Below are positions 1 through 64,000 of a stretch of 64,000 nucleotides of DNA, one piece after another (within the stretch, counting starts at the first letter, position 1; each line of letters begins with the position of its first letter). The DNA lies in the NCBI RefSeq assembly GCF_000311785.1, contig NZ_HE978538.1, forward strand, positions 86,223-150,222. The letters are read 5' to 3'. This stretch comes from Brevibacillus massiliensis. GTDB taxonomy: Bacteria > Bacillota > Bacilli > Brevibacillales > Brevibacillaceae. Position numbers and translations under genes: made by a program. The notes under the pieces were generated by a model. That model saw only the letters and a list, made by a program, of their open reading frames with translations, searched no databases and was not told the origin of the DNA.

Positions 1-41
1 GTTTATAAACTTATTGATAAATTAGAAATAATTTAAACACT

Positions 42-130
42 GGGGCACTAATTGTAATGAACTGTGACCCGCAAGAGGGTACTTTTTTCTAAATCTTACG
101 GGTCCACAGTTCGTGGCTCAATAATGCCCC
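42..130. repeat. 89-bp palindromic (MITE-like) element
   Basis: Two nested inverted repeats can be read directly. The outer arms are GGGGCACTAATTG (42-54) and CAATAATGCCCC (119-130). The inner arms at 59-76 and 94-112 match at 17 of 19 positions (one bulged base, one transition). The loop between is about 17 nt. There is no T-run after the right arm, so it is a poor intrinsic terminator. It has no coding capacity. It could be a miniature inverted-repeat element, or the folded 3' end of a gene outside the window. Confidence 0.5.
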
Positions 131-286
131 TTCTTCTATAGATACCGTTATGTTCGGCTGCTTCTTCGATTTCTTATAACTTTCACCTCGTAAATGACAG
201 CGTCTTTAAGATTAACTCCCCGTCAACCGTATTTTTTGTTTAGAATGGAAATATTGATTGTGAGATGGTTTGAAAGGATGTCGCAA

Positions 287-2485
287 ATGAGCAAAACGCT
301 GGTACTGGCTGAAAAGCCTTCGGTTGGACGGGACATCGCGAGAGTATTGCAGTGTCCAAAAAAGGGAAACGGTTTTTTTGAGGGAGATAGATATATTGTG
401 ACGTGGGCGCTGGGGCATCTCGTCACGTTGGCGGATCCGGAAGCGTACGGCGAACAATACCGTTCGTGGAAGATCGAGGATTTGCCGATCCTGCCCGCTT
501 CCTTCCGGCTGGTGGTGATTCGGGAGAGCAGCAGGCAGTTTCAGGCGGTCAAACAGCAGATGGGCCGCAAAGACGTAAAGGAAATCGTGATCGCTACTGA
601 CGCGGGCCGTGAAGGAGAGCTCGTAGCCAGATGGATTCTCGAGATGGTGCGGGTAAACAAGCCGATCAAGCGCCTCTGGATATCGTCTGTGACTGATAAA
701 GCGATTCAAGAGGGTTTCCGGCGGGTAAGAGACGGAAAAGAATTCGAACAGCTCTACGCATCTGCCGCCGCCCGCGCGGAAGCGGACTGGGTGGTAGGCA
801 TCAACGCGACGCGAGCCTTGACGTGCAAGTACAATGCACAGCTTTCCTGCGGCCGCGTGCAGACGCCTACGCTTGCCATTATCGCCAGGCGGGAGGAAGA
901 AATCCGCGCGTTTACCCCGAAGCCTTTTTACGGAATCACAGCTGTGGCCAAGAACGGCCTGCGGCTGGTTTGGCAGGAGGCGAATACGAAGGATATCAAG
1001 ACCTTTTCCAAGGAGACCTGCGAGCAAATCATAAAGTCCATAAAGGGAAAGGAGGCGGAGGTGACCGAGGTCAAGAAAGCGCACAAAAAAAGCTACGCGC
1101 CTCCGCTCTATGATTTGACCGAGCTGCAGCGGGATGCCAACAAGTTTTTCGGCTTTTCCGCCAAGGAGACGCTCTCCATTATGCAGAGTCTCTACGAGCA
1201 TCATAAGGTGCTGACGTATCCCCGTACCGATTCCCGTTATCTCTCCTCCGATATCGTGGAAACGCTGACGGACCGGGTCAAGGCGGTGCAGATCAAGCCG
1301 TACTCCCAACTGGCGGCAAAAGTCCTGCGCGGCGGGATCAAAGCAAACAAATCCTTTGTCGATGACAGCAAAGTGTCTGACCACCACGCCATTATTCCGA
1401 CAGAGCAGACCGTTTTTCTCGGGAACCTGAGCGACAGGGAACGGAAGATTTTTGACCTGGTGGTAAAACGCTTCTTGGCCGTCTTGTTTCCTCCTTTTGA
1501 ATACGAACAGACTACGATTCAGGCCAAAATCGGCGATCAGGCCTTTGTCGCCAAAGGAAAGAGGGTCATCTCTCAAGGCTGGAGAGAGGTGTACGATCAC
1601 GACTACGAGGAAGAGGAGGCCAAAGACGGCATAGCCGAACAACTGCTGCCAAGCATCTCCACAGGGGATCGGCTTTCCATCACCTCAGTCGCCCAAACAA
1701 CCGAGGAGACAAAGCCGCCTGAGCCGTTTACCGAAGCCAGTCTCCTGTCGGCGATGGAGAACCCGGCGAAGTACATGGCCCATGAAAACAAGGAGCTGAT
1801 CCAGACCATCGGGGAAACGGGCGGGCTTGGCACCGTGGCGACCCGGGCCGATATCATCGAAAAGCTGTTCCATAGCTTTCTGATCGAAAAGAAAGGAAAG
1901 CACATCTACATCACGTCGAAAGGGAAACAGCTGCTGGAGCTGGTTCCTGAAGAGCTGCAGTCCCCGACGCTGACTGCGCAGTGGGAGCAGAAGCTGAACG
2001 CGATTGCCAAAGGGAAGCTGAGCAAGCAAGCGTTTATCGGCGAGATGAAGAACTATGCCAAGGCGGTCGTTCAGGAAATCAAGCACAGCGAGAAGAAATT
2101 CCGGCACGATAATCTGACGCGAACGAAATGTCCGGAGTGCGGAAAATTTTTGCTTGAAGTAAACGGGAAAAGAGGCAAAATGCTTGTCTGTCAGGATCGG
2201 GAATGCGGGTACCGGAAAAGCGTCGCCAAATCGACAAATGCGAGATGCCCGCAGTGCCACAAACGGCTAGAGCTCAGAGGCGAGGGAGAGGGGCAAACAT
2301 TCGTCTGCGTTTGCGGCTACAAAGAGAAGCTGTCTGCTTTCCAGGCGAGGCGCAGCAAGGAAAAAAACAGCAAGATGTCCAAACGAGAAGTAGCCCAATA
2401 TCTGAAACAGCAGGAAAAGGAAGCAGACGGCATGATGAATACCGCGCTCAAGGATGCTCTTGCCAAACTGAAGCTGGAGGACTGA
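287..2485 (+). CDS. topB: DNA topoisomerase III
   Basis: Type IA topoisomerase of 732 aa that cuts and passes single DNA strands, relaxing negative supercoils and decatenating replication or recombination intermediates. The N-terminus (MSKTLVLAEKPSVGRDIA) is the TOPRIM domain, with the acidic DAGREGEL motif near residue 107. The catalytic tyrosine lies in TYPRTDSRYLS near residue 310. The C-terminus carries two zinc-ribbon-like CxxC pairs (TKCPECGKF, ARCPQCHKR), as in Bacillus TopB. The ATG at 287 was chosen over longer in-frame starts because AAAGGA sits 8 nt upstream and the family begins at MSKTL. It stands alone, followed by a remnant locus on the other strand. Confidence 0.96.
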   Translation: MSKTLVLAEKPSVGRDIARVLQCPKKGNGFFEGDRYIVTWALGHLVTLADPEAYGEQYRSWKIEDLPILPASFRLVVIRESSRQFQAVKQQMGRKDVKEIVIATDAGREGELVARWILEMVRVNKPIKRLWISSVTDKAIQEGFRRVRDGKEFEQLYASAAARAEADWVVGINATRALTCKYNAQLSCGRVQTPTLAIIARREEEIRAFTPKPFYGITAVAKNGLRLVWQEANTKDIKTFSKETCEQIIKSIKGKEAEVTEVKKAHKKSYAPPLYDLTELQRDANKFFGFSAKETLSIMQSLYEHHKVLTYPRTDSRYLSSDIVETLTDRVKAVQIKPYSQLAAKVLRGGIKANKSFVDDSKVSDHHAIIPTEQTVFLGNLSDRERKIFDLVVKRFLAVLFPPFEYEQTTIQAKIGDQAFVAKGKRVISQGWREVYDHDYEEEEAKDGIAEQLLPSISTGDRLSITSVAQTTEETKPPEPFTEASLLSAMENPAKYMAHENKELIQTIGETGGLGTVATRADIIEKLFHSFLIEKKGKHIYITSKGKQLLELVPEELQSPTLTAQWEQKLNAIAKGKLSKQAFIGEMKNYAKAVVQEIKHSEKKFRHDNLTRTKCPECGKFLLEVNGKRGKMLVCQDRECGYRKSVAKSTNARCPQCHKRLELRGEGEGQTFVCVCGYKEKLSAFQARRSKEKNSKMSKREVAQYLKQQEKEADGMMNTALKDALAKLKLED

Positions 2486-2571
2486 CAAAGCTGTCAGAAG
2501 ACGTAACCGGAGTCACGCCACTGGCACGGACTCCGGCATACGTCTGGTCTTCGGCAGAGCGAAGGGTCCGC

Positions 2572-2962
2572 ATCACTTTTCATCAAGGGTCAGGAATTTC
2601 GTCAGGTAGGCGCCCGCAAAATACAGGATGGCGCTGCGCCTTTGTCCTCTTTGACCAATGAAGGAACCAGTGCCGATAAAGGCACATTACCCGCCAGCAA
2701 AGCTCCCCAGATAAGTCCCAATGCCGAGATGAACGCGAAATTGCCGGGAAAACCAGGATGATATGGCAGTGGTAATTCCGTATACTGTAAACAAGGAAGC
2801 TGATTGCTGAACAGAAAATCCGTGTTCAACCAGGTAAGGACTCAGCCTTGTTCGATTCCGTCTCCCATCATGAAAATAATGATGCCGAGATAGCCCCAGA
2901 ACAAGCTGGGAGGTATTCCGATGGAGGATAAAAATTTTCCTTTTCCGTTTATGCTTGTCATA
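2572..2962 (-). pseudogene. Remnant of a polyol-type MFS permease
   Basis: Read on the minus strand, a good start (MTSINGKGKFLSSIGIPPSL) leads into a typical polyol-permease N-terminus ending GDGIEQG, then a stop. Shifting frame restores LSPYLVEHGFSVQQSAS and AISSWFS. Further frame changes give GLIWGALLAGNVPLSALVP, then VKEDKGAA, then the C-terminal AILYFAGAYLTKFLTLDEK and a stop at 2572. Only about 130 of some 430 codons remain, so a large internal deletion and at least three frameshifts are present. The family assignment (ribitol/xylitol/arabinitol-type permease) is from memory of the conserved N-terminus. It is divergent from the broken SorC regulator, as expected for its former partner. 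Confidence 0.8.
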
Positions 2963-3005
2963 TTCGTTGCAGCTCCTTTTTTGTAAAGCGTTTTCATTTG
3001 TATGA

Positions 3006-3605
3006 GTGTCTAGTGATGAACTTTTGTCCGCGAGGGGCTTTTTGGAGAGAATTGCCAAAATGTACTATATCCTTGGTTTGACCCAAAAAGAGATTGCAGA
3101 ACAATTGGACATTGGCAGGTCTTCGGTCGTTCGCTTTTTACAAGAAGCAAGGGAGGAGGGGATTGTACAATTTCACATTCAGTCCAAGACAGACCATGCA
3201 AGAAAAAGCGATTTGGAAGCGAAATTAGTCATGCAATACAAATTAAAAGATGCCGTCGTGGTAAAACGGCATCAGGGCTATTCGTTTGAAACAACGATTG
3301 CGAATGATCTAAACAGTATTTTGCCTTTCCAAGGTTCGGTCGGATTAAGCTGGGGGAGAACCATGTACTCCGTCGGTCAGTTCATGCATCTGTGCGAACC
3401 GCGGCCTCAATTGAAGCTGGTTCAATTATGCGGCAGTGCGGGGACGAAAGAAAACGAGATCCCTGCCTCGGCCCTTATCCAAACCTGGGCGTATGCGATC
3501 GATGCAAAACCATTCTTCCTGCCTGCTCCGATGATCGTAGAGAGCAAGGAAATCAGAGACATTCTGCTGAAGGATGAAACTATTAAAAACAGCTATCAAG
3601 GCTAA
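3006..3605 (+). pseudogene. Truncated SorC/DeoR-like sugar-responsive regulator
   Basis: 199 codons with an N-terminal helix-turn-helix (YYILGLTQKEIAEQLDIGRS) and the start of a SorC-type sugar-phosphate binding domain (SVGLSWGRTMYSVGQ; QLCGSAG). Family members are about 310-320 aa, so the last third is missing. At about 3600 the sequence runs, in another frame, straight into the middle of a dehydrogenase gene. This shows one deletion that removed the 3' end of this gene and the 5' end of the next. The start is uncertain (GTG 3006, no clear ribosome site). It probably once controlled the neighbouring sugar/polyol genes. Confidence 0.8.
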
Positions 3606-4387
3606 AATTTATCGGGGTATGCAGGGCGAATCCTGTCAATGTGGATGTGGCTGCAGCTTCCCAACAGGGAATCCCGGTGTTTCACACGCCTGCCCGCAAT
3701 GCGCAGGCGGTTGCAGAATTGTTCATTGGGAACGTCATCGCATTTATGCGGCATACCATTCCAAGCACGAAATGGTTGGCGGAGAAAAATTGGGAAGGCG
3801 AATCATTTAGCGCTTACCTGAATTTTAAAGGGAATGAACTGGCGGGGAAAACAGTCGGGTTCGTCGGATTTGGAGCAGTTCCGCAAAAAATCGCCAATAT
3901 GATCAAACACTTTCCTTGTTTCATCCAGTATTACGACCCGTTTGTGGCTGCCGAGTCCGTCGGTTACAAGCAGCTTGCCTTGGAAGAAATCTTCGAACAG
4001 AGCGATATCGTCTCCATTCATTTGCCTGTAAACGATCAGACCAAAGGAATGATTTCCTCTGATTTGCTGAAGAGGATGAAAAAGGAAGCGATCTTTGTCA
4101 ATACGGCACGGGCTGTCGTCGTTGACAATGCAAGTCTGTTGGAGCTGCTGAAAAACAACCAGATAAGAGGCGCCATCCTGGACGTGTTCGATCAGGAACC
4201 GCCGAGTGAACAGGATTACGAGCTGATCCAGCTGCCGAATGTCTTGGCAACTCCCCATATCGCAGGAGCCAGCTATGAAGTGTAAGACCATCACTCCGTC
4301 ATCATGAATGAAAGTCTGGTAAAGTGGGCGAAGCATCAAAGTCAACAAAACATTTTCAACAGAAAGTCATTCGTTCCCAATCAATAG
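3605..4387 (+). pseudogene. Remnant of a D-2-hydroxyacid dehydrogenase (SerA-like)
   Basis: The open frame enters the family at about residue 90 (IGVCRANPVNVDV), so the N-terminal third is deleted. It then covers the NAD-binding and catalytic parts: Arg in NTARAVVVD, Glu in VFDQEPP and His in TPHIAGAS are all present. The NAD glycine motif reads GFGAVP, with proline in place of the last glycine. A TAA at 4283 interrupts the gene, and the frame after it (DHHSVIMNESLVKWAKHQ) is clearly the normal C-terminal helix, ending at 4387. Three independent lesions make a functional protein unlikely. The former role was probably NAD-dependent oxidation or reduction of a sugar-acid intermediate in this locus. 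Confidence 0.85.
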
Positions 4388-4400
4388 GGGTGAGTCCGTT

Positions 4401-4914
4401 ATGAGAAAAGGGTATCTCAGTGTTGGCGTTGGAGAGCTCTGTCATCCAGTACCATCAAGACGCTGATTTTCCCGACAGCCACTTTTTTCAATTACAGCCA
4501 ATCTGGGAAACCATCATTCAGTTAGCGAAAGAAGTGCTGAATCAAGCGCCTGATGTAGAAGCTTTGGCTGTCTCCTCCACAAACCAAAGACAAGGAATTG
4601 TCTTGTTGGGCAGGGATGGAAATTCATTGATTGGATTCCCCCATATTGAGAATCGCGGATTAGAGTGGGAGAGTGACATGAAAGATTTTGACAAGGTTTA
4701 CGGATTGACAGGCCGCTGGATCAGTACGCGATTTTCTGCCCTGAAACTGCGCGGCGTAAAGGAAAGGCAGCCCCATATTCGGGAGAAAATATCAGCCTTT
4801 ACGAGCATCAGCGACTGGGTTGGATATGAGTGCACCGGAAAGCTCGTATTTGCGCAGCTTGTATCAAAAATGGGCTGCTTTTCGAAGCAGCATAAACGAA
4901 CGATAAAAATTTGA
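4401..4914 (+). pseudogene. Truncated FGGY-family carbohydrate kinase
   Basis: A plausible start (MRKGYLS, ATG 4401) shifts frame almost at once. The frame from about 4420 then encodes residues equivalent to about 30-190 of an FGGY kinase: AVSSTNQRQGIVLLGRDG, then FSALKLRGVKERQPHIREK, then AFTSISDWVGYECTGKL. It ends abruptly in an unrelated tail (SKMGCFSKQHKR) and a stop. FGGY kinases are about 500 aa, so the ATP-binding half is gone. It would have phosphorylated the sugar before cleavage by the adjacent aldolase. Confidence 0.8.
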
Positions 4915-4928
4915 GCGGGAGTGATAAC

Positions 4929-5558
4929 ATGCAGATAAAAAAAGACATCGTCCATTACGCAAAATTGATGGAGGCAAATGGTCTGGTCATAGGAACAGCC
5001 GGGAATATCAGCGTGAGAATAGACAATACGATGTATATTACACCATCCGCCCTGCCGTATGCGGAAATCGAGGAAGAGGACATTTTGGAGGTTGACCTTG
5101 TTTCCGGCGCCGTTCTTGCAGGCAAGCGGAAACCTTCAACTGAAACGCCGATGCACAGCAGTATCTATAAACATAACAGCAGAATCAAGGCGATCGTCCA
5201 CACGCATTCGACTTACGCTACCATGTTTGCCTGTGCCCACATTCCCATCCCGATCGTCCATTACATCGCGGCGGACATCGGCAATCAAATTGCCGTAGCG
5301 CCTTATGCGCGATATGGATCCGAACAACTGGCGATCAATGCGGTGAATACCCTGGGTGACAATAACGGTGTTTTACTGGCCAATCATGGCGTGATTGCCG
5401 TCGGAGAGACATTAAAGGACGCTTTCAGGCGGGCCGAGGCCATTGAAGAGGTGGCTCACCTGGCGTTTGGATGCCACCTGTTAAACAGCGTAAAGCCGCT
5501 GAGTGACAAGGATCTGGCCGAGGCGGTAGAAGGCTTCAAGACCTATATGAGCGGCTAA
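4929..5558 (+). CDS. Class II aldolase/epimerase family protein (FucA/AraD-like)
   Basis: 209-aa zinc enzyme of the class II aldolase/adducin family. It either cleaves a ketose 1-phosphate to dihydroxyacetone phosphate and an aldehyde (FucA/RhaD-like) or epimerises a ketopentose 5-phosphate (AraD-like). Zinc ligands are visible: VHTHSTYATMFA (two His) and LLANHGVI (third His). The catalytic acid region is KPSTETPMHSSIY. The ATG at 4929 is preferred over the in-frame start at 4911 because GCGGGAG lies 7 nt upstream. It is the only intact gene of the sugar locus. The broken kinase, dehydrogenase and regulator around it mean its former pathway is gone; it may be an orphan on the way to loss. Confidence 0.85.
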   Translation: MQIKKDIVHYAKLMEANGLVIGTAGNISVRIDNTMYITPSALPYAEIEEEDILEVDLVSGAVLAGKRKPSTETPMHSSIYKHNSRIKAIVHTHSTYATMFACAHIPIPIVHYIAADIGNQIAVAPYARYGSEQLAINAVNTLGDNNGVLLANHGVIAVGETLKDAFRRAEAIEEVAHLAFGCHLLNSVKPLSDKDLAEAVEGFKTYMSG

Positions 5559-5570
5559 GTTCGTTAAGCT

Positions 5571-5735
5571 TTGCTTCAGCGTCGCCTGCAGGAATACAAA
5601 AAGGAGCAGCTATCGGTAACCCGGGCTGCCCTGATAGAGACCGGTCTTCAAGCTCTTGATTCCTTCGGTGGATCGAGAGCTTATTTTCTTGATGGCGAGC
5701 GAATGGCAGAGCTTCATAGAGTAGATTGGCCTTGA
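5571..5735 (+). other. 54-codon open frame, possible gene fragment
   Basis: A TTG-initiated frame lies just after the aldolase and ends in GSRAYFLDGERMAELHRVDWP-like sequence before a TGA. No family is recognised and no good ribosome site is seen. Its amino-acid make-up looks protein-like. Given the decay next door it may be the tail of another deleted gene. The remaining bases to 5770 hold nothing else recognisable. Confidence 0.2.
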
Positions 5736-5780
5736 ACCTGATATACTTATCAAAAAGATGATAGACAGGGGTTGGATAAA

Positions 5781-6476
5781 TTGAAGCCGATTACCATTTT
5801 AATAGCCGATGACGAGGCGGAGATCGCGGAGCTGATCGCCCTTTATCTCCAAAAAGAGGGTTATCACACCGTAATCGCTTCTGACGGCAAGGACGCGATT
5901 CACGCTGTTCAAACCCATTCGATCGACTTGGCGATTCTCGATATCATGATGCCCAGGTTAGACGGCTACGAAGCAACCCGACAAATTCGCGAGCAGCATC
6001 ACATGCCGATCATCTTTTTGAGTGCCAAGGCTTCAGACATGGATAAGATCTCGGGACTGGTGATGGGGGCAGATGACTACATGACCAAACCGTTTAATCC
6101 AATGGAATTGGTTGCTCGCGTAAATGCTCAGCTGCGTCGCGCCATGCGGTTGAATCAGCCAACACCGGTAAACAACACGGTACTGGAGGCAGGCGGATTG
6201 GTCATTTCTCCAGATCAACGCACCGTCAGCCTGTATGGCAAACCGATTGAGCTCACGCCAAAAGAATTTGATATTTTGTATCTGCTGGCCCGCCACCCCA
6301 TAAAAGTCTACAGCGCCGAAAATATCTTCCAGTAGGTCTGGGGGGAAGCATACTACGAAAACAACAATACCGTCATGGTGCATATCCGAACCTTACGAAA
6401 AAAGCTTGGAGAAGATAAGAATAAACATAAATGGATCAAAACCGTATGGGGTGTGGGGTACTCGTTCAATGGCTAA
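5781..6476 (+). pseudogene. VanR/OmpR-type response regulator with in-frame amber stop
   Basis: Receiver domain with DDEAE (acidic pocket), phospho-acceptor Asp in LAILDIMMP and Lys in MTKPFNP, followed by an OmpR/PhoB winged helix. A TAG at 6333-6335 cuts the protein after ENIFQ. The frame beyond it is a perfect winged-helix end (VWGEAYYENNNTVMVHIRTL ... WGVGYSFNG), stopping at 6474-6476 and overlapping the kinase start. The paralogue at 44135-44824 reads EEIFQRVWKEKYY, so the amber replaces one residue, and a single base change (for example CAG to TAG) would explain it. TTG 5781 was chosen as start because AGGGG sits 9 nt upstream. Without suppression the product cannot bind DNA normally. 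A sequencing error is possible. Confidence 0.85.
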
Positions 6477-7608
6477 AATCATACGGAGCTTTCGGTTTAA
6501 AATGATCGTGTTATTAGGCGTCAGTATGCTCCTGTCCGGTGCGATCACCTATTTGCTCTACAAAGCTCTCCAGCTTTATTACCGTTCCAATGTTCGATAC
6601 GAGGATCCACTGCATGACGTCCGCGCATTCATCCGGAATATTGGCGATGTTAACGTTTTTTTGATTGTTTTTATCCCGCTTGCGATCTTGTTTTTCTTTC
6701 TTCTCACCAAGCGTTATGCGGATTATTTTAAGGAGATTTCCGCTGGAATCCATCAGCTTGCCAATGGCGACTTTACAAGCCGGGTTCAGATCTCATCCGA
6801 TGATGAGTTTGGAGATATTGCCAAAGACATTAATCTGGCAATCGTAAAATTGCAGCAAGCGATAGAAAGAGGAGATTTTGCAGAAAGCAGCAAAGACCAG
6901 CTCGTCTTGAATTTGGCTCATGATTTGCGCACCCCGTTGACTTCTGTAATAGGGTATCTGGACTTCATTCTGAATGACGATCACTTGACGAAAGAACAAG
7001 TCAGGCATTATACAACCATTGCTTTTACCAAGTCCCAGCGATTGGAAAAACTAATCGATGAGTTATTCGAAATAACGAGAATGAATTACGGTATGCTTTC
7101 CATTGAAAAAAAACCAATCGATCTGAGCGAACTGCTTAAACAAGTGAATGAAGAACTGTATCCTGCCTTTGAAAAAAACGAACTGACATCCAGATTGAAC
7201 GTGACTCCGCATATGCCGATCCGCGGCGATGGAGAACTGCTGGCACGCGTATTTGAACATCTCCTGACGAATGCCATCCGTTATGGAAATGACGGCCAGT
7301 TTGTCGATATTAACGGCTATCTTGACAGAGAAGATGTGGTGGTGCAGGTGATCAACTACGGAGATCAGATCCCGCCGGAGGTGCTGCCGTATATTTTTGA
7401 CATGTTTGTTACCGGGGACAAAGCGCGATCTCACCAAGGGGGAAGTACAGGTCTCGGCTTGTTTATTGCCAAAAATATTATAACGCAGCATAACGGAACG
7501 ATTACTGCCCAAAGCAGTACCGTTCGTACGATCTTTGAAGTGCGTTTGCCGCAAGAACACTTATCAGAAGAATCCGGTTGGAAACGCGAAACAAACCCGA
7601 TCATTTAA
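6469..7608 (+). CDS. VanS-like sensor histidine kinase
   Basis: 379-aa membrane sensor kinase. Two transmembrane segments (about residues 10-30 and 60-80) flank a short extracellular loop. A HAMP linker follows (ISAGIHQLANGDFTSRV), then the phospho-acceptor His in LAHDLRTPLTSVIGY, the N box (HLLTNAIRYG) and the G box (STGLGLFIAKNI). The short external loop and this arrangement match VanS-type kinases of D-Ser type glycopeptide clusters. ATG 6469 overlaps the end of the regulator gene by 8 nt, so the two are translationally coupled. The cognate regulator is interrupted, so signalling is either lost or redirected to the other VanR-like regulator in the window. Confidence 0.85.
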   Translation: MAKIIRSFRFKMIVLLGVSMLLSGAITYLLYKALQLYYRSNVRYEDPLHDVRAFIRNIGDVNVFLIVFIPLAILFFFLLTKRYADYFKEISAGIHQLANGDFTSRVQISSDDEFGDIAKDINLAIVKLQQAIERGDFAESSKDQLVLNLAHDLRTPLTSVIGYLDFILNDDHLTKEQVRHYTTIAFTKSQRLEKLIDELFEITRMNYGMLSIEKKPIDLSELLKQVNEELYPAFEKNELTSRLNVTPHMPIRGDGELLARVFEHLLTNAIRYGNDGQFVDINGYLDREDVVVQVINYGDQIPPEVLPYIFDMFVTGDKARSHQGGSTGLGLFIAKNIITQHNGTITAQSSTVRTIFEVRLPQEHLSEESGWKRETNPII

Positions 7609-7691
7609 GAAATATTTTATTTTTACCCCACTTTTTATTTAAACAGTTTTCTCTATCCTGAATGAGCAAAACATGAAGGAGGAAGCTGGGA

Positions 7692-8579
7692 ATGAAAAAG
7701 GGGGTTTTTTGGCTTATCATCCTATTACTTCTCGGTTGTAAAGCCTTTCAACAGATAGCAGGGGGCGTATATGGGTCTGCAGGCAACGAGCACAATCCAA
7801 CGCAAGGAGTGATTTCACCGGGGGCATACCAAACGATCGAAATAGCGAAGGATCAGGTATACCAGGGAAATCTGTTGCTGGTGAATAAAGAGTATCCGGT
7901 TCATAAAATGGGAGTAAAATCCGATGTGGTTCATCTGTATCAGAATGAGGAGCTGGTCAGGGGGTACGGTTTGCTCGACAGCTCCATTCAAGCGTCAGAG
8001 AGCGTAGCCAAAGCATTTTTGGAGATGGTTGGAGCCGCTCAAAAGGATAACGTGAGCCATTTTATGATCAACAGCGGTTATCGCAGCTTTGAAGAACAAA
8101 ATCAGCTTTATGAAGAAATGGGCCCGGAGCTGGCTATGCCGGGCGGTTACAGCGAACACAATCTGGGTTTAGCCCTTGATATCGGGTCTACCCAAATGAA
8201 AATGGAGCAAGCGCCTGAAGGAACATGGCTTGAAGAAAACGCTTGGAAATACGGATTTATTTTACGCTATCCGGAGGACAAAAGAGCGATCACAGGCACG
8301 GTATTTGAACCCTGGCATTACCGTTACGTAGGTATGCCGCACAGTGCGATTATTCAAGATCATCATTTTGCTTTGGAAGAGTATTTGGATTACGTGAGAG
8401 AAAATGAGCACTTGTCGGTTCAAGTCGATGGTGAAACATATGAAATCTCATATTACCCTGTTTCCCGCGATACTACGATCGATGTGCCAGTCAATCGCTA
8501 CTATACGATTTCGGGTGACAATATGGGTGGCATCATAGTGACTCTGTACCCCGAGAACGAGAAGCCGCAGCAGGAGTGA
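7692..8579 (+). CDS. vanY: VanY-like D,D-carboxypeptidase lipoprotein
   Basis: 295-aa zinc D,D-carboxypeptidase that removes the terminal D-Ala from peptidoglycan pentapeptide at the cell surface. A hydrophobic start ending in LLLLGC is a very short lipoprotein signal with Cys at residue 16. The M15B motifs are present: NSGYRSFEEQ, zinc ligands in SEHNLGLALDIG, and the last ligand in EPWHYRYVG. A C-terminal extension after the catalytic domain (YPVSRDTTIDVPVN ... ISGDNMGG) closely resembles the tail of VanXY at 40943. AAGGAGG lies 9 nt before the ATG. It lies 83 bp downstream of the sensor kinase, suggesting co-transcription. Function is inferred from motifs; no vanG-type ligase is adjacent. 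Confidence 0.88.
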   Translation: MKKGVFWLIILLLLGCKAFQQIAGGVYGSAGNEHNPTQGVISPGAYQTIEIAKDQVYQGNLLLVNKEYPVHKMGVKSDVVHLYQNEELVRGYGLLDSSIQASESVAKAFLEMVGAAQKDNVSHFMINSGYRSFEEQNQLYEEMGPELAMPGGYSEHNLGLALDIGSTQMKMEQAPEGTWLEENAWKYGFILRYPEDKRAITGTVFEPWHYRYVGMPHSAIIQDHHFALEEYLDYVRENEHLSVQVDGETYEISYYPVSRDTTIDVPVNRYYTISGDNMGGIIVTLYPENEKPQQE

Positions 8580-8642
8580 ACTGCATACAAAAATATCGTT
8601 CATCGCTTCTTTTCCTCCAATCTGCTACAATGAAAAAAACGT

Positions 8643-9824
8643 TTGAAAGTCCTCCCAAAAACCCCCTTCATACTAGATTTGGGCATGAATCAGTCTTCCC
8701 CTTTGATTCGGAATCCAGATAACACTAGTAGGAACAAAGAATCGAAAGAGAGGAAGATTACAATCAGCACACTTCAACAAGAACAAGCCAACTGGCGAAA
8801 GAGTATCGCCCCTTACGAGAAGCCCCGCATCAAGTCCAGTGTCTGGCAGCTTTTCAATACGCTTGTACCGTTTGCTCTAATGTGGTACGGTGCTTACCTG
8901 TGCTTGTCGATTTCTTACTGGTTGACCCTGCTTTTGGCTGTTGTGGCCGGAGGGTTTTTGATCCGGATATTTATCATTTTCCACGATTGCTGTCATCAGT
9001 CGTTTTTTCGGAATCGGAGAGCGAATGCGATCGTCGGGACGATCACCGGCATCTTGACTTGCTGTCCTTATGAACAGTGGCGCTATACCCACTCCGTCCA
9101 TCACGCCACGAGCAGCAACCTGAACAAGAGAGGAACCGGGGATATCTGGACGCTTACGGTGGACGAGTACGTGTCGGCGCCTCTGTGGAAGCGGATCGTT
9201 TACCGGCTCTACCGAAATCCGGTACTGATGTTTGGGCTCGGCCCGATCTACATTTTCCTGATTGATTACCGGTTTAACCGAAGGCGCTGCGGGCTGAAGG
9301 AACGGCTCAACACGTATCTCACCAACGCGGGCATCGCCGCGATTGCGGGGGTTTTGTGCTGGACTCTGGGGTGGCAGGCGTTTCTCCTGGTTCAAGGCCC
9401 GATCTTTCTCATTTCAGGGGCCGCGGGTATCTGGCTGTTTTACGTGCAGCACCAGTTCGAAGGCACTTATTTTGAAAAGGAAGAAGATTGGGATTACGTG
9501 AAGGCGGCGCTTCAAGGAAGTTCTTTTTACAGACTGCCGAAGCTCCTGCATTGGATCACGGGAAATATCGGTTTTCACCACATTCATCACTTGAGTCCGC
9601 GGGTACCGAACTACTATCTGCCTGTCGTTCACAGCGAAAATCCTTTTTTGCAAGAGGTTCCAAGCATCACGCTGTCATCCAGCTTGCGGTCCCTGCGATT
9701 TCGCGTCTGGAATGAAGAGAGCAAGACGTTTGTGGGGTTTAGCGAGATCCGGCGACATCCGAAGAAGAACAAGGGAAAGGCTCTCGACGGGGAATCGGGC
9801 AGCGGTTTGCCGGTTGAGTCGTAA
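8643..9824 (+). CDS. des: Membrane fatty acid (acyl-lipid) desaturase, Des type
   Basis: Membrane di-iron desaturase that introduces a double bond into phospholipid acyl chains to keep membranes fluid. All three histidine boxes are present: HDCCH, HSVHH and HHIHH. Long stretches match the Bacillus subtilis delta-5 desaturase pattern (SSNLNKRGTGDIW; LVQGPIFLISGA; LTGNIG-type IGFHHIHHLSP). Several transmembrane helices surround the boxes. The start is doubtful: TTG 8643 gives the longest frame, ATG 8685 is internal, and homology only begins at about 8760, where GAGAGG precedes non-standard codons. No DesK/DesR pair lies next to it. The C-terminal 30 residues are charged and variable. Confidence 0.9.
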   Translation: MKVLPKTPFILDLGMNQSSPLIRNPDNTSRNKESKERKITISTLQQEQANWRKSIAPYEKPRIKSSVWQLFNTLVPFALMWYGAYLCLSISYWLTLLLAVVAGGFLIRIFIIFHDCCHQSFFRNRRANAIVGTITGILTCCPYEQWRYTHSVHHATSSNLNKRGTGDIWTLTVDEYVSAPLWKRIVYRLYRNPVLMFGLGPIYIFLIDYRFNRRRCGLKERLNTYLTNAGIAAIAGVLCWTLGWQAFLLVQGPIFLISGAAGIWLFYVQHQFEGTYFEKEEDWDYVKAALQGSSFYRLPKLLHWITGNIGFHHIHHLSPRVPNYYLPVVHSENPFLQEVPSITLSSSLRSLRFRVWNEESKTFVGFSEIRRHPKKNKGKALDGESGSGLPVES

Positions 9825-10000
9825 TATTCGGATGGAAGTCCCTTTCCAATCGATTCCGATCATTTTCAAGCGCCGTCGGGTCAGCGATCATCCTGTCCGA
9901 TGGCTTTGTATTTTCTGCTCCCTTGCTATGCCATATTCTCTGTGATTAAATGATCTTAATTCAGGATCAGATATCTTGATACAGAGGGGCGTGGAACGAA

Positions 10001-10699
10001 ATGAACATAGAGAAAATTCCTAATAGGAAGATATCTGATATCGTTTCGGAGAAGATAGAACAATGGATTGTATCAGGCAAGGTACAGCCGGGAGACAAGC
10101 TCCCGTCTGTTCGGGAGTTATGCGAAGCTTTTGACGTAGGGCGCTCGGCTATTCGCGATGCGATTACTGCACTAAAAGGGAAGGGACTCGTCGATGTAAA
10201 ACGGGGGGAAGGGACTTATGTCTGCCACTATAACTATTCCCAGTTGTTTTATGAATCGATCCTGTTAAAGCGAAAAGATGTCATAAAAATATTTAATGTG
10301 CGCAAGATCTTGGAAGCGGGTATTGCCGAGGCAGCTGCAGTTGATCGGCAGCCTGAACACCTGGCCAAGATGAAAAATGCAATTGAGAGCATGAAGTCGG
10401 TCAATTCAATCGAAGGTTGGGAGGCCGATTACGAATTTCATCTGTCCATCGCCGAAGCCACGCAAAATGAAATACTCGTACAATTGATGGAGATTATCTC
10501 GTCAACCACGAAGAAGGCTATCCAGGAATGCCACAGAATTATCTTGTCTGACTCACAACTAGGCCAAAATATTTTTAACCAACATGAAAACATTTACAAA
10601 GCCATTGAAATGGGAGATGGTATAGCGGCCAGACAGCGCATGCTGGAGCATCTGACGTATGTGGAAGCATTATTAAATCAAGTCCAAGACAATCATTAG
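10001..10699 (+). CDS. GntR-family (FadR subfamily) regulator
   Basis: 232 aa. The N-terminal winged helix (SGKVQPGDKLPSVRELCEAF, VGRSAIRDAITALKGKGLV) is followed by an all-helical FCD ligand-binding domain (AGIAEAAAVDR; YEFHLSIAEATQNEILVQ), which includes metal-ligand-type Asp/His positions. This subfamily often senses small hydroxy acids such as lactate or glycolate (LldR/LutR/GlcC). The position just upstream of glcEFD supports control of that operon. A shared GATATCTGA-type motif occurs before its own start (9965-9976), inside its 5' end (10028-10041) and downstream of the glc promoter. The ligand is not known from sequence. Confidence 0.85.
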   Translation: MNIEKIPNRKISDIVSEKIEQWIVSGKVQPGDKLPSVRELCEAFDVGRSAIRDAITALKGKGLVDVKRGEGTYVCHYNYSQLFYESILLKRKDVIKIFNVRKILEAGIAEAAAVDRQPEHLAKMKNAIESMKSVNSIEGWEADYEFHLSIAEATQNEILVQLMEIISSTTKKAIQECHRIILSDSQLGQNIFNQHENIYKAIEMGDGIAARQRMLEHLTYVEALLNQVQDNH

Positions 10700-10933
10700 C
10701 CCTTTCTGAAACAGTATCGGGAAATCGACAAGCATTCCGCTGCACTTCATCAGGTGAAACGGGATGTTTTTTTGTATTCAGATATAATTATTTGAATTTA
10801 AAAAATCACAGAATAAAATGCCAAGAATTAAAATATCAGAGATTCTGTTGGCCAGGGTAGGGGGAACATTAAAATGTTTCGCCTTTCGCATTTCTCGGAT
10901 GTTTTTGTGTATGAATATTTTAAAATTGCGAAA

Positions 10934-10962
10934 TTGACAAAATAGTTTTCGGAAAATATAAT
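10934..10962 (+). promoter_or_regulatory. Sigma-A promoter of the glcEFD operon
   Basis: Perfect TTGACA (10934-10939), 17-nt spacer and perfect TATAAT (10957-10962), lying 140 bp before glcE. The rest of the 400-bp gap (10700-11102) holds AT-rich sequence without an open frame. A long untranslated leader of about 130 nt is implied. Confidence 0.8.
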
Positions 10963-10978
10963 GAAGTACACAGATGAC

Positions 10979-10992
10979 TTATCTGATATCTG
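10979..10992. promoter_or_regulatory. Candidate GntR operator
   Basis: TTATCTGATATCTG lies about 17 nt after the -10 box, where a bound repressor would block transcription. Related copies (CAGATATC, GATATCTGATATC) occur just before and within the start of the GntR gene. This is pattern matching by eye and has not been tested. Confidence 0.3.
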
Positions 10993-11102
10993 AAAAGTAA
11001 ATGGCCGCATGATCCTGTCAGACAGACGCCAGATAAGCGGTAGGTCAAGAGAGGGATAACAGGCTGTCGTTAGCCAGCGGAAGCATACCGGGGGTGAAGA
11101 GC

Positions 11103-12416
11103 ATGGTATTAACAGCTTTGGATCAACTTTTTGCAGAAGAACAGATTCAAGTCGTGCCGGGGGAATTCCATCCATTGGGCAACAACGGACAATGGATTGC
11201 TTACCCCGATTCTGAAAAACAGATTTCAACCATTTTACAATACGCGAATGAGCACGGTTTGAAGGTCGTTCCCATGGGCGGCGGAACGAAAAGAGGATTT
11301 GGCGGGACTGAAGAGCAGGCCGATCTTTTGCTGTCGCTTTCACGCCACCGTGGGATCGTGGAGTATTCAAAAGGGGATTTGACGATTACCGTCAAAGCGG
11401 GCACAACGATGAAAGAAATCGGCGACTACCTCAAAATGAACAAGCAGATGCTCCCCATTGACCCGGCCTGGCCGGAATTTGCCACGATTGGGGGTGTGGT
11501 TGCCGCTAATGACAGCGGCCCCAAGCGTTTGCGATACGGCTCCGCCAGGGATTTGCTAATTGGCCTTCGCCTGATTTATCCCAACGGTCAAGTGATCCGA
11601 ACGGGCGGAAAAGTGGTGAAAAATGTAGCCGGGTACGATATGAACAAGCTGTTTGTCGGATCGATGGGAACGCTTGCCGTGATTAGTGAACTAACCTTGA
11701 AGCTGCGCCCATGTCCTGCCTATAAAAGTCTGGCAATCCTCGCCTTTCCCGACGGAGACTGGCAGGCGATCCGTTCGTTTGCCACAGCCATCCTGGACTC
11801 TCAAATTGAACCTGTATCCCTTGAAGTGTTAAGCCCATCCCTAAACGAGCGGTTGCATGGGATGAGGGAGTATGGCCTGGTCATAGCGTTCGAGGATGTG
11901 GAAAAGGCAGTTCAGTACCAGGTTGAGTGGCTGAAGCGCCACCTCCCGAAGAACGCTTCCCTCTCGGTGCTCTCACAGGATGAGGCGGACCTGTGGTGGG
12001 ATCGTTTTGCCCGGATCTCTCCCAAAGGAGCCCATCCTGGCTCTGCAGAGGACCAGGAGATCGGGCTGAAGGTTGGCAGCAAGAATCTGGATGCCATTGA
12101 GGTGGTCTCGTTTTGCCACCAGCTTGGTCAGGAACTGCAGGCAGAGGTAATCGTTCATGGAGGGGCGGGTCATGGAATCTCTCGCGCCTACGTGAAAGGA
12201 GAGGAGTCGAAGCTGCTCCCCTTCGTCCAAGCAGTGCGCAGCCACGCCGAATCGCGTGGCGGCTATGCCGTTGTCCAGCACGCTCCTTTGTCGCTGCGCC
12301 AAAAAGTCGATGTTTGGGGAGAAAAGCCGGCTTACTTTCCACTTCTGGAAGGTATCAAGCGGACAGTCGATCCCCACAGCGTGTTAAACCCAAAACGGTT
12401 TATAGGAGGGATTTAA
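11103..12416 (+). CDS. glcE: Glycolate oxidase FAD-binding subunit GlcE
   Basis: 437-aa FAD-binding subunit of the three-part glycolate (or D-lactate) oxidase, which oxidises the 2-hydroxyacid to a 2-oxoacid at the membrane. The FAD_binding_4 fold is visible: VVPMGGGTKRGFGG, then EFATIGGVVAANDSGPKRLR, then GGKVVKNVAGYDM, typical of GlcE. The C-terminus PHSVLNPKRFIGGI matches the family. ATG 11103 was chosen over GTG 11094 because GGGGGTG precedes it by 6 nt. The stop is 1 nt before the glcF start, so the two are tightly coupled. Whether glycolate or lactate is the real substrate cannot be told from sequence. Confidence 0.9.
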   Translation: MVLTALDQLFAEEQIQVVPGEFHPLGNNGQWIAYPDSEKQISTILQYANEHGLKVVPMGGGTKRGFGGTEEQADLLLSLSRHRGIVEYSKGDLTITVKAGTTMKEIGDYLKMNKQMLPIDPAWPEFATIGGVVAANDSGPKRLRYGSARDLLIGLRLIYPNGQVIRTGGKVVKNVAGYDMNKLFVGSMGTLAVISELTLKLRPCPAYKSLAILAFPDGDWQAIRSFATAILDSQIEPVSLEVLSPSLNERLHGMREYGLVIAFEDVEKAVQYQVEWLKRHLPKNASLSVLSQDEADLWWDRFARISPKGAHPGSAEDQEIGLKVGSKNLDAIEVVSFCHQLGQELQAEVIVHGGAGHGISRAYVKGEESKLLPFVQAVRSHAESRGGYAVVQHAPLSLRQKVDVWGEKPAYFPLLEGIKRTVDPHSVLNPKRFIGGI

Positions 12417-12417
12417 C

Positions 12418-13755
12418 ATGAGTATCCAAGTAAAGGATTACCCGGAGTCCCAGACAAAAAGCAATTACCTGTGGGAAGATCCGCCTGATGAGGATAAGTT
12501 CTCGGCATGCGTACACTGTGGAATGTGTCTGGAATCATGCCCGACTTATCTGGAAACCGGGCACGAACACCAATCCCCCAGAGGGCGTGTGCATTTAATC
12601 AAGGCGGTTGCCCAGGGCAGGATCGAACTAAATGCGGGATTTGAAGATCCCATTTTTACCTGTCTGGACTGCCGGGCTTGCGAGACGGCATGTCCTTCCG
12701 GTGTAAAAGTCGGCTCCTTAATCGAACAGGCGCGCGGTCAGATCCGCAAATCCATTCCATTGACAGGATGGAAGGCCGCTGTCAGCAAGTTTTTTCTGCG
12801 GGGGGTTTTCCCGCATCCCCATCGTCTGCATACCTTGGGAAATCTGATCAAGCTGTACCAGAAGAGCGGCATGCAGACTTTGGCCCGCGGGATGGGTCTC
12901 TTGAAGATGATGCCGCAGCATCTTCAAAATATGGAGGCTGTGATGCCAGAGGTCAAGGTCCCGGTGAGAAAGAAATACCCGGAAGTCGCTCCGGCCGAGG
13001 GCAGAAGGAAAATGCGAGTCGCTCTGCTTACCGGATGTGTGATGGACGTCATGTTTGGCGATATCAACGAGGCGACCATTCGGGTGTTGGTTCGCAACGG
13101 ATACGAAGTAGTGATCCCGCGCAACCAGCGCTGCTGCGGCGCTCTTCACGTCCATGCGGGAGACCGCGACGAAGGGAAGCGGCTGGCCAGGCAAAATATT
13201 GACGCTTTTTTGGCTGCGGGAGTGGATAAGATCGTCGTCAATGCTGCAGGTTGCGGCTGTGCGTTAAAGGAATATCCGGAGCTGCTCCATTCCGATCCGG
13301 AGTATGGGCAAAAAGCAGTGGAATTTGCCGGGAAGATAGAGGACGTGGCTGTATTTTTGATGAACCATGGGTACCAGAAGCCGCAAGGAACAGTAAGAAC
13401 GCGTGTGACCTATCACGATGCCTGCCATCTGGCGCACGGGCAAGGTGTTCGCCGGGAACCGCGAGAGCTGCTGCGGGATATCCCGGGTGTGGAAATGGTC
13501 GAGATGCCTTATGCCGACCGCTGCTGCGGCAGTGCCGGTATCTACAACATTACCAATCCTGACATGGCCGGGAAGGTCTTGGATGAAAAAATGAGCTATG
13601 TCCCGGAGGATGTGGAGCTGATCTCGATGGGCAATCCCGGATGCATGCTGCAGATGGCGATCGGCGTCAGGAAGCACGGACGCAGCGCAAAAGTCGTTCA
13701 TACGATACAACTGCTCGACCGGGCCTACCAGGCGGAAGGGGAGAGCGGAAAATGA
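12418..13755 (+). CDS. glcF: Glycolate oxidase iron-sulfur subunit GlcF
   Basis: 445-aa electron-transfer subunit. Two [4Fe-4S] ferredoxin-type motifs lie near the N-terminus (ACVHCGMCLESCP and TCLDCRACETACPSG). Two CCG domains follow (RCCGALHVHAG, NAAGCGCALKE; DACHLAHGQG, DRCCGSAGIYN), the hallmark of GlcF/LutA/HdrD proteins. It carries electrons from the flavin subunits to the quinone pool. The ribosome site TAGGAGGG is 7 nt before the ATG and overlaps the end of glcE. Confidence 0.92.
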   Translation: MSIQVKDYPESQTKSNYLWEDPPDEDKFSACVHCGMCLESCPTYLETGHEHQSPRGRVHLIKAVAQGRIELNAGFEDPIFTCLDCRACETACPSGVKVGSLIEQARGQIRKSIPLTGWKAAVSKFFLRGVFPHPHRLHTLGNLIKLYQKSGMQTLARGMGLLKMMPQHLQNMEAVMPEVKVPVRKKYPEVAPAEGRRKMRVALLTGCVMDVMFGDINEATIRVLVRNGYEVVIPRNQRCCGALHVHAGDRDEGKRLARQNIDAFLAAGVDKIVVNAAGCGCALKEYPELLHSDPEYGQKAVEFAGKIEDVAVFLMNHGYQKPQGTVRTRVTYHDACHLAHGQGVRREPRELLRDIPGVEMVEMPYADRCCGSAGIYNITNPDMAGKVLDEKMSYVPEDVELISMGNPGCMLQMAIGVRKHGRSAKVVHTIQLLDRAYQAEGESGK

Positions 13756-13776
13756 CAGGGAGAGGAGGTGTGGGCG

Positions 13777-15201
13777 ATGCAGGCTCAGGACGCGCTTATT
13801 CGCGAGCTGGCGGTGATTGTCGGAACAGGATCCGTTTTGTACCGGGAAGAAGATCTGATTTCCTATGAATGCGATGGCTATGTGATTCACAAGCAGCCGC
13901 CGCGTGCGGTGGTATTTCCGGCTACGACAGAAGAAGTATCACAGGTTGTAAAACTGCTCCATCGGCGGAAGATTCCGTTTATTCCGCGCGGAGCGGGAAC
14001 GGGATTGAGCGGAGGGGCTGCCCCTTTGGGGGGGGAAGTCATCATCAGTCTGGTAAAAATGAAAAAACTGCTGCATGTAGACTGGGAAAACCGCTTGGCT
14101 GTCGTACAGCCCGGATTCGTCAACCTGAAGTTAACCAACTCGGTGGCGAGCAAAGGGTATTACTATGCGCCTGATCCATCCAGTCAATACGCCTGTACCA
14201 TTGGGGGAAATGTGGCAGAAAACGCCGGTGGAGCCCACTGCCTGAAATACGGCGTGACCACCAACCATGTGCTGGGAATGGAGCTCGTGCTGGCCAATGG
14301 TGAAATTGTTGAGATCGGCGGAGTGCCGGATGCTCCAGGCTATGATTTGATGGGACTTTTAACCGGTTCAGAGGGAACGCTGGCGATTGTTACCAAAATC
14401 ACGGTCCGCATTCTGAAAAATCCCGAGGACAAGAAAACGGTGCTGGCCTACTTCGACAGCGTGGAAGACGCCAGTCACGCGGTTTCCGACATTATCGCCA
14501 TAGGGATTGTCCCGGCGGCATTGGAAATGATGGATAAAACCGCCATCGAAGGAGTGGAGGCCGGTAACTATCCGGTCGGCCATCCCCCGGGTCTGCAAGC
14601 GCTGCTGCTCATTGAGGTGGACGGGATTTCAGCGGGAATTGAAGATCAAATAGAGGAAATTTTAAAGGTGTGCAAACAGAGAAACGTCATTCAGGTAAAG
14701 GTCGCGGAAAATGAACAGGAGCGGGCCCAGTGGTGGGCAAACCGGAAGACCGCGTTTCCGGCGATGGGGGCCATCTCGCCTGATTATTTGGTACAAGACG
14801 GCGTCATTCCCAGAAGCCGGCTTCCAGAGGTGTTGGAAAAGGTAGAGGAGATCAGTAAACGTTCCGGATTGAGAATTGCCAATGTATTTCATGCCGGGGA
14901 CGGAAATCTCCATCCGCTGATCCTGTTTGATGCCAGAAAGCCGGGGGAGACGGAATTGGCTGCAAGGGTTGGCTCCGAGGTGTTAAAGGTTTGTGCCGAT
15001 GTCGGAGGCTCCATCACGGGAGAACATGGCGTCGGCATTGAAAAACAGGAGGAGATGCGCTTTATTTTCACCGAGGAAGAGATTCAGGCCCAGACTCAGA
15101 TTCGAAGTGTGTTTAATCCCGAGAACTTATTGAACCCTGACAAACTGTTTCCCAAACCGAGCCGTTGTGCAGAGGTGCGCAAGGCGGTCGGCCATTTGTG
15201 A
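13777..15201 (+). CDS. glcD: Glycolate oxidase FAD-linked subunit GlcD
   Basis: 474-aa catalytic flavoprotein. The FAD-binding part (IPRGAGTGLSGGAAPLGGEV; CTIGGNVAENAGGAHCLKYG) is followed by the FAD-linked oxidase C-terminal domain (VFHAGDGNLHPLI; ITGEHGVGIEKQEEM; FNPENLLNPDKLFP). These are signature stretches of GlcD/D-lactate dehydrogenase. ATG 13777 has AGGAGGTG 6 nt upstream and is preferred over GTG 13768, which overlaps that site. The gene order E-F-D differs from the usual D-E-F. No permease for the substrate lies nearby. A strong terminator follows. Confidence 0.93.
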   Translation: MQAQDALIRELAVIVGTGSVLYREEDLISYECDGYVIHKQPPRAVVFPATTEEVSQVVKLLHRRKIPFIPRGAGTGLSGGAAPLGGEVIISLVKMKKLLHVDWENRLAVVQPGFVNLKLTNSVASKGYYYAPDPSSQYACTIGGNVAENAGGAHCLKYGVTTNHVLGMELVLANGEIVEIGGVPDAPGYDLMGLLTGSEGTLAIVTKITVRILKNPEDKKTVLAYFDSVEDASHAVSDIIAIGIVPAALEMMDKTAIEGVEAGNYPVGHPPGLQALLLIEVDGISAGIEDQIEEILKVCKQRNVIQVKVAENEQERAQWWANRKTAFPAMGAISPDYLVQDGVIPRSRLPEVLEKVEEISKRSGLRIANVFHAGDGNLHPLILFDARKPGETELAARVGSEVLKVCADVGGSITGEHGVGIEKQEEMRFIFTEEEIQAQTQIRSVFNPENLLNPDKLFPKPSRCAEVRKAVGHL

Positions 15202-15265
15202 TGAACGGTACAATTCAATGGTAAATCAAGATAAAGCCGAGTGTACATATAAACACTTGGCTCAG

Positions 15266-15310
15266 CGTGTAGACAAAGTACCACATGGTACAGGGTCTGC
15301 ACGTTTTTTT
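15266..15310 (+). terminator. Terminator of glcEFD
   Basis: Long hairpin: CGTGTAGAC (15266-15274) pairs with GTCTGCACG (15295-15303), enclosing a second stem GTACC/GGTAC, and is followed by seven T. A further short inverted repeat (GCCGAGTGT/ACACTTGGC) lies just upstream. Confidence 0.8.
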
Positions 15311-15769
15311 GTCGAATCATAACCTTGACGCCACTTTTCATATGTAACCGAAGTTGAAAGGAATGCTCAACAAACACAGGTCGAAGGCCGTTATCATTAT
15401 GGATAATTATCAGCATGGGATATCATTAATGTCAGGTTAAGCAAACCATTTTCTTATGGAGAAGGGAGTATGACTAATGAATTTTAATAAAGAGGATAAA
15501 TGTCCATAGCCGAGTATGGTAAACATCCTTTGGCTCCTTTAAATCCAGATAGTAGATTACTACCATGATTATACAACAGAGTTGTGTTCGCGGATGCGGT
15601 GTATAGCTCTGAAGTTGGAATAAATGATACAATTCACACAGACGGAATTTCGCTTGTATCAACAATAACTCGATTACGCTGAAAACTGTAAGCCGATTCT
15701 GTTATCTGAATTATTGTAAAAAACCAAGGCAATCAGTAGACGTCTATTTTCGATCAAGGAGGTCATACC
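15311..15769. other. Non-coding gap, possible degraded sequence
   Basis: About 460 bp with many stops in all frames. A 36-codon stretch at roughly 15580-15680 reads VVFADAVYSSEVGIN and looks protein-like, but it has no start or recognised family. The ribosome site of the next gene (AAGGAGGT) is at the right end. No other feature was found. Confidence 0.3.
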
Positions 15770-16747
15770 GTGAAAGGAATATTCGTAACAAAATTTGGCG
15801 GATCGGATGTTTTAGCTTGCCAGCATACCGACATACCTTCTCCCGGACCGACCGAAGTGTTGATCCGGGTAGCCGCAGCCAGCGTCAATTTTGCCGACAT
15901 CAAAGCGCGATACGGAAAGTACCACGGAGCAAAGACACCTCCGTACATACCCGGGCTGGACGTGGCCGGCACGATCGAGGCAGTCGGCGGAGAAGTCACG
16001 CAATTTCAGGTGGGCCAGCGTGTGATTGCCTTCCCCAACCGGGGGTCTTATGCGGAGTATACGACGGCAGACCAGGTGCTGACCTACGCCATTCCCGACA
16101 CGCTGGACATGGAGACGGCGGCGGCTTGTCCGATTGTATCATTTACCTCCTACAACATGCTTCGTAAAGTCGCCGCTCTGCAAGCGGGTGAAACCGTGCT
16201 GATCCATGCCGCAGCCGGCGGAGTGGGGACAACGGCGATCCAGCTCGCAAAAATTCTCGGAGCACGTCAGGTGATTGGTACGGTTGGCAGTGAAGCCAAG
16301 GCGGACGCTGCTTATCAGGCGGGTGCTGACTTCGTCATTGCCGGTGACCGTGCCGATTTTTCCACCAAGGTACTGGAGCTGACTGATGGAAAAGGCGTCG
16401 ACGTAATCCTGGATTCCATCGGGGGGCATGTCTTGGAAAACAGCCTGTCCAGCTTGGCGAAGTTCGGTCGTCTCGTCCAGTTCGGAAATGCCGGAGGTAC
16501 GGCGGGCAGCATCTCCTGGGGTTCGTTGAGTCCTGGCTGCCGCTCCATGCTGGGGTACAGTCTCGGGACGTACCGGCGCGAGCGTCCAGAGGCGCTGCGT
16601 CAGAGCGGGGAAGAGGTGATCTCGCTTCTCGCTTCCGGACGGCTGCGCATGATCATCGATCGGAAGTTTTCTCTGGAAGAGGCGGCCCGGGCGCAGGATT
16701 GGGTGGAGCAGCGGCGCAGCCGGGGCAAGGTGCTGTTGATTCCGTAA
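15770..16747 (+). CDS. Zinc-free quinone oxidoreductase-like MDR protein
   Basis: 325-aa medium-chain dehydrogenase/reductase of the quinone oxidoreductase (QOR) branch, probably an NADPH-dependent reductase of quinones or enones. The GroES-like N-terminus (AAASVNFADIKARYGKY, PYIPGLDVAGTIEAVG) is followed by a Rossmann fold with nucleotide motif AAAGGVGTTAIQLAK. The Cys/His zinc ligands of alcohol dehydrogenases are absent. The GTG start follows AAGGAGGT by 6 nt. It stands alone between a terminator-bounded gap and a VOC gene. The substrate is unknown. Confidence 0.85.
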   Translation: MKGIFVTKFGGSDVLACQHTDIPSPGPTEVLIRVAAASVNFADIKARYGKYHGAKTPPYIPGLDVAGTIEAVGGEVTQFQVGQRVIAFPNRGSYAEYTTADQVLTYAIPDTLDMETAAACPIVSFTSYNMLRKVAALQAGETVLIHAAAGGVGTTAIQLAKILGARQVIGTVGSEAKADAAYQAGADFVIAGDRADFSTKVLELTDGKGVDVILDSIGGHVLENSLSSLAKFGRLVQFGNAGGTAGSISWGSLSPGCRSMLGYSLGTYRRERPEALRQSGEEVISLLASGRLRMIIDRKFSLEEAARAQDWVEQRRSRGKVLLIP

Positions 16748-16847
16748 GCTGGCTGAATCGCGCCGTCTGCTGTTCTATCAGGGGAATGTATCTGATAAGC
16801 GTTACAAGGAAAGCCTGATGGACAGAGAAGGAAAGGAGAGATCCATT

Positions 16848-17243
16848 TTGAACAGAAAATTTGGCCATGTCACCATCTTGGTCAAGGATTACGATGAAGC
16901 GATCCGCTTTTATACGGAGTGTTTAGGCTTTGTGCTGTTGACGGACAATTCCTTTGGCAACGGGATGAGATGGGTAACGGTTGCACCTTCCCAAAATAAT
17001 GAAACGGCCATTGTGTTTGTCAAAGCGGATACGGCAGAAAAACTGGAGCGCGTGGGCAGCCAGGCTGCCAACCATGTGCTGCTGGTGCTGCAGACAGACG
17101 ATTGCCTCCGGGATTACCGGATGATGAAAGCCAAAGGTGTTCATTTTTTTGGCGAGCCAAAGACGGTTCCCTGGGGAGTAGAAGTGGTTTTTGAAGACTT
17201 GTACGGCAATCGATTTGATTTGCTTCAGTACAATGGAATGTGA
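16848..17243 (+). CDS. VOC-family (glyoxalase-like) protein
   Basis: 131-aa protein with two beta-alpha-beta-beta-beta repeats of the vicinal oxygen chelate fold: FGHVTILVKDYDEAIRFYTE and, in the second half, VEVVFEDLYGNRFDLLQ. His (GHVTI) and Glu positions could bind a metal. Such proteins include glyoxalase I, dioxygenases and antibiotic-binding proteins, so the role stays open. TTG 16848 is preferred over ATG 16818 because AAAGGAGAG lies 7 nt upstream and homology begins there. The 100-bp spacing from the reductase gene could allow co-transcription. Confidence 0.75.
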   Translation: MNRKFGHVTILVKDYDEAIRFYTECLGFVLLTDNSFGNGMRWVTVAPSQNNETAIVFVKADTAEKLERVGSQAANHVLLVLQTDDCLRDYRMMKAKGVHFFGEPKTVPWGVEVVFEDLYGNRFDLLQYNGM

Positions 17244-17247
17244 TATG

Positions 17248-17276
17248 GCGCCGCTCATCAACTGGGCGGCGTCTTT
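17248..17276 (+). terminator. Terminator after the VOC gene
   Basis: GCGCCGC pairs with GCGGCGT around a 10-nt loop, followed by CTTTT. Confidence 0.6.
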
Positions 17277-17296
17277 TCGTGCGTGAGCAAAGACCG

Positions 17297-17310
17297 ATGA
17301 AACGTTTCAT
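17297..17310. promoter_or_regulatory. LacI-family operator, copy 1
   Basis: Perfect palindrome ATGAAACGTTTCAT with the central CG expected for LacI/GalR proteins. It lies 200 bp before the regulator gene, upstream of the promoter at 17358. An identical copy is at 17470-17483. Confidence 0.65.
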
Positions 17311-17357
17311 TTACCCAGTGAATTGTTAGGAAAATATAAAAAATTTAAAATAATGAG

Positions 17358-17386
17358 TTGAAATGAAAGCGCTAACGTTTTATACT
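17358..17386 (+). promoter_or_regulatory. Promoter of the LacI/ABC/DhaKL operon with cre-like spacer
   Basis: TTGAAA (17358-17363), 17-nt spacer, TATACT (17381-17386). The spacer begins TGAAAGCGCTAACG, which differs from the CcpA cre consensus only at its last base and also resembles the local LacI operators. A repressor bound here would occupy the promoter directly. This suggests carbon catabolite and/or specific control. Confidence 0.6.
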
Positions 17387-17393
17387 GATGGCA

Positions 17394-17407
17394 ATGAAAC
17401 GTTTTAC
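17394..17407. promoter_or_regulatory. LacI-family operator, imperfect copy 2
   Basis: ATGAAACGTTTTAC shares the left half and centre with the perfect copies and lies just after the -10 box, overlapping the likely transcription start. Confidence 0.5.
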
Positions 17408-17469
17408 TCTCGTGAAGCGGTGAAAATGAATAACAAAAACAGGATCGATCCCCTATTTTTTCATGTATA

Positions 17470-17483
17470 ATGAAACGTTTCAT
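17470..17483. promoter_or_regulatory. LacI-family operator, copy 3
   Basis: Perfect ATGAAACGTTTCAT ending 13 nt before the LacI start codon. It is identical to copy 1; three spaced copies fit looping or autoregulation. Confidence 0.65.
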
Positions 17484-17496
17484 TACGAGGTGATCT

Positions 17497-18504
17497 ATGA
17501 CGTCCACAATAAAAGATGTAGCTGCGGCAGCAGGAGTCTCGATTGGCACAGTCTCAAAGGTGATCAATAATTCCGGTTATGTCAGTGACAAGATTCGAGA
17601 GCGGGTCCTCTTGACGATCTCGCTGTTAAATTACAAGCCCAACGCCGTTGCGAGAAGTCTCAAACAGGCAAAGACGAACATGATCGGGATGGCTGTTGAG
17701 GATATATCCAATCCGTACATGACGAAAATCATGAAGTCGGTGGAAGACGTCGCAAATGAAATGGAGTACAGTCTGATTTTTTGTTCGCACAACAACAATC
17801 CGGAACAGGAAAGGAAGGCGCTTGAGTGGTTGATCGAAAAACGGGTGGACGGAATTGTCATGGTGCCGACCGGCAGGAAGCTGGATGAGCTGATCGTGCC
17901 CAATACGATTCCTGTCACACTGGTGGACCGCAGAGTTGAAAATTCCCGCTTCGATACGGTGGTTCACGAGAATATCAACACTTCTATTACACTGGTGCAG
18001 CATTTGTATTTCCACGGTTTCCGCAAACTTTTGTTTATCCATGGAGCTCTGGGCAATTCGGTGGAAGTGGAAAGGTACGAAGGGATCACAAGAGCGATTG
18101 AGCTGTTGGGGCTGGATGCGGAGACACAAGCTTTTTTGGAAGTCGGCGTCCAGATCGAAGCCGTTTCAGCTGCTGTCCGTCAAAAATTGGAAAAGGACGG
18201 CCTGCCAGATGGCATATACGCTACGAATCACATCGCACTTGCCGGGACGATCAGGGCACTGTGGGAGATGGAAGTAAATGTCCCGGATGAGGTGGGGGTT
18301 GTAGGATTTGGCGATATCGACGAGTACGGCATATTGCGTCCCCGTTTTACCGTAGCCAAAGAAGATCCTTACGAAGTCGGAAAAATAGCGGCTGAGATCC
18401 TGTTTGAGCGAATTGAAACCGACCGGCATCTCCAACAGCCCAAGGAGTTTTTGGTAACGCCCAAATTAATCATTGGAACCTCTTGCGGCACGCACACTCG
18501 TTAA
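17497..18504 (+). CDS. LacI-family transcriptional regulator
   Basis: 335 aa. The N-terminal helix-turn-helix and hinge (TIKDVAAAAGVSIGTVSKVI; YKPNAVARSLK) are followed by a periplasmic-binding-protein-like sensor domain (IGMAVEDISNPYM; DGIVMVPTGRK; VGVVGFGDIDEYG). It is the first gene of an operon with a ribose-type ABC importer and DhaK/DhaL, so its inducer is probably the imported sugar or its phosphate. Palindromic operators immediately upstream imply autoregulation. A short gap (57 bp) without terminator leads to the binding protein gene. Confidence 0.9.
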   Translation: MTSTIKDVAAAAGVSIGTVSKVINNSGYVSDKIRERVLLTISLLNYKPNAVARSLKQAKTNMIGMAVEDISNPYMTKIMKSVEDVANEMEYSLIFCSHNNNPEQERKALEWLIEKRVDGIVMVPTGRKLDELIVPNTIPVTLVDRRVENSRFDTVVHENINTSITLVQHLYFHGFRKLLFIHGALGNSVEVERYEGITRAIELLGLDAETQAFLEVGVQIEAVSAAVRQKLEKDGLPDGIYATNHIALAGTIRALWEMEVNVPDEVGVVGFGDIDEYGILRPRFTVAKEDPYEVGKIAAEILFERIETDRHLQQPKEFLVTPKLIIGTSCGTHTR

Positions 18505-18561
18505 AGGACCGCATGCCGCCAGAGGTTTGATCAGATAAAAAATGAATGGAGGGTCAATGAA

Positions 18562-19611
18562 ATGAAAAAAATAATCAGCTTGCTGACGGCTTTTGCTCTG
18601 GTCGGATTGCTTGCTGCTTGCAGTTCGGGCCAGAGCACGGAAACAGGCGGCACATCCGGCAGCGCCCCGTCCGACAACAATGCTTCTGCCGGCGCCGAAA
18701 CCGGAAAACTGAAGATCGGGATGTCCAACTCGATTCTCAGCATCGACTTTTTCGTAGCGCTGAAGCAAGGAGTGGAACAGGGGGCGGAGAAGAACGGATT
18801 TGAACTGATTCATACCAATGCAAACGGGGACGCGGCGAAACAGGTATCTGACATAGAAGATATGATTCAAAAAGGCGTGAACGTGATTATCGTCAATCCG
18901 CAGGATGTCGATGCCATCGTGCCCGCGATCGAAAAAGCCAATCAGGCCGGTATTCCCGTGATTGCGCTTGACCGGGGGGCATCAGCCGGTACTCTGCTCT
19001 CTTTCCTGGAGACAGACAACGTAGAGATGGGGCGCAAAGCGGCAGACTATATTGCCGAGAAGTTGAAAGAGAGGCATGGGGATTACGTCGGCAATGTCGT
19101 AGAATTGCAAGGGCTGCTGGGCTCAACGGCTGCGCGTGACCGCGGCAAGGGATTTAACGAACAAATCGAACAAAAATATCCGAATATTAAGATTATTGCT
19201 CGCCAAGCGGCTGATTTCAACCAGGAAAAGGCATTGAATGTCATGACGAACATTTTACAGGCCAACCCGCAAATTGACGCTGTGTTTGGCCACAATGACG
19301 ACAATACGGTGGGAGCGGCGAATGCGATTGACCAAGCAGGTCGGTTTAAACCGCTTGAGGACAAGGAGCATATCATCATCATCGGAATCGACGGCACCCG
19401 CCAAGCAGTACAGGCGATCAAAGACGGGCGCATCGATGCGACGATCTCACAGGTCCCCATCGAGATGGGTGAAATGGCGGTCGATTACGTCAAGCAGGCC
19501 TTGATCGATAAGAAACAGGTTGAAGCGCATACCTATACCCGCAATTTCCTGGTGACGAAGGAGAATGTGGATACGGAAAAATTATGGGCCACGGAATTGA
19601 AGAGTAACTGA
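18562..19611 (+). CDS. Sugar ABC transporter substrate-binding lipoprotein (RbsB-like)
   Basis: 349-aa surface receptor. The signal peptide ends in the lipobox LLAAC with Cys at residue 20, then a Ser/Gly-rich tether, then a Peripla_BP_4 fold (LKIGMSNSILSIDFFVALK; NVIIVNPQDVDAIVPAIEKA; GIPVIALDRG; IDAVFGHNDDNTVGA). This is the ribose/galactose/autoinducer-2 class. Ligand-contact residues such as the Asp-Arg pair in ALDRGAS are present. The linked DhaK/DhaL suggest a ketose, dihydroxyacetone-like compound or polyol as ligand, but this is inference. Confidence 0.9.
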   Translation: MKKIISLLTAFALVGLLAACSSGQSTETGGTSGSAPSDNNASAGAETGKLKIGMSNSILSIDFFVALKQGVEQGAEKNGFELIHTNANGDAAKQVSDIEDMIQKGVNVIIVNPQDVDAIVPAIEKANQAGIPVIALDRGASAGTLLSFLETDNVEMGRKAADYIAEKLKERHGDYVGNVVELQGLLGSTAARDRGKGFNEQIEQKYPNIKIIARQAADFNQEKALNVMTNILQANPQIDAVFGHNDDNTVGAANAIDQAGRFKPLEDKEHIIIIGIDGTRQAVQAIKDGRIDATISQVPIEMGEMAVDYVKQALIDKKQVEAHTYTRNFLVTKENVDTEKLWATELKSN

Positions 19612-19655
19612 CGCAGGGAGGAATGGGGAAAACACGAAACGCGGGAGGATCTGGA

Positions 19656-21158
19656 ATGGAGAAGGCAGCTCTGCTGAAGATGACCGGGATCTCCAAGACA
19701 TTTCCCGGTGTGAAAGCCCTGGACAACGTTGACTTCAGCATAAACGAAGGGGAGGTTGTAGGTCTGCTCGGGGAAAATGGAGCAGGAAAATCTACCCTGA
19801 TGAAAATTTTAAGCGGGATTTACACGCCGGATTCGGGCGACATCTGGTTGGAAGGAAAGAAAATCGTGCTGCGCGGCACCAAGCATTCGCAAAGGGCAGG
19901 GATCAGCATCATCCACCAGGAACTAAATCTGCTGCCCCATTTAACGGTAGCGGAAAACATCTATATTCACTCTCTGCCGCGAAAGGGATTTTCCTTAGAC
20001 AAGAAAAGGCTGTTTCTGGATGCCGAACGCCTACTCGGCGAGCTCGGATTTGAAATCAATCCCAAGGCGATTGTCGACGATCTGACTGTCGGCACACAGC
20101 AGATGGTCGAGATCGCCAAAGCGCTCTCTTTTCAATCGAAAGTGATCATCATGGATGAGCCGACGTCGGCGATTACAGAGCAGGAAACAGCCAAGCTGTT
20201 TGAAATCATCCGTTCCTTAAAGGAAAAAGGCATTGCGATTATCTACATCTCTCACCGGATGGAAGAAATATACGAGATCTGTGACAGAGTCGTCGTCCTT
20301 CGCGATGGATGCAATGCCGGCGGCGGGCTCTCCAAGGAGCTCAAACCGGATCAGATCGTGGGCATGCTGGTCGGAAGAGAATTGACGCAGATATTCCCCA
20401 AGAGACAGGGAAGAGTGAGCCAGGAAGTCGTTTTGGAGATCAAGAATTTGGGGCGGAAGGGCGTCTTTGAAAACATCTCTTTCCAATTGCATAAAGGGGA
20501 AATTCTCGGGTTTTCCGGGCTGATGGGCTCCGGACGGACTGAATTGATGGAGTCTATCTTCGGCGTCGAGCCGATTTCCAGCGGAGAAATCTGGATCGAC
20601 GGCAAACAGAAAAAAGTCAGATCAACCCGCGATACCATATCGCAAGGCTTTGCGCTGGTGCCGGAGGACCGCAGACAGCATGGAATGATCGGGAATTTTT
20701 CCGTCACCCATAACATTACCCTTGCTACCTTGAAGCGATTTGCCGGACGATTCCGCAAAGTAAGCGCGAGGCGGGAGAGGGAAGCAGCGGATCGCCACAT
20801 TTCGGAGCTGCGGATCAAATCTCCTCACGGCGGTACGGTTATAACCAATCTGAGCGGGGGCAATCAGCAGAAGGTCATCATCGCAAAATGGCTGGAGTCA
20901 AAGCCGCGCATTCTCATCCTGGATGAACCGACGCGCGGCATTGATATCGGCGCCAAATCGGAGATTTACCAGATCATCCAACAGCTTGCGGCACAAGGCA
21001 CCTCCATCATCATGATCTCATCGGAACTGCCGGAGGTGATCGGCATGAGCGACCGGATTCTGGTGATGGCCGACGGCAGGATTACCGGCGAGTTCACCCG
21101 TGAAGAGGTCACGCCGGAGAAGATTATGCTTTGTGCGACAAAAGGGGGGGAAGTATGA
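19656..21158 (+). CDS. Sugar ABC transporter ATP-binding protein (RbsA-like, two NBDs)
   Basis: 500-aa duplicated ATPase that powers import. The first domain has Walker A GENGAGKSTLMK and Walker B VIIMDEPTSAI. The second has Walker A-like GLMGSGRTELME, signature LSGGNQQKVIIAKWL and Walker B ILILDEPTRGID. The second P-loop lacks the Lys, as is usual in RbsA/MglA proteins. ATG 19656 is used because GGGAGGA lies 8 nt upstream, whereas ATG 19623 abuts its own ribosome site. Its stop overlaps the permease start (ATGA). Confidence 0.92.
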   Translation: MEKAALLKMTGISKTFPGVKALDNVDFSINEGEVVGLLGENGAGKSTLMKILSGIYTPDSGDIWLEGKKIVLRGTKHSQRAGISIIHQELNLLPHLTVAENIYIHSLPRKGFSLDKKRLFLDAERLLGELGFEINPKAIVDDLTVGTQQMVEIAKALSFQSKVIIMDEPTSAITEQETAKLFEIIRSLKEKGIAIIYISHRMEEIYEICDRVVVLRDGCNAGGGLSKELKPDQIVGMLVGRELTQIFPKRQGRVSQEVVLEIKNLGRKGVFENISFQLHKGEILGFSGLMGSGRTELMESIFGVEPISSGEIWIDGKQKKVRSTRDTISQGFALVPEDRRQHGMIGNFSVTHNITLATLKRFAGRFRKVSARREREAADRHISELRIKSPHGGTVITNLSGGNQQKVIIAKWLESKPRILILDEPTRGIDIGAKSEIYQIIQQLAAQGTSIIMISSELPEVIGMSDRILVMADGRITGEFTREEVTPEKIMLCATKGGEV

Positions 21159-22162
21159 GCGACCAGGGTGCATCCTTACATGAATCCTCTGTTGAAGCAG
21201 TCAAAAGAAAAGCGGAGCAAAAAAGCAGCGTTCTCTTGCTGCTGCTAAAAAATAAAGTGCTGGTTGCCTTGCTGCTGCTCTGCCTGTTTTTTTCGACAGC
21301 AACGGAACAGTTTCTGCGGATCGATAACATCCTGAACATCTTCTTGCAAAGCGCCATCATGGGTGTGGTGGCCATCGGGATGACCTATGTGATTATTACA
21401 GCGGGGATTGACCTGGGCGTTGGATCTGTGGTCGCCGTTTCCGGAATGTTTATCGCAGGCATGGTTCAATCGGGCATGCCGTTGATTGTCGCTGTCTTGG
21501 TCGGCCTGTTGGCAGGCACGCTGAGCGGCATGATAAACGGGTTCTTCATTACGAGATGTAACATGGCACCGTTCATTGTCACGTTGGGGATGATGGCTGC
21601 GGCCCGTTCAGTGACCTTGGTCTATTCGGACGCCCAGACCATCTCCGTCTATAAAGACCCGACTCTGCAATTTCTCCGCATGGGTCAAATCGCCGGCATT
21701 CCCGTGATGATCCTGATTACGGTCGTCATGTTCCTGGCGGCTCACTACGTATTGTCCAACACGGTGTTCGGCCGCCATGTTTACGCGATTGGCAGCAACA
21801 AGAAAGCGGCCGAGCTCTCCGGGATAAATGTCAAACGCGTCCAAATGATGGTCTATGTCATCGCCGGCACCCTGGCTGGCCTCGGCGGCTTGATGATGAC
21901 CGCCAGGCTCGGCTCGGGAACGCCCCTGGCAGGTTCAAACCTGGAGTTGATGGCAATTGCCGCCGTGGTGATTGGCGGTACCAGTCTGTCCGGCGGCAGG
22001 GGGACGATTTTTGGCACCCTGGTTGGGGTCCTCTTGATCAACGTCCTGAACACCGGGATGAATCTCATGAATATCTCCTCGCACTACCAGGGATTGATCA
22101 TGGGAATTGTCATTATTTTTGCCGCACTGATCGACTCTGTAAGCAACAAAAAAGCAGGGTGA
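21155..22162 (+). CDS. Sugar ABC transporter permease (RbsC-like)
   Basis: 335-aa membrane protein with about 8-10 hydrophobic helices and family motifs GMTYVIITAGIDLGVGSVVA, GMINGFFITR and VIGGTSLSGGRGTIFGTLVG, typical of BPD_transp_2 ribose-class permeases. The start ATG at 21155 overlaps the ATPase stop and follows GGGGGGAAG, so translation is coupled. The N-terminal about 30 residues are charged and cytoplasmic. Confidence 0.92.
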   Translation: MSDQGASLHESSVEAVKRKAEQKSSVLLLLLKNKVLVALLLLCLFFSTATEQFLRIDNILNIFLQSAIMGVVAIGMTYVIITAGIDLGVGSVVAVSGMFIAGMVQSGMPLIVAVLVGLLAGTLSGMINGFFITRCNMAPFIVTLGMMAAARSVTLVYSDAQTISVYKDPTLQFLRMGQIAGIPVMILITVVMFLAAHYVLSNTVFGRHVYAIGSNKKAAELSGINVKRVQMMVYVIAGTLAGLGGLMMTARLGSGTPLAGSNLELMAIAAVVIGGTSLSGGRGTIFGTLVGVLLINVLNTGMNLMNISSHYQGLIMGIVIIFAALIDSVSNKKAG

Positions 22163-22194
22163 AAAAACATGCTGAAGAAGCGGAGGGAACGCAG

Positions 22195-23223
22195 ATGAGC
22201 CAAGAGGTGAATGTGATGAAAAAGTTTATTAACGATCCGGAAAAAGTCGTGGATGACATGTTGGAGGGACTGCTGCTCGCGCATGCCGATCAATTGAAGA
22301 GCGTCAGAAGCGACAACCGCGCGCTGGCCAGAATCGATGCTCCCGTACGGGGAAAGGTGGCCATCGCTACAGGCGGCGGTTCCGGGCATCTTCCCCTGTT
22401 CCTCGGCTATGTGGGGAAAGGAATGCTGGATGGGGTTACCGTAGGGGATATTTTTGCCTCGCCCAGTTCCCAGCAAATGCTGGATGTGACGCGAGCCATA
22501 CACGGCGGAGAGGGAGTGCTGTACATCTACGGGAATTACGGCGGGGACGTGATGAATTTCGACATGGCTGCCGAATTGGCCGACCTGGAAGGGATTCGCG
22601 TGGAAACCGTTGTGGCGACGGATGACGTGGCATCGATGCCGGCAGGATATGAGCACCAACGGCGCGGTGTGGCAGGCATGTTTTATCTGTACAAACTGGC
22701 TGCTGCCAAAGCGGAACAAGGGGCCAATCTGGATGAGGTAAAGCGAATCGCCGAATTGGCCAATGCGAATGTACGCACCATGGGCGTTGCGCTCACGCCT
22801 TGCATCCTGCCGGCAGTCGGTCGTCCGACATTTACGATCGGGGAAGGCGAGATGGAGATCGGCATGGGGATTCACGGCGAGCCCGGAATTCAACGCGGAA
22901 AGCTGGAATCAGCCGACGAAGTCGCAAAATCCTTGGTGACGGCGATTCTGGCCGATTTGCCGATTGAACAGGGCGAGGATGTTTCCGTTCTGATCAACGG
23001 ATTAGGGGCCACGCCTCTGGAAGAACTATATATTATCTATAGAACCGTGCATAAACTTTTGGAAGAAAAAGGGATAAAGATTTACAAGCGCTATATCGGC
23101 GAGTTTGCCACTTCGCTGGAAATGACCGGCCTTTCCGTGTCCATATTGCGTCTGAACGATGAACTGCGCGAGCTGCTGGATGCGCCTTTCCATACGCCCT
23201 TCTATACGCAAAACCAACTGTAA
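22195..23223 (+). CDS. dhaK: DhaK-like dihydroxyacetone/ketose kinase substrate subunit
   Basis: 342-aa DhaK-domain protein. The substrate is held as a hemiaminal on the His in GMGIHGEPG (residue 227 by this numbering). Other conserved parts are INDPEKVVDDMLEGLL, the TGGGSGHLPLF loop and YGNYGGDVMNFD. Phosphoryl transfer needs the DhaL subunit, encoded next. Starts at 22195 (GGAGGG, 6 nt) and 22216 (GAGGTG, 6 nt) are both plausible; the shorter form matches typical DhaK N-termini. Because it sits behind a ribose-type importer, the substrate may be a four- or five-carbon ketose rather than dihydroxyacetone. Confidence 0.9.
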   Translation: MSQEVNVMKKFINDPEKVVDDMLEGLLLAHADQLKSVRSDNRALARIDAPVRGKVAIATGGGSGHLPLFLGYVGKGMLDGVTVGDIFASPSSQQMLDVTRAIHGGEGVLYIYGNYGGDVMNFDMAAELADLEGIRVETVVATDDVASMPAGYEHQRRGVAGMFYLYKLAAAKAEQGANLDEVKRIAELANANVRTMGVALTPCILPAVGRPTFTIGEGEMEIGMGIHGEPGIQRGKLESADEVAKSLVTAILADLPIEQGEDVSVLINGLGATPLEELYIIYRTVHKLLEEKGIKIYKRYIGEFATSLEMTGLSVSILRLNDELRELLDAPFHTPFYTQNQL

Positions 23224-23243
23224 GTCCAACAAAAGAGACAAAG

Positions 23244-23906
23244 GTGGAAAGAGATGTGAAAGAAACGCTGACGTTGGCTGACATGCGAAATATTTTGATC
23301 GAGATTACCAGGCTGATGGACGAACAGAAAGATTACCTCTGCCAGCTGGACGGAGCGCTGGGCGATGGTGACATCGGCTTGACGATGTCCAAAGGATTCC
23401 GGGCTGTGACGGAAAATCTGCCCAACATTCCAGATGAGAACATCGGTATTGTCTTGATGCGAAGCGCGCTTGTGATGGGGGAAACGGTGGCATCCACGAT
23501 GGGAACCTTAATGGCGTCCGCTCTGATCCGCGGGGGAAAGGTGATGCAGGGAAAAGCCGAATTGCATGTGGAGGATTTATTCACCATGACCAGCGCGATG
23601 GTTCAGGCTTTGGTGGAGCGGGGCAAGGCGAAGGTCGGAGACAAAACGATCCTCGATTCGATCGTTCCCGCGATGAATGCGTTGGAAGCGGCACACCAAG
23701 CGGGCAAGCCGTTAAAGGAAGCGATCAACGATGCTTACGCGGCCGCAGAAGACGGTGCAAAGCGAACGATCGGGATGCAATCCCGGCACGGCCGGGCCGG
23801 CAGGTATCTCGAACGCTCAATCGGACACCAGGATCCGGGAGCTGCTGTGGGGGCGCTCTTTTTCAAAGGTTTTGCCAATTATGTGAATAACCAGGAAACT
23901 GGGTAA
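23244..23906 (+). CDS. dhaL: DhaL-like nucleotide-binding kinase subunit
   Basis: About 215-220 aa, all-helical DhaL domain. The Mg-nucleotide binding Asp cluster is in LDGALGDGDIGLTMSKGF. GETVASTMGTLM and GAKRTIGMQSRHGRAGRYLE are also family hallmarks. In PTS-type systems DhaL holds ADP and is recharged by DhaM; in ATP-dependent kinases it exchanges ATP freely. No dhaM gene is seen in this window. The start is unsure: GTG 23244 or GTG 23256, the latter with a purine-rich AAAGGTGGAAAGAG before it. Confidence 0.88.
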   Translation: MERDVKETLTLADMRNILIEITRLMDEQKDYLCQLDGALGDGDIGLTMSKGFRAVTENLPNIPDENIGIVLMRSALVMGETVASTMGTLMASALIRGGKVMQGKAELHVEDLFTMTSAMVQALVERGKAKVGDKTILDSIVPAMNALEAAHQAGKPLKEAINDAYAAAEDGAKRTIGMQSRHGRAGRYLERSIGHQDPGAAVGALFFKGFANYVNNQETG

Positions 23907-23914
23907 GGGGAAAG

Positions 23915-23940
23915 GGGAGGAGGAATCCTCCCTTCCTGTT
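23915..23940 (+). terminator. Probable terminator after dhaL
   Basis: GGGAGG pairs with CCTCCC over a 6-nt loop, followed by TTCCTGTTTT. It lies between convergent genes and may also serve the CarD gene. Confidence 0.45.
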
Positions 23941-24420
23941 TTAATGCTCGATAGCTTGCCTCAAGAGATCGAACGCCTCTTCGGCATCGATTCCCTTGAC
24001 GAGGGCAAGTTCGCTCATAAAAACCTGTTGGGCGTGATCCAGCATCATTCGTTCCCCTGTTCCCAGCCCCTTCTGTTTGCTAATCCACAGCAATTCCCGG
24101 ATCACCTCGGCCGCGGCGTGTATGTCGCCGCTTTTCAACTTATCTGTATTGATCCGGAAGCGCAGATTCGCATTCGCCATAACCTCCGGCTCACCTTCAT
24201 GAAAGCTGGCCAGTACGCGTTCCATCACAGTTGAATCGACAATTTGACGGATGCCCAGAGAGGATATTTTTTCGACAGGAACCATGATATGGAGTTCTCG
24301 CAACAGCATATTTAAAACGTAATAGAGATGGTTTTCACCCAGAAAATTCTTTTCCTCAATCGCTTCAATGATGCCTGCACCATGAATCGGGTAAAAGATC
24401 TTGTCGCCAACCTGAAACAT
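23941..24420 (-). CDS. CarD/CdnL-like RNA polymerase-binding regulator
   Basis: 159 aa. The N-terminal CarD_TRCF Tudor-like domain (MFQVGDKIFYPIHGAGIIEA) is followed by a helical C-terminal domain, as in CarD/CdnL proteins that bind the RNA polymerase beta subunit and stabilise open complexes, often at rRNA promoters. The start at 24420 was chosen because GGAGGTG precedes it and homology begins exactly there; the longer frame to 24486 lacks support. It is convergent with the DhaL operon and unrelated to it by context. Confidence 0.88.
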   Translation of the reverse strand: MFQVGDKIFYPIHGAGIIEAIEEKNFLGENHLYYVLNMLLRELHIMVPVEKISSLGIRQIVDSTVMERVLASFHEGEPEVMANANLRFRINTDKLKSGDIHAAAEVIRELLWISKQKGLGTGERMMLDHAQQVFMSELALVKGIDAEEAFDLLRQAIEH

Positions 24421-24568
24421 ACCCACACCTCCTGCTATAAGTATAACATAGTTTGGTTTGGTAATAAAAAATTTTAATTTTACCATGTGTAATTTATTGT
24501 TGTCAACGATATAATTTGCTGGTAATATCGTGTGTATTGGGAGGCCTGGCAGTATAACGGACGAAATG

Positions 24569-24625
24569 CTTAGCCGGGAAAAATGGTTTCATCCGCAAGC
24601 CAACTGTTGCTCGGCTGACCAACGC
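24569..24625 (+). ncRNA. Possible structured leader before the YhhQ gene
   Basis: In the 313-bp gap ahead of the transporter gene, AGCCGGG pairs with CTCGGCT over a loop of about 33 nt, followed by CCAAC...GTTGG-like sequence and a T-rich stretch. YhhQ genes are often controlled by preQ1 riboswitches, but I do not see the preQ1-I consensus here. Recorded as a structure of unknown role. Confidence 0.2.
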
Positions 24626-24733
24626 TTTTTGGTAAAAAATTTTTTGCTGTAAAAGTGAAGCTGTTTGTAATATGCTGTATCAAGACAGTTCGAAACCATC
24701 CTGTCTATAAACAAAACTATGGGGGAATGAAAA

Positions 24734-25411
24734 TTGAACAGAGGGACGACACCGACTAGCAGTCTATCGGAAGGAGGAGCTGTTCCGTACCTGTCGATAG
24801 ACAAGACTACCAAGAAGCTGATCGTATTGGCAGCGAGTTTTATAGCGGCGTTAATGGTAGCCAATATCGTCGCGATCAAGGTGGTCGACGTGGGGTTCGC
24901 CAATGTGACGGCAGCTATTTTCTTCTATCCGATCACTTTTGTGATGGCGGATACGATCTCGGAAATCTGGGGAAGGAAGGTAGCTCGGCGGGCGATCTGG
25001 ACAGGCTTATGCATGAACCTGTTCATGGTTGGGGTGTTTACCCTTGTCATTCACATGCCATCAGCACCGTATTTTGAAAACCAAAAGGAGCTGGAGACGG
25101 TCCTGGGCGGCGTACCGAGAATGGTGCTTGCCTCTTTGGTCGCGTATTCCATTAGCCAAAACATTGATATCTATTTATTTACAACGCTGCGTGAAAAAAC
25201 AAACGGAAGGTATCTGTGGCTGCGCAGCAATGTTTCGACGATCATCTGTCAGCTGTTGGATACAGTGGTTTTCTTCATCGTAGGCTTCTGGGGGGTTATG
25301 CCGATATCTGAAATGCTTCTGGCTACTTCGACGGAATTCAGCGTCAAGGTAGCGATGTCAGTAATAGGCACTCCGTTTATATATCTGCTGGTGAAATGGG
25401 CCAGAAGGTAA
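24734..25411 (+). CDS. yhhQ: Queuosine precursor transporter, YhhQ/VUT family
   Basis: 225-aa membrane protein with about six helices. The family motif NVTAAIFFYPITFVMADTIS-like stretch, with EIWGRKVARRAIW after it, is the hallmark of the vitamin-uptake-transporter (VUT) family member YhhQ. This family imports queuosine precursors (preQ0/preQ1 or queuine) used for tRNA wobble modification. The TTG start follows TGGGGGAATG by about 7 nt. A single gene flanked by its own terminator. The exact substrate cannot be assigned from sequence. Confidence 0.85.
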   Translation: MNRGTTPTSSLSEGGAVPYLSIDKTTKKLIVLAASFIAALMVANIVAIKVVDVGFANVTAAIFFYPITFVMADTISEIWGRKVARRAIWTGLCMNLFMVGVFTLVIHMPSAPYFENQKELETVLGGVPRMVLASLVAYSISQNIDIYLFTTLREKTNGRYLWLRSNVSTIICQLLDTVVFFIVGFWGVMPISEMLLATSTEFSVKVAMSVIGTPFIYLLVKWARR

Positions 25412-25424
25412 GTTGACATACACA

Positions 25425-25469
25425 AAAAGAACAAGCTCGCTCTTGGAAAAAGAGCGGGCTTGTTCTTTT
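25425..25469 (+). terminator. Terminator after yhhQ
   Basis: Long hairpin: AAAGAACAAGCTCGCTCTT pairs with AAGAGCGGGCTTGTTCTTT (one wobble) over a 4-5 nt loop, ending in T-rich sequence. It can act in both directions. Confidence 0.85.
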
Positions 25470-25551
25470 GAGATCAGTCGTTAATTCAAATTTGTGGGTA
25501 CATACCCGTTTTGCATTTTTGACCGCTTAGACATTATGCTGTGGCAGTAAC

Positions 25552-25584
25552 AAAAAACTGCAGGTGACAGACCCGCAGTTTTCT
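25552..25584 (+). terminator. Second hairpin in the gap
   Basis: AAAACTGC pairs with GCAGTTTT over a loop of about 13 nt. There is no gene between this and the previous terminator. The rest of the gap to 25770 is AT-rich with a TATAAT at about 25714 and no clear -35 box. Confidence 0.5.
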
Positions 25585-25770
25585 TAGTTGCAGAAATGGG
25601 GATTTTCTACACGCTGTCCCAAAGATTGACTCTGTATGTAAAACGTCAAGAGAAGATTAAAAAATTACACCCTGTTAAATAATTTGGAATTTTCGGCGAT
25701 AAACTGGCGTGTCTATAATGAAAGCGTAATCAACAGAGCTTATCATCCATTCCAAAAACGAGGAGGAAAC

Positions 25771-26622
25771 ATGATGCAAAAGAGTGGTAAGGTCAAACTC
25801 CCCCCAGGCAAACGAGTGGCTGTGAATATCGGTTGTGACTTTGATGCTCAATCCATTTGGATTGGTTCTTTTAATCTGACGTCTCCCGCTTATATGTCTC
25901 GAGGAGAATTTGGTGCGGAAGTAGCTGCTCCACGCCTTTTAAAACTGTTTGAAAAGTATAATATCAAAACAACATGGTGCATTCCTGGCCATACCGTTGA
26001 CACCTTTACGGACATTTGCAAAGAAGTAGTGGCACAAGGTCACGAGGTTGCCCATCATGGTTACGTGCACGAAAATCCCACGCCTTTGAGTTATGAACAA
26101 GAAGAAAAAGTTTTGCTGATGGGATTGGAGTCGTTAGATCGAATCGGGGTAAAACCACGCGGCTATCGATCTCCGTATTGGGATTTCAGTCCGAATACAT
26201 TGAGCCTGTTGGAGAAATATGGATTCCAATACGACAGTAGCCTGATGGGGAACGATCTACACCCGTATCGCCCACGTCCGGTTGAGGTCCACGCTGATAA
26301 AGCGAATGTCTTCGGTCCTGCGTACAATATTGTGGAAATCCCCGTATCCTGGTACCTGGACGATTTTCCTCAAATGGAATATCTGACCGGGGGACAGGAA
26401 GGCATGCGTCCAACCCGTGACATTTTCGATCGCTGGGCTTCTATATTTGACTATGCCTGCGATCAACTGGATGGCGCTTGCTATGTGCTTACGACCCACC
26501 CGCAAACGATTGGACGAGCCCATACCATTCAAATGCTGGAGAAACTGATTCAGTACATGGAATCAAGGGGCGCATGGTTTGCGACGTTAGGTGAAATCTA
26601 CGACAACTACTATGAAGAATAA
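25771..26622 (+). CDS. Polysaccharide-deacetylase-fold hydrolase (PuuE/imidase-like)
   Basis: 283-aa NodB-like TIM-barrel metal hydrolase without signal peptide, so cytoplasmic. Metal and catalytic motifs: NIGCDFDAQS (Asp pair), HEVAHHGYVHENP (His ligands) and GYRSPYWDFSPNT. The H-x(3)-HEnP arrangement and the lack of a secretion signal match the PuuE allantoinase/cyclic-imidase branch, not chitin or peptidoglycan deacetylases. ATG 25771 has GAGGAGG 5 nt upstream. It is followed 64 bp later by a nitrilase-family amidase. A ring-opening enzyme followed by a half-amidase is the order expected for cyclic imide or hydantoin-like breakdown. The substrate is inferred, not shown. Confidence 0.8.
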   Translation: MMQKSGKVKLPPGKRVAVNIGCDFDAQSIWIGSFNLTSPAYMSRGEFGAEVAAPRLLKLFEKYNIKTTWCIPGHTVDTFTDICKEVVAQGHEVAHHGYVHENPTPLSYEQEEKVLLMGLESLDRIGVKPRGYRSPYWDFSPNTLSLLEKYGFQYDSSLMGNDLHPYRPRPVEVHADKANVFGPAYNIVEIPVSWYLDDFPQMEYLTGGQEGMRPTRDIFDRWASIFDYACDQLDGACYVLTTHPQTIGRAHTIQMLEKLIQYMESRGAWFATLGEIYDNYYEE

Positions 26623-26686
26623 TGGTGTTTGTCTTCCGACATCATGACCTTTCAACCACTTCAAAATGAAAAAAGGAGGAAACCAC

Positions 26687-27574
26687 ATGAGAAACGTAAA
26701 AATCTCTGCGTGTCAGTTCGAAGTGGAACCAACCGAAGATTTCCGCGATTTCAGCAAGCAAGTCTACGAACTGATGGATCAAGTTCCTCATGACTCCGAT
26801 TACGTTGTGTTTCCTGAGTTGTTCACGGTAGGCTTGTTAACCGCTCTCGGTGACAGAGAGAAGCTGACAGCAGCCGACTTGTACCGCATAGATACGTTTT
26901 CCGATCAGTATAAAGAACTATTCGCGAGTTTGGCCCGGGATCGAAAACAAGTCATCATAGCCGGTTCCCATCTGGAGCTAAGGGGAGAGAAGTATTACAA
27001 CATCTGCTATATTTTCAAGGATGACGGCACGTATGTCGAGCATAAAAAAACACACATCTTTCCTGCGGAAGCAAATTGGCAGACTTCAGAGGGGGATGAT
27101 TTAGCTGTGTATGACATTGGGCCGGCGAAAATCGGGCTGGCTGTTTGTTACGAGTCGGAAATACCGGAAATTTCACGTGTACTGAGTTATAACGGCGCAG
27201 AGATAATCTTTTGCCCATCCTATACATTCACCGAATACGGCTTTTGGAGGGTGAGGCACTGTGCGCAAGCGCGCAGTATTGAAAATCAGGTGTATTTTGT
27301 CCATTGTCCCACAATCGGTCAACCTGGTGCCCCCCTTCCAAATGGATATGGGCGCGCTTCCATCCTCAGTCCGTGTGATACCGCTTGGAATCCAAACGGA
27401 GTCGTAGCTGAAGCGGAAACCAATAAGCGTATGGTGATTACCGGAACAGTTAATATAGACGAGTTGTATGAAAACAGAAGGACAGGTGCGGCCACGACAT
27501 TTGTGGATCGGACGAGAAGGCAGGATATATACACCAAGTATGAGCCGTACAAATCTTTTCCTCAAAGCAAATAA
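26687..27574 (+). CDS. Carbon-nitrogen hydrolase (nitrilase superfamily amidase)
   Basis: 295 aa with the Glu-Lys-Cys triad in place: E44 in FPELF, K121 in EHKKTHIF and C154 in AVCYESEIPE. The second Glu region of the fold is also present. Such enzymes hydrolyse amides or N-carbamoyl groups, releasing ammonia. AAAGGAGG lies 8 nt before ATG 26687. With the upstream imidase-like gene it could cleave the half-amide produced by ring opening to a dicarboxylate and ammonia. Alternatives are an omega-amidase or an N-carbamoyl amino acid amidase. Confidence 0.85.
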   Translation: MRNVKISACQFEVEPTEDFRDFSKQVYELMDQVPHDSDYVVFPELFTVGLLTALGDREKLTAADLYRIDTFSDQYKELFASLARDRKQVIIAGSHLELRGEKYYNICYIFKDDGTYVEHKKTHIFPAEANWQTSEGDDLAVYDIGPAKIGLAVCYESEIPEISRVLSYNGAEIIFCPSYTFTEYGFWRVRHCAQARSIENQVYFVHCPTIGQPGAPLPNGYGRASILSPCDTAWNPNGVVAEAETNKRMVITGTVNIDELYENRRTGAATTFVDRTRRQDIYTKYEPYKSFPQSK

Positions 27575-27611
27575 GGAAGCGTCAGAATTCCAACTGTACG
27601 AACGAAGACAG

Positions 27612-27634
27612 GGGAGCCCGCAGGTGGCTCCCTA
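27612..27634 (+). terminator. Weak terminator after the amidase
   Basis: GGGAGCC/GGCTCCC stem with a 7-nt loop; the following sequence ACTTTCTT is only moderately T-rich. The rest of the 370-bp gap to the sensor kinase shows no other feature. Confidence 0.5.
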
Positions 27635-27943
27635 CTTTCTTGTCAGTAGACACGCAAAAGGAAGATCGATAAAATTAAAAAAATGAATATACGAGCATTT
27701 TGCAGAAATCTAAGCCCTTGATCCACAAGGTTTTGCAAGCAGAAAAAAGGGAGTTCATTTCTTCATGTTGGACGCAGGGTATGACCAGTGAAGAATTAGG
27801 AAGCTGCCAGGAATGTGAATGCTCAAGCGATTATTCCCATGAATCTTCGCAATGAGAAGGAACCGCCTGCCGGCATGACGCCAAATGGAACGCATGCTGA
27901 GAATCGTTTCCTAATAAATCCTGTATTGGAACGGGGGCTCATC

Positions 27944-29398
27944 GTGTTTTTACGTATAAAATACAAGTACATCATTTTCTATTCGATCATGACTATTTTG
28001 CCGATCATCATGATTGATCTTCTTGTTTATCAGATCCTGCATACCAAAATGTACCGCAACTACGTGGATATTCAAATGCAATTTGCCATTCAAGTAAGCG
28101 ATACGTTGGATATGATTGAACGAGATGTCCACTCAGCAACAGACGAGGCTGCAGAGCCTAAAAGAAGACAAATGATCGACTCCCTGCTTCGCAACGCAAG
28201 TTTAAGCATGGCCAGCAAGCTCTTTGTCATTGACTCAGCAGAAAATGTACGGTATCAGACAGATTTGGACGTGATGACTCCCGAGCTACAGAAACGCATT
28301 TACTCCGAGATCATAGCCAAAAGCGGAAGTTTCCTTATAAAGAACCAGGAACAAGACACACTCGTTACCTACTATTTGCAACCCGGCACCAATTGGTATT
28401 TGGTCGCACTCACGCCGACAAAAGTCATCTATGAAAAATATGACTTTTTTAAGGAATTGATTGTATGGCTCATTGCAGTAAGTGTGGCTTTGAGTCTGTT
28501 TTCCATCAGCTTGATTTCTTCGCACGTAACGGCCCCAATCGGCAGGTTTCGCAAGGAAATGGAGAAGCTGAAGCAAGGTGATCTTAACACGCTTTACGAA
28601 TACGACATGGTGGTGAAAGACGAAATCTGGGACATCAGTCTCAGTTTTAATGAAATTGTCTCCAAGTTACGAGAGCGTATGAAACTGGAGTACCAGCTAA
28701 AGGTTAGTTCGGATGAGGCTAAATTATTGGCTCTGCAATCCCAAATCAATCCACATTTTCTATACAATACACTGGAGACGATAAACTCTATTGCGATTAT
28801 CGAGAATGTCCCCCTCATTGCCCAGTTATCTCGCTCGCTATCAAAAATGTTCCGTTACAATAGCCTGCAAGAAAGAGAGAACGTGTTGATCAAAGATGAA
28901 TTGGAACATATCGAACATTATTTGCATGTGCAAATGATCCGCTTCGACGGATTGATTGAAAAGGAAATGGAGATTGATCCACAGATCCTGGAATGCAAAA
29001 CAATCAAGTTCATTTTACAGCCAATCGTAGAGAATTGCTTCGTACATGCATTCAATGACAGCTCCGATGGCGGGAAAATCTGGATCATCGGCCGTAGAGA
29101 AGGCGATAGGGTCGTGATTCAGGTCATTGATAATGGTCAAAGCATGGCGGAACAAAAAGTTAACATGTTAAATGCGGCCATGGCCAGCACGTGTCCTACG
29201 GAAGGACAGGGAGAACCGAATAAGCGTGTTGGAATTGGCATCTATAACGTAAATCAGCGAATCAAAATTGCCTTTGGTGAAGAGTACGGGCTTCATTTTA
29301 GAAGCAACCGGCCACACGGTTTGATTGTTGAAGTGACGCTTCCCTATCATAAGGAAAGGAGTGATTGGCATGTACAAAATGATGATCGTCGAAGATGA
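27944..29398 (+). CDS. YesM-type sensor histidine kinase
   Basis: About 484 aa. Two transmembrane helices (near residues 9-30 and about 180-200) flank a 150-residue extracellular sensor. Then a HAMP linker (ITA-like SSHVTAPIGRFRKEMEKL), the His_kinase domain (QINPHFLYNTLETINSIA) and an HATPase (LQPIVENCFVHAF; GIGIYNVNQRIK). This is the class that pairs with AraC-type regulators. GTG 27944 was chosen because GGGGG lies 6 nt upstream and the hydrophobic segment follows; the frame remains open back to GTG 27815. It overlaps the regulator gene by 29 nt. It probably senses an external substrate linked to the flanking hydrolase and permease genes. Confidence 0.88.
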   Translation: MFLRIKYKYIIFYSIMTILPIIMIDLLVYQILHTKMYRNYVDIQMQFAIQVSDTLDMIERDVHSATDEAAEPKRRQMIDSLLRNASLSMASKLFVIDSAENVRYQTDLDVMTPELQKRIYSEIIAKSGSFLIKNQEQDTLVTYYLQPGTNWYLVALTPTKVIYEKYDFFKELIVWLIAVSVALSLFSISLISSHVTAPIGRFRKEMEKLKQGDLNTLYEYDMVVKDEIWDISLSFNEIVSKLRERMKLEYQLKVSSDEAKLLALQSQINPHFLYNTLETINSIAIIENVPLIAQLSRSLSKMFRYNSLQERENVLIKDELEHIEHYLHVQMIRFDGLIEKEMEIDPQILECKTIKFILQPIVENCFVHAFNDSSDGGKIWIIGRREGDRVVIQVIDNGQSMAEQKVNMLNAAMASTCPTEGQGEPNKRVGIGIYNVNQRIKIAFGEEYGLHFRSNRPHGLIVEVTLPYHKERSDWHVQNDDRRR

Positions 29399-30785
29399 AC
29401 CGTGGATTAGAAGGGGATTAGAGAAAGCAATCCCGTGGGAGGAGCTCTGTATCCAATACGTGGGTCATGCAAGAAACGGGGTTGAGGCTCTCCAAGTATT
29501 TGAGACATATAAGCCCGACTTGGTTTTGACTGACATCAAGATGCCCAAAATGGACGGATTGGCGATGATCGAAAAAATCATCGAGCTTTCAGATCATACT
29601 CCCAAGTTTATCATCATCTCCGGTTACAATGATTTTGAGTATGCAAAAAGAGCGATCAAGTATGGTGTCGTTGATTATATTTTGAAACCGATTGATCCAA
29701 ATGAACTCAAAGCGTCAATTATTCACATTATATCCAAAATTCGGGACGAAAAGCGAGAAAAGCGCAAGCATACTGCTTTGAAACTCAGGAGTTACATCTT
29801 CGAGCAAATTACCCATGGCGAACATGAAACAGAAGAGGAATTCATATTTCCGTTTGACTATTTTGGTATGCTGTTTTCTTTTTATCCGCTGCCGGACGAT
29901 ATTGTAAGGGAAGAAGAGCATATCTATCTGGTGCAGCTTGATGCTCAATACCTTTATATGATCGGCGGTGAGTCTTTAGAGCATGTGCAGGGAATTCTGG
30001 AAAGCTGCCAAGAATCGTTGCCAGCCGAGCATCAAGGCATCAGTCAAGTCTGTCATCGAAATTCGCGTTCCGTTTATGAAGCATTCAGGGAAGCTATCTT
30101 ATCCTATCAACAGAGCAGTCATCGCGAGAGTACGGGGATTGCCAAAACATCAATATCTGTGAAGGAGGAGGCCGAGTTCATCCACATGATTCAAACTGGC
30201 GATCAGCAAATGGTCGTACATTACATGAACCAGTTGCTGATTCCGTACAGTACTTTTCAACAGCAGTGGTCTTTCTATTTTCAACTCATCATTCTGATCG
30301 GCAAATATTTTCACATACCCTCAAGCTTGCTTAAAAGTGACAGTTGGTTTTCGGATTTTAAAGCTTTACGAAGCCTGGACGAACTGATCTTGTGGAAGAA
30401 CCAGGTGTTCCTCCCGATCCTGAATTACATTGTGATGCAATTTCACACGACAAAGCTGGATTATAGCCAGCTCGCCAAAGCGTTTCTTGAAGAACATTAT
30501 CGGGACTCTTCGCTTTCCCTTGATCAGGTGGCAGACCATTTGGGTATTTCACCTGCTTATTTAAGTTTATCCTTTAAAAAATCGGTTGGCATTAACTTCA
30601 CAAACTACGTCACAAAAATACGGATTGAAGCAGCCAAGCAAATGCTCTTGCAAACACAGAGCAATTTGCAAGAGATCAGCAGGGAAGTGGGATTTAATGA
30701 CGTAAAATATTTTATGAAGGTCTTTAAAAAGGAAACCTTGCTCACTCCAAATCGTTTCCGAGAGCTTGGGCGAATGAATGTGTAA
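29370..30785 (+). CDS. YesN-type response regulator with AraC domain
   Basis: 471 aa. The receiver has MIVEDEPWIRRG, the phospho-Asp in DLVLTDIKMPKMDG, and Lys in YILKPIDPNE. The middle region is unconserved. The C-terminal two helix-turn-helix AraC domain (LDQVADHLGISPAYLSLSFK; LQEISREVGFNDVKYFMKVF) includes the typical last motif. ATG 29370 is preferred (AAAGGAG 10 nt upstream) over GTG 29361. It likely activates the MFS gene 38 bp downstream and the hydrolase genes upstream. Confidence 0.9.
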   Translation: MYKMMIVEDEPWIRRGLEKAIPWEELCIQYVGHARNGVEALQVFETYKPDLVLTDIKMPKMDGLAMIEKIIELSDHTPKFIIISGYNDFEYAKRAIKYGVVDYILKPIDPNELKASIIHIISKIRDEKREKRKHTALKLRSYIFEQITHGEHETEEEFIFPFDYFGMLFSFYPLPDDIVREEEHIYLVQLDAQYLYMIGGESLEHVQGILESCQESLPAEHQGISQVCHRNSRSVYEAFREAILSYQQSSHRESTGIAKTSISVKEEAEFIHMIQTGDQQMVVHYMNQLLIPYSTFQQQWSFYFQLIILIGKYFHIPSSLLKSDSWFSDFKALRSLDELILWKNQVFLPILNYIVMQFHTTKLDYSQLAKAFLEEHYRDSSLSLDQVADHLGISPAYLSLSFKKSVGINFTNYVTKIRIEAAKQMLLQTQSNLQEISREVGFNDVKYFMKVFKKETLLTPNRFRELGRMNV

Positions 30786-30823
30786 TACGGGCGACGCAGC
30801 ATGTCATCAGGGGAGGGGTTATC

Positions 30824-32128
30824 ATGGTTCAAAAAAATGGCTTAAACAGATACCATTTTTTTTTGACAGCGATTGCATTTTTGGGATGGACCATATCAGC
30901 TGTGGATGCCTCCTTGTTTTTTTTCGTTGCCCCGCACTTAATGGAAGAATTCAATTTTTCCCTTGAGGAGTTTGGTATTATTGTTGCCTTTGGCTTCTTA
31001 ATTTCGATTGTATTCAACCTGTTTGTTGGTCCGCTGATGGACTATTTCGGCAGAAAACTGATCTTTCAGTGGATTCTTTTTGTTATGACAATCGGTACGT
31101 TTTTGAGCGGTTTAGCCTGGAATTTTTCTTCACTGGTTATTTTTCGATTGCTGGCCACGGGCAGTGCTTTTGCCGAGTATGCGGTAGGTGCCACCATCCT
31201 CATCGAATCCGTACCGCCCAAACATCGCGGGTGGATCGTTGGCATTATGGCAGCAGGCTGGCCTGCAGGAACGGCGATTTCTACGCTGATTTCCCTGTAT
31301 GTTATACCGGCCTGGGGATGGAGGAGTGCTTTTTTGATCGCAGCCATTCCAGCGTTTATTATCATTTTGATTCGGCTGTATGTGAAAGAACCTGTCAGGT
31401 ACCAGGATTTATACAAATTTCGAAACGAAATGAAACATCGCATTGCGCAGGGTTATCGAACGGCCTCCGAGGTTTCTACCAAATTCAAGATGAATAAGGA
31501 AGAAGCTGTAAAATTTACCTACTTACAAGTAACAAGGGGAGAAATATTGAAAAATATTGTTTTTATCTCGATCTATATCAGTTTAGTTGTCGTCTCTTAT
31601 GGACTGCTAAACTGGTTTGCCCCCTATTGGATGAATCATGCTTTTCAGCTTGACCTCGTTGAAGCTACGAGAACGGTTGGTTACGGCAGTCTGGTAGGCA
31701 TTTTTGGCTTCATCACATGCGGTTGGTTAAGTGGCAAAATTGGCATACGCGGTGCAAACACTGTCTTTATCTGCATTGGCTTGCTGATCATGTTGTGGAT
31801 GACCCGCTTTGCTGATACGTACGCCAGTTTTTTACCTGCCTACATGCTCTGGAATTATTTCGGAGCAGGCATCTGGGGAACCATGCCGCGGATGTTTACA
31901 GAAGCGTTCCCCACAAGGGCGCGCGGAACCGCATCCTCCATCAGTTCTGCTGCGTGCTGGTTTAGCTGGGCTGTGATCAGTTATTTATCGCCGTATATCA
32001 GCAGTGTAAACGGGTATCAAACGGCTATATTTATGGCTGGAGCTGTGTTGTTTCCGCTGGCACTCCTGCCATTATGGATCATGCGGAGGATTCCGACCGC
32101 CAATGAATTGGAAGACTATATCTCCTAG
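30824..32128 (+). CDS. MFS transporter (acid/aromatic acid symporter-like)
   Basis: 434-aa, 12-helix major facilitator. Motif A-like loops are seen (GPLMDYFGRK between helices 2 and 3; GWLSGKIGIRG in the second half), with AFPTRARGTASS near helix 11, as in the AAHS/sugar-acid symporter groups. The central loop is long and charged (about residues 200-240). It follows the two-component genes without a terminator. It would import the compound degraded by the upstream hydrolases or a related carboxylate; the substrate is not derivable from sequence. Confidence 0.85.
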   Translation: MVQKNGLNRYHFFLTAIAFLGWTISAVDASLFFFVAPHLMEEFNFSLEEFGIIVAFGFLISIVFNLFVGPLMDYFGRKLIFQWILFVMTIGTFLSGLAWNFSSLVIFRLLATGSAFAEYAVGATILIESVPPKHRGWIVGIMAAGWPAGTAISTLISLYVIPAWGWRSAFLIAAIPAFIIILIRLYVKEPVRYQDLYKFRNEMKHRIAQGYRTASEVSTKFKMNKEEAVKFTYLQVTRGEILKNIVFISIYISLVVVSYGLLNWFAPYWMNHAFQLDLVEATRTVGYGSLVGIFGFITCGWLSGKIGIRGANTVFICIGLLIMLWMTRFADTYASFLPAYMLWNYFGAGIWGTMPRMFTEAFPTRARGTASSISSAACWFSWAVISYLSPYISSVNGYQTAIFMAGAVLFPLALLPLWIMRRIPTANELEDYIS

Positions 32129-32217
32129 TGAGATCCCTTTTGGACTCCGGGTATCGTGAGAATCGTTCAACCCTTTTTACCCGCCAGACGCCGAGAACGT
32201 TTGGGCCAAATCAAAAC

Positions 32218-32258
32218 GCCGCAAGTGACGGGAAGTTCCCGCTGCACTTGCGGCCTTC
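32218..32258. terminator. Bidirectional terminator
   Basis: GCCGCAAGTG (32218-32227) pairs with CACTTGCGGC (32244-32253), with an inner GGGAA/TTCCC stem, then CTTCTTTT. It lies between the convergent MFS and IclR genes. Confidence 0.8.
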
Positions 32259-32270
32259 TTTTATCGTTCT

Positions 32271-33023
32271 TTACCCATGGTATCCCAGCTCGTAAGACAT
32301 GGAGCGGACCGTCGCGAGCAAGCTTTCCAAAATGCTTGCCTGCTGCGGCAGCATACGGTCAGACGGGCCAATGACGCTGATCGAAGCAATGGCTTGCTGG
32401 GAGTCAAAGATCGGGGCCGCTATGCCGGTCACCCCTGTGTTGCGGCGGTTGGAGCTGATTTCATAGCCGCGTTTCCTGATCTCCTGCAGGTTGGCCTTGA
32501 TTTCTTCCACAGATGTAAATGAGTAGGCCGTGTACGACTTTATCTCGTCTGACAGCACCTTTTCCTGGTATTCCTGTGGTTGAAAAGCCAGCAAAGCGCG
32601 GGATGCGGTGGTGGAGTAGGGAGGAAACCGGCGGTGCATATCTACGTTAAAGCGGATCGGGTGCGGCGAATCGACCCGGGAAACGTAGATGGCATCCGTC
32701 TTGTCCAGGACGCACAACACAGCCAGCTCCTTGGTTTGGGCGGCCAGCGCCTTCAGGTAAGGAGTGGAAAACTCGACGATGTCGTGATTTTTCAACACTT
32801 TATTGCCCAGCTCCAACAGCGTATAACCCAGCGTGTACTGCCTCGTTGAGTCGTTTTGGCGGATAAATCCCTCAGATTCCAGCGTCGCCAGCATCTTGTG
32901 CACCGCTCCCTTCGATAGCTCGAGCCGTTTGCTCAGTTCGGTCACACCCAATTCCTTTGGCGAATCGAGAAAGACTTTTAACAGTTTGCAGGCGTTGCGT
33001 ACGGATGATAAAGCGTTGCTCAT
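32271..33023 (-). CDS. IclR-family transcriptional regulator
   Basis: 250 aa. The N-terminal winged helix (VTELSKRLELSKGAVHKMLA) is followed by the IclR effector domain (LCVLDKTDAIYVSRVDS; GYEISSNRRNTGVTGIAAPI; ISVIGPSDRML). The start at 33023 (MSNALSS) was chosen because AAAGGGG precedes it and the family begins there, not at the longer in-frame start 33119. It is divergent from the ABC/peptidase operon, with a long palindrome in between, so it probably regulates that operon and itself. Confidence 0.9.
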   Translation of the reverse strand: MSNALSSVRNACKLLKVFLDSPKELGVTELSKRLELSKGAVHKMLATLESEGFIRQNDSTRQYTLGYTLLELGNKVLKNHDIVEFSTPYLKALAAQTKELAVLCVLDKTDAIYVSRVDSPHPIRFNVDMHRRFPPYSTTASRALLAFQPQEYQEKVLSDEIKSYTAYSFTSVEEIKANLQEIRKRGYEISSNRRNTGVTGIAAPIFDSQQAIASISVIGPSDRMLPQQASILESLLATVRSMSYELGYHG

Positions 33024-33137
33024 ATATTGAAAACCCCTTTGTAAAGTACTGAAAGGACGGTGTGGAGTAACCTCACTCATATGGAAGCAAATATTAGGGT
33101 GAAATGCAAACAATTCCACTTCTCCCTCTTGGTTGAA

Positions 33138-33166
33138 TTGTCTGTACAGTTATGCTAGTATATCAT
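33138..33166 (+). promoter_or_regulatory. Promoter of the ABC/M20 operon
   Basis: TTGTCT, 17-nt spacer, TATCAT, with a TATGCTAGTA spacer end. It ends 74 bp before the binding-protein start. Confidence 0.5.
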
Positions 33167-33170
33167 TATC

Positions 33171-33207
33171 GTTTTCGAATAGCAAACATTGTTCTCTATT
33201 CGTGAAC
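33171..33207. promoter_or_regulatory. 37-bp palindrome, candidate IclR operator
   Basis: GTTTTCGAATAGCAAAC and GTTCTCTATTCGTGAAC are inverted copies (13 of 17 positions, including a perfect CGAATAG core) separated by 3 bp. The position just after the -10 box fits repression. Confidence 0.6.
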
Positions 33208-33239
33208 AAAAGCCAATCATGAACGGGGGAGAAATTTAG

Positions 33240-34358
33240 ATGAAACGAAAGGCATTATCCATTTTCTCAGTGATGGCATTAGCTGGTTCGCTGCTGGCAG
33301 GTTGCGGATCGAACGCGGCAGCACCCGCACCGTCTGCACCGAGCAATCAAGAGGCGAATTCTGCAGGGGGGAACGCTCAACTGGAAGATCAGTTGGTGAT
33401 TGCCGGAAACGGGGCAACGGTTGAGCAGTTGATGAAGGATGAAATCTTCAAGAAATTTAATGAAAAATACCCCAATGTCAAATTGACTTACGTATCCGGG
33501 GTCTCCACTGAAATCGTTGCCAAAGTAAAGGCGCAAAAAAATGCTCCGCAGATCGACCTGACCGTCATTGAAGGCGGCGAGCAGGACAAAGGCCGCGAGG
33601 AAGGGCTGTGGGAGGCCATTACGGACAAGGAAGTGCCTAATCTTGCCAAAGTTCCCGAGGACCTGAAAGTGCGTGACAACAGCGGTGTGGTTGTAAACTT
33701 TACGCCAATGGGAATCTCCTACAACTCCGAATTGGTAAAAGAGAAAAACCTTCCGGTGCCGACTTCCTGGAATGACCTTGCCCGTCCAGAGGTGAAAGGG
33801 AACATCACCATGACCGACATCGCCAGCAACTTCGGCCGCTCTGCAACCATTATGCTGGCCTATGCCAACGGCGGTTCGGAAAAAGACATGGAGCCAGGTT
33901 TTGAGAAGTTGAAAACGATAGCAGGCTACATGCCGACATTTGCCAAGAGCGCGGCACAGCTGCAGCAAAACCTGCAAAACAAGAGTGCAGCCTATACCAC
34001 CTGGACCATGGCCCGCAGCTTGACGCAAAAAGATGCAGGCCTGCCGATTGAATTCGTCTTCCCGCAAGAGGGCGGCAATATCGTGCCAAACGTCGCTACC
34101 CTGGTCAAAGGCGCGAAGCACCCGGAAGCAGCCAAAGCTTTCATCGATTTTCTGCTGACGGATGAAGTGCAAACGATGTACGCCACCAAGCTCTACTACA
34201 ATCCTGCTGTTCCCGTGAAATTGCCGGATGATGTAGCCAAGCAGCTTGAATTTGACAGAAGCAAGGTCGTCAACTTTGACTACGAAGTAATCGGCCGCAA
34301 TATGTCCCAGTGGCTTGACCGCTTTAACAAAGAGATCGCACCAAATGCAGGAAAGTAG
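33240..34358 (+). CDS. ABC transporter substrate-binding lipoprotein (PotD/AfuA-like)
   Basis: 372-aa secreted receptor. Lipobox LLAGC with Cys22, an Ala/Pro-rich tether, then a type II binding fold (IAGNGATVEQLMKDEIFKKF; FTPMGISYNSELVKEKNLPV; NITMTDIASNFG; LPIEFVFPQEGG; AKAFIDFLLTDEVQ). This is the polyamine/iron/2-aminoethylphosphonate class (SBP_bac_6/8). The ligand cannot be deduced. It leads an operon with an ATPase, two permeases and an M20 peptidase. Confidence 0.88.
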   Translation: MKRKALSIFSVMALAGSLLAGCGSNAAAPAPSAPSNQEANSAGGNAQLEDQLVIAGNGATVEQLMKDEIFKKFNEKYPNVKLTYVSGVSTEIVAKVKAQKNAPQIDLTVIEGGEQDKGREEGLWEAITDKEVPNLAKVPEDLKVRDNSGVVVNFTPMGISYNSELVKEKNLPVPTSWNDLARPEVKGNITMTDIASNFGRSATIMLAYANGGSEKDMEPGFEKLKTIAGYMPTFAKSAAQLQQNLQNKSAAYTTWTMARSLTQKDAGLPIEFVFPQEGGNIVPNVATLVKGAKHPEAAKAFIDFLLTDEVQTMYATKLYYNPAVPVKLPDDVAKQLEFDRSKVVNFDYEVIGRNMSQWLDRFNKEIAPNAGK

Positions 34359-34366
34359 GTGTCACC

Positions 34367-35461
34367 TTGGCAGCCAAGATCGATGTTGAACTCCGTAACA
34401 TCAAGAAGGTTTTTCAAAACAATGTGGTAGTTCAAAATTTCAACTTGCAAGTCGAGCAAGGAGAGTTTATCTCCTTTCTCGGCCCTTCCGGTTGTGGAAA
34501 GACGACGACGCTCAATATGATCGCCGGTTTTCTCGAACCGGATGAGGGAGATCTGTTCATCAAAGGCCAGCGGATGAACGGCGTGCCGCCCCATAAGCGG
34601 GAGCTGGGCATGGTGTTTCAGACCTACTCGCTGTTTCCGCACATGACGGTAGCCGAAAATGTGGCCTATGGATTAAAACTTCGCAAGGTAAGTAAAACGG
34701 AGATGCAGGAGCGGTCAAAACGGGTGCTGGAATTGGTCAAACTCCCCCATGTGGCAGACCGCTACCCGAAACAGCTTTCCGGCGGACAGCGGCAGCGGAT
34801 TGCCATCGCCCGGGCCCTCGTCATCGAGCCGTCCCTGCTGCTGCTGGACGAGCCGCTCAGCAACCTGGACGCCAAATTGCGGGAAGAGCTGCGCGATGAA
34901 CTGAAGCGGCTGCATCAGGAAATCGGCGTCACCACGATATTCGTAACGCATGACCAGGAAGAGGCATTGTCGCTCTCCGACCGGATTGTCGTGCTAAACC
35001 ACGGCCACGTCGAACAGATTGGCACGCCGGCGGACATCTACCATCGTCCTGCCTCCGAGTTCGTCCATACCTTCATCGGCAAGACGAACAAGCTGGAGGG
35101 ACGGGTCGTCGCGAGGCAGGATCGCCTGCTCACCGTTGAGACCCAATCCGGTTTGCGCCTGAAAGCAGTCCATCCGGAGAGGGCTGTCGCAGAGGGGGAC
35201 GCTGTAACTGTGTTTATCCGCCCGGAAAAAATCCGCCTGACCGCGGCAGATGCTCCCGCGGACGCCAATCGGGCTAAGGGGAAAGTAGAGCTGACGTCGT
35301 TTTTAGGCGCATTCACCGAGTGCGATGTCCGCATCGGCACAGAGGTGTTGTCGGTAAAAGTACAGATGCTTGACCCAGGCCTGTCGCTCTCCATTGGAAG
35401 TGATATTTGCTGCCAGTGGAGCCCGGAAGACGTCCTGATCATGCCAGGGGAGAGAGGATGA
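34367..35461 (+). CDS. ABC transporter ATP-binding protein (PotA/FbpC-like)
   Basis: 364 aa. Walker A GPSGCGKTTTLN, Q-loop MVFQTYSLFPHMT, signature LSGGQRQRIAIARAL, Walker B LLLLDEPLSNLD, H-loop THDQEEALSLSD, followed by a TOBE domain (about residues 280-360) that regulates importers of this class. The TTG start is 6 nt after TAGGTG. It pairs with the two PotB/PotC-type permeases downstream. Confidence 0.92.
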   Translation: MAAKIDVELRNIKKVFQNNVVVQNFNLQVEQGEFISFLGPSGCGKTTTLNMIAGFLEPDEGDLFIKGQRMNGVPPHKRELGMVFQTYSLFPHMTVAENVAYGLKLRKVSKTEMQERSKRVLELVKLPHVADRYPKQLSGGQRQRIAIARALVIEPSLLLLDEPLSNLDAKLREELRDELKRLHQEIGVTTIFVTHDQEEALSLSDRIVVLNHGHVEQIGTPADIYHRPASEFVHTFIGKTNKLEGRVVARQDRLLTVETQSGLRLKAVHPERAVAEGDAVTVFIRPEKIRLTAADAPADANRAKGKVELTSFLGAFTECDVRIGTEVLSVKVQMLDPGLSLSIGSDICCQWSPEDVLIMPGERG

Positions 35462-35464
35462 GCC

Positions 35465-36307
35465 ATGGGTAGACGACTAGCCGTTCCTCTGCTGCTTGCC
35501 CCGTCCCTGATCATCCTGCTCGGTGTTTTCCTGCTGCCGATGCTGTTGATGCTGGTGCTCAGCCTGCAAAACGATCAACAGCAGTTCAGCTTTGAGAACT
35601 ACCTGTTGTTTATCCAAGATCCCTTTTACACCGGCATCCTCTGGAGGACGATACGTGTCAGCCTCTGGACGGTCTTATTCTCGCTTTTGCTCGGATTTCC
35701 CGTCGCCATCTACATGGCGAACGCTTCGGGAAAGGTTCGCGGCATTGTCACCATGCTGATTTTGGCTCCGCACCTCATCAGCGTGGTGATTCGCAACTTC
35801 GGTTGGGTCGTCGTGCTGGGTGAAAAAGGCTGGATCAACGAGCTGCTGCTGTCGATCGGGTTCATCCATGAGCCGCTGCGCCTTTTGTACAACGAGTTGG
35901 GTGTCGTTATCGGTTTGACGGATTCGTTCATCGCCTACATGGTTTTGGCGATCGCCACCAGCCTGTACTCGGTGGATCAGTCGCTTTCCAAAGCCGCTGC
36001 CATTCTGGGAGCGTCCCGCATCCGCAGTTTCTTCGATGTGACGCTGCCGCTCAGCTTGCCGGGAATTTACGCCGGGGTGACGCTGGTGTTCAGTCTGTCG
36101 ATGAGTGCGTTCGTCACGCCGTCGCTGATGGGCGGGACTTCTGTCAAGGTACTGCCGGTGATCGCCTATGAACAGGTCATGTCGACGTTAAATTGGCCGC
36201 TCGGAGCAGCATTGTCCTTCCTGCTGCTCGGCAGCACGATCCTGCTGGTTGCGCTGTTCACGCGCTTGGCGGAAACCAAGAGGTACAAAGAGGTGTTTGC
36301 GTCATGA
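35465..36307 (+). CDS. ABC transporter permease 1 (PotB-like)
   Basis: 280 aa with six helices and the permease EAA loop (SLSKAAAILGASRIRSFFDV) that contacts the ATPase. The first helix acts as an uncleaved signal (LLLAPSLIILLGVFLLPMLL). It starts 3 nt after the ATPase stop and overlaps permease 2 by 4 nt. Confidence 0.9.
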   Translation: MGRRLAVPLLLAPSLIILLGVFLLPMLLMLVLSLQNDQQQFSFENYLLFIQDPFYTGILWRTIRVSLWTVLFSLLLGFPVAIYMANASGKVRGIVTMLILAPHLISVVIRNFGWVVVLGEKGWINELLLSIGFIHEPLRLLYNELGVVIGLTDSFIAYMVLAIATSLYSVDQSLSKAAAILGASRIRSFFDVTLPLSLPGIYAGVTLVFSLSMSAFVTPSLMGGTSVKVLPVIAYEQVMSTLNWPLGAALSFLLLGSTILLVALFTRLAETKRYKEVFAS

Positions 36308-37104
36308 AAAAGCCGAGTTTAGCCGGGATCATCACCGTCATTGTCCTGCTGCTGGTCAATTTGCCGATTCTCGTGATCATTCCCAGTTCGTTCACGGCGG
36401 CAGGGTATCTGTCGTTCCCGCCGGAGGGCTTTTCCTTTCGCTGGTACGCCAAAATCTTCGAACGTCCGGAATTTATCGATTCGTTTTGGGTCAGTTTGCA
36501 GTTGGCAGTGATTACGGCCGTTCTCGCGGCCCTGATCGGCACACTGGCGGCTTTTGCCCTGGCAAAATACAAGTTTCGGGGAAGCCAGGTCATCAACAGT
36601 TTGCTGCTGTCACCGCTTACGGTTCCTTCCTTGATCATCGGGATCGCCGCCCTGCTGTTCTTTACACGCATCGGGCTTGCCGGAACATTTGCCGGGCTGC
36701 TGCTGGCCCATGTCCTGATCTCGGTGCCGTACGTGGTCAGGCTGGTGCTGACGGGATTGAGCTCGTTCGATTTTACCTTGGAAAAGGCGGGTTACATGCT
36801 GGGTGCGAGCCCTGCCAGAGTCTTCTGGGATATTACCCTGCCGCTCTTGCGGCCGGCGATCGTGTCGGGAATGATTTTCTCTTTCCTGACTTCCTTTGAC
36901 AATGTGACGGTCTCATTGTTCCTGGTCGCACCAGACACGACAACGCTGCCGCTGGCCATTTTCAGTTATATGCAGGAGACGCTTGATCCCTTGGTCGCGT
37001 CCATCTCATCCGTTGTTATCCTGCTTAGCTTGGTGTTTATTGTCATTCTGGAAAAGGTTTACGGGTTGGACCGTCTATTCGGATTACAATCGCAATCACA
37101 TTAA
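36304..37104 (+). CDS. ABC transporter permease 2 (PotC-like)
   Basis: 266 aa with six helices and EAA loop FTLEKAGYMLGASPARVFWD. ATG 36304 overlaps the stop of permease 1 (ATGA), so the much longer open frame starting at 36193 is discarded. It forms the heterodimeric membrane channel with permease 1. Confidence 0.9.
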   Translation: MKKPSLAGIITVIVLLLVNLPILVIIPSSFTAAGYLSFPPEGFSFRWYAKIFERPEFIDSFWVSLQLAVITAVLAALIGTLAAFALAKYKFRGSQVINSLLLSPLTVPSLIIGIAALLFFTRIGLAGTFAGLLLAHVLISVPYVVRLVLTGLSSFDFTLEKAGYMLGASPARVFWDITLPLLRPAIVSGMIFSFLTSFDNVTVSLFLVAPDTTTLPLAIFSYMQETLDPLVASISSVVILLSLVFIVILEKVYGLDRLFGLQSQSH

Positions 37105-37124
37105 TGGAGAAGGAAAACAACATC

Positions 37125-38261
37125 ATGCCGATTTACTCGTATTTGCAGCAAAAAACGCCGGAATTGCTCCAACTGCTCCAGGAAAGCGTCAACCACGATT
37201 CTCCGTCGCGCGACAAGGCGCACGGGGATCGGATGGCTGACTGGTTTGCCCGTCAGTTCGTGAGGCTGACAGGGGGAAAGGTGGAGCGAGTCAAAAATCC
37301 AACATACGGCGACCAACTGCGCTGTGCAGTCGGGAATGGAGATAAACAGATACTGATACTTGGTCATTACGATACGGTTTGGCCGTTAGGCGAGGTGTCC
37401 CGGCGGCCTTTTTCCGTCAAGGACAGGAAGGCCTATGGCCCCGGTGTATACGATATGAAAGCCGGCGTCTTGCAGGCGATCTTCGCTCTCCACGCACTGC
37501 AGCAGCTGGACAGGCTGCCGGCCGACAAACGGATCGTTCTGCTGCTCAACAGCGACGAAGAGATCGGCAGCCCGACATCGCGCCAGCTGATCGAGGAGGA
37601 GGCGATGCGCTCTGCTGCGGCGTTCGTCCTGGAACCGCCGGCGGAACCGGGCGGCGCCCTGAAGACATGGCGGAAGGGGAGCGCCCGGTATACCTTGACA
37701 GTGAAAGGTGTTTCCGCTCATTCCGGCGTTGACCATCAGAAAGGGATATCGGCAATAGAGGAGTTGGCTTACCAGATTGCCGCCCTGCAAGCGTTGACCG
37801 ATTACAGCCGGGGAACGACGGTCAATGTAGGAGTGATCAAGGGGGGGATTGGCGCAAACGTGATCGCCGATCATGCGGAAGCCGAGATCGATGTCCGGTT
37901 CATGAGCATGGCGGAGGCCAAACGAATAGAAGAGCATATTGTTCATCTCTCCCCCGTGCTCAAGGGAACCCGGTTGGATGTGCAGGGCGGCATTCGCCGT
38001 CCGCCGATGGAGAAGACCGAGCAAACCTCGGCTCTCTTCGCTTTGGCCCACGCGATCATGCGCGAGGAGTGGGGGGAATCCCTGGACGAAGCGGGAACCG
38101 GCGGGGTAAGTGACGGGAATTTTGCTGCCGCGTGCGGAGTTCCCACGTTGGACGGATTGGGTGCCAGAGGAGGGTATGCCCATTCTCCCAACGAGTTTGT
38201 CTATCTGGATGACATCCCCAAACGGGCAGCGCTGTTAGCCTGCTTGCTGGAGAGGTGCTGA
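37125..38261 (+). CDS. M20 metallopeptidase (carboxypeptidase G2-like)
   Basis: 378-aa di-zinc hydrolase. Ligand motifs GHYDTVWP, GVYDMKAG and NSDEEIGS are in order. The dimerisation/lid domain lies between (KGVSAHSGVDHQKGISAIEE), then the last ligand region (GYAHSPNEF). No signal peptide, so it acts on substrate after import. Proteins of this branch release C-terminal glutamate or cleave other N-acyl amino acids. Start 37125 (GGAGAAGGA about 9 nt upstream) is preferred to ATG 37104, which overlaps the permease stop. Its place at the end of the operon suggests the importer carries an N-acyl or peptidyl compound. Confidence 0.88.
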   Translation: MPIYSYLQQKTPELLQLLQESVNHDSPSRDKAHGDRMADWFARQFVRLTGGKVERVKNPTYGDQLRCAVGNGDKQILILGHYDTVWPLGEVSRRPFSVKDRKAYGPGVYDMKAGVLQAIFALHALQQLDRLPADKRIVLLLNSDEEIGSPTSRQLIEEEAMRSAAAFVLEPPAEPGGALKTWRKGSARYTLTVKGVSAHSGVDHQKGISAIEELAYQIAALQALTDYSRGTTVNVGVIKGGIGANVIADHAEAEIDVRFMSMAEAKRIEEHIVHLSPVLKGTRLDVQGGIRRPPMEKTEQTSALFALAHAIMREEWGESLDEAGTGGVSDGNFAAACGVPTLDGLGARGGYAHSPNEFVYLDDIPKRAALLACLLERC

Positions 38262-38283
38262 CTGAAGGGCTTTCTCGCAAAAA

Positions 38284-38332
38284 ATCCCCTCAGGCGGACT
38301 GTCTTGGCTGCAGTCGGGCATGAGGGGATTAT
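38284..38332. terminator. Bidirectional terminator
   Basis: AATCCCCTCA pairs with TGAGGGGATT, with a CGACTG/CAGTC-like inner stem, between convergent M20 and mscL genes. A-rich left and T-rich right flanks. Confidence 0.75.
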
Positions 38333-38346
38333 GATACCGCAACAGA

Positions 38347-38733
38347 TTACGCCAAACCCTGGCGTTGTTTTAACAGGTCCCGGATCTCTGCAAGGAGTTC
38401 CTCTTCTTTGGAAGGCGCTGGCGGTTCTGCCGGTTTTTCCCCTGCTTTTCGTTTGAATTTGTTAAGCGCCTTTACGAACAGGAAGATCGAGAAAGAGATG
38501 ATGAAGAAATCGACTACGGTTTGCAGAAATGCCCCGTACTTGACAGTGGCATTTTCATAGGTAAATACAAGTTTTGTAAAGTCCAAGCCGCCCAAGAGCA
38601 GGCCGATAACCGGCATGAGCATATCCTCCACCAAGGAGGTGACGATTTTGCCGAATGCCGCTCCGATGATGACCCCGATCGCCAGGTCCAATACATTTCC
38701 TTTTAACGCAAAAGCCTTAAATTCTTTCCACAC
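38347..38733 (-). CDS. mscL: Large-conductance mechanosensitive channel MscL
   Basis: 128 aa. The N-terminal amphipathic helix and TM1 read [20 protein letters not shown], then [16 protein letters not shown]2 ([20 protein letters not shown]) follows and the C-terminal charged bundle helix ends the protein. It opens under membrane tension to release solutes on osmotic downshock. The GTG start follows GGGAAGGA. It stands just downstream of vanT but is separated by about 75 bp and probably has its own promoter. Confidence 0.95.
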
Positions 38734-38808
38734 GGATTCCTTCCCCTTTTTTTCGATTGTTCGGTCAGCTATTATACCGTAATTCGTGCGGAAAAAACAG
38801 GTTCTACG

Positions 38809-40962
38809 TTACTGATATACTCGTACCACCCGGTTTCCGATCCGGCTCAGGATTTCATTCGCAATGGTGCCGTTTTGCCCTGCAATCTGCGCTGCCGTAA
38901 TCGTCTCCTCTCCGTCTTGTCCGATCAGTGTCACCGTATCGCCCGCCCGGACTCCCTCGATATGCGTCACATCCACCATCAATTGATCCATGCAGATATT
39001 GCCGGCGATTGGCGCCCTTTGGCCACGGATCAGCACATATCCGCCTGTTTCCGATAAATCTCTGGGGATGCCGTCAGCATATCCAATAGAAACCGTTGCG
39101 ATCCTGCTGTCCGCCTTTGCGAGAAAACGGCGCGAATAGCCAACAGGGTCTTTGGCCTTGATGTCCCTGACGTGCGCCACCCTCGCTTTGAGGGAGAGGA
39201 CCGGACGCAAGTCAACCTGCCTCTTCACGCGATCCGTATCGGCTTCATTGCCAAGCAGTCCGTACAGCGCAATTCCCGGACGCGCCAGTTCGTACTCCAT
39301 ATCGGGATAATGCAAAATCCCATAGCTGCTTTGGACATGCAGCACACCGGGGTGAATTCCTTCGACCCTCAGGCGATCGATCACCTCGTTGAAGCGTTCG
39401 ATTTGCCGGTGCGTATATGCGACATCCGCCAATTCCAGGCTGTCTGATGCAGACAGATGGGTAAAGGTACCCGTCACCTGTACATTTTTGTGGCGGTACA
39501 TCGAGCAGATGCGCGCGAAGTTCTCGTGATTTTCCCCGAGTCTGCCCATTCCGGTGTCTATTTTCACGTGGGCTTTTATTTGTTTGCCGTACTTTTGCAA
39601 GGCCTCTGCATAATCGGCGCAAATCACCGTTTGCGTAAGCTTATAGCGTGTCAGGTCGCCAAACCGGCTCTCTGCTGTATACCCCAGGACCAGGATTTCC
39701 CCTTTTATCCCGTGCTTGCGCAGGGCAATCCCTTCAGCGACCTCTGCCACGGCAAAGTGCCTTACACCGGCTTTGTTGAGGCGTCTGGCCACTTGGACGC
39801 TTCCGTGCCCGTATGCATCGGCCTTGAGGACCGCCATGATCCCGCAGCCTGGACGTAGAACGCCTTGCAGCTGGGCTAGATTGTGTTCCAGATTGCTCAG
39901 ATTCACCTCGGCCCAAGCCCTGTACTTGCCATCTTTTTTTTTACGAAAACGGGTCAAGCGAACAACAGCGACAGACAGCACGATCGACAAGACAGTCACG
40001 GCGACATAATGAATCAGACTGTCCGCCACCAGGACATCTGTCAGACCGGTCGCCCTGCCCGCTGCCCGCACGAGCACGATCGACCAGGGATGCAAGAGGT
40101 AGATCCAGGTGCTTACCTGTCTGAGGTATCGGCCGCGGCTTCCCTCTCCCTGCGGCAAGAGCAGCAGTTGGCAGAGAAAGTAGACGGCGGGAATGAGAAA
40201 AACGTACATGCTGTCGTGCCGCGGGAGGTGAAGCGCGTGCAGCATCATCCCTTCGATGAACATCATGCCCAGTGACAGCGCAAAGCAGATGGCGCTGACG
40301 CCTGCGGGTATTTTTTGCTCAGACGCTCTTGCCGTCCACGCACCCAATGCAAGAAAGACGGGAGCGAAAAACAGTCCGTTTCTCGTGTAATCAAACAGAG
40401 TAAACATACTGGTATAGACGGAATGCAGGAGCGCGTTTTGTTCCGCTAGGCCAAAGTAACTGTCGCCTAATAGACCGATGAGATACAAGAACCCGGTCAC
40501 GGCAAGCAGGAGCGCCGATGGCATCCTTCCATAGAGGAAATAGGTGATGTACATTCCCAGAATCAACGCCGGGAGATACCAAAGATGATAGAAAGTGCCG
40601 TTAAAGACAAGATCTTTGAACAGGGAGGACAGGCTTGCATCTGCGAAATGCCCGGCATACCAATTCAACGGAAGGTATAGCGCGATGGAAAACAGGTAGA
40701 GCCACCCTATCCTGGAGGCAAAGCGGCGCAGCGCCTTCCTGTCCTGCCCGTGCTCTCCCGTCAGCTTTTGAAAGAAGAAAAAGCCGGAAACGAAAAAGAA
40801 AAACGGCACGGCCAGGCGCGCCAAAATGCCGGTCAAAAGAAAATCTGCATATTCGCTGTAGGATGTCAAGGGACCCGTATGAACGGCGATGACCAGCAAA
40901 GCTGCAATGATTTTAAAGCGGTCCAGTCCGATGTAGTTGTGCTTAGCGGCCACGATCTTCAC
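38809..40962 (-). CDS. vanT: VanT-type membrane-bound serine/alanine racemase
   Basis: 717 aa. The N-terminal acyltransferase-3-like half has about ten helices (FKIIAALLVIAVHTGPL; PFFFFVSGFFFF; FYHLWYLPALILGMYI) and is thought to take up L-serine. The C-terminal half is a PLP alanine-racemase fold with the catalytic Lys in MAVLKADAYGHG, the opposite catalytic Tyr region in DPVGYSRRF and GYADGIPRDLS. It converts L-Ser to D-Ser for D-Ala-D-Ser precursors. VanT of the vanG type is of very similar length and layout. GTG 40962 overlaps the end of vanXY by 20 nt; GTG 40953 is an alternative. The longer frame from 41130 lies inside vanXY and is rejected. Confidence 0.92.
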   Translation of the reverse strand: MKIVAAKHNYIGLDRFKIIAALLVIAVHTGPLTSYSEYADFLLTGILARLAVPFFFFVSGFFFFQKLTGEHGQDRKALRRFASRIGWLYLFSIALYLPLNWYAGHFADASLSSLFKDLVFNGTFYHLWYLPALILGMYITYFLYGRMPSALLLAVTGFLYLIGLLGDSYFGLAEQNALLHSVYTSMFTLFDYTRNGLFFAPVFLALGAWTARASEQKIPAGVSAICFALSLGMMFIEGMMLHALHLPRHDSMYVFLIPAVYFLCQLLLLPQGEGSRGRYLRQVSTWIYLLHPWSIVLVRAAGRATGLTDVLVADSLIHYVAVTVLSIVLSVAVVRLTRFRKKKDGKYRAWAEVNLSNLEHNLAQLQGVLRPGCGIMAVLKADAYGHGSVQVARRLNKAGVRHFAVAEVAEGIALRKHGIKGEILVLGYTAESRFGDLTRYKLTQTVICADYAEALQKYGKQIKAHVKIDTGMGRLGENHENFARICSMYRHKNVQVTGTFTHLSASDSLELADVAYTHRQIERFNEVIDRLRVEGIHPGVLHVQSSYGILHYPDMEYELARPGIALYGLLGNEADTDRVKRQVDLRPVLSLKARVAHVRDIKAKDPVGYSRRFLAKADSRIATVSIGYADGIPRDLSETGGYVLIRGQRAPIAGNICMDQLMVDVTHIEGVRAGDTVTLIGQDGEETITAAQIAGQNGTIANEILSRIGNRVVRVYQ

Positions 40963-41791
40963 TGCCTTTTGGGTGGAATGCTGTGACCACGAAGCCGTTC
41001 TGGTTGTTTCCGGACAGGTTGTTCCTGGCAGCGGGATTGACCGGGACCGCTGTCGTACCCTGCTCAGCCGGGACGTAGTAGATTTCAATGAGCGAGCGGT
41101 CCGTTTCCATAAACAGATGACCGCGATCAAAGGTGTACTGTTTTAAAAATTCGGTGTATTCCTCCAGGGAAAAGCCGCGCTGCTCGATGATGGCCGAGTG
41201 CGGATAGCCGACGTAGCGAAAATGCCACGGCTCGCAAGCGATGTGGGTGATGTGCTCCTTGTCTGCCTTATACCGTTGGATAAAGCCGTACTCGGCCGCA
41301 AGCTGTTTGAAGGTTTGGCAGACGCCGTAGTCGGGGAACGACGGGCAGATAAAATCCACGTCCCCGGCATTTTCTCCGACGTCAACGGCGAGGCCGGTCT
41401 GGTGCTCGCTTTCGCCGGGACGCGCCACATAGCTTGCCGTAAAAACGGCGCCGTTTTCCTGCAAAGAGGTTTCGTAGAGCTCTTCCTGTTCTTTTTTCGA
41501 ACGATAACCGCTGACGATCACGATGCGGTCCCTGGCACGGCACGCATGCAGCAATGCGCCCAGACGCTCCAGGCATGTCTTCTCGAGGGAGATTTCCGCA
41601 CCTGGCAGTTGAACAGCTTGCACGGCGCTTACCGGCAGCAGGTTTGGTCCTGTTCCGCTTTGTTTTACGGGATGTTGGCGGTTTACCAAAATCAAATGGC
41701 CTTCGTGAATCTTTGTCCGGTCCAGCCTAATCTGATCGTACTTGGCGGCAGGCGGTCTGCGGGGGATAAAGAGGTCTCTTATCTGCCCCAT
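40943..41791 (-). CDS. vanXY: VanXY-type D,D-dipeptidase/carboxypeptidase
   Basis: 282-aa cytoplasmic M15B zinc peptidase that destroys D-Ala-D-Ala and trims D-Ala from pentapeptide, so that only D-Ala-D-Ser precursors remain. Motifs: VSGYRSKKEQ, zinc ligands in SEHQTGLAVDVG, and the third ligand in EPWHFRYVG. There is no signal peptide. A tail of about 65 residues (YYVPAEQGTTAVPVN ... LSGNNQNG) is shared with the VanY lipoprotein at 7692-8579. The start overlaps vanG by 13 nt. Motifs alone do not separate VanY from VanXY; the call rests on cytosolic location and on its place between vanG and vanT. Confidence 0.88.
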   Translation of the reverse strand: MGQIRDLFIPRRPPAAKYDQIRLDRTKIHEGHLILVNRQHPVKQSGTGPNLLPVSAVQAVQLPGAEISLEKTCLERLGALLHACRARDRIVIVSGYRSKKEQEELYETSLQENGAVFTASYVARPGESEHQTGLAVDVGENAGDVDFICPSFPDYGVCQTFKQLAAEYGFIQRYKADKEHITHIACEPWHFRYVGYPHSAIIEQRGFSLEEYTEFLKQYTFDRGHLFMETDRSLIEIYYVPAEQGTTAVPVNPAARNNLSGNNQNGFVVTAFHPKGSEDRGR

Positions 41792-42849
41792 GCGATCTCA
41801 TCCTCCTCTGCGGCAAGCTGTATCAATCGGTCAAGTATCTCCTGGTAGGAAAGGTTGATCGAACGCAGCATATTCGGGTATCTGCTTTTGGATGTGAAGC
41901 CGGGCATCGTGTTTACCTCGTTAAACACAAGCTGTCCATCGCGGGTGAGGAACATGTCTACTCTGGCAAGCCCTTTGCAGCCCAGCGTTTTATAGATGAG
42001 CAGCGCCGTTTCCTTTACCTTGGCCGCTGTCACGGCTGCTATTCTGGCGGGCAGATGAATGGCCGCCGTTTCGAGTGAGTATTTTTCTTTGGTGTCAAAA
42101 AACTCGCTGGCGATTTCGATTTCATCCACTTCGCCGATGATCGGCTCGGCGTTGCCCAAAATCGCGCATCCTACTTCAAAGCCGTCGATGTTTTGTTCAA
42201 TGACGACCTTGTGGTCATGCATGCGCGCCAGCTTCACACCGTTGATCAGCTCCTGCTCGTTGTACGCCTTTGTAATCCCGAATGAAGAACCCGACCTGGC
42301 AGGTTTGATGTAAAGCGGATATCCGATCCTGCCCGCGGCAGCCACTGCTTTTTCGATTTTTTCGCCATTGGCCAAAGCGAATGATTCGGGTGTTGCAATT
42401 CCGGCTGCCCGCACCAGGGTATGGGCAATCTCCTTGTCCATGCAGATCGCAGAGGAGAGCGTGTCACAGCCGACAAACGGAATGCCCGAGAGCTCCAGAA
42501 GTCCCTGGATGGTTCCGTCTTCACCGTTCTTGCCGTGCAGGACCGGGAATACCACATCGATTTTTGTCAGGTGAAACTCACTGTCTGCCAATTCGACGAG
42601 CCCTCTCATCTCCCGGGATGGCGAGATAAAGGCGGGCGAGCAGCTGGGATGCGCATGCCAGACATCATTTCGTATGTCATCTACGCTGCCGCTGTACCTG
42701 AGCCACAGCCCGTCACGGGTAATTCCTACCATAATGATGTTGTACTGATCTCGATCCAGATGATCGAGAACCGCGGCGGCAGAGCTTAATGATATCTCGT
42801 ATTCGTTGGAACAGCCGCCAAACAATACGGCAATATTTTTCTTGTCCAT
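41779..42849 (-). CDS. vanG: VanG-type D-Ala-D-Ser ligase
   Basis: 356-aa ATP-grasp ligase. The N-terminus is MDKKNIAVLFGGCSNEYEIS, followed by VFPVLHGKNGEDGTIQG, IKPARSGSSFGITKA (ATP lysine and Ser loop), then the omega-loop FDTKEKYSLET, and the C-terminal Mg site VFNEVNTMPGFTSKSRYPNM. The EKY in the omega-loop is typical of D-Ala/D-Ser ligases, while D-lactate ligases (VanA/B) differ there. With vanXY and vanT downstream, D-Ser is the logical second substrate. ATG 42849 has AGGAGG 8 nt upstream. A 190-bp leader with a regulated-type promoter precedes it. A housekeeping Ddl is the alternative, but the context argues against that. Confidence 0.92.
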   Translation of the reverse strand: MDKKNIAVLFGGCSNEYEISLSSAAAVLDHLDRDQYNIIMVGITRDGLWLRYSGSVDDIRNDVWHAHPSCSPAFISPSREMRGLVELADSEFHLTKIDVVFPVLHGKNGEDGTIQGLLELSGIPFVGCDTLSSAICMDKEIAHTLVRAAGIATPESFALANGEKIEKAVAAAGRIGYPLYIKPARSGSSFGITKAYNEQELINGVKLARMHDHKVVIEQNIDGFEVGCAILGNAEPIIGEVDEIEIASEFFDTKEKYSLETAAIHLPARIAAVTAAKVKETALLIYKTLGCKGLARVDMFLTRDGQLVFNEVNTMPGFTSKSRYPNMLRSINLSYQEILDRLIQLAAEEDEIAWGR

Positions 42850-42877
42850 AAGGTAAGCCTCCTGTATCCATTCCTGC

Positions 42878-42913
42878 CATCGCAGCTTTGCTCGCGCCCT
42901 CGCTTTGCGATGA
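42878..42913 (-). promoter_or_regulatory. Hairpin in the vanG leader
   Basis: CATCGCA and TGCGATG form a perfect 7-bp stem with a loop of about 22 nt, 30 bp before the vanG start. It could affect translation or mRNA stability; no T-run follows. Confidence 0.35.
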
Positions 42914-42942
42914 CTCAATCTGTTCCCTACTTTACAGACTCG

Positions 42943-42971
42943 TCTATAAATTTTTTGAAAGGAAAGTTAAA
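42943..42971 (-). promoter_or_regulatory. Candidate VanR-dependent promoter of vanG-vanXY-vanT
   Basis: On the minus strand TTTAAC, a 17-nt spacer and TATAGA. The weak -35 box overlaps an inverted repeat TTAAAGAATTTCTTAA (42967-42982), a place where an OmpR-type activator could bind. The preceding vanS terminator makes a separate promoter necessary. Confidence 0.5.
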
Positions 42972-43001
42972 GAATTTCTTAAGGATCCCTAAAAAATGAA
43001 A

Positions 43002-43021
43002 AACCCGGCTTTCGCCGAGTT
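43002..43021 (-). terminator. Terminator of vanRS
   Basis: Minus-strand AACTCGGC-GAAA-GCCGGGTT followed by TTTTC. A GNRA-type tetraloop and perfect stem (one wobble) make this convincing. Confidence 0.85.
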
Positions 43022-43038
43022 CTCTGCGGATTCGATAT

Positions 43039-44142
43039 TCAGGGGACTTCCGAAAGGTTGACGGGAAGCTTTACCCGAAAGACCGTTTTGGCTGTGCTGC
43101 TGGAGACTGTGATCGACCCTTGGTGCAATTCGATCATGCTTTTGGCGATGGCCAACCCTAATCCCGTACCGCCTGTTTCTTCTGAACGGGATTTCTCCAC
43201 CCGATAGAATCGCTCGAAAAGATGCGGCAGATCAGTCGCGGGTATGGGATCGCCGTAATTGACGACATCGATGACGACCATGTCGTTCTCGCGCGATACC
43301 GCAATCTCCACTCTTTTTCCCTCCCGGCCGTACTTAATCGCATTGGCAATCAGGTTCTCAAAGACGCGCATCAGCTTGTCCCCGTCAGCCGTAATCATGA
43401 CCTTCTCCTCGCAGAAAGCCAACTGAATCTCCATCTGACTGTCGCGCAGCTGCAGCGAATATTCCGCGGCCAGCTGCCCAAGCAGTTCGACCAGATTGAT
43501 CGGGGAAAGCTCCAGACGCACCTGTCCGTAGCTTACCCTGGTATATTCAAACAAGTCTTCTACCAGCCGGTACAAGCGGCGGGTCTTTTCATAGGCGATG
43601 TTTACGTAGTAGCGCAGCTCCACTTCGTCCCGGTAACGGTCCTCCTCGATCAGCCGCAGGTAGCCAATCATGGAAGTGAGTGGCGTGCGCAGATCGTGGG
43701 ACACATTGGTGATCAATTCATTTTTGGCTTGGACGGCGAGGCGCTCTTCGGCGATGGATGATTGCAGCCGGCGGGCCATCCAGTTGATGTTCTCCGCCAG
43801 ATTGCCCAATTCGTCATTGGACTTAACCGGAATCTGCAGGTCGAAGTTGCCGTGTGACAGCTGCTGAACGCCTCTTGTTATCTCCACCAGGTACTTGACG
43901 GTACCGCGGCTTAACAAGACGACGTAAAAGACGAAAAACACAATCCCGGTCAAGGCAAATACGACCGGTGCGCCAACCCAGGCATCCAGGAGCTGGAGAA
44001 GGGAACTGAAAGGCTGAATGTGCCTGGTTACTGTAAAGATCGCGAAAACATAGAGCACAACGACCGTAAACATGGACAGCACCATGCTTAAGAAAAACAA
44101 AGCGATGATTTTCCAGCGGATTCCTGACAACGGACTACGCAT
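43039..44142 (-). CDS. vanS: VanS-type sensor histidine kinase
   Basis: 367 aa. Two transmembrane helices flank an extracellular loop of about 35 residues, then a HAMP (EITRGVQQLSHGNFDLQI), phospho-acceptor His in VSHDLRTPLTSMIGYLRL, N box LIANAIKYGREG and G boxes VNYGDPIPATDLPHLF and GTGLGLAIAKSM. The arrangement matches VanS of the D-Ser type clusters, with a small sensor loop. It overlaps the end of vanR by 8 nt. It would phosphorylate VanR in the presence of a glycopeptide or wall stress. Confidence 0.88.
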   Translation of the reverse strand: MRSPLSGIRWKIIALFFLSMVLSMFTVVVLYVFAIFTVTRHIQPFSSLLQLLDAWVGAPVVFALTGIVFFVFYVVLLSRGTVKYLVEITRGVQQLSHGNFDLQIPVKSNDELGNLAENINWMARRLQSSIAEERLAVQAKNELITNVSHDLRTPLTSMIGYLRLIEEDRYRDEVELRYYVNIAYEKTRRLYRLVEDLFEYTRVSYGQVRLELSPINLVELLGQLAAEYSLQLRDSQMEIQLAFCEEKVMITADGDKLMRVFENLIANAIKYGREGKRVEIAVSRENDMVVIDVVNYGDPIPATDLPHLFERFYRVEKSRSEETGGTGLGLAIAKSMIELHQGSITVSSSTAKTVFRVKLPVNLSEVP

Positions 44143-44824
44143 CTATTTTGTACCCTACTCCCCAAATGGTTTGAATCAGTTTGTATCCGAGCTGTTTCTC
44201 CAGTTTGTCGCGCAGATTGCTGATATGGACCATGACGGTATTGTTGGAGGCGTAGTATTTCTCCTTCCAGACCCGCTGGAAGATTTCCTCTGCGGCAAAG
44301 ACTCTTCCCGGGTTGCTGGCCAGCAGGTAAAGGATGTCGAATTCCCTTGACGTCAGCACAACAGGTGAATCGTTCACCGTAACTGAATGAGCGGTCCGGT
44401 TGATCGCCACATCGTGAATCTTTAATATCTCATCTGTCTGCCCGTTGGCATCGTGGTTGTACAAAAAGCTGCGGCGCAGCAGCGATTTGACCCGGGCGAT
44501 CAGCTCCAGCGGGTTGAACGGTTTGATCATGTAATCATCGGCGCCCGTCATCAAACCGAGAATCTTGTCCATATCCTCTGTTTTGGCGCTCAGCATCAAA
44601 ATGGGCAGGGTCTTGGTTTCCCGCACTTTGCGGCACACTTCGATCCCGTCCACCTCCGGCATCATCACATCGAGTATGAGCAGATCCACCGCTTCCGCTT
44701 CCAACAGCTCCAGTGCCGCCCGCCCGTTATGCGCATGGAGAACGTGAAAGCCTTCATTGGTCAAATACAAGGAAATCAATTGGGCGATTTCCCTGTCGTC
44801 ATCGACAACGAGAATGTTGCGCAT
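44135..44824 (-). CDS. vanR: VanR-type response regulator
   Basis: 229-aa OmpR/PhoB-type activator. Acidic pocket DDDREIAQL, phospho-Asp in LLILDVMMPEVDG, Lys in MIKPFNPLELIARV, winged helix LTSREFDILYLLASNPGRVF and NTVMVHISNLRDKLE ... WGVGYKIDA. It is very close in layout to the amber-interrupted regulator at 5781-6476. GGGTGATGG precedes the ATG. It probably activates the vanG promoter at 42943-42971. Confidence 0.9.
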   Translation of the reverse strand: MRNILVVDDDREIAQLISLYLTNEGFHVLHAHNGRAALELLEAEAVDLLILDVMMPEVDGIEVCRKVRETKTLPILMLSAKTEDMDKILGLMTGADDYMIKPFNPLELIARVKSLLRRSFLYNHDANGQTDEILKIHDVAINRTAHSVTVNDSPVVLTSREFDILYLLASNPGRVFAAEEIFQRVWKEKYYASNNTVMVHISNLRDKLEKQLGYKLIQTIWGVGYKIDA

Positions 44825-45004
44825 CGTCCATCACCCTGTTCTTTACTGTACGACTTGTTTTGCCTGCACAACTATCATCATAGCATATCGCATGCTGACA
44901 GCCGTATAAAGCTCCGGGGAGAAGTTGCGAATAATCTGTTATTCGCGAGGAAACATAACCCAGTAAATATCAGGGCAAATTTGCATGGCGAAAGGGGTTA
45001 ACGA

Positions 45005-45624
45005 ATGCAGCGAAAGAATCAGGTCATCATGCCATTGATTGCAGCGCTTACGGCGCTTTTTTCGCCGCTCGGCGGCTGCCCCCGGGCTGGACAAGGACCT
45101 GGAAAACACCCGCTGGTCGTAATGGAAGAAACCAAACAGCAGATGGTCAGGACCAGAGCACCGATCCATCAGTTTTTTTACTCGGAGTCCTTAGCCGGTC
45201 CAGACTTTAAAGAGATCGTCGCTCCCAACAGCAATACCTTGTATGTTTCCGCATGGCTCGACCTCGCTTCCGGTCCGGTGATTCTTCGTGTTCCGGAGAA
45301 TAAAGCGGCCGGTACTATACGGTTCAAATGCTTGACGCCTATACGAATACGTTTCGAAACGTCTCCAGTCGATCGACAGGGGGCAAGCCGGGTCAGTACG
45401 CGATCGTCGGCCCGACCTGGAAGGGGAAGGCAGCGGAAGAAAAAATCCAGGCTCCGACCAACACCGTTTGGCTGATAGGGCGGGTGGAGGTGAAGGGCAA
45501 GGAATCCAACTGGCTTCCCTCGCCGCCAGGGGATTTTAACCTGGTCCTGAGGATGTTCGAACCCAAACCCAGGATGCTGGAAAAAGGGTACAAGCTTCCG
45601 CCTGTCAAGCGGATATCCGGGTGA
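45005..45624 (+). pseudogene. Frameshifted DUF1254-domain protein
   Basis: Frame 1 (from ATG 45005) encodes a hydrophobic start, then VVMEETKQQMVRTRAPIHQF and VAPNSNTLYVSAWLDLASGP, all typical of DUF1254. At about 45308-45315 the frame must change: the next family stretch, RYYTVQMLDAYTNTFRNVS then VGPTWKG and NTVWLIGRV, is in another frame and runs to KRISG and a stop at 45624. One indel therefore splits the gene. Family members often continue with DUF1214 and are about twice as long, so the C-terminus also appears missing. Function of the family is unknown. The upstream 180 bp to vanR contain no other feature. Confidence 0.8.
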
Positions 45625-45639
45625 TAAACGGGTAAAAAA

Positions 45640-45671
45640 CAGCCAGGGTGCAGGTTCAACGACCCTGGCTG
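45640..45671 (-). terminator. Terminator of helD
   Basis: CAGCCAGGGT pairs with ACCCTGGCTG around a 12-nt loop; on the minus strand it is followed by TTTTTTACC. It overlaps the last codons of helD. Confidence 0.8.
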
Positions 45672-48001
45672 ACGTACGTTTCCGGTGAAAGGTCGCGGAG
45701 AAAGCAGCTGATCTCATCGGTATAATAGAGATGCAATTCATGCATGGCCCGGGTGCAGGCCGTGTAGAACAGCTTCCGGTCCTGTTCCTTGCCGTACCGG
45801 GACTGGGACGCGTTGTAGATGATCACTGCATCAAACTCGATGCCTTTCGCCAGGTAGGAGGGGATGACCAGCGTGCCTGCCTGAAAGGAACCCGTCTCTT
45901 TTTCCACCAGGTGAAGCGGCTCTTCGCCTTGCAGTGCCTGATAGGCTTCCCGGCACTCCCGGGCCGTTTTGCAGATCACGGCAATCGTCCGGTTCCCGTG
46001 CAAAGAACGGATGCAATCTTTTACCTTATCAGCGAGGTCGAGGGCGTCCTTGGCTCGAGTCACAGTCGGTTTCTTGCCTTCGCGATTAAACGGCTCGATG
46101 GCGTCGCCGCCGGGGATCAGCCCGCGGGTAAACTCAACGATCGGCCGGGTCGAGCGGTAACTGCGGGTCAGGACGATACTCTCTGCATGCTCAGAACCCA
46201 ATATTTGGGCTAGCTGTGAAAAGTCGGTGCCGGCAGCGTGGGCGTAGATCGCTTGATTCAAATCGCCGAGCACCGTCATTTTACTGTTCGGAAAGAGCCT
46301 TCGCAAAAGGGCGAACTGGAAGGGAGAGTAGTCCTGGGCTTCGTCAACAAAGACGTGCCGGATCGCATTGTTGGAGCGAAAGCCCTCGATCCGCTCTTTC
46401 AGATACAGGTAGGGGACGGCATCTTCATAGGCGATCTCGCCGCGGTCTAACCGTTCAACGGTCCAATCGCAGATTTCCGCCCATCTGCCAGGGGGCTGAT
46501 ATTTGCTGTCCAAAGAAAAACTGAGCCTTGGATCCGCAAACAGCTGACGATAAATGGCCGGCATGTCGATGAACTGCAGACGTTTTACCGACGCACGCAA
46601 CGGGTCGAAATGGCGGTTCACGACGAGGGAGGCGAGCAGCTTCTGTTCCATGGCATAGTCGTCGAAGGTATTTCCGCGCATCCGTTTTCGCTTCCGCAGC
46701 TCCTGCTCCACTTCCCGATAATCGTCTTGATCGAGCAGTTCGATCTCTTCCTCTACCCAGCGCTTTTTCCGCTCTGCCCGCGCTCGGGTCTCCAGTTGGG
46801 CGAGCAGCCACTTGGCAAGCAGGTTCATCCGGTTGGGAATCGGCAGGGAACGATCCAGTGAGTAGAACTGTTCGGACAAACTTTCTGCCGAGATGAGCGT
46901 CTTGCCCCTGAATTCCAGGTTGCAAAAACGCATGCCTTCCTGTCCAAGAAGTTGGATGTACTGCTCGATGATCCCCAAGAAGCCGGTTGAGGATTTAAAG
47001 GGGATTCCCTCAAGGCGGGCGGCATAACCTGGCTCATCCATTGCGGTGTGGACATACTCCAACTGGCCGAACGGATCTTCTACCCGGAAGGTTCTTCCCA
47101 GACGCCGCTCCAGGTATTCCTGGAAGGTCGTCTGCTGCATGTTTTCTTCACCCAGTTCGGGGAGAACGGTAGAAACGTAACTGTTAAACATCTCATTTGG
47201 CGAAAACAGCACGATTTGGTTGGCCTGCAATGTTTTCCGGTAGCGGTACAGCAGATAGGCAACGCGCTGCAGGGCCGCTGATGTCTTGCCGCTGCCCGCT
47301 GCGCCCTGCACGATCAAGAGCGGGCTTCGCTCATTGCGGATGATCCGGTTTTGCTCCATCTGGATCGTCGCCACGATGCTTTTCATCTGTGTGCTGGATT
47401 GCTGCCCCAGCACCGCTTGAAGCAGTTCGTCTCCGATCGTGACGCCCGTGTCAAACATGCTGCGGATGCGCCCCTCGCGAATGATCAGCTGCCGCTTCAA
47501 CTCCATCGTGCCGACAATCGTGCCGCCAGGGGTCTCGTATCGGGCAGGTCCCGGCGGATAGTCATAGTACATGCTGGCCACCGGAGCCCGCCAGTCGTAG
47601 ACGAGGAAGTGTTCGTCATCCTCATCGAGCAGGGAGGTGATCCCCAGGTATATGCGTTCGGACTCCTTTTCGTCCTCCTCTTTAAAGTCGATTCTTCCGA
47701 AGTAGGGGGATTGTCTGAGCCGGACGAGCGTGTTCAACTGCTTCTGGGAGTGAAGGTGACTGCGTTCCCGCTCTGCCAGCAATTCCGCATGCTGCTTAAT
47801 GCTAGCGTAGGTTTCGGCTGCCTCATGGGCGTCGTCAAAGTTGACGGTTACGTCCTCCCAAAAGTTTTTGCGGATTTTGACGATATCCGTTTTTAACCCG
47901 CCGACATCCTGCTCCAAACCGGAGATTCGCTGGTCGATAAGGCGGGTGACCCGCTCGATCCGCTGTTGTTCCGCTTGCCAATCCTGTTCGACTGTACTCA
48001 T
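45656..48001 (-). CDS. helD: HelD-like RNA polymerase recycling helicase
   Basis: 781-aa superfamily 1 UvrD-like NTPase. The N-terminal coiled-coil arm (about residues 1-110, EQDWQAEQQRIERVTRLI) probes the polymerase channel in HelD. Walker A is VQGAAGSGKTSAALQRVAYL near residue 232, Walker B DEAQDYSPFQFALLRRLFP, and motif LTRSYRSTRPI and the C-terminal ACTRAMHELHLYY follow. In B. subtilis, HelD removes stalled RNA polymerase from DNA using ATP, and in some bacteria homologues confer rifamycin tolerance. The length fits the B. subtilis type. It is divergent from a strong promoter at 48047. Confidence 0.88.
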   Translation of the reverse strand: MSTVEQDWQAEQQRIERVTRLIDQRISGLEQDVGGLKTDIVKIRKNFWEDVTVNFDDAHEAAETYASIKQHAELLAERERSHLHSQKQLNTLVRLRQSPYFGRIDFKEEDEKESERIYLGITSLLDEDDEHFLVYDWRAPVASMYYDYPPGPARYETPGGTIVGTMELKRQLIIREGRIRSMFDTGVTIGDELLQAVLGQQSSTQMKSIVATIQMEQNRIIRNERSPLLIVQGAAGSGKTSAALQRVAYLLYRYRKTLQANQIVLFSPNEMFNSYVSTVLPELGEENMQQTTFQEYLERRLGRTFRVEDPFGQLEYVHTAMDEPGYAARLEGIPFKSSTGFLGIIEQYIQLLGQEGMRFCNLEFRGKTLISAESLSEQFYSLDRSLPIPNRMNLLAKWLLAQLETRARAERKKRWVEEEIELLDQDDYREVEQELRKRKRMRGNTFDDYAMEQKLLASLVVNRHFDPLRASVKRLQFIDMPAIYRQLFADPRLSFSLDSKYQPPGRWAEICDWTVERLDRGEIAYEDAVPYLYLKERIEGFRSNNAIRHVFVDEAQDYSPFQFALLRRLFPNSKMTVLGDLNQAIYAHAAGTDFSQLAQILGSEHAESIVLTRSYRSTRPIVEFTRGLIPGGDAIEPFNREGKKPTVTRAKDALDLADKVKDCIRSLHGNRTIAVICKTARECREAYQALQGEEPLHLVEKETGSFQAGTLVIPSYLAKGIEFDAVIIYNASQSRYGKEQDRKLFYTACTRAMHELHLYYTDEISCFLRDLSPETYVSQGR

Positions 48002-48046
48002 GGAATCGCTCCTTTTCGTTGGGATGATTTATCTTCACTGAAAGGT

Positions 48047-48075
48047 TTGACAAGATGGATCCTTTGTGGTAAGAT
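48047..48075 (+). promoter_or_regulatory. Sigma-A promoter divergent from helD
   Basis: TTGACA (48047-48052), 17-nt spacer and TAAGAT (48070-48075). It points away from helD towards the short transcript and the EamA gene. Confidence 0.65.
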
Positions 48076-48081
48076 TATCGT

Positions 48082-48206
48082 AGGGAAATAATGTTGATTT
48101 TTACGTTTTGAGTGTAAGCCGTTTTTCCATTCTAACATAAGAGATAAGTCTGGTTCAAGACTTTTTGGCAGATATCCAAAGAGACGTGTATGACGTCTTT
48201 TTTTTG
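48082..48206 (+). ncRNA. Possible small RNA or attenuator leader
   Basis: Between the promoter above and the EamA start there are two terminator-like hairpins: AGTCT-GGTTCA-AGACT-TTTT, and AGACGT-GTATG-ACGTCT followed by eight T (48182-48206). A transcript of about 125 nt would end before the coding region. It could be a stand-alone RNA or an attenuator for the transporter gene. No known riboswitch class is recognised. Confidence 0.35.
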
Positions 48207-48274
48207 TATGATTGACAGAGAGAAAGTGGGAAAAAAGATAAAAAGTCCAGCATGATGGAAAGAAGTGGGGACGC

Positions 48275-49203
48275 TTGAAGAAGTATCATATTTATTTCGC
48301 CTTATTTTGCGTCATGATTGCCTGGGGTTTTAATGTCATCATGACGAAGGTGCTGGTAGCCCATTTTCTGCCGGTTACCATGACAGCCCTCCGCATTTTA
48401 CGGCGGGAATCAGTGTGCTGCTCATCATGCTTTGCTGCAAGCAGGTACGCGCTCTGACGAAGCGGGAGTTTTGGTATGTTCTCTTTGGAGCGATGTTTAA
48501 CGTCGTCGGACATCATTATTTCTTATCGATCGGCCTGTCCAAAACGTCAGCAACCAACGGGGGGCTGATTTTGGGCTTGGGTCCGCTGTTGACTACAGTC
48601 TTGGCTATCCTCTTTTTGGGCAGCAAGGTGACAGTGACGCGAATGATCGGGGTCATCTTGGGGATCGCGGGTGTTTCCTTCATCGTATTGGGGGGAAATG
48701 GCGGCTTAAGCGGAGTCTCACTGGGAGATGCAGATGTATTCATGGCGATTGTCTTTCAAGCGGCAAGTTTTGTCATCATCAAGAAGGTATCGGATACGCT
48801 GGATCCGCGGCTGATGACGGGGTATATGCTGCTGATCGGCTCGGTTGTGCTGTTCGCTCTCAGCCTGTTCATCGAACCGGCAGGACTGGCCAGCATGGCA
48901 ACCGGCTCTGCCGGCGTGTGGGCGGTGTTTTTTGCATCGGCTATTGTCGCTACCGCTCTGGGACACATGGTCTACAATTACGCGATCGGCAAGGTTGGTG
49001 CAGCGAAATCCGCTGTTTTTATCAATTTAAATACCTTTTTCGCATTAGTCGGCGCAGTCTTGTTTTTGGGCGAAAAAATAGCGGGCGTACATATCGTCGG
49101 CTTCTTCTTGATCCTGATGGGCGTCGTGCTCGGCTCAGGCGCTTTCGAAGAATTGCTTAGCGGCAGCAGGGGAAAGAAAGAGATCGGGATGGGAAGGCAG
49201 TAA
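48275..49203 (+). pseudogene. EamA/DMT-family transporter, frameshifted
   Basis: Frame 1 starts KKYHIYFALFCVMIAWGFNV and runs to MTALRI. The continuation FTAGISVLLIMLCCKQVRAL is in the +2 frame and goes on intact to 49203 (GLSKTSATNGGLILGLGPLL; FLGEKIAGVHIVGFFLILMG). One missing T in the run at about 48396-48400 (ATTTTACG, where ATTTTTACG would restore the frame) explains the break. The ten-helix drug/metabolite transporter is otherwise complete. It may be a true pseudogene, a phase-variable site or a base-calling error. Confidence 0.85.
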
Positions 49204-49282
49204 AAATCATTTGGTTGATGTTCATTCGAATGATGTTAAAATCAAGAATATGGAAAAAACATTGAGGATGGAATAGATAAAA

Positions 49283-50641
49283 ATGAATCAGACATTCACG
49301 GTTTGGGAGAAAACGCGCCAGCTGCTGATCGTTTTGCTGCCGATTCTCATATCGCAATTGGCGCTGTTTGCAATGATCTTTTTCGATACGATTATGTCAG
49401 GCCACGCCAGTCCGATCGATCTGGCGGGGGTAGCCATCGGATCGAGCATCTGGAGTCCGGTGCAGGCGGGATTGACCGGGATATTGATGGCTGTGACTCC
49501 GATCGTGGCGCAAATGATCGGCGCGATGCGCAAAGAGCAAGTGCCGTTTACCGTTGTGCAGGCGATGTACCTGGCTGTCGCGATTGCCATCGCGGTCGTC
49601 CTCATAGGTGCGGTTGCGCTTGGTCCGCTTTTAAACATGATGGAGTTGGAACCAGAGGTTCATGACATTGCCTGGCGCTACCTGATCGCTCTGGCGTTCG
49701 GAATCGTTCCGCTGTTCGTCTACACCGTCGTTCGCTGCTTCATTGACGCGCTGGGCTGGACGCGGATCACCATGTTGATTACGCTGGTTTCCTTGCCGAT
49801 CAACGTCTTGCTCAATTACGTGCTCATTTTCGGCCACTTCGGCATGCCGCGCCTGGGGGGAGTCGGGGCAGGATATGCGACAGCGATCACGTATTGGTGC
49901 ATCACATTGATCAGTTTGTACGTCGTTCACCGGGTGCAGGCTTTTTCCGAGTATGGAATATTAACGAAGGTTTACCGCATTTCCATGGCAGCCTGGAAGG
50001 AACTGCTGAGGATTGGAGTGCCGCTTGGCTTCTCCATTTTTTTTGAAGTAAGCATCTTCGCTGCCGTCACGCTTTTCATGAGTCAGTTCAATACGATTAC
50101 GATTGCCGCTCACCAGGCTGCGATGAATTTCGCCTCGTTTATTTACATGGTTCCGATGAGCATCTCGATGGCATTGACGATTCTCGTCGGGTTTGAAGCC
50201 GGGGCCAAAAGATTCAAAGATGCCCGGCAGTACAGCTACTTGGGGATTAGTATCGCATTGGTGATGGCGGCGCTGTTTGCCGTTGGCCTGTTGTTGTTCA
50301 ATGAACAGGTGGCGGGTTTGTACACCACCGATGAGGCAGTGCTTCGCCTGACTCAGCATTTCCTGATGTATTCGATTCTGTTTCTTTTGTCGGACGCAGT
50401 CGCGGCGCCGATCCAGGGAATTCTGCGGGGTTACAAGGAGGTCACCGTCACTTTCGTCGTTGCGCTTATTTCCTATTGGGTGATCGGGCTGCCGCTCGGT
50501 TATCTGATGGCGAATTACACTTCATTCGCTGCGTTTGGCTATTGGATCGGATTAATTACCGGACTTGCCGCGGGAGCAGTCTTTTTGTTCGGCCGATTGC
50601 TGGCCTTGCAGCGGAAAAAGATCAGGGCCGACGAACCTTAA
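49283..50641 (+). CDS. MATE-family multidrug exporter (NorM-like)
   Basis: 452 aa with 12 helices in two MatE repeats (LPILISQLALFAMIFFDTIM; VPLGFSIFFEVSIFAAVTLF). Conserved acidic residue and Pro in the N-lobe (FDTIMSGH) and IQGILRGYKE in the C-lobe. It exports cationic drugs using Na+ or H+. Followed by a strong terminator, so it is separate from the MarR operon beyond. Confidence 0.92.
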   Translation: MNQTFTVWEKTRQLLIVLLPILISQLALFAMIFFDTIMSGHASPIDLAGVAIGSSIWSPVQAGLTGILMAVTPIVAQMIGAMRKEQVPFTVVQAMYLAVAIAIAVVLIGAVALGPLLNMMELEPEVHDIAWRYLIALAFGIVPLFVYTVVRCFIDALGWTRITMLITLVSLPINVLLNYVLIFGHFGMPRLGGVGAGYATAITYWCITLISLYVVHRVQAFSEYGILTKVYRISMAAWKELLRIGVPLGFSIFFEVSIFAAVTLFMSQFNTITIAAHQAAMNFASFIYMVPMSISMALTILVGFEAGAKRFKDARQYSYLGISIALVMAALFAVGLLLFNEQVAGLYTTDEAVLRLTQHFLMYSILFLLSDAVAAPIQGILRGYKEVTVTFVVALISYWVIGLPLGYLMANYTSFAAFGYWIGLITGLAAGAVFLFGRLLALQRKKIRADEP

Positions 50642-50652
50642 AGACTTGGAAG

Positions 50653-50681
50653 GGAGCCGGATTCGTCGGCTCCTTCTTTTT
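50653..50681 (+). terminator. Terminator after the MATE gene
   Basis: GGAGCCG pairs with CGGCTCC over a 7-nt loop, followed by TTCTTTTT. Confidence 0.8.
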
Positions 50682-50716
50682 GGTTTATTTTCCAAAGGGA
50701 CGCAGGCAGAATGCGA

Positions 50717-50745
50717 TTGACAAGAATTTTACACACCCATATAAT
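50717..50745 (+). promoter_or_regulatory. Sigma-A promoter of the MarR/ABC operon
   Basis: Perfect TTGACA, 17-nt spacer and perfect TATAAT. The strength suggests that the operon needs repression. Confidence 0.8.
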
Positions 50746-50753
50746 TAGGTAGC

Positions 50754-50780
50754 CAAATAAATTATATAACAAACTATTTG
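50754..50780. promoter_or_regulatory. Candidate MarR operator
   Basis: Inverted repeat CAAATA...TATTTG about the AT-rich centre, just after the -10 box and before marR. Size and position fit MarR autorepression. Confidence 0.4.
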
Positions 50781-50808
50781 CAAACCAACATATATTTGAG
50801 GTGAACAT

Positions 50809-51294
50809 ATGGAATTCAACGGTCATCCAACGGCACAGAGGTTGATGCAGGCATTTCGGAGATTGAGGCGGGCCGATTGGCGCAAGCGTTTTGTTGCAGG
50901 CCATGTGCCTAGCGAAATGATGGTGTTGATCTGTATCAGAAGAGAGCTAAAGCACGATTCCCGAGGAGTGATGGTATCGAAAATCAGCAGTATGCTGAAT
51001 GTTACCTCACCGACGGTTACACAGTTGATCAAAGGGCTTGAAGCGAACGGCCTGGTTGAGCGCAGCATCGACAAGGAAGACCGGCGGGTCGTGCGGATTA
51101 CGCTTACGGATGCCGGAAAAAAGGTGACGGAACAGGCGTTCAAGGAGTTTTCCGATTCCTTCAACGGCTTGGTCGAGTACCTGGGAGAAGAACAAAGCAA
51201 ACAGCTTGCCGATCTGCTCGACCAGGTGTTCCAGTACTTCGATGAAAGAAAGAAGCGTTTGGAGCAGTCACAAAGCAAGGGTGATGAAGCATGA
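50809..51294 (+). CDS. MarR-family regulator
   Basis: 161 aa winged helix: MVSKISSMLNVTSPTVTQLI recognition region, wing SIDKEDRRVVRITLTDAGKK, and C-terminal dimer helices. It leads an operon with two ABC exporter half-genes, overlapping the first by 4 nt (ATGA). Local repressor of multidrug efflux relieved by drug binding is the likely role. Confidence 0.9.
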   Translation: MEFNGHPTAQRLMQAFRRLRRADWRKRFVAGHVPSEMMVLICIRRELKHDSRGVMVSKISSMLNVTSPTVTQLIKGLEANGLVERSIDKEDRRVVRITLTDAGKKVTEQAFKEFSDSFNGLVEYLGEEQSKQLADLLDQVFQYFDERKKRLEQSQSKGDEA

Positions 51295-53018
51295 TCAAGT
51301 TGTTTCGCTTTATCAAGCCGTACCGCTGGCTGGTGATTGCGGTTCTGCTGCTCATCTTTTTGCAGACGCTGTCAGATCTGTTCCTGCCAACCTTGATGGC
51401 AGATATCGTCGATGTCGGGATCGTCAATGGGGACACTCCGTACATCCTGAAAATTGGCAGTTTCATGCTGTTGGTTGCCGCCGGAGGAGTGCTTTGCTCC
51501 GTCACTGCGAGCTTCCTGTCATCCAGAGTCTCCGCAGGTTTCGGCCAAAGACTTCGCTCGATGGTCTTCTCCCACGTCACAAACTTCTCGCTGCAGGAGT
51601 TTGACAAGATTGGCACGGCTTCGCTGATCACCAGGACAACGAATGACATCACGCAAGTCCAGCAGGTCTTGAACATGATGCTGCGGATGATGGTGATGGC
51701 TCCGTTGATGTGCATTGGCGGGATCATCATGGCGGTGTCCAAGGATGCCAAGCTGTCACTGGTTCTGGTCGTCGTCATCCCCGTCCTGATCGCTGTAATT
51801 GCGTTCTTTGCCACCAAGGGAATGCCGCTGTTTAAAGCGATACAGGTCAAACTGGACAAATTAAATCTCGTCCTCCGGGAAAACCTGACCGGTATTCGCG
51901 TCATCCGGTCATTTAACCGCATTGACCGCGAAAAACAGCGCTTTGACGAGGCAAACCTCGATCTTGCCAATACTTCGGTAAAAGTGAACAGGCTGATGGC
52001 TTCGCTCATGCCGACCATGATGCTGGTGCTCAATCTTTCGACCATTGCGATTATTTGGTTCGGCGGCATCCGCATCGATCACGGACATATGCAGGTCGGG
52101 GCCTTGATGGCGTTTATCCAATACGCCATGCAGATCATGTTTTCCCTGTTGATGGTGACGATGATTTTTGTCATGATTCCCCGCGCCGCGGCTTCTGCAG
52201 TCAGAATTAACGAGGTGCTGGAGATGGATCCCGACATCAAGGACGGGGAGCAGCTGCAGGAGACAAACAGCAAGAGAGGGTACGTTGAATTTCGCGATGT
52301 GACCTTCAGCTATCCCGGCGCTGAAAAGCCGGCGCTCTCCAACATCTCGTTCCAGGCCAGACCGGGCGAAGTCACCGCGATCATCGGCGGCACCGGTTCA
52401 GGAAAAACAACGCTGATCAGTCTGATTCCGCGTTTCTACGACGTTGACAGCGGCTGCGTCCTGGTTGACGGCGTCGATGTGCGGAAGATGTCCCAGGCGA
52501 GTTTGCGGGAGCGCATCGGATTCGTTCCGCAAAAAGCCGTCCTGTTTACCGGAACGATCGCAGAAAACATCCGCTACGGCAAGGAAGACGCGACAGACGC
52601 GGAGATCCGGCATGCCGCTGAAATAGCACAGGCGACCGAGTTCATCTCGGAGATGAAAGACGGCTTCGATTCGGTGATTGCCCAAGGCGGCATGAACGTC
52701 TCCGGCGGGCAAAAGCAGCGGCTCTCCATCGCCCGGGCTTTGGTGCGAAGACCGGAAATCTACGTTTTTGACGACAGCTTCTCGGCGCTTGACTTTAAGA
52801 CAGACGCAAAGCTGCGGGCAGCACTCAAGGAGGAAACGGGAGATTCCACGGTGATGATCGTCGCCCAAAGAGTGAGCACGGTGATGGACGCCGACCGGAT
52901 CATCGTCCTGGACGAGGGGAAAATTGCCGGCATCGGCACTCATCGGGAACTGATGGATACCTGCAACGTTTATCGGGAAATCGTGTCCTCGCAGCTGTCA
53001 GAGGAGGAAATCGCATGA
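51291..53018 (+). CDS. Heterodimeric ABC exporter half, degenerate-site subunit
   Basis: 575 aa: six-helix exporter domain, then NBD with Walker A IGGTGSGKTTLIS, signature NVSGGQKQRLSIARAL, Walker B YVFDDSFSALD and switch MIVAQRVSTV. The catalytic Glu is Asp and the H-loop His is Gln, the pattern of the non-hydrolysing half in BmrC/TM287-type exporters. It overlaps both MarR and the second half gene by 4 nt. Export of amphipathic drugs or peptides is inferred. Confidence 0.9.
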   Translation: MIKLFRFIKPYRWLVIAVLLLIFLQTLSDLFLPTLMADIVDVGIVNGDTPYILKIGSFMLLVAAGGVLCSVTASFLSSRVSAGFGQRLRSMVFSHVTNFSLQEFDKIGTASLITRTTNDITQVQQVLNMMLRMMVMAPLMCIGGIIMAVSKDAKLSLVLVVVIPVLIAVIAFFATKGMPLFKAIQVKLDKLNLVLRENLTGIRVIRSFNRIDREKQRFDEANLDLANTSVKVNRLMASLMPTMMLVLNLSTIAIIWFGGIRIDHGHMQVGALMAFIQYAMQIMFSLLMVTMIFVMIPRAAASAVRINEVLEMDPDIKDGEQLQETNSKRGYVEFRDVTFSYPGAEKPALSNISFQARPGEVTAIIGGTGSGKTTLISLIPRFYDVDSGCVLVDGVDVRKMSQASLRERIGFVPQKAVLFTGTIAENIRYGKEDATDAEIRHAAEIAQATEFISEMKDGFDSVIAQGGMNVSGGQKQRLSIARALVRRPEIYVFDDSFSALDFKTDAKLRAALKEETGDSTVMIVAQRVSTVMDADRIIVLDEGKIAGIGTHRELMDTCNVYREIVSSQLSEEEIA

Positions 53019-54892
53019 ATGGGGAACGCAGAGAGATGAGATTTGGCCGCGGAATGGGCCACGGCAGGGGGCCTGCGATCGGCATGCCGGTGCAAAAAGC
53101 GAAGGATTTCAAAGGCACGTTAAAAAGGCTGATGGGCTATCTGAAGCCCCGCAGGGTCCAGTTGACGGTCGTTTTCCTGGCGGCTGTGCTCAGCACCGTG
53201 TTCAGTATCGCCAGCCCGAAAATCATGGGGAAGGCTACGACGAAGCTGTTCGAAGGCGTTAAGCTGAAATGGGAGGGCGTACCGGGTGCCGCGATCGATT
53301 TCCACTACATCACGCAAATTCTGTTGGTTTTGGGCGGCCTCTACCTGGCCAGCGCGTTGTTTGGCTACATTCAGCAATTCGTGATGGCCGGCGTCGCCCA
53401 GAAAACGGTTTACGATCTGCGCAAACAGGTGAATGACAAGCTGTCCCGGCTGCCGCTGAAATTTTTTGATTCGCGTCCGAACGGGGAAATTCTCAGCCGC
53501 GCCGTGAACGACCTGGATAACATCAGCAGTACCTTGCAGCAAAGTCTCACCCAGCTGATCACTTCTGTCGTCACCCTGGCTGGTGTCATCGTGATGATGC
53601 TTACGATCAGCCCGCTGATGACGTTGATCGTATTTCTGACCTTGCCGCTGAGTCTGGCGATTACCAAAGCGATTGCCTCCCGCTCGCAAAGCTATTTTGT
53701 CGGGCAGCAAAAAGCTCTTGGCGAACTGAACGGACATGTGGAGGAAATGTACACGGGCCACAAGGTTGTAAAGGCATTCGGTCACGAAACGAAATCGCTT
53801 GAGAGATTCAACGAGATTAACGAGAGGCTCTACCAATCGGGCTGGAAGGCGCAGTTTATCTCCGGCATCATCATGCCGCTGATGAGTTTTATCAGCAACA
53901 TCGGCTATGTGCTGGTCAGCGTCGTCGGAGGTCTATTGGTGACAAAAAGAGCGATCGAAATCGGGGATATTCAGGCGTTCATCCAATACGCCAGACAGTT
54001 TTCCCAGCCGATCACACAGTTGGCGAATATCGCCAACGTCATTCAGTCTACGATCGCTTCGGCGGAGCGGGTCTTTGAACTCCTCGACGAGCAAGAGGAG
54101 CTGCCGGATGCGTCCGACCCCGTAGAACTGCAGTCTCCGCAAGGCTCTGTACGGTTCCAGGACGTCAAGTTCGGTTACAAGGAAGACGCCCTGCTGATCG
54201 AGAACATGAATATCGACGTCAAGCCCGGACAGACTGTCGCCATTGTCGGCCCGACCGGAGCGGGGAAAACGACGTTGATCAACCTGTTGATGCGGTTCTA
54301 CGAAATCAACGACGGCAAAATTACCATTGACGGCGTTGACATCACCGAACTGAAGCGCGGCAATTTGCGCAGCTTGTTCGGCATGGTGCTGCAGGACACG
54401 TGGCTGTTTAACGGCACGATCCGGGATAATATCGCCTATGGCCGTGAGGGCGCAACGGAAGAGGAAATCGTGCAGGCGGCAAAAGCGGCACACGCGGATC
54501 ACTTTATCCGTACGCTCCCCGAAGGGTACGACACGGTATTAAACGAAGAAGCGTCCAACATTTCGCAGGGACAAAAGCAGCTTTTGACGATCGCCCGCGC
54601 GATCCTGGCCGACCCGGCCATCCTGATTCTCGATGAAGCGACGAGCAGCGTCGATACCAGGACCGAAGTGCATATTCAAAAAGCGATGAACGAACTGATG
54701 AAAGGCAGAACCAGCTTCGTGATTGCCCACAGGCTGTCGACGATTCGCGACGCCGATTTGATTCTGGTGATGAAAAACGGCAGCATTATCGAGAAGGGCA
54801 GCCATACAGAGCTGCTTGCGGCCGGCGGCTTTTATGCCGACCTCTACAACAGCCAGTTTACCGGGAAAAACCGCAAAAAAGAGGTCGTGTAA
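53015..54892 (+). CDS. Heterodimeric ABC exporter half, catalytic subunit
   Basis: 625 aa. A basic/Gly-rich N-terminal tail of about 40 residues precedes the six-helix domain. NBD: Walker A GPTGAGKTTLINLL, Walker B AILILDEATSSVDTR with the catalytic Glu, and H-loop IAHRLSTIRD. The signature is degenerate (NISQGQKQLLTIARA instead of LSGGQ). Combined with the partner, this gives one degenerate and one consensus site, as in BmrD/TM288. Terminator follows 20 bp later. Confidence 0.9.
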   Translation: MNGERREMRFGRGMGHGRGPAIGMPVQKAKDFKGTLKRLMGYLKPRRVQLTVVFLAAVLSTVFSIASPKIMGKATTKLFEGVKLKWEGVPGAAIDFHYITQILLVLGGLYLASALFGYIQQFVMAGVAQKTVYDLRKQVNDKLSRLPLKFFDSRPNGEILSRAVNDLDNISSTLQQSLTQLITSVVTLAGVIVMMLTISPLMTLIVFLTLPLSLAITKAIASRSQSYFVGQQKALGELNGHVEEMYTGHKVVKAFGHETKSLERFNEINERLYQSGWKAQFISGIIMPLMSFISNIGYVLVSVVGGLLVTKRAIEIGDIQAFIQYARQFSQPITQLANIANVIQSTIASAERVFELLDEQEELPDASDPVELQSPQGSVRFQDVKFGYKEDALLIENMNIDVKPGQTVAIVGPTGAGKTTLINLLMRFYEINDGKITIDGVDITELKRGNLRSLFGMVLQDTWLFNGTIRDNIAYGREGATEEEIVQAAKAAHADHFIRTLPEGYDTVLNEEASNISQGQKQLLTIARAILADPAILILDEATSSVDTRTEVHIQKAMNELMKGRTSFVIAHRLSTIRDADLILVMKNGSIIEKGSHTELLAAGGFYADLYNSQFTGKNRKKEVV

Positions 54893-54911
54893 TCCCGGCG
54901 CTCAAACGAAA

Positions 54912-54945
54912 GTGCTTCACTCCTGCGAGGGGTGAAGCATTTTTT
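54912..54945 (+). terminator. Terminator of the MarR/ABC operon
   Basis: GTGCTTCAC pairs with GTGAAGCAT over an 11-nt loop, followed by five T. Confidence 0.85.
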
Positions 54946-55057
54946 GTTTGCGCCGGTTTTCATTGACAAAACCTGATTGTCTAATCCCCAGTCATCTAGT
55001 AGTCTAATAACAGGGGCTGTCAGAATGCATACATATGTGTAGAAAACGGGAAATTGC

Positions 55058-55156
55058 ATGATAAGAAAAGAACGAATCACGCCCAAAGGCCGGATGAAAA
55101 TTTCCTTTGAAGGAAAAACAGCTTACGTTGACGGAGCGTATGTGAAGATGTCCTAG
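55058..55156 (+). CDS. Possible 32-aa small protein
   Basis: ATG-TAG frame of 33 codons, basic (MIRKERITPKGRMK...), with a middle FEGKTAYVDGAYVKM. A weak ACGGGA lies 8 nt before the start. It is the only open stretch in the 320-bp gap between the exporter and glutamate dehydrogenase genes, and the DNA before it is AT-rich. No family known to me; it could be chance. Confidence 0.3.
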   Translation: MIRKERITPKGRMKISFEGKTAYVDGAYVKMS

Positions 55157-55171
55157 TCTTAATAAGCAAAG

Positions 55172-55203
55172 AAGCAGTCCGGCTGAGATAGGCCGGACTG
55201 CTT
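55172..55203. terminator. Terminator after glutamate dehydrogenase
   Basis: AAGCAGTCCGGC pairs with GCCGGACTGCTT over an 8-nt loop. Perfect 12-bp stem, works on either strand. Confidence 0.85.
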
Positions 55204-55215
55204 CGTCTCCGTTTG

Positions 55216-56499
55216 TTATTCATTTACCCAACCGCGGGCTTTCATCGCCTCGGCGAGACGCTTTAAGGAGATCATGTAAGCGGCTGTGCGGAAATCGCAC
55301 TTGTACTCTTGCGCGAGCGAGCGCACTGCCCAGTAAGACTGCACCATGACATCGCGCAGCTTTTGATTCACTTCCGCTTCGCTCCAGTAGTAGTTCATCA
55401 GGTTTTGTACCCATTCGAAGTAGGATACGGTAACGCCGCCGGCATTGGCTAGAATGTCCGGGATGACGAGTACGCCGTTTTGGTGCAGGATTTTATCCGC
55501 TTCCGGAGTAGTTGGGCCGTTGGCCGCTTCCGCTACGATCCGGGCTTTGACCTTGTGAGCGTTTTTCCGTGTGATGACATTTTCAAGCGCGGCCGGAATC
55601 AGGATATCTACATCCAACTCGAGAATTTCTTCAGGACGCTGCAGGTGATGACGGGAGTCGTAGCTCAGGATTCCGGTAGTGTCCTTCAGCTTTTTCACCG
55701 TATCCAGATCCAATCCCTCGGGATTGTACAGACCGCCCGTGGAATCACTCACCGCTACAATCTTGCAGCCCTCTGCGGCCAGCAGATCAGCGGCGATCCG
55801 TCCGGCGTTTCCGAATCCCTGAATCGCTACGGTTGCATTTTGCAGGCTCTTGCCGGCATCTTTAATCGCTTCCATGATCGTAAATACGCATCCGCGCGCT
55901 GTCGCTTCATTGCGCCCTTTTGATCCGCCGACGATAAGCGGCTTGCCGGTGATGACACCAGGGTTGAAGGAACCCTTGATCCGGCTGAAGGTATCCATCA
56001 TCCAACCCATGATTTGCGGATTGGTATACACGTCCGGTGCAGGGATGTCTTTATCCGGTCCGACGATGTCTGCGATCGCTTCCATGAAACCGCGGCTGAT
56101 CCGTTCGATTTCACCCTTGCTCAAGGTATGGGGGTCGCAAATGACGCCGCCCTTTCCGCCGCCGTACGGCAGACTTACGACACCGCATTTGAAGGTCATC
56201 CACATGGACAGCGCCTTGACTTCGTCGAGCGTCACGTCAGGATGGAAGCGGATGCCGCCTTTGGTCGGTCCGATCGCGTCGTTGTGCTGGGACCGGAAGC
56301 CTTCGAATACCCGAACGCTGCCGTCATCCATTTTTACCGGAAAAGAGACGCAAAGCACCCGCTTCGGCTTTTTCAGAATTTCCACTATATCGCGTTTCAG
56401 CCCAAGGATTGCGGCCGCATTCTCAATTTGTGTCTGAACAATTTCATAAGGATTTAGGGTTTCAACATCGCTTGCTTGCAGTTCTTGCACAGTCGCCAT
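55216..56499 (-). CDS. gudB: NAD-specific glutamate dehydrogenase (GudB/RocG type)
   Basis: 427-aa enzyme interconverting glutamate and 2-oxoglutarate plus ammonia, catabolic in Bacillus. Active-site region: GPTKGGIRFHPDVTLDEVKA, catalytic Lys in LPYGGGKGGV, Asp in DIPAPDVYTNP; Rossmann motif AIQGFGNAGRIAADLL. GGGAGAG precedes the ATG at 56499, so the longer frame from 56535 is not used. No in-frame duplication such as that in the cryptic B. subtilis gudB is visible. The GltC-like gene lies divergently 189 bp away. Confidence 0.93.
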   Translation of the reverse strand: MATVQELQASDVETLNPYEIVQTQIENAAAILGLKRDIVEILKKPKRVLCVSFPVKMDDGSVRVFEGFRSQHNDAIGPTKGGIRFHPDVTLDEVKALSMWMTFKCGVVSLPYGGGKGGVICDPHTLSKGEIERISRGFMEAIADIVGPDKDIPAPDVYTNPQIMGWMMDTFSRIKGSFNPGVITGKPLIVGGSKGRNEATARGCVFTIMEAIKDAGKSLQNATVAIQGFGNAGRIAADLLAAEGCKIVAVSDSTGGLYNPEGLDLDTVKKLKDTTGILSYDSRHHLQRPEEILELDVDILIPAALENVITRKNAHKVKARIVAEAANGPTTPEADKILHQNGVLVIPDILANAGGVTVSYFEWVQNLMNYYWSEAEVNQKLRDVMVQSYWAVRSLAQEYKCDFRTAAYMISLKRLAEAMKARGWVNE

Positions 56500-56687
56500 T
56501 GTTCTCTCCCGCCTTCTATGATTTTTTTCGATCAAATATATCTGCGAACGGATGGTAGGTTGTACTTTTTTTCACATTCATAGATGTAACCATACCTGTA
56601 TTTTACGGTTCCAGAATTGATCGAAACAATATAGAATTTAGATAACAATGATGCCGGTATGAGATGAATAAAGAAGGGGTGAAAAAG

Positions 56688-57593
56688 ATGGAATTGAGGC
56701 AAATTCAGTACTTCATTGAAGTAGCGGAACGGGAGCATGTGACAGAGGCCTCACATGTTCTGCATGTAGCACAATCGGCTGTGAGTCGGCAGATTTTTAA
56801 TCTGGAGGCTGAACTGGGCGTGACGCTGTTCATTCGCGAAGGGCGCAATGTCAGGCTGACACCGGTCGGGAAAGTCTTTCTGGAGCATATGAAACAAGCG
56901 ATGCAGGTCATCGAAAAGGCGAAGCTGGAAATCGAGGAATTTCTTGACCCGCAGCGAGGAACGATTCGCGTCGGCTTTCCCAGCAGCTTGGCAGCGTATA
57001 CACTGCCGACGGTTATTTCGGCTTTTCGCGAGAAGTACCCCAACGTGAAGTTTCAACTCTGCCAAGGATCCTACCGCAGTCTGATCGACTCGGTGATCAA
57101 AGGGGGAATCGACCTGGCGCTGCTCGGGCCGGTGCCAAAACAGGAGAAGCAAATCAAAGGGGAAACCCTCTTTTTGGAAAACATTGTTGCGCTGCTGCCG
57201 ACCAGTCATCCGCTGGCAGGCCAGTCCACCTTACAGTTGAGCCAGCTGCGGGAAGATTCATTCGTACTGTTTCCGGAAGGGTTCATTCTTCGGGAGATCG
57301 TGGTCAACGCTTGCCGCCAGCTCGGATTCCAACCCAAGGTATCCTTTGAAGGAGATGACATCGATGCGATCAAGGGGTTGGTCGCGGCCGGGCTTGGCAT
57401 AACGCTGCTTCCCGAAATCACCTTGTACGACAGCATACCGCGAACAACCGTAAAGATCCCTGTGACCGAGCCCGCCGTCACCCGCACGGTCGGCGTTATC
57501 ATCCCCAGCGACCGCGAACTGCCGCCCACAGAGAAGCTGTTCTACGAATTCCTCAGAGAGTTTTTCGCTGTATTGAGCGGATTTGAAAGCTGA
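56688..57593 (+). CDS. gltC: LysR-type regulator, GltC-like
   Basis: 301 aa. The N-terminal helix-turn-helix (MELRQIQYFIEVAEREHVTE, HVAQSAVSRQIFNLEAELGV) and the effector domain (IRVGFPSSLAAYTLPTVISA; DLALLGPVPKQEKQI; FVLFPEGFILREI; IKGLVAAGLGITLLPE) follow the B. subtilis GltC sequence closely from memory. In B. subtilis GltC activates gltAB and is inhibited by the RocG dehydrogenase. Here it is divergent from the dehydrogenase gene itself. GGGGTG lies before ATG 56688. I could not see a clear GltC box in the intergenic region. Confidence 0.85.
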   Translation: MELRQIQYFIEVAEREHVTEASHVLHVAQSAVSRQIFNLEAELGVTLFIREGRNVRLTPVGKVFLEHMKQAMQVIEKAKLEIEEFLDPQRGTIRVGFPSSLAAYTLPTVISAFREKYPNVKFQLCQGSYRSLIDSVIKGGIDLALLGPVPKQEKQIKGETLFLENIVALLPTSHPLAGQSTLQLSQLREDSFVLFPEGFILREIVVNACRQLGFQPKVSFEGDDIDAIKGLVAAGLGITLLPEITLYDSIPRTTVKIPVTEPAVTRTVGVIIPSDRELPPTEKLFYEFLREFFAVLSGFES

Positions 57594-57613
57594 CCGGGAT
57601 AAAGCCAAAAAAC

Positions 57614-57630
57614 CTGCCACGGTGGCAGGC
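57614..57630 (-). terminator. Minus-strand terminator beyond the sulfatase gene
   Basis: CCTGCCA/TGGCAGG with a 3-nt loop; the run of A before it gives TTTTTT on the minus strand. Confidence 0.65.
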
Positions 57631-57764
57631 AAAGCCCGTTCGCGAAGCAAGCATGTCCACTTAGTCATAGGAATTGATTAATTTTGCCCTATTGGCATAA
57701 GTGGCCGGCTAACAGCGCCCCGTCCTGGGGCACCGCCAGCACTAGCACATCCTGTGCGTCGCAG

Positions 57765-59447
57765 CTAAGTCTCCGCCAAAAAGCTTGCGAAGCCAGGTTT
57801 TCTAGTCGGGTACAACCGTTTGCGTGCGGACTGTGCGTGCAACAGCTCCGCTAGATGAAGCTGGATGCTTCTCGTTTGCGGGTTCGCAAATGCCGGGTGG
57901 GCAAGGTTGGTCGTCTCCCAGGGGTCTTTGGTCAGGTTGTACATCTCATATTCATCGGGAACTTTCAGTTCCCTGCCGTTCTCCGTGCTGGACCGCGGGT
58001 TGGGGTAGTAGCGGGAGTACTTCCAATATTCTTTACACCCGTCAACCGTCAGAGCGGCTATGACTGTTTCGACCGCATTGGGCTGGACGACCGACTTGTA
58101 CGGGTTCCCCAGGAGCCCTACCTGGTGCTGGCCGTTTGTCACATCGTCTTCCGTCATAAAATAGACAGGTTCATCCCAGGCGTCCGCCGGCCCGCCGTCG
58201 CCGCAGAGTAGGGCAGACAGGTTACGGCCGACAAAGGGGCGCACTTCGCTAAAGCTTTGCCGCAGCGTTGCTTGCAGCTCTTCTGCATCAGCTCCGATCA
58301 GCCCCAAAAGGGTGGGCAGAATATCTACGTGGCTGGTTGCCGTATTGATCTTCCGGTGTCTGTCAAACAGGCGGGGATTGTGAAAGATCAGCGGAACGCA
58401 GATGGCTTCTTCATAGGCGCAGTACCATTTTTGGTGCAAATCGCCGTGGGCGCCGAGCAGTTCGCCGTGGTCAGACGTGAAGACGACAATCGTATCTTGA
58501 TAAAACGAAGATTGCTGCAGAGCCTGAAAAACTTTTCCCATTTCCCAGTCGACATTCCTTTGCAACTGGTAGTAGAGCCGCCGGTAAAATGCGTTGCGAA
58601 ATATGGGCTGAAAGGCTTGGGGGTACGTTTTTCGGTAGCTGGCCTGGCAGCGCGGCTTGGTCAGCAGGGTTTCGTTTATGGTAGGCGGTGCGGGGACAGG
58701 GGGGATGGTGTCGTCGACGGAGAAGGCAAACAAGGGATAGATGGAAGAAATGGCCCCATATAAGGCGATATCGTGAGGGTTGACGAAAGAAGCGACGATG
58801 AGCCAGGGCTGATACCCATCGGAGGATTTTCCCTCTTGTTCCAGCTTTGAAATCAGTCCGACCAGCTCGGCAGCGTAGAATTCATCACGCCCCCGCAGGC
58901 CGATCGCCGCTGAAGAGCCGGAGTTGTGCGGGTCCCTGCCATGGGGCTCCGGACCGACCCAGCCGGTAAAGCCAAAGGCATCCAAGCGATCAGCATGCAG
59001 GTACAGCTCTACCTTTGCCGGATCAGGTACGCCGGTTTGGGGATGATAGCTGGGGATGGGCGTGTGGGTTCCGGGAATGATCATATCCTCGTCAGAAATA
59101 TGCCACTTCCCTTTGTAAAAGGTCCTGTACCCGGCAGCGCGGAAGTAATCGCCCATGGTCGGCACCGTGTTTCGGTCCAGCCAGAACATGTCGCTGTCAA
59201 AAGGCTCTTTTGCCGCGCCGCTGGTCTGGGTGACGCCGTGAAGCGACGGATACTGACCGGTGAAGAGAGTGGCCCTGCTGGGGGAACAGGCTGTAGCTCC
59301 GACATAGTGGCGCGAGAATTCTACGCCTTGTGAAGACAGACGGCTCTGGGTGAGCAGATTCTGTTTGCGCCAGGCTCTGAGCTCGGCCGTTTCATATATC
59401 GGGGGATATCGTTGTTGGTCGACGATGAAAATGAGAATATTCATCAA
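57765..59447 (-). CDS. Sulfatase-family hydrolase
   Basis: 560 aa alkaline-phosphatase-superfamily hydrolase. The formylglycine motif CSPSR has Cys54 and Arg58, followed by ATLFTGQYPSLHG. Metal ligands: IFIVDQQR at the start and TSDHGELLGAHG. No signal peptide, so cytoplasmic unless exported otherwise. Formylglycine formation would need a separate enzyme, not seen in the window. Substrate may be a sulfate ester or phosphonate/phosphate ester. The neighbouring NitT/TauT-type importer may hint at sulfur scavenging, but it lies 2.3 kb away on the other strand. Confidence 0.88.
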   Translation of the reverse strand: MMNILIFIVDQQRYPPIYETAELRAWRKQNLLTQSRLSSQGVEFSRHYVGATACSPSRATLFTGQYPSLHGVTQTSGAAKEPFDSDMFWLDRNTVPTMGDYFRAAGYRTFYKGKWHISDEDMIIPGTHTPIPSYHPQTGVPDPAKVELYLHADRLDAFGFTGWVGPEPHGRDPHNSGSSAAIGLRGRDEFYAAELVGLISKLEQEGKSSDGYQPWLIVASFVNPHDIALYGAISSIYPLFAFSVDDTIPPVPAPPTINETLLTKPRCQASYRKTYPQAFQPIFRNAFYRRLYYQLQRNVDWEMGKVFQALQQSSFYQDTIVVFTSDHGELLGAHGDLHQKWYCAYEEAICVPLIFHNPRLFDRHRKINTATSHVDILPTLLGLIGADAEELQATLRQSFSEVRPFVGRNLSALLCGDGGPADAWDEPVYFMTEDDVTNGQHQVGLLGNPYKSVVQPNAVETVIAALTVDGCKEYWKYSRYYPNPRSSTENGRELKVPDEYEMYNLTKDPWETTNLAHPAFANPQTRSIQLHLAELLHAQSARKRLYPTRKPGFASFLAET

Positions 59448-59465
59448 GGCCTCCTCTGAACGAAT

Positions 59466-60092
59466 TCAACCCGGGAGCATCTTGCCGAGCGGTCCGTTTT
59501 CGTCCAAAATATCCTGCAGCTCGTAAACAGAAATCGGGAACATGGGGAAACCGTAGTAATAAGGCGTCATTTCGTAAAGCTGGAAGTATACGACCAACGA
59601 CTTGTCGGCGATGTAAAAATCCTGATCCGGCCGGATGCCCTTGAAATCATTCAAAAGCGGAATATTGCGCTGCCTGATTTGCACCCGAATCAGATCGGAC
59701 AGCCTTCGCACATAATCGCTGCCGGGTTTAAACAAATCCTGCAACCGGTAGATCCTGCCTGTATGGATGTCTGCGGTGATCGCCTTTAGAATCGTCAGTC
59801 CGTGAGCATGGTACTGTATGTACGCATAGTTGCCAAGCGTCAGACTGAGGATGCCGCGCTCGTTGGTTTTGATCTCATAATAACCGGTCATTTGTGTACC
59901 GGCAGGATTCTGATAAAAGCCCTGCTGTGCGATGAGGGCCTGCACTTGTTGATAAATGGCCTGGTTGATGCTCTCCTCCGCATTTGCGTTCTGCAGTCCT
60001 GTGACCATCGGGTAGTAGATGGTTACATTTGGGAGAATGATCGAAACGGTTTGGATTTGAACCGGCAGTTGAGTCGGATCCACTGTGCCCAT
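59466..60092 (-). CDS. DUF3298 (RsiV-like) domain protein
   Basis: 208 aa without a signal sequence. The fold QIQTVSIILPNVTIYYPMVT... then an ANAEESINQAI helix matches DUF4163, and VYFQLYEMTPYYYGFP near the end matches DUF3298. The pair of domains occurs in anti-sigma factor RsiV and in many secreted Bacillus proteins. This copy lacks a membrane anchor. The ATG at 60092 is nearly adjacent to AAAGGA, so GTG 60083 may be the true start. Function unknown. Confidence 0.75.
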   Translation of the reverse strand: MGTVDPTQLPVQIQTVSIILPNVTIYYPMVTGLQNANAEESINQAIYQQVQALIAQQGFYQNPAGTQMTGYYEIKTNERGILSLTLGNYAYIQYHAHGLTILKAITADIHTGRIYRLQDLFKPGSDYVRRLSDLIRVQIRQRNIPLLNDFKGIRPDQDFYIADKSLVVYFQLYEMTPYYYGFPMFPISVYELQDILDENGPLGKMLPG

Positions 60093-60202
60093 TCCTTTCG
60101 TCCGCTTTTCGTATGTACTAAAGCCTATTCAAGAGATGGTATCGGTGACAGCCTATTTTACCGGATAGATGCCCAGGGCACTCGCTTGTTTACGCTGCCG
60201 TT

Positions 60203-61549
60203 CTACAGATGCAGCAGCAGCTTTGCCATGGTAAAGTAAATGATCAAACCCGTTCCATCTACGAGCGTAGTGATAAAAGGTCCTGATACGACGGCAGGGT
60301 CTACTCTCAACTTATGCAGGATCATGGGCAAAACGGCAGCGACCATGGATGCCCAAATGACGATAAACAAGGCTGTGATCGCAACGACTGCGCCGATGTG
60401 GAGGTCTACCCCCAACAATGCGGCGCGAAGAAGAGCAATGACGCCCATCGATACGCCGAGCAGCACACCTGTGGATGCCTCTTTGCCGATAACCTTATAG
60501 ATATCCTTAAATCTCACTTCGCCGACAGCCAAAGCCCGGACCAAGGTAGTAACGGTTTGGGATCCCGTATTGCCGCCGGTGCCAATGAGCAGCGGGATGA
60601 AGAAAGACAGGGCGATCTGCTGGGACAGGGTATCTTCGAAATGTCTCAAAATAGTGCCGGTGTAGGCTTCGGCGATAAATAAAATTAATAGCCAGCCAAT
60701 TCTTTTTTTAAAGAGACCCCAAATCGAATTTTTAAAGTAAGGTTCCATCAAAGGCTGGCTGCCGCCCATTTTCTGAAAATCCTCAGTAGCTTCTTCATGG
60801 ATGACGTCAATCAAATCGTCAACGGTAATAATCCCGATCATTCTGTTTTCCCGCGTCACTACCGGAATGGCGACCAAATCGTAATTGGACAAGATGGAGG
60901 CCACCTCTTGCTGATCCATGTCGAAGGGAACGGAGATAACGTCGTCCGTGACGATGTCCGCCAATTTGGTGCCGGGCGGAGCCAGGATGATTTCCTTCAA
61001 GGAGACAACCCCGACGAGTTCACCGTGGGCTCCAATGACATAGACGTAAGATACGATTTCCGCCTCATGTCCCACTTTCCGGACGTGATGCAAAGCTTGG
61101 TCAACCGTCCAGGTGATTCGCGAGCCGATGTAGTTGACCGTAGCCAGGCTGCCCGCCGAATTAGGGGGAAATGTCATCAGGGTGCTGATTTTTTTCCGGT
61201 AGTCGTCAGGCAAAAAGTCCATCAGTTTGTTGGCCTGACGGGGATGAACCGCCAGGAGCATGTCCACGACGGTATCACTTGACATTTTATTCAACAAGGA
61301 AGCGGCACGCTGATCATCTATGCGAGCCAGTATCTTGTATTGCAGTTCGGGATCAAGGTACTCGAGAATCTCGGCGCCGAGCGAAAGGGGAATCAGGGAA
61401 ATAAATTGCAATTGGTCATCATATTCAAGATTTTTTATGATTTCGGCCAAGTCGTATGGCTGTAGATGGGATACGAGTTCGTACAATAATTCAATGTTTT
61501 GTTCAATTAAAATGCTTTTCCATTCATCCAGGACTATCACGTCAGACAT
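60203..61549 (-). CDS. mgtE: Magnesium transporter MgtE
   Basis: 448 aa. The N-terminal helical domain (LQPYDLAEIIKNLEYDDQLQ) is followed by two CBS domains (about residues 125-250, VGVVSLKEIILAPPG; MIGIITVDDLIDVIHEEATE) and five transmembrane helices with the pore motif (LSFFIPLLIGTGGNTGSQT). It is a Mg2+-gated channel. GGAGGG lies before ATG 61549; the longer in-frame start 61588 is rejected. No M-box riboswitch is evident upstream. Confidence 0.95.
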   Translation of the reverse strand: MSDVIVLDEWKSILIEQNIELLYELVSHLQPYDLAEIIKNLEYDDQLQFISLIPLSLGAEILEYLDPELQYKILARIDDQRAASLLNKMSSDTVVDMLLAVHPRQANKLMDFLPDDYRKKISTLMTFPPNSAGSLATVNYIGSRITWTVDQALHHVRKVGHEAEIVSYVYVIGAHGELVGVVSLKEIILAPPGTKLADIVTDDVISVPFDMDQQEVASILSNYDLVAIPVVTRENRMIGIITVDDLIDVIHEEATEDFQKMGGSQPLMEPYFKNSIWGLFKKRIGWLLILFIAEAYTGTILRHFEDTLSQQIALSFFIPLLIGTGGNTGSQTVTTLVRALAVGEVRFKDIYKVIGKEASTGVLLGVSMGVIALLRAALLGVDLHIGAVVAITALFIVIWASMVAAVLPMILHKLRVDPAVVSGPFITTLVDGTGLIIYFTMAKLLLHL

Positions 61550-61767
61550 GCTTACCCTCCTCGCGATCTTGCTCTCCCTACAGGCCATTATTTCATATCA
61601 TTTGACGTTGTGGGCCATTTCATGACAAACAGTAGAAACAAATTCCATCATCAGGCATCAGGGCTGGATTTTTTTACGCAAAAGTGATTTAATAATTTAA
61701 TGATTTATCAATTTAATATGATAAAGAAAATAGCGAATGACAGGGTAGCGAAAGAGGGGAACATCAA

Positions 61768-62802
61768 GTGAAAAAGAGAGTCTACACACTTGCGGCAAGC
61801 ATACTGCTGCCATTTTTGCTGCTGACCGGCTGCGCTTCCAACGGTGCGGCCCCGGCGGACAAGCAAACGGAAAGAACGCCGGCAGCGAGCGGACAGCAGG
61901 CAGGCCAGGCATCGGATGTACTGTCGCTGAAAATGGGCTTGCAGCCTTGGCTGGGCAATGGTCCGTGGTGGATCGCCGAAAAGAAAGGCATGTTTGAGAA
62001 ACACGGTCTGAAGGTAGAACTGGTCTCGTTCGTGCAAGATGCTGACATGAATGCGGCCTTTTTATCCGATAACGTTCAGGCGGCCAACCTGGCTACCCAT
62101 ACGACGATCCGCATGGTGGCCAAGAATAACCTGGACGTCAAGGGAATCATCTACATGGACGAATCGCAGGATGCGGACGCGATCCTCGCTTCCAAGGATA
62201 TAGCCGGTGTGGAACAGCTGAAGGGAAAAAAGGTGGCGTTTGAGGAAGGCACGACTTCCGATTTGCTGCTGCAGCAGGCGCTAAAAGAAAAGGGCATGAA
62301 GAAGCAGGATGTGGAGACGGTCTTTATGCCGGCAGCCAACGCGGGGCTGTCTTTGATCCCGGGGCAAGTGGATGCGGCTGTCACCTATGCTCCATTCATC
62401 CACGAGGTGCTGGACAAGGGCAAAGACAAGGGCCTGCACGTGGTTTACTCCGGGAAAAATGCTCCTGGGCTGATCAGCGACATCGTCGTCTTGAAATCTG
62501 AATACCTCAGCCAACACCCCGATGCCAAGGAAAAATTGCGCCAGGTATGGGACGAGGCGCTGGAGTACTGGAAGGCGAACGAGCAGGAGGGCAATGAGAT
62601 CGTGGCTGCCGGCAGCGGCAGCAAGCCGGAAGAGCTGCCGCCAATCCTGGAAGGGTTGAAATTCTACTCGACAAAAGAAACCGCCGACTTGGCCGCATCG
62701 GGCAAATTGGCGGAAACGGTGAAAAATATCCACAGTTTGATGGTGGAGAGTGAAGGCTTGAAAGCGGATATCGATTTGGATCACATGCTCGACATGCAAT
62801 AA
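61768..62802 (+). CDS. NitT/TauT-type ABC substrate-binding lipoprotein
   Basis: 344 aa. Lipobox LLLTGC with Cys22, Ala/Gln-rich tether, then SsuA/TauA/ThiY-like fold (LKMGLQPWLGNGPWWIAEKK; HGLKVELVSFVQDADMNAAF; GKKVAFEEGTTSDLLLQQAL; VDAAVTYAPFIHEVL). The GTG start is preceded by AGAGGGG. TTATCA/TGATAA, an inverted repeat at 61706-61725, lies in the promoter region. Candidate ligands are sulfonates, nitrate or pyrimidine-type compounds. Confidence 0.9.
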   Translation: MKKRVYTLAASILLPFLLLTGCASNGAAPADKQTERTPAASGQQAGQASDVLSLKMGLQPWLGNGPWWIAEKKGMFEKHGLKVELVSFVQDADMNAAFLSDNVQAANLATHTTIRMVAKNNLDVKGIIYMDESQDADAILASKDIAGVEQLKGKKVAFEEGTTSDLLLQQALKEKGMKKQDVETVFMPAANAGLSLIPGQVDAAVTYAPFIHEVLDKGKDKGLHVVYSGKNAPGLISDIVVLKSEYLSQHPDAKEKLRQVWDEALEYWKANEQEGNEIVAAGSGSKPEELPPILEGLKFYSTKETADLAASGKLAETVKNIHSLMVESEGLKADIDLDHMLDMQ

Positions 62803-62826
62803 TGCGAAACAGATAGGGGCTGTAAT

Positions 62827-63591
62827 ATGACACGCAACACGTGGTATTCCTTCCTGGGTGTCTTTCTGGTGCTCTTCGCCTGGGTGGTTGTCACCTACGG
62901 AAACATCATCGACCCGCTGTTTTTGCCATCTCCCGGCGACGTGCTGAGGGCGGCGAGTCAGGAGATTAAGGAAGGGATCCTGTTCTCCGACATTGGCGTC
63001 AGCTTTTACCGCATCCTGATGGGGTTCTTGATCTCTACGGCGCTGGCTTTGCCGATCGGCGTGATGATGGGCACGTCCAAAGCGTGGATGTCGTTTTGGG
63101 AGCCGCTGGTGGGGCTGGTGCGGTATATGCCGGCGGTGGCGTTTGTCCCGCTGTCGATCCTCTGGTTCGGCACCACCGACGGGCAAAAGTTTTTTATCTT
63201 GTTTTTGGGCGTGTTTTTCCAGGAGGTCATCATGATCGCCGACAACTGTAAAACGGTCAACCGTTCCCTGGTCGAGGTCGGCATGACCCTTGGCTTCTCG
63301 CGCTTGGAGATCGTCAGGGAGATCATCCTCAAAGCTGCGATGCCAGGCATCATGGACACCTTTCGCACGACCTGGGGTTGGGCCTGGACGTACCTGGTCG
63401 TCGCGGAACTGGTAGCTGCTTCAGAGGGGCTGGGCTTTCGCATCATGCAGGCGCAGCGCTATCTGGAGACGGATCGGATCATCCTCGGAATCCTTGTCAT
63501 CGGAATCCTGGGCCTGGTGACCGATCTCTTGTTCAAACGATTGTACACCCGCCTGTTCCCGTGGAAAGAATCAGAGCGCATCAAGGGGTAG
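62827..63591 (+). CDS. NitT/TauT-type ABC permease
   Basis: 254 aa, six helices, with the EAA loop (VEVGMTLGFSRLEIVREIIL) and the family motif VGLVRYMPAVAFVPLSILWF. It begins 24 bp after the binding-protein gene and is followed by the ATPase. Confidence 0.92.
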   Translation: MTRNTWYSFLGVFLVLFAWVVVTYGNIIDPLFLPSPGDVLRAASQEIKEGILFSDIGVSFYRILMGFLISTALALPIGVMMGTSKAWMSFWEPLVGLVRYMPAVAFVPLSILWFGTTDGQKFFILFLGVFFQEVIMIADNCKTVNRSLVEVGMTLGFSRLEIVREIILKAAMPGIMDTFRTTWGWAWTYLVVAELVAASEGLGFRIMQAQRYLETDRIILGILVIGILGLVTDLLFKRLYTRLFPWKESERIKG

Positions 63592-63610
63592 ATCGGGGAG
63601 GAGGTTCGCC

Positions 63611-64000
63611 TTGAAAGAGGTTAGACTGGCAGCAGAAAAGGTAAGCAAGCGGTTTGTCAGCAATAAACAGGAAATCACTGCGCTCGCCGACGTAAGCCTG
63701 ACAATCGGCAAGCAGGAATTCGTTTCTCTCTTGGGGCCGTCCGGATGCGGCAAATCTACGTTCCTACGGCTGGTAGCCGGCCTGGATGACTATCAAGAAG
63801 GGCAGCTCGTCCTGGATGGCAAGCCGATCACCCATGCGGGGCGGGATCGCGGCGTCGTTTTTCAGCAGTATAGCTTGGTTCCGTGGTTTCACGCCTGGGA
63901 AAATGTCGCCTTTGCCTTGAAAAAGGATCCGACGATCAGCAAGGCGGAAAAAAAGGAGCTGGCCTTTCACTTTTTGAAGCTGGTAGGGCTCGAAGGCTTC
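63611..64000 (+). CDS. NitT/TauT-type ABC ATPase, cut by window end
   Basis: First 130 codons of the ATPase: Walker A LGPSGCGKSTFLRLVAGL, Q-loop VVFQQYSLVPWFHAWENVAF. TTG start 8 nt after GGAGGAGG. The signature and Walker B lie beyond 64000. Confidence 0.92.
   Translation, partial: MKEVRLAAEKVSKRFVSNKQEITALADVSLTIGKQEFVSLLGPSGCGKSTFLRLVAGLDDYQEGQLVLDGKPITHAGRDRGVVFQQYSLVPWFHAWENVAFALKKDPTISKAEKKELAFHFLKLVGLEGF

Follow-up and report, generated by a model that had tools for sequence, protein, structure and literature searches.

vanG is a glycopeptide-resistance type in human pathogens and gut bacteria, and its occurrence in Brevibacillus massiliensis raises the question of what such a cluster comprises in this genome, where its genes came from, and which regulator they answer to. 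The genes lie in a 64,000-nucleotide stretch of contig NZ_HE978538.1, the whole of which was analysed and is referred to here as the window, and which an earlier note had described as holding a complete, resident and possibly ancestral vanG-type (D-Ala-D-Ser) cluster. Our main reading, to which we assign a probability of roughly 0.72, is that the window carries one chromosomal vanG-type glycopeptide-response regulon, distributed over two loci and run by an intact VanR1.

Gene content and integrity of the vanG cluster

The cluster reads along the minus strand from position 44824 to 38809 in the order vanR-vanS-terminator-vanG-vanXY-vanT, with every gene intact by ORF reading and with complete Pfam domains across the five genes. 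vanR (44135..44824, minus strand) encodes VanR1, an intact OmpR-type response regulator of 229 aa by profile and Pfam matches, and vanS (43039..44142, minus) encodes VanS1, a membrane histidine kinase of 367 aa with HAMP, HisKA and HATPase domains in which two transmembrane segments, separated by a short outside loop, were read by eye. An intrinsic terminator 3′ of vanS (42999..43024, minus) consists of a hairpin with 11 stem pairs, 5 of them G-C, and a T-rich tail, and is followed by the putative VanR operator TTAAGAAATTCTTTA (42968..42982, minus) upstream of vanG. The three effector genes overlap by 13–14 bp. These are vanG (41779..42849, minus), vanXY (40943..41791, minus), whose 282-aa product is a predicted cytoplasmic Zn D,D-dipeptidase/carboxypeptidase (PF02557) without a signal peptide, and vanT (38809..40956, minus), which begins with a GTG at 40956 and encodes 715 aa comprising an acyltransferase-3-type membrane half and a PLP serine racemase half (PF01757, PF01168 and PF00842). 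The gene order, the terminator after vanS and the overlapping effector genes are in agreement with the earlier note, coordinates included. The cluster is chromosomal (5.06-Mb draft genome, 37 contigs), its base composition is like that of its neighbours with no compositional anomaly, and no mobile-element genes occur among its immediate neighbours, as had also been noted.

Against the NCBIfam model NF000091, VanG scores 559.6 bits (cut-off 495), with every other ligase model scoring lower, and the racemase half of VanT scores 567.5 bits against the vanT-G C-terminal model (cut-off 460). The top matches of VanXY, VanS and VanR are likewise van models, yet they remain under the curated cut-offs (238.7 of 500, 289 of 400 and 293 of 350 bits, respectively; for VanXY, under both the vanXY_G and the vanXY cut-offs), and these three proteins are therefore divergent. 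In alignments to solved chains, VanG is matched to 4fu0 across 348 residues, the VanXY motifs SEHQTGLAVD (SxHxxGxAxD) and EPWH coincide with those of VanXY-G 4f78 and VanXY-C 4mur, and VanT is matched to VanT-G 4ecl. The catalytic motifs of VanG, VanXY and VanT are all intact by this comparison, which bears out their earlier description. A profile search for vanW (PF04294) gave no match in the whole genome, in line with its reported absence, and the ORF list holds no vanU-like frame upstream of vanR.

Predicted substrate specificity and housekeeping counterparts

The residues Asp243 and Phe252 of VanG reportedly contact D-Ser, according to the 2012 VanG structure paper. In an alignment of 69 ligases, the D243 equivalent is Asp in 60/60 VanG-like proteins and the F252 equivalent is Phe in 59/60, the protein of the window being included in both counts, and each of the six Ddl examined has Gly and Tyr at these positions. 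VanA and VanB also carry Asp and Phe there, and the loop that follows these positions differs. In VanT, Asn700 occupies the position of Alr Tyr354 by alignment; Asn at this position favours serine, and the genome's own Alr, which is encoded separately (G000:C25), has Tyr. A separate ddl, for which the earlier note had proposed a search, is present at G000:C2:179004-180050. In the tree, the VanG of the window stands apart from the six Ddl as well as from VanA/VanB, and the grouping with housekeeping Ddl that had been named as the outcome contrary to a vanG assignment does not appear. Comparison with the VanC, VanE, VanL and VanN types was by profile scores alone, since the class sample searched yielded no such sequences over the cut-off. 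The NF000091 match, the specificity positions and the tree uphold the claim of a complete vanG-type cluster, and by these features the cluster is of the vanG type, with predicted D-Ala-D-Ser specificity and without vanU or vanW.

A second locus and a shared putative operator

Some 30 kb from the vanG cluster, the window carries vanR2-vanS2-vanY2 on the plus strand. vanR2 (5772..6335) encodes a second VanR that is terminated by an in-frame TAG (6333-6335) ahead of the DNA-recognition helix; its relatives are intact and have no such stop, and the stop may be a sequencing error in the draft. vanS2 is intact (6406..7608, plus, given as ORF limits with the true start probably near 6470) and scores 374.8 bits with NF033091. 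The putative VanR operator TTAAGAAATATTTTA (7605..7619, plus) lies upstream of vanY2 (7692..8579, plus), whose 295-aa product is a predicted lipoprotein-type D,D-carboxypeptidase of the VanY-A/F/M type, with a lipobox LLGC by direct reading and a score of 395.8 bits against NF000472 (under the cut-off of 425). The distant vanY of the earlier note is thus present, and what had been missed is its setting, namely vanS2, the truncated vanR2 and an operator in common with vanG. VanR2, VanS2 and VanY2 are nearest to those of the family genome G027 (86, 81 and 74% identity), and VanY2 falls in a clade with the VanY of the family (support 100); judged by these relatives, the module is native to the window's family. 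Stand-alone modules of this kind exist in G032, which is without vanG, and in G027, where the module lies beside a separate vanG set, so that vanR2-vanS2-vanY2 is not necessarily what is left of a vanG operon that was lost; its reading as a certain remnant of a deleted native operon was dropped on this account.

The sequence TTAAGAAANNNTTTA is found in exactly two copies in the 5.06-Mb genome, one upstream of vanG and one upstream of vanY2, and the reversed control pattern has 0 copies genome-wide. Allowing one mismatch at most, TTAAGAAATNNTTTA matches the window at two places, at 7605-7619 ahead of vanY2 and at 42968-42982 ahead of vanG; shuffled sequence gave a mean of 0.10 matches, and no shuffle reached two. 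As the pattern was picked after both promoters had been seen, weight is carried by a 15-base matrix trained solely on promoters from other genomes, which places the vanY2 site first and the vanG site second in the 64 kb (19.4 and 18.0 bits; best of five shuffles, 14.7). Many relatives have the box ahead of vanY or vanG, also where the vanG set has no vanRS next to it, and in G032 it is situated between a vanS of the VanRS1 type and dacA. The recognition helix of VanR1 (NNTVMVHI) is nearly the same as in the VanR2 family. The footprinted VanRG operator consensus, (T/C)CGTANGAAA(T/A)T (PMC4405338), agrees with 11 of 12 positions of the vanG box. One-mismatch fits of this kind are, however, no rarer than chance and show no enrichment in the window, with 7 observed for an expected 4.45.

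Descent of the effector genes and regulators

The comparison set of 39 genomes represents both the family and the order of the window, with the genus represented by this genome alone, and a second set consisted of 396 genomes from the family of G186, which we take to be Paenibacillaceae, with members that include P. glacialis and P. faecalis contigs. VanG over the cut-off was found in 17/39 genomes of the window's family, and close VanG in 58/396 Paenibacillaceae genomes. In quick trees (SH-aLRT supports), the VanG of the window lies inside a group of 39 Paenibacillaceae sequences and G020 with a support of 100, and outside the 12-member clade of its own family; forcing it into that clade costs 35.9 log-likelihood units and is rejected (AU p=0.015). 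VanXY groups with Paenibacillaceae with a support of 93, G020 being the only other genome of the window's family in the Paenibacillaceae VanG and VanXY groups. VanT also groups with Paenibacillaceae (97), and here the family-clade alternative is not rejected (AU p=0.35). The best identities are 75% for VanG and 66% for VanXY (P. glacialis) and 63% for VanT (P. glacialis/G477), and any transfer would thus be old.

The regulators have a different kinship. VanR1 groups with the VanR of G032 and G009 (support 99), and the nearest family relatives of VanRS1 (VanR 56–57%, VanS 45–48%) adjoin DacA-type carboxypeptidase genes, vanRS being followed by such a gene in both G032 and G009. In G009, vanRS is also followed by a gene read as putative VanZ-like. 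Two Paenibacillaceae genomes (L158 and L159) combine the order vanR-vanS-vanG-vanXY-vanT with a VanS of the same group as that of the window. The core vanG-vanXY-vanT without vanU and vanW is the common form in Paenibacillaceae, and its occurrence here without these genes is therefore not unusual. A Paenibacillus amylolyticus plasmid carries racemase, vanXY and vanG genes in a rearranged set close to TrbC/PrgI-type genes, illustrating that transfer between replicons takes place within the group. Within the window's family, no clean empty site beside HelD/MscL was found; HelD is present in 38/39 genomes with varying neighbours, and in G037 the HelD-MATE pairing is all that is kept. Overall, the cluster has the look of a mosaic that came, in no recent event, from a source resembling Paenibacillaceae, and the regulon as a whole would combine Paenibacillaceae-type effectors, VanRS of DacA-linked kin and the family-native vanRSY module.

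Residence by vertical descent, in which the lineage would have retained an old paralogue of the vanG set of its family, would account for the chromosomal position, the unremarkable composition and the lack of adjacent mobile genes, and it is compatible with the VanT tree and with the long branches to the nearest Paenibacillaceae relatives (75% at best). The rejected family grouping of VanG and the placement of VanG and VanXY in groups that are otherwise Paenibacillaceae, save for G020, stand in opposition to it, and we consider residence unlikely. The resident and ancestral origin proposed in the earlier note is accordingly not favoured, with both the VanG and the VanXY tree against it.

Proposed regulon and alternative readings

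From the encoded proteins and the operator pair, we infer a response in which glycopeptide or wall stress would be sensed by VanS1, leading to phosphorylation of VanR1, which would then bind the TTAAGAAANNNTTTA box ahead of vanG and activate vanG-vanXY-vanT. VanT is predicted to take up L-Ser and racemise it to D-Ser, VanG to ligate D-Ala and D-Ser, and VanXY to destroy D-Ala-D-Ala; with D-Ser made and D-Ala-D-Ala removed, the precursors would therefore carry a D-Ala-D-Ser terminus with weak affinity for vancomycin. VanR1 probably also drives vanY2, because the same box lies upstream of it and the native vanR2 is truncated, and the remaining D-Ala ends would then be trimmed by the lipoprotein carboxypeptidase. 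As to how this arrangement arose, we suggest tentatively, at somewhat short of even odds, that an acquired vanRS-vanG-vanXY-vanT set captured a native vanY via the shared operator after inactivation of the native vanR, leaving two loci with exactly two operators.

That vanR2-vanS2-vanY2 is instead independent and outside the control of VanR1, its box being shared only because VanR targets have a common ancestry, would be in keeping with the stand-alone modules of G032 and G027 and with the only distant kinship of VanR1 and VanR2 in the tree. However, as read, VanR2 is unable to act at the box since it ends before the recognition helix, VanR1 and the VanR2 family hardly differ in that helix, and the VanRS1-type pair of G032 adjoins a target with the same box; we regard independence as possible, with the odds leaning against it. 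A similar likelihood, appreciable and clearly below one half, is given to the reading in which the genes are real and vancomycin resistance is little or none, the set being cryptic or serving another wall role (e.g. tolerance to other lipid-II binders), as for the vanG-like operon of Clostridioides difficile (PMC4405338). The glycopeptide-susceptible Paenibacillus thiaminolyticus NNS5-6, which has vanG, vanXY and vanT, points in the same direction (PMC11428215). In E. faecalis, on the other hand, vanG, vanXY and vanT are strictly required for resistance, whereas vanU, vanW and the adjacent vanY are dispensable (PMC4405338), and all of these essentials are intact in the window, together with a dedicated intact VanRS pair and a putative operator. 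A single regulon under VanR1 remains the reading that we prefer.

Relation to known vanG systems and significance

In comparison with the vanG operon of E. faecalis BM4518 (vanURS-vanYWGXYT), the window likewise has ligase, peptidase and racemase in the order G-XY-T, preceded by vanRS on the same strand, and a VanR-type operator (putative here) before the resistance genes. It differs in that the genome is without vanU and vanW and that vanY is located at a second locus and is of the VanY-A/F/M and not the VanY-B/G type. It also departs from the reference vanG kind in sequence, with a VanG identity of 55–60% at most and a VanXY far below the VanXY-G cut-off. The nearest effector relatives are Paenibacillaceae vanG-vanXY-vanT clusters, among them that of P. 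glacialis DSM 22343 (L045/L131; VanG 75%), with further examples in P. faecalis Marseille-P3787 (L046) and in G699/G663 (L158/L159), the last two sharing the full gene order and VanS family of the window. Most Paenibacillaceae clusters, in contrast, have no vanRS next to them, VanT is shortened or split in several, and they are divergent (60–75%). In P. thiaminolyticus and P. dendritiformis, too, a vanG-X-T set and a vanRSY module lie apart in one genome (PMC11273654), although their vanGXT is without vanRS, whereas that of the window has an intact vanRS and it is the vanRSY module that has lost its regulator. The native Brevibacillaceae cluster vanY-vanG-vanXY-vanT-(vanR)-vanS (L066 in G027) contains the closest kin of VanR2, VanS2 and VanY2, whereas the VanG, VanXY and VanT of the window are on another branch (with family grouping of VanT at p=0.35) and sited elsewhere.

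The cluster is of a kind already known, and for its apparent two-operator, two-locus layout with a truncated native regulator we found no description in the literature. The vanG-vanXY-vanT core is common in environmental Bacilli, as indicated by the frequencies in the two families, with regulators swapped in and out, and both the reservoir and the history of mosaic assembly can therefore be studied directly. The operator pair, in turn, would provide a simple way of testing how older wall genes come under the control of a new VanRS.

Additional van loci and neighbouring genes

Flanked by vanR and helD, a DUF1254 gene on the plus strand (45005–45624) looks broken; the ORF at 45005–45475 gives only a partial match to the DUF1254 domain in Pfam, and the remainder of the domain seems to lie in a different frame, from 45328. 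At the second locus of the window, vanR2 (5772–6477, plus strand) is interrupted by an in-frame TAG at 6333–6335, and vanS2 and vanY2, which lie 3′ of it, are both intact.

Within the window's family, a second genome (G020) carries a Paenibacillaceae-type vanG-vanXY-vanT set (L065) that has no adjacent vanRS yet has an operator-like box upstream of vanG, and G003 encodes a VanA/B-like (D-Lac type) ligase together with vanRS and a vanY (L067). VanRS pairs of the type encoded beside vanG in the window (VanRS1) adjoin DacA-type carboxypeptidase genes in G032 (L169) and G009 (L170), the latter also with a putative VanZ-like gene nearby; no vanG was found in the neighbourhood of these two pairs.

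Many vanG-vanXY sets of Paenibacillaceae (L144–L153 and others) are followed by a VanT of ∼370–480 aa, in which the racemase half is kept and the membrane half is little or absent. A rearranged gene order, racemase-vanXY-vanG, is observed in L140–L143 and L154 (Paenibacillaceae) and in L179 (plasmid pY5S7-1), with Gln, not Asn, at the specificity position of the racemase (Asn700 in the window VanT). At L142 and L143, a VanT membrane half devoid of the racemase is located after vanG. One of these racemase-vanXY-vanG sets, L179, is borne by a 375-kb plasmid of P. amylolyticus.
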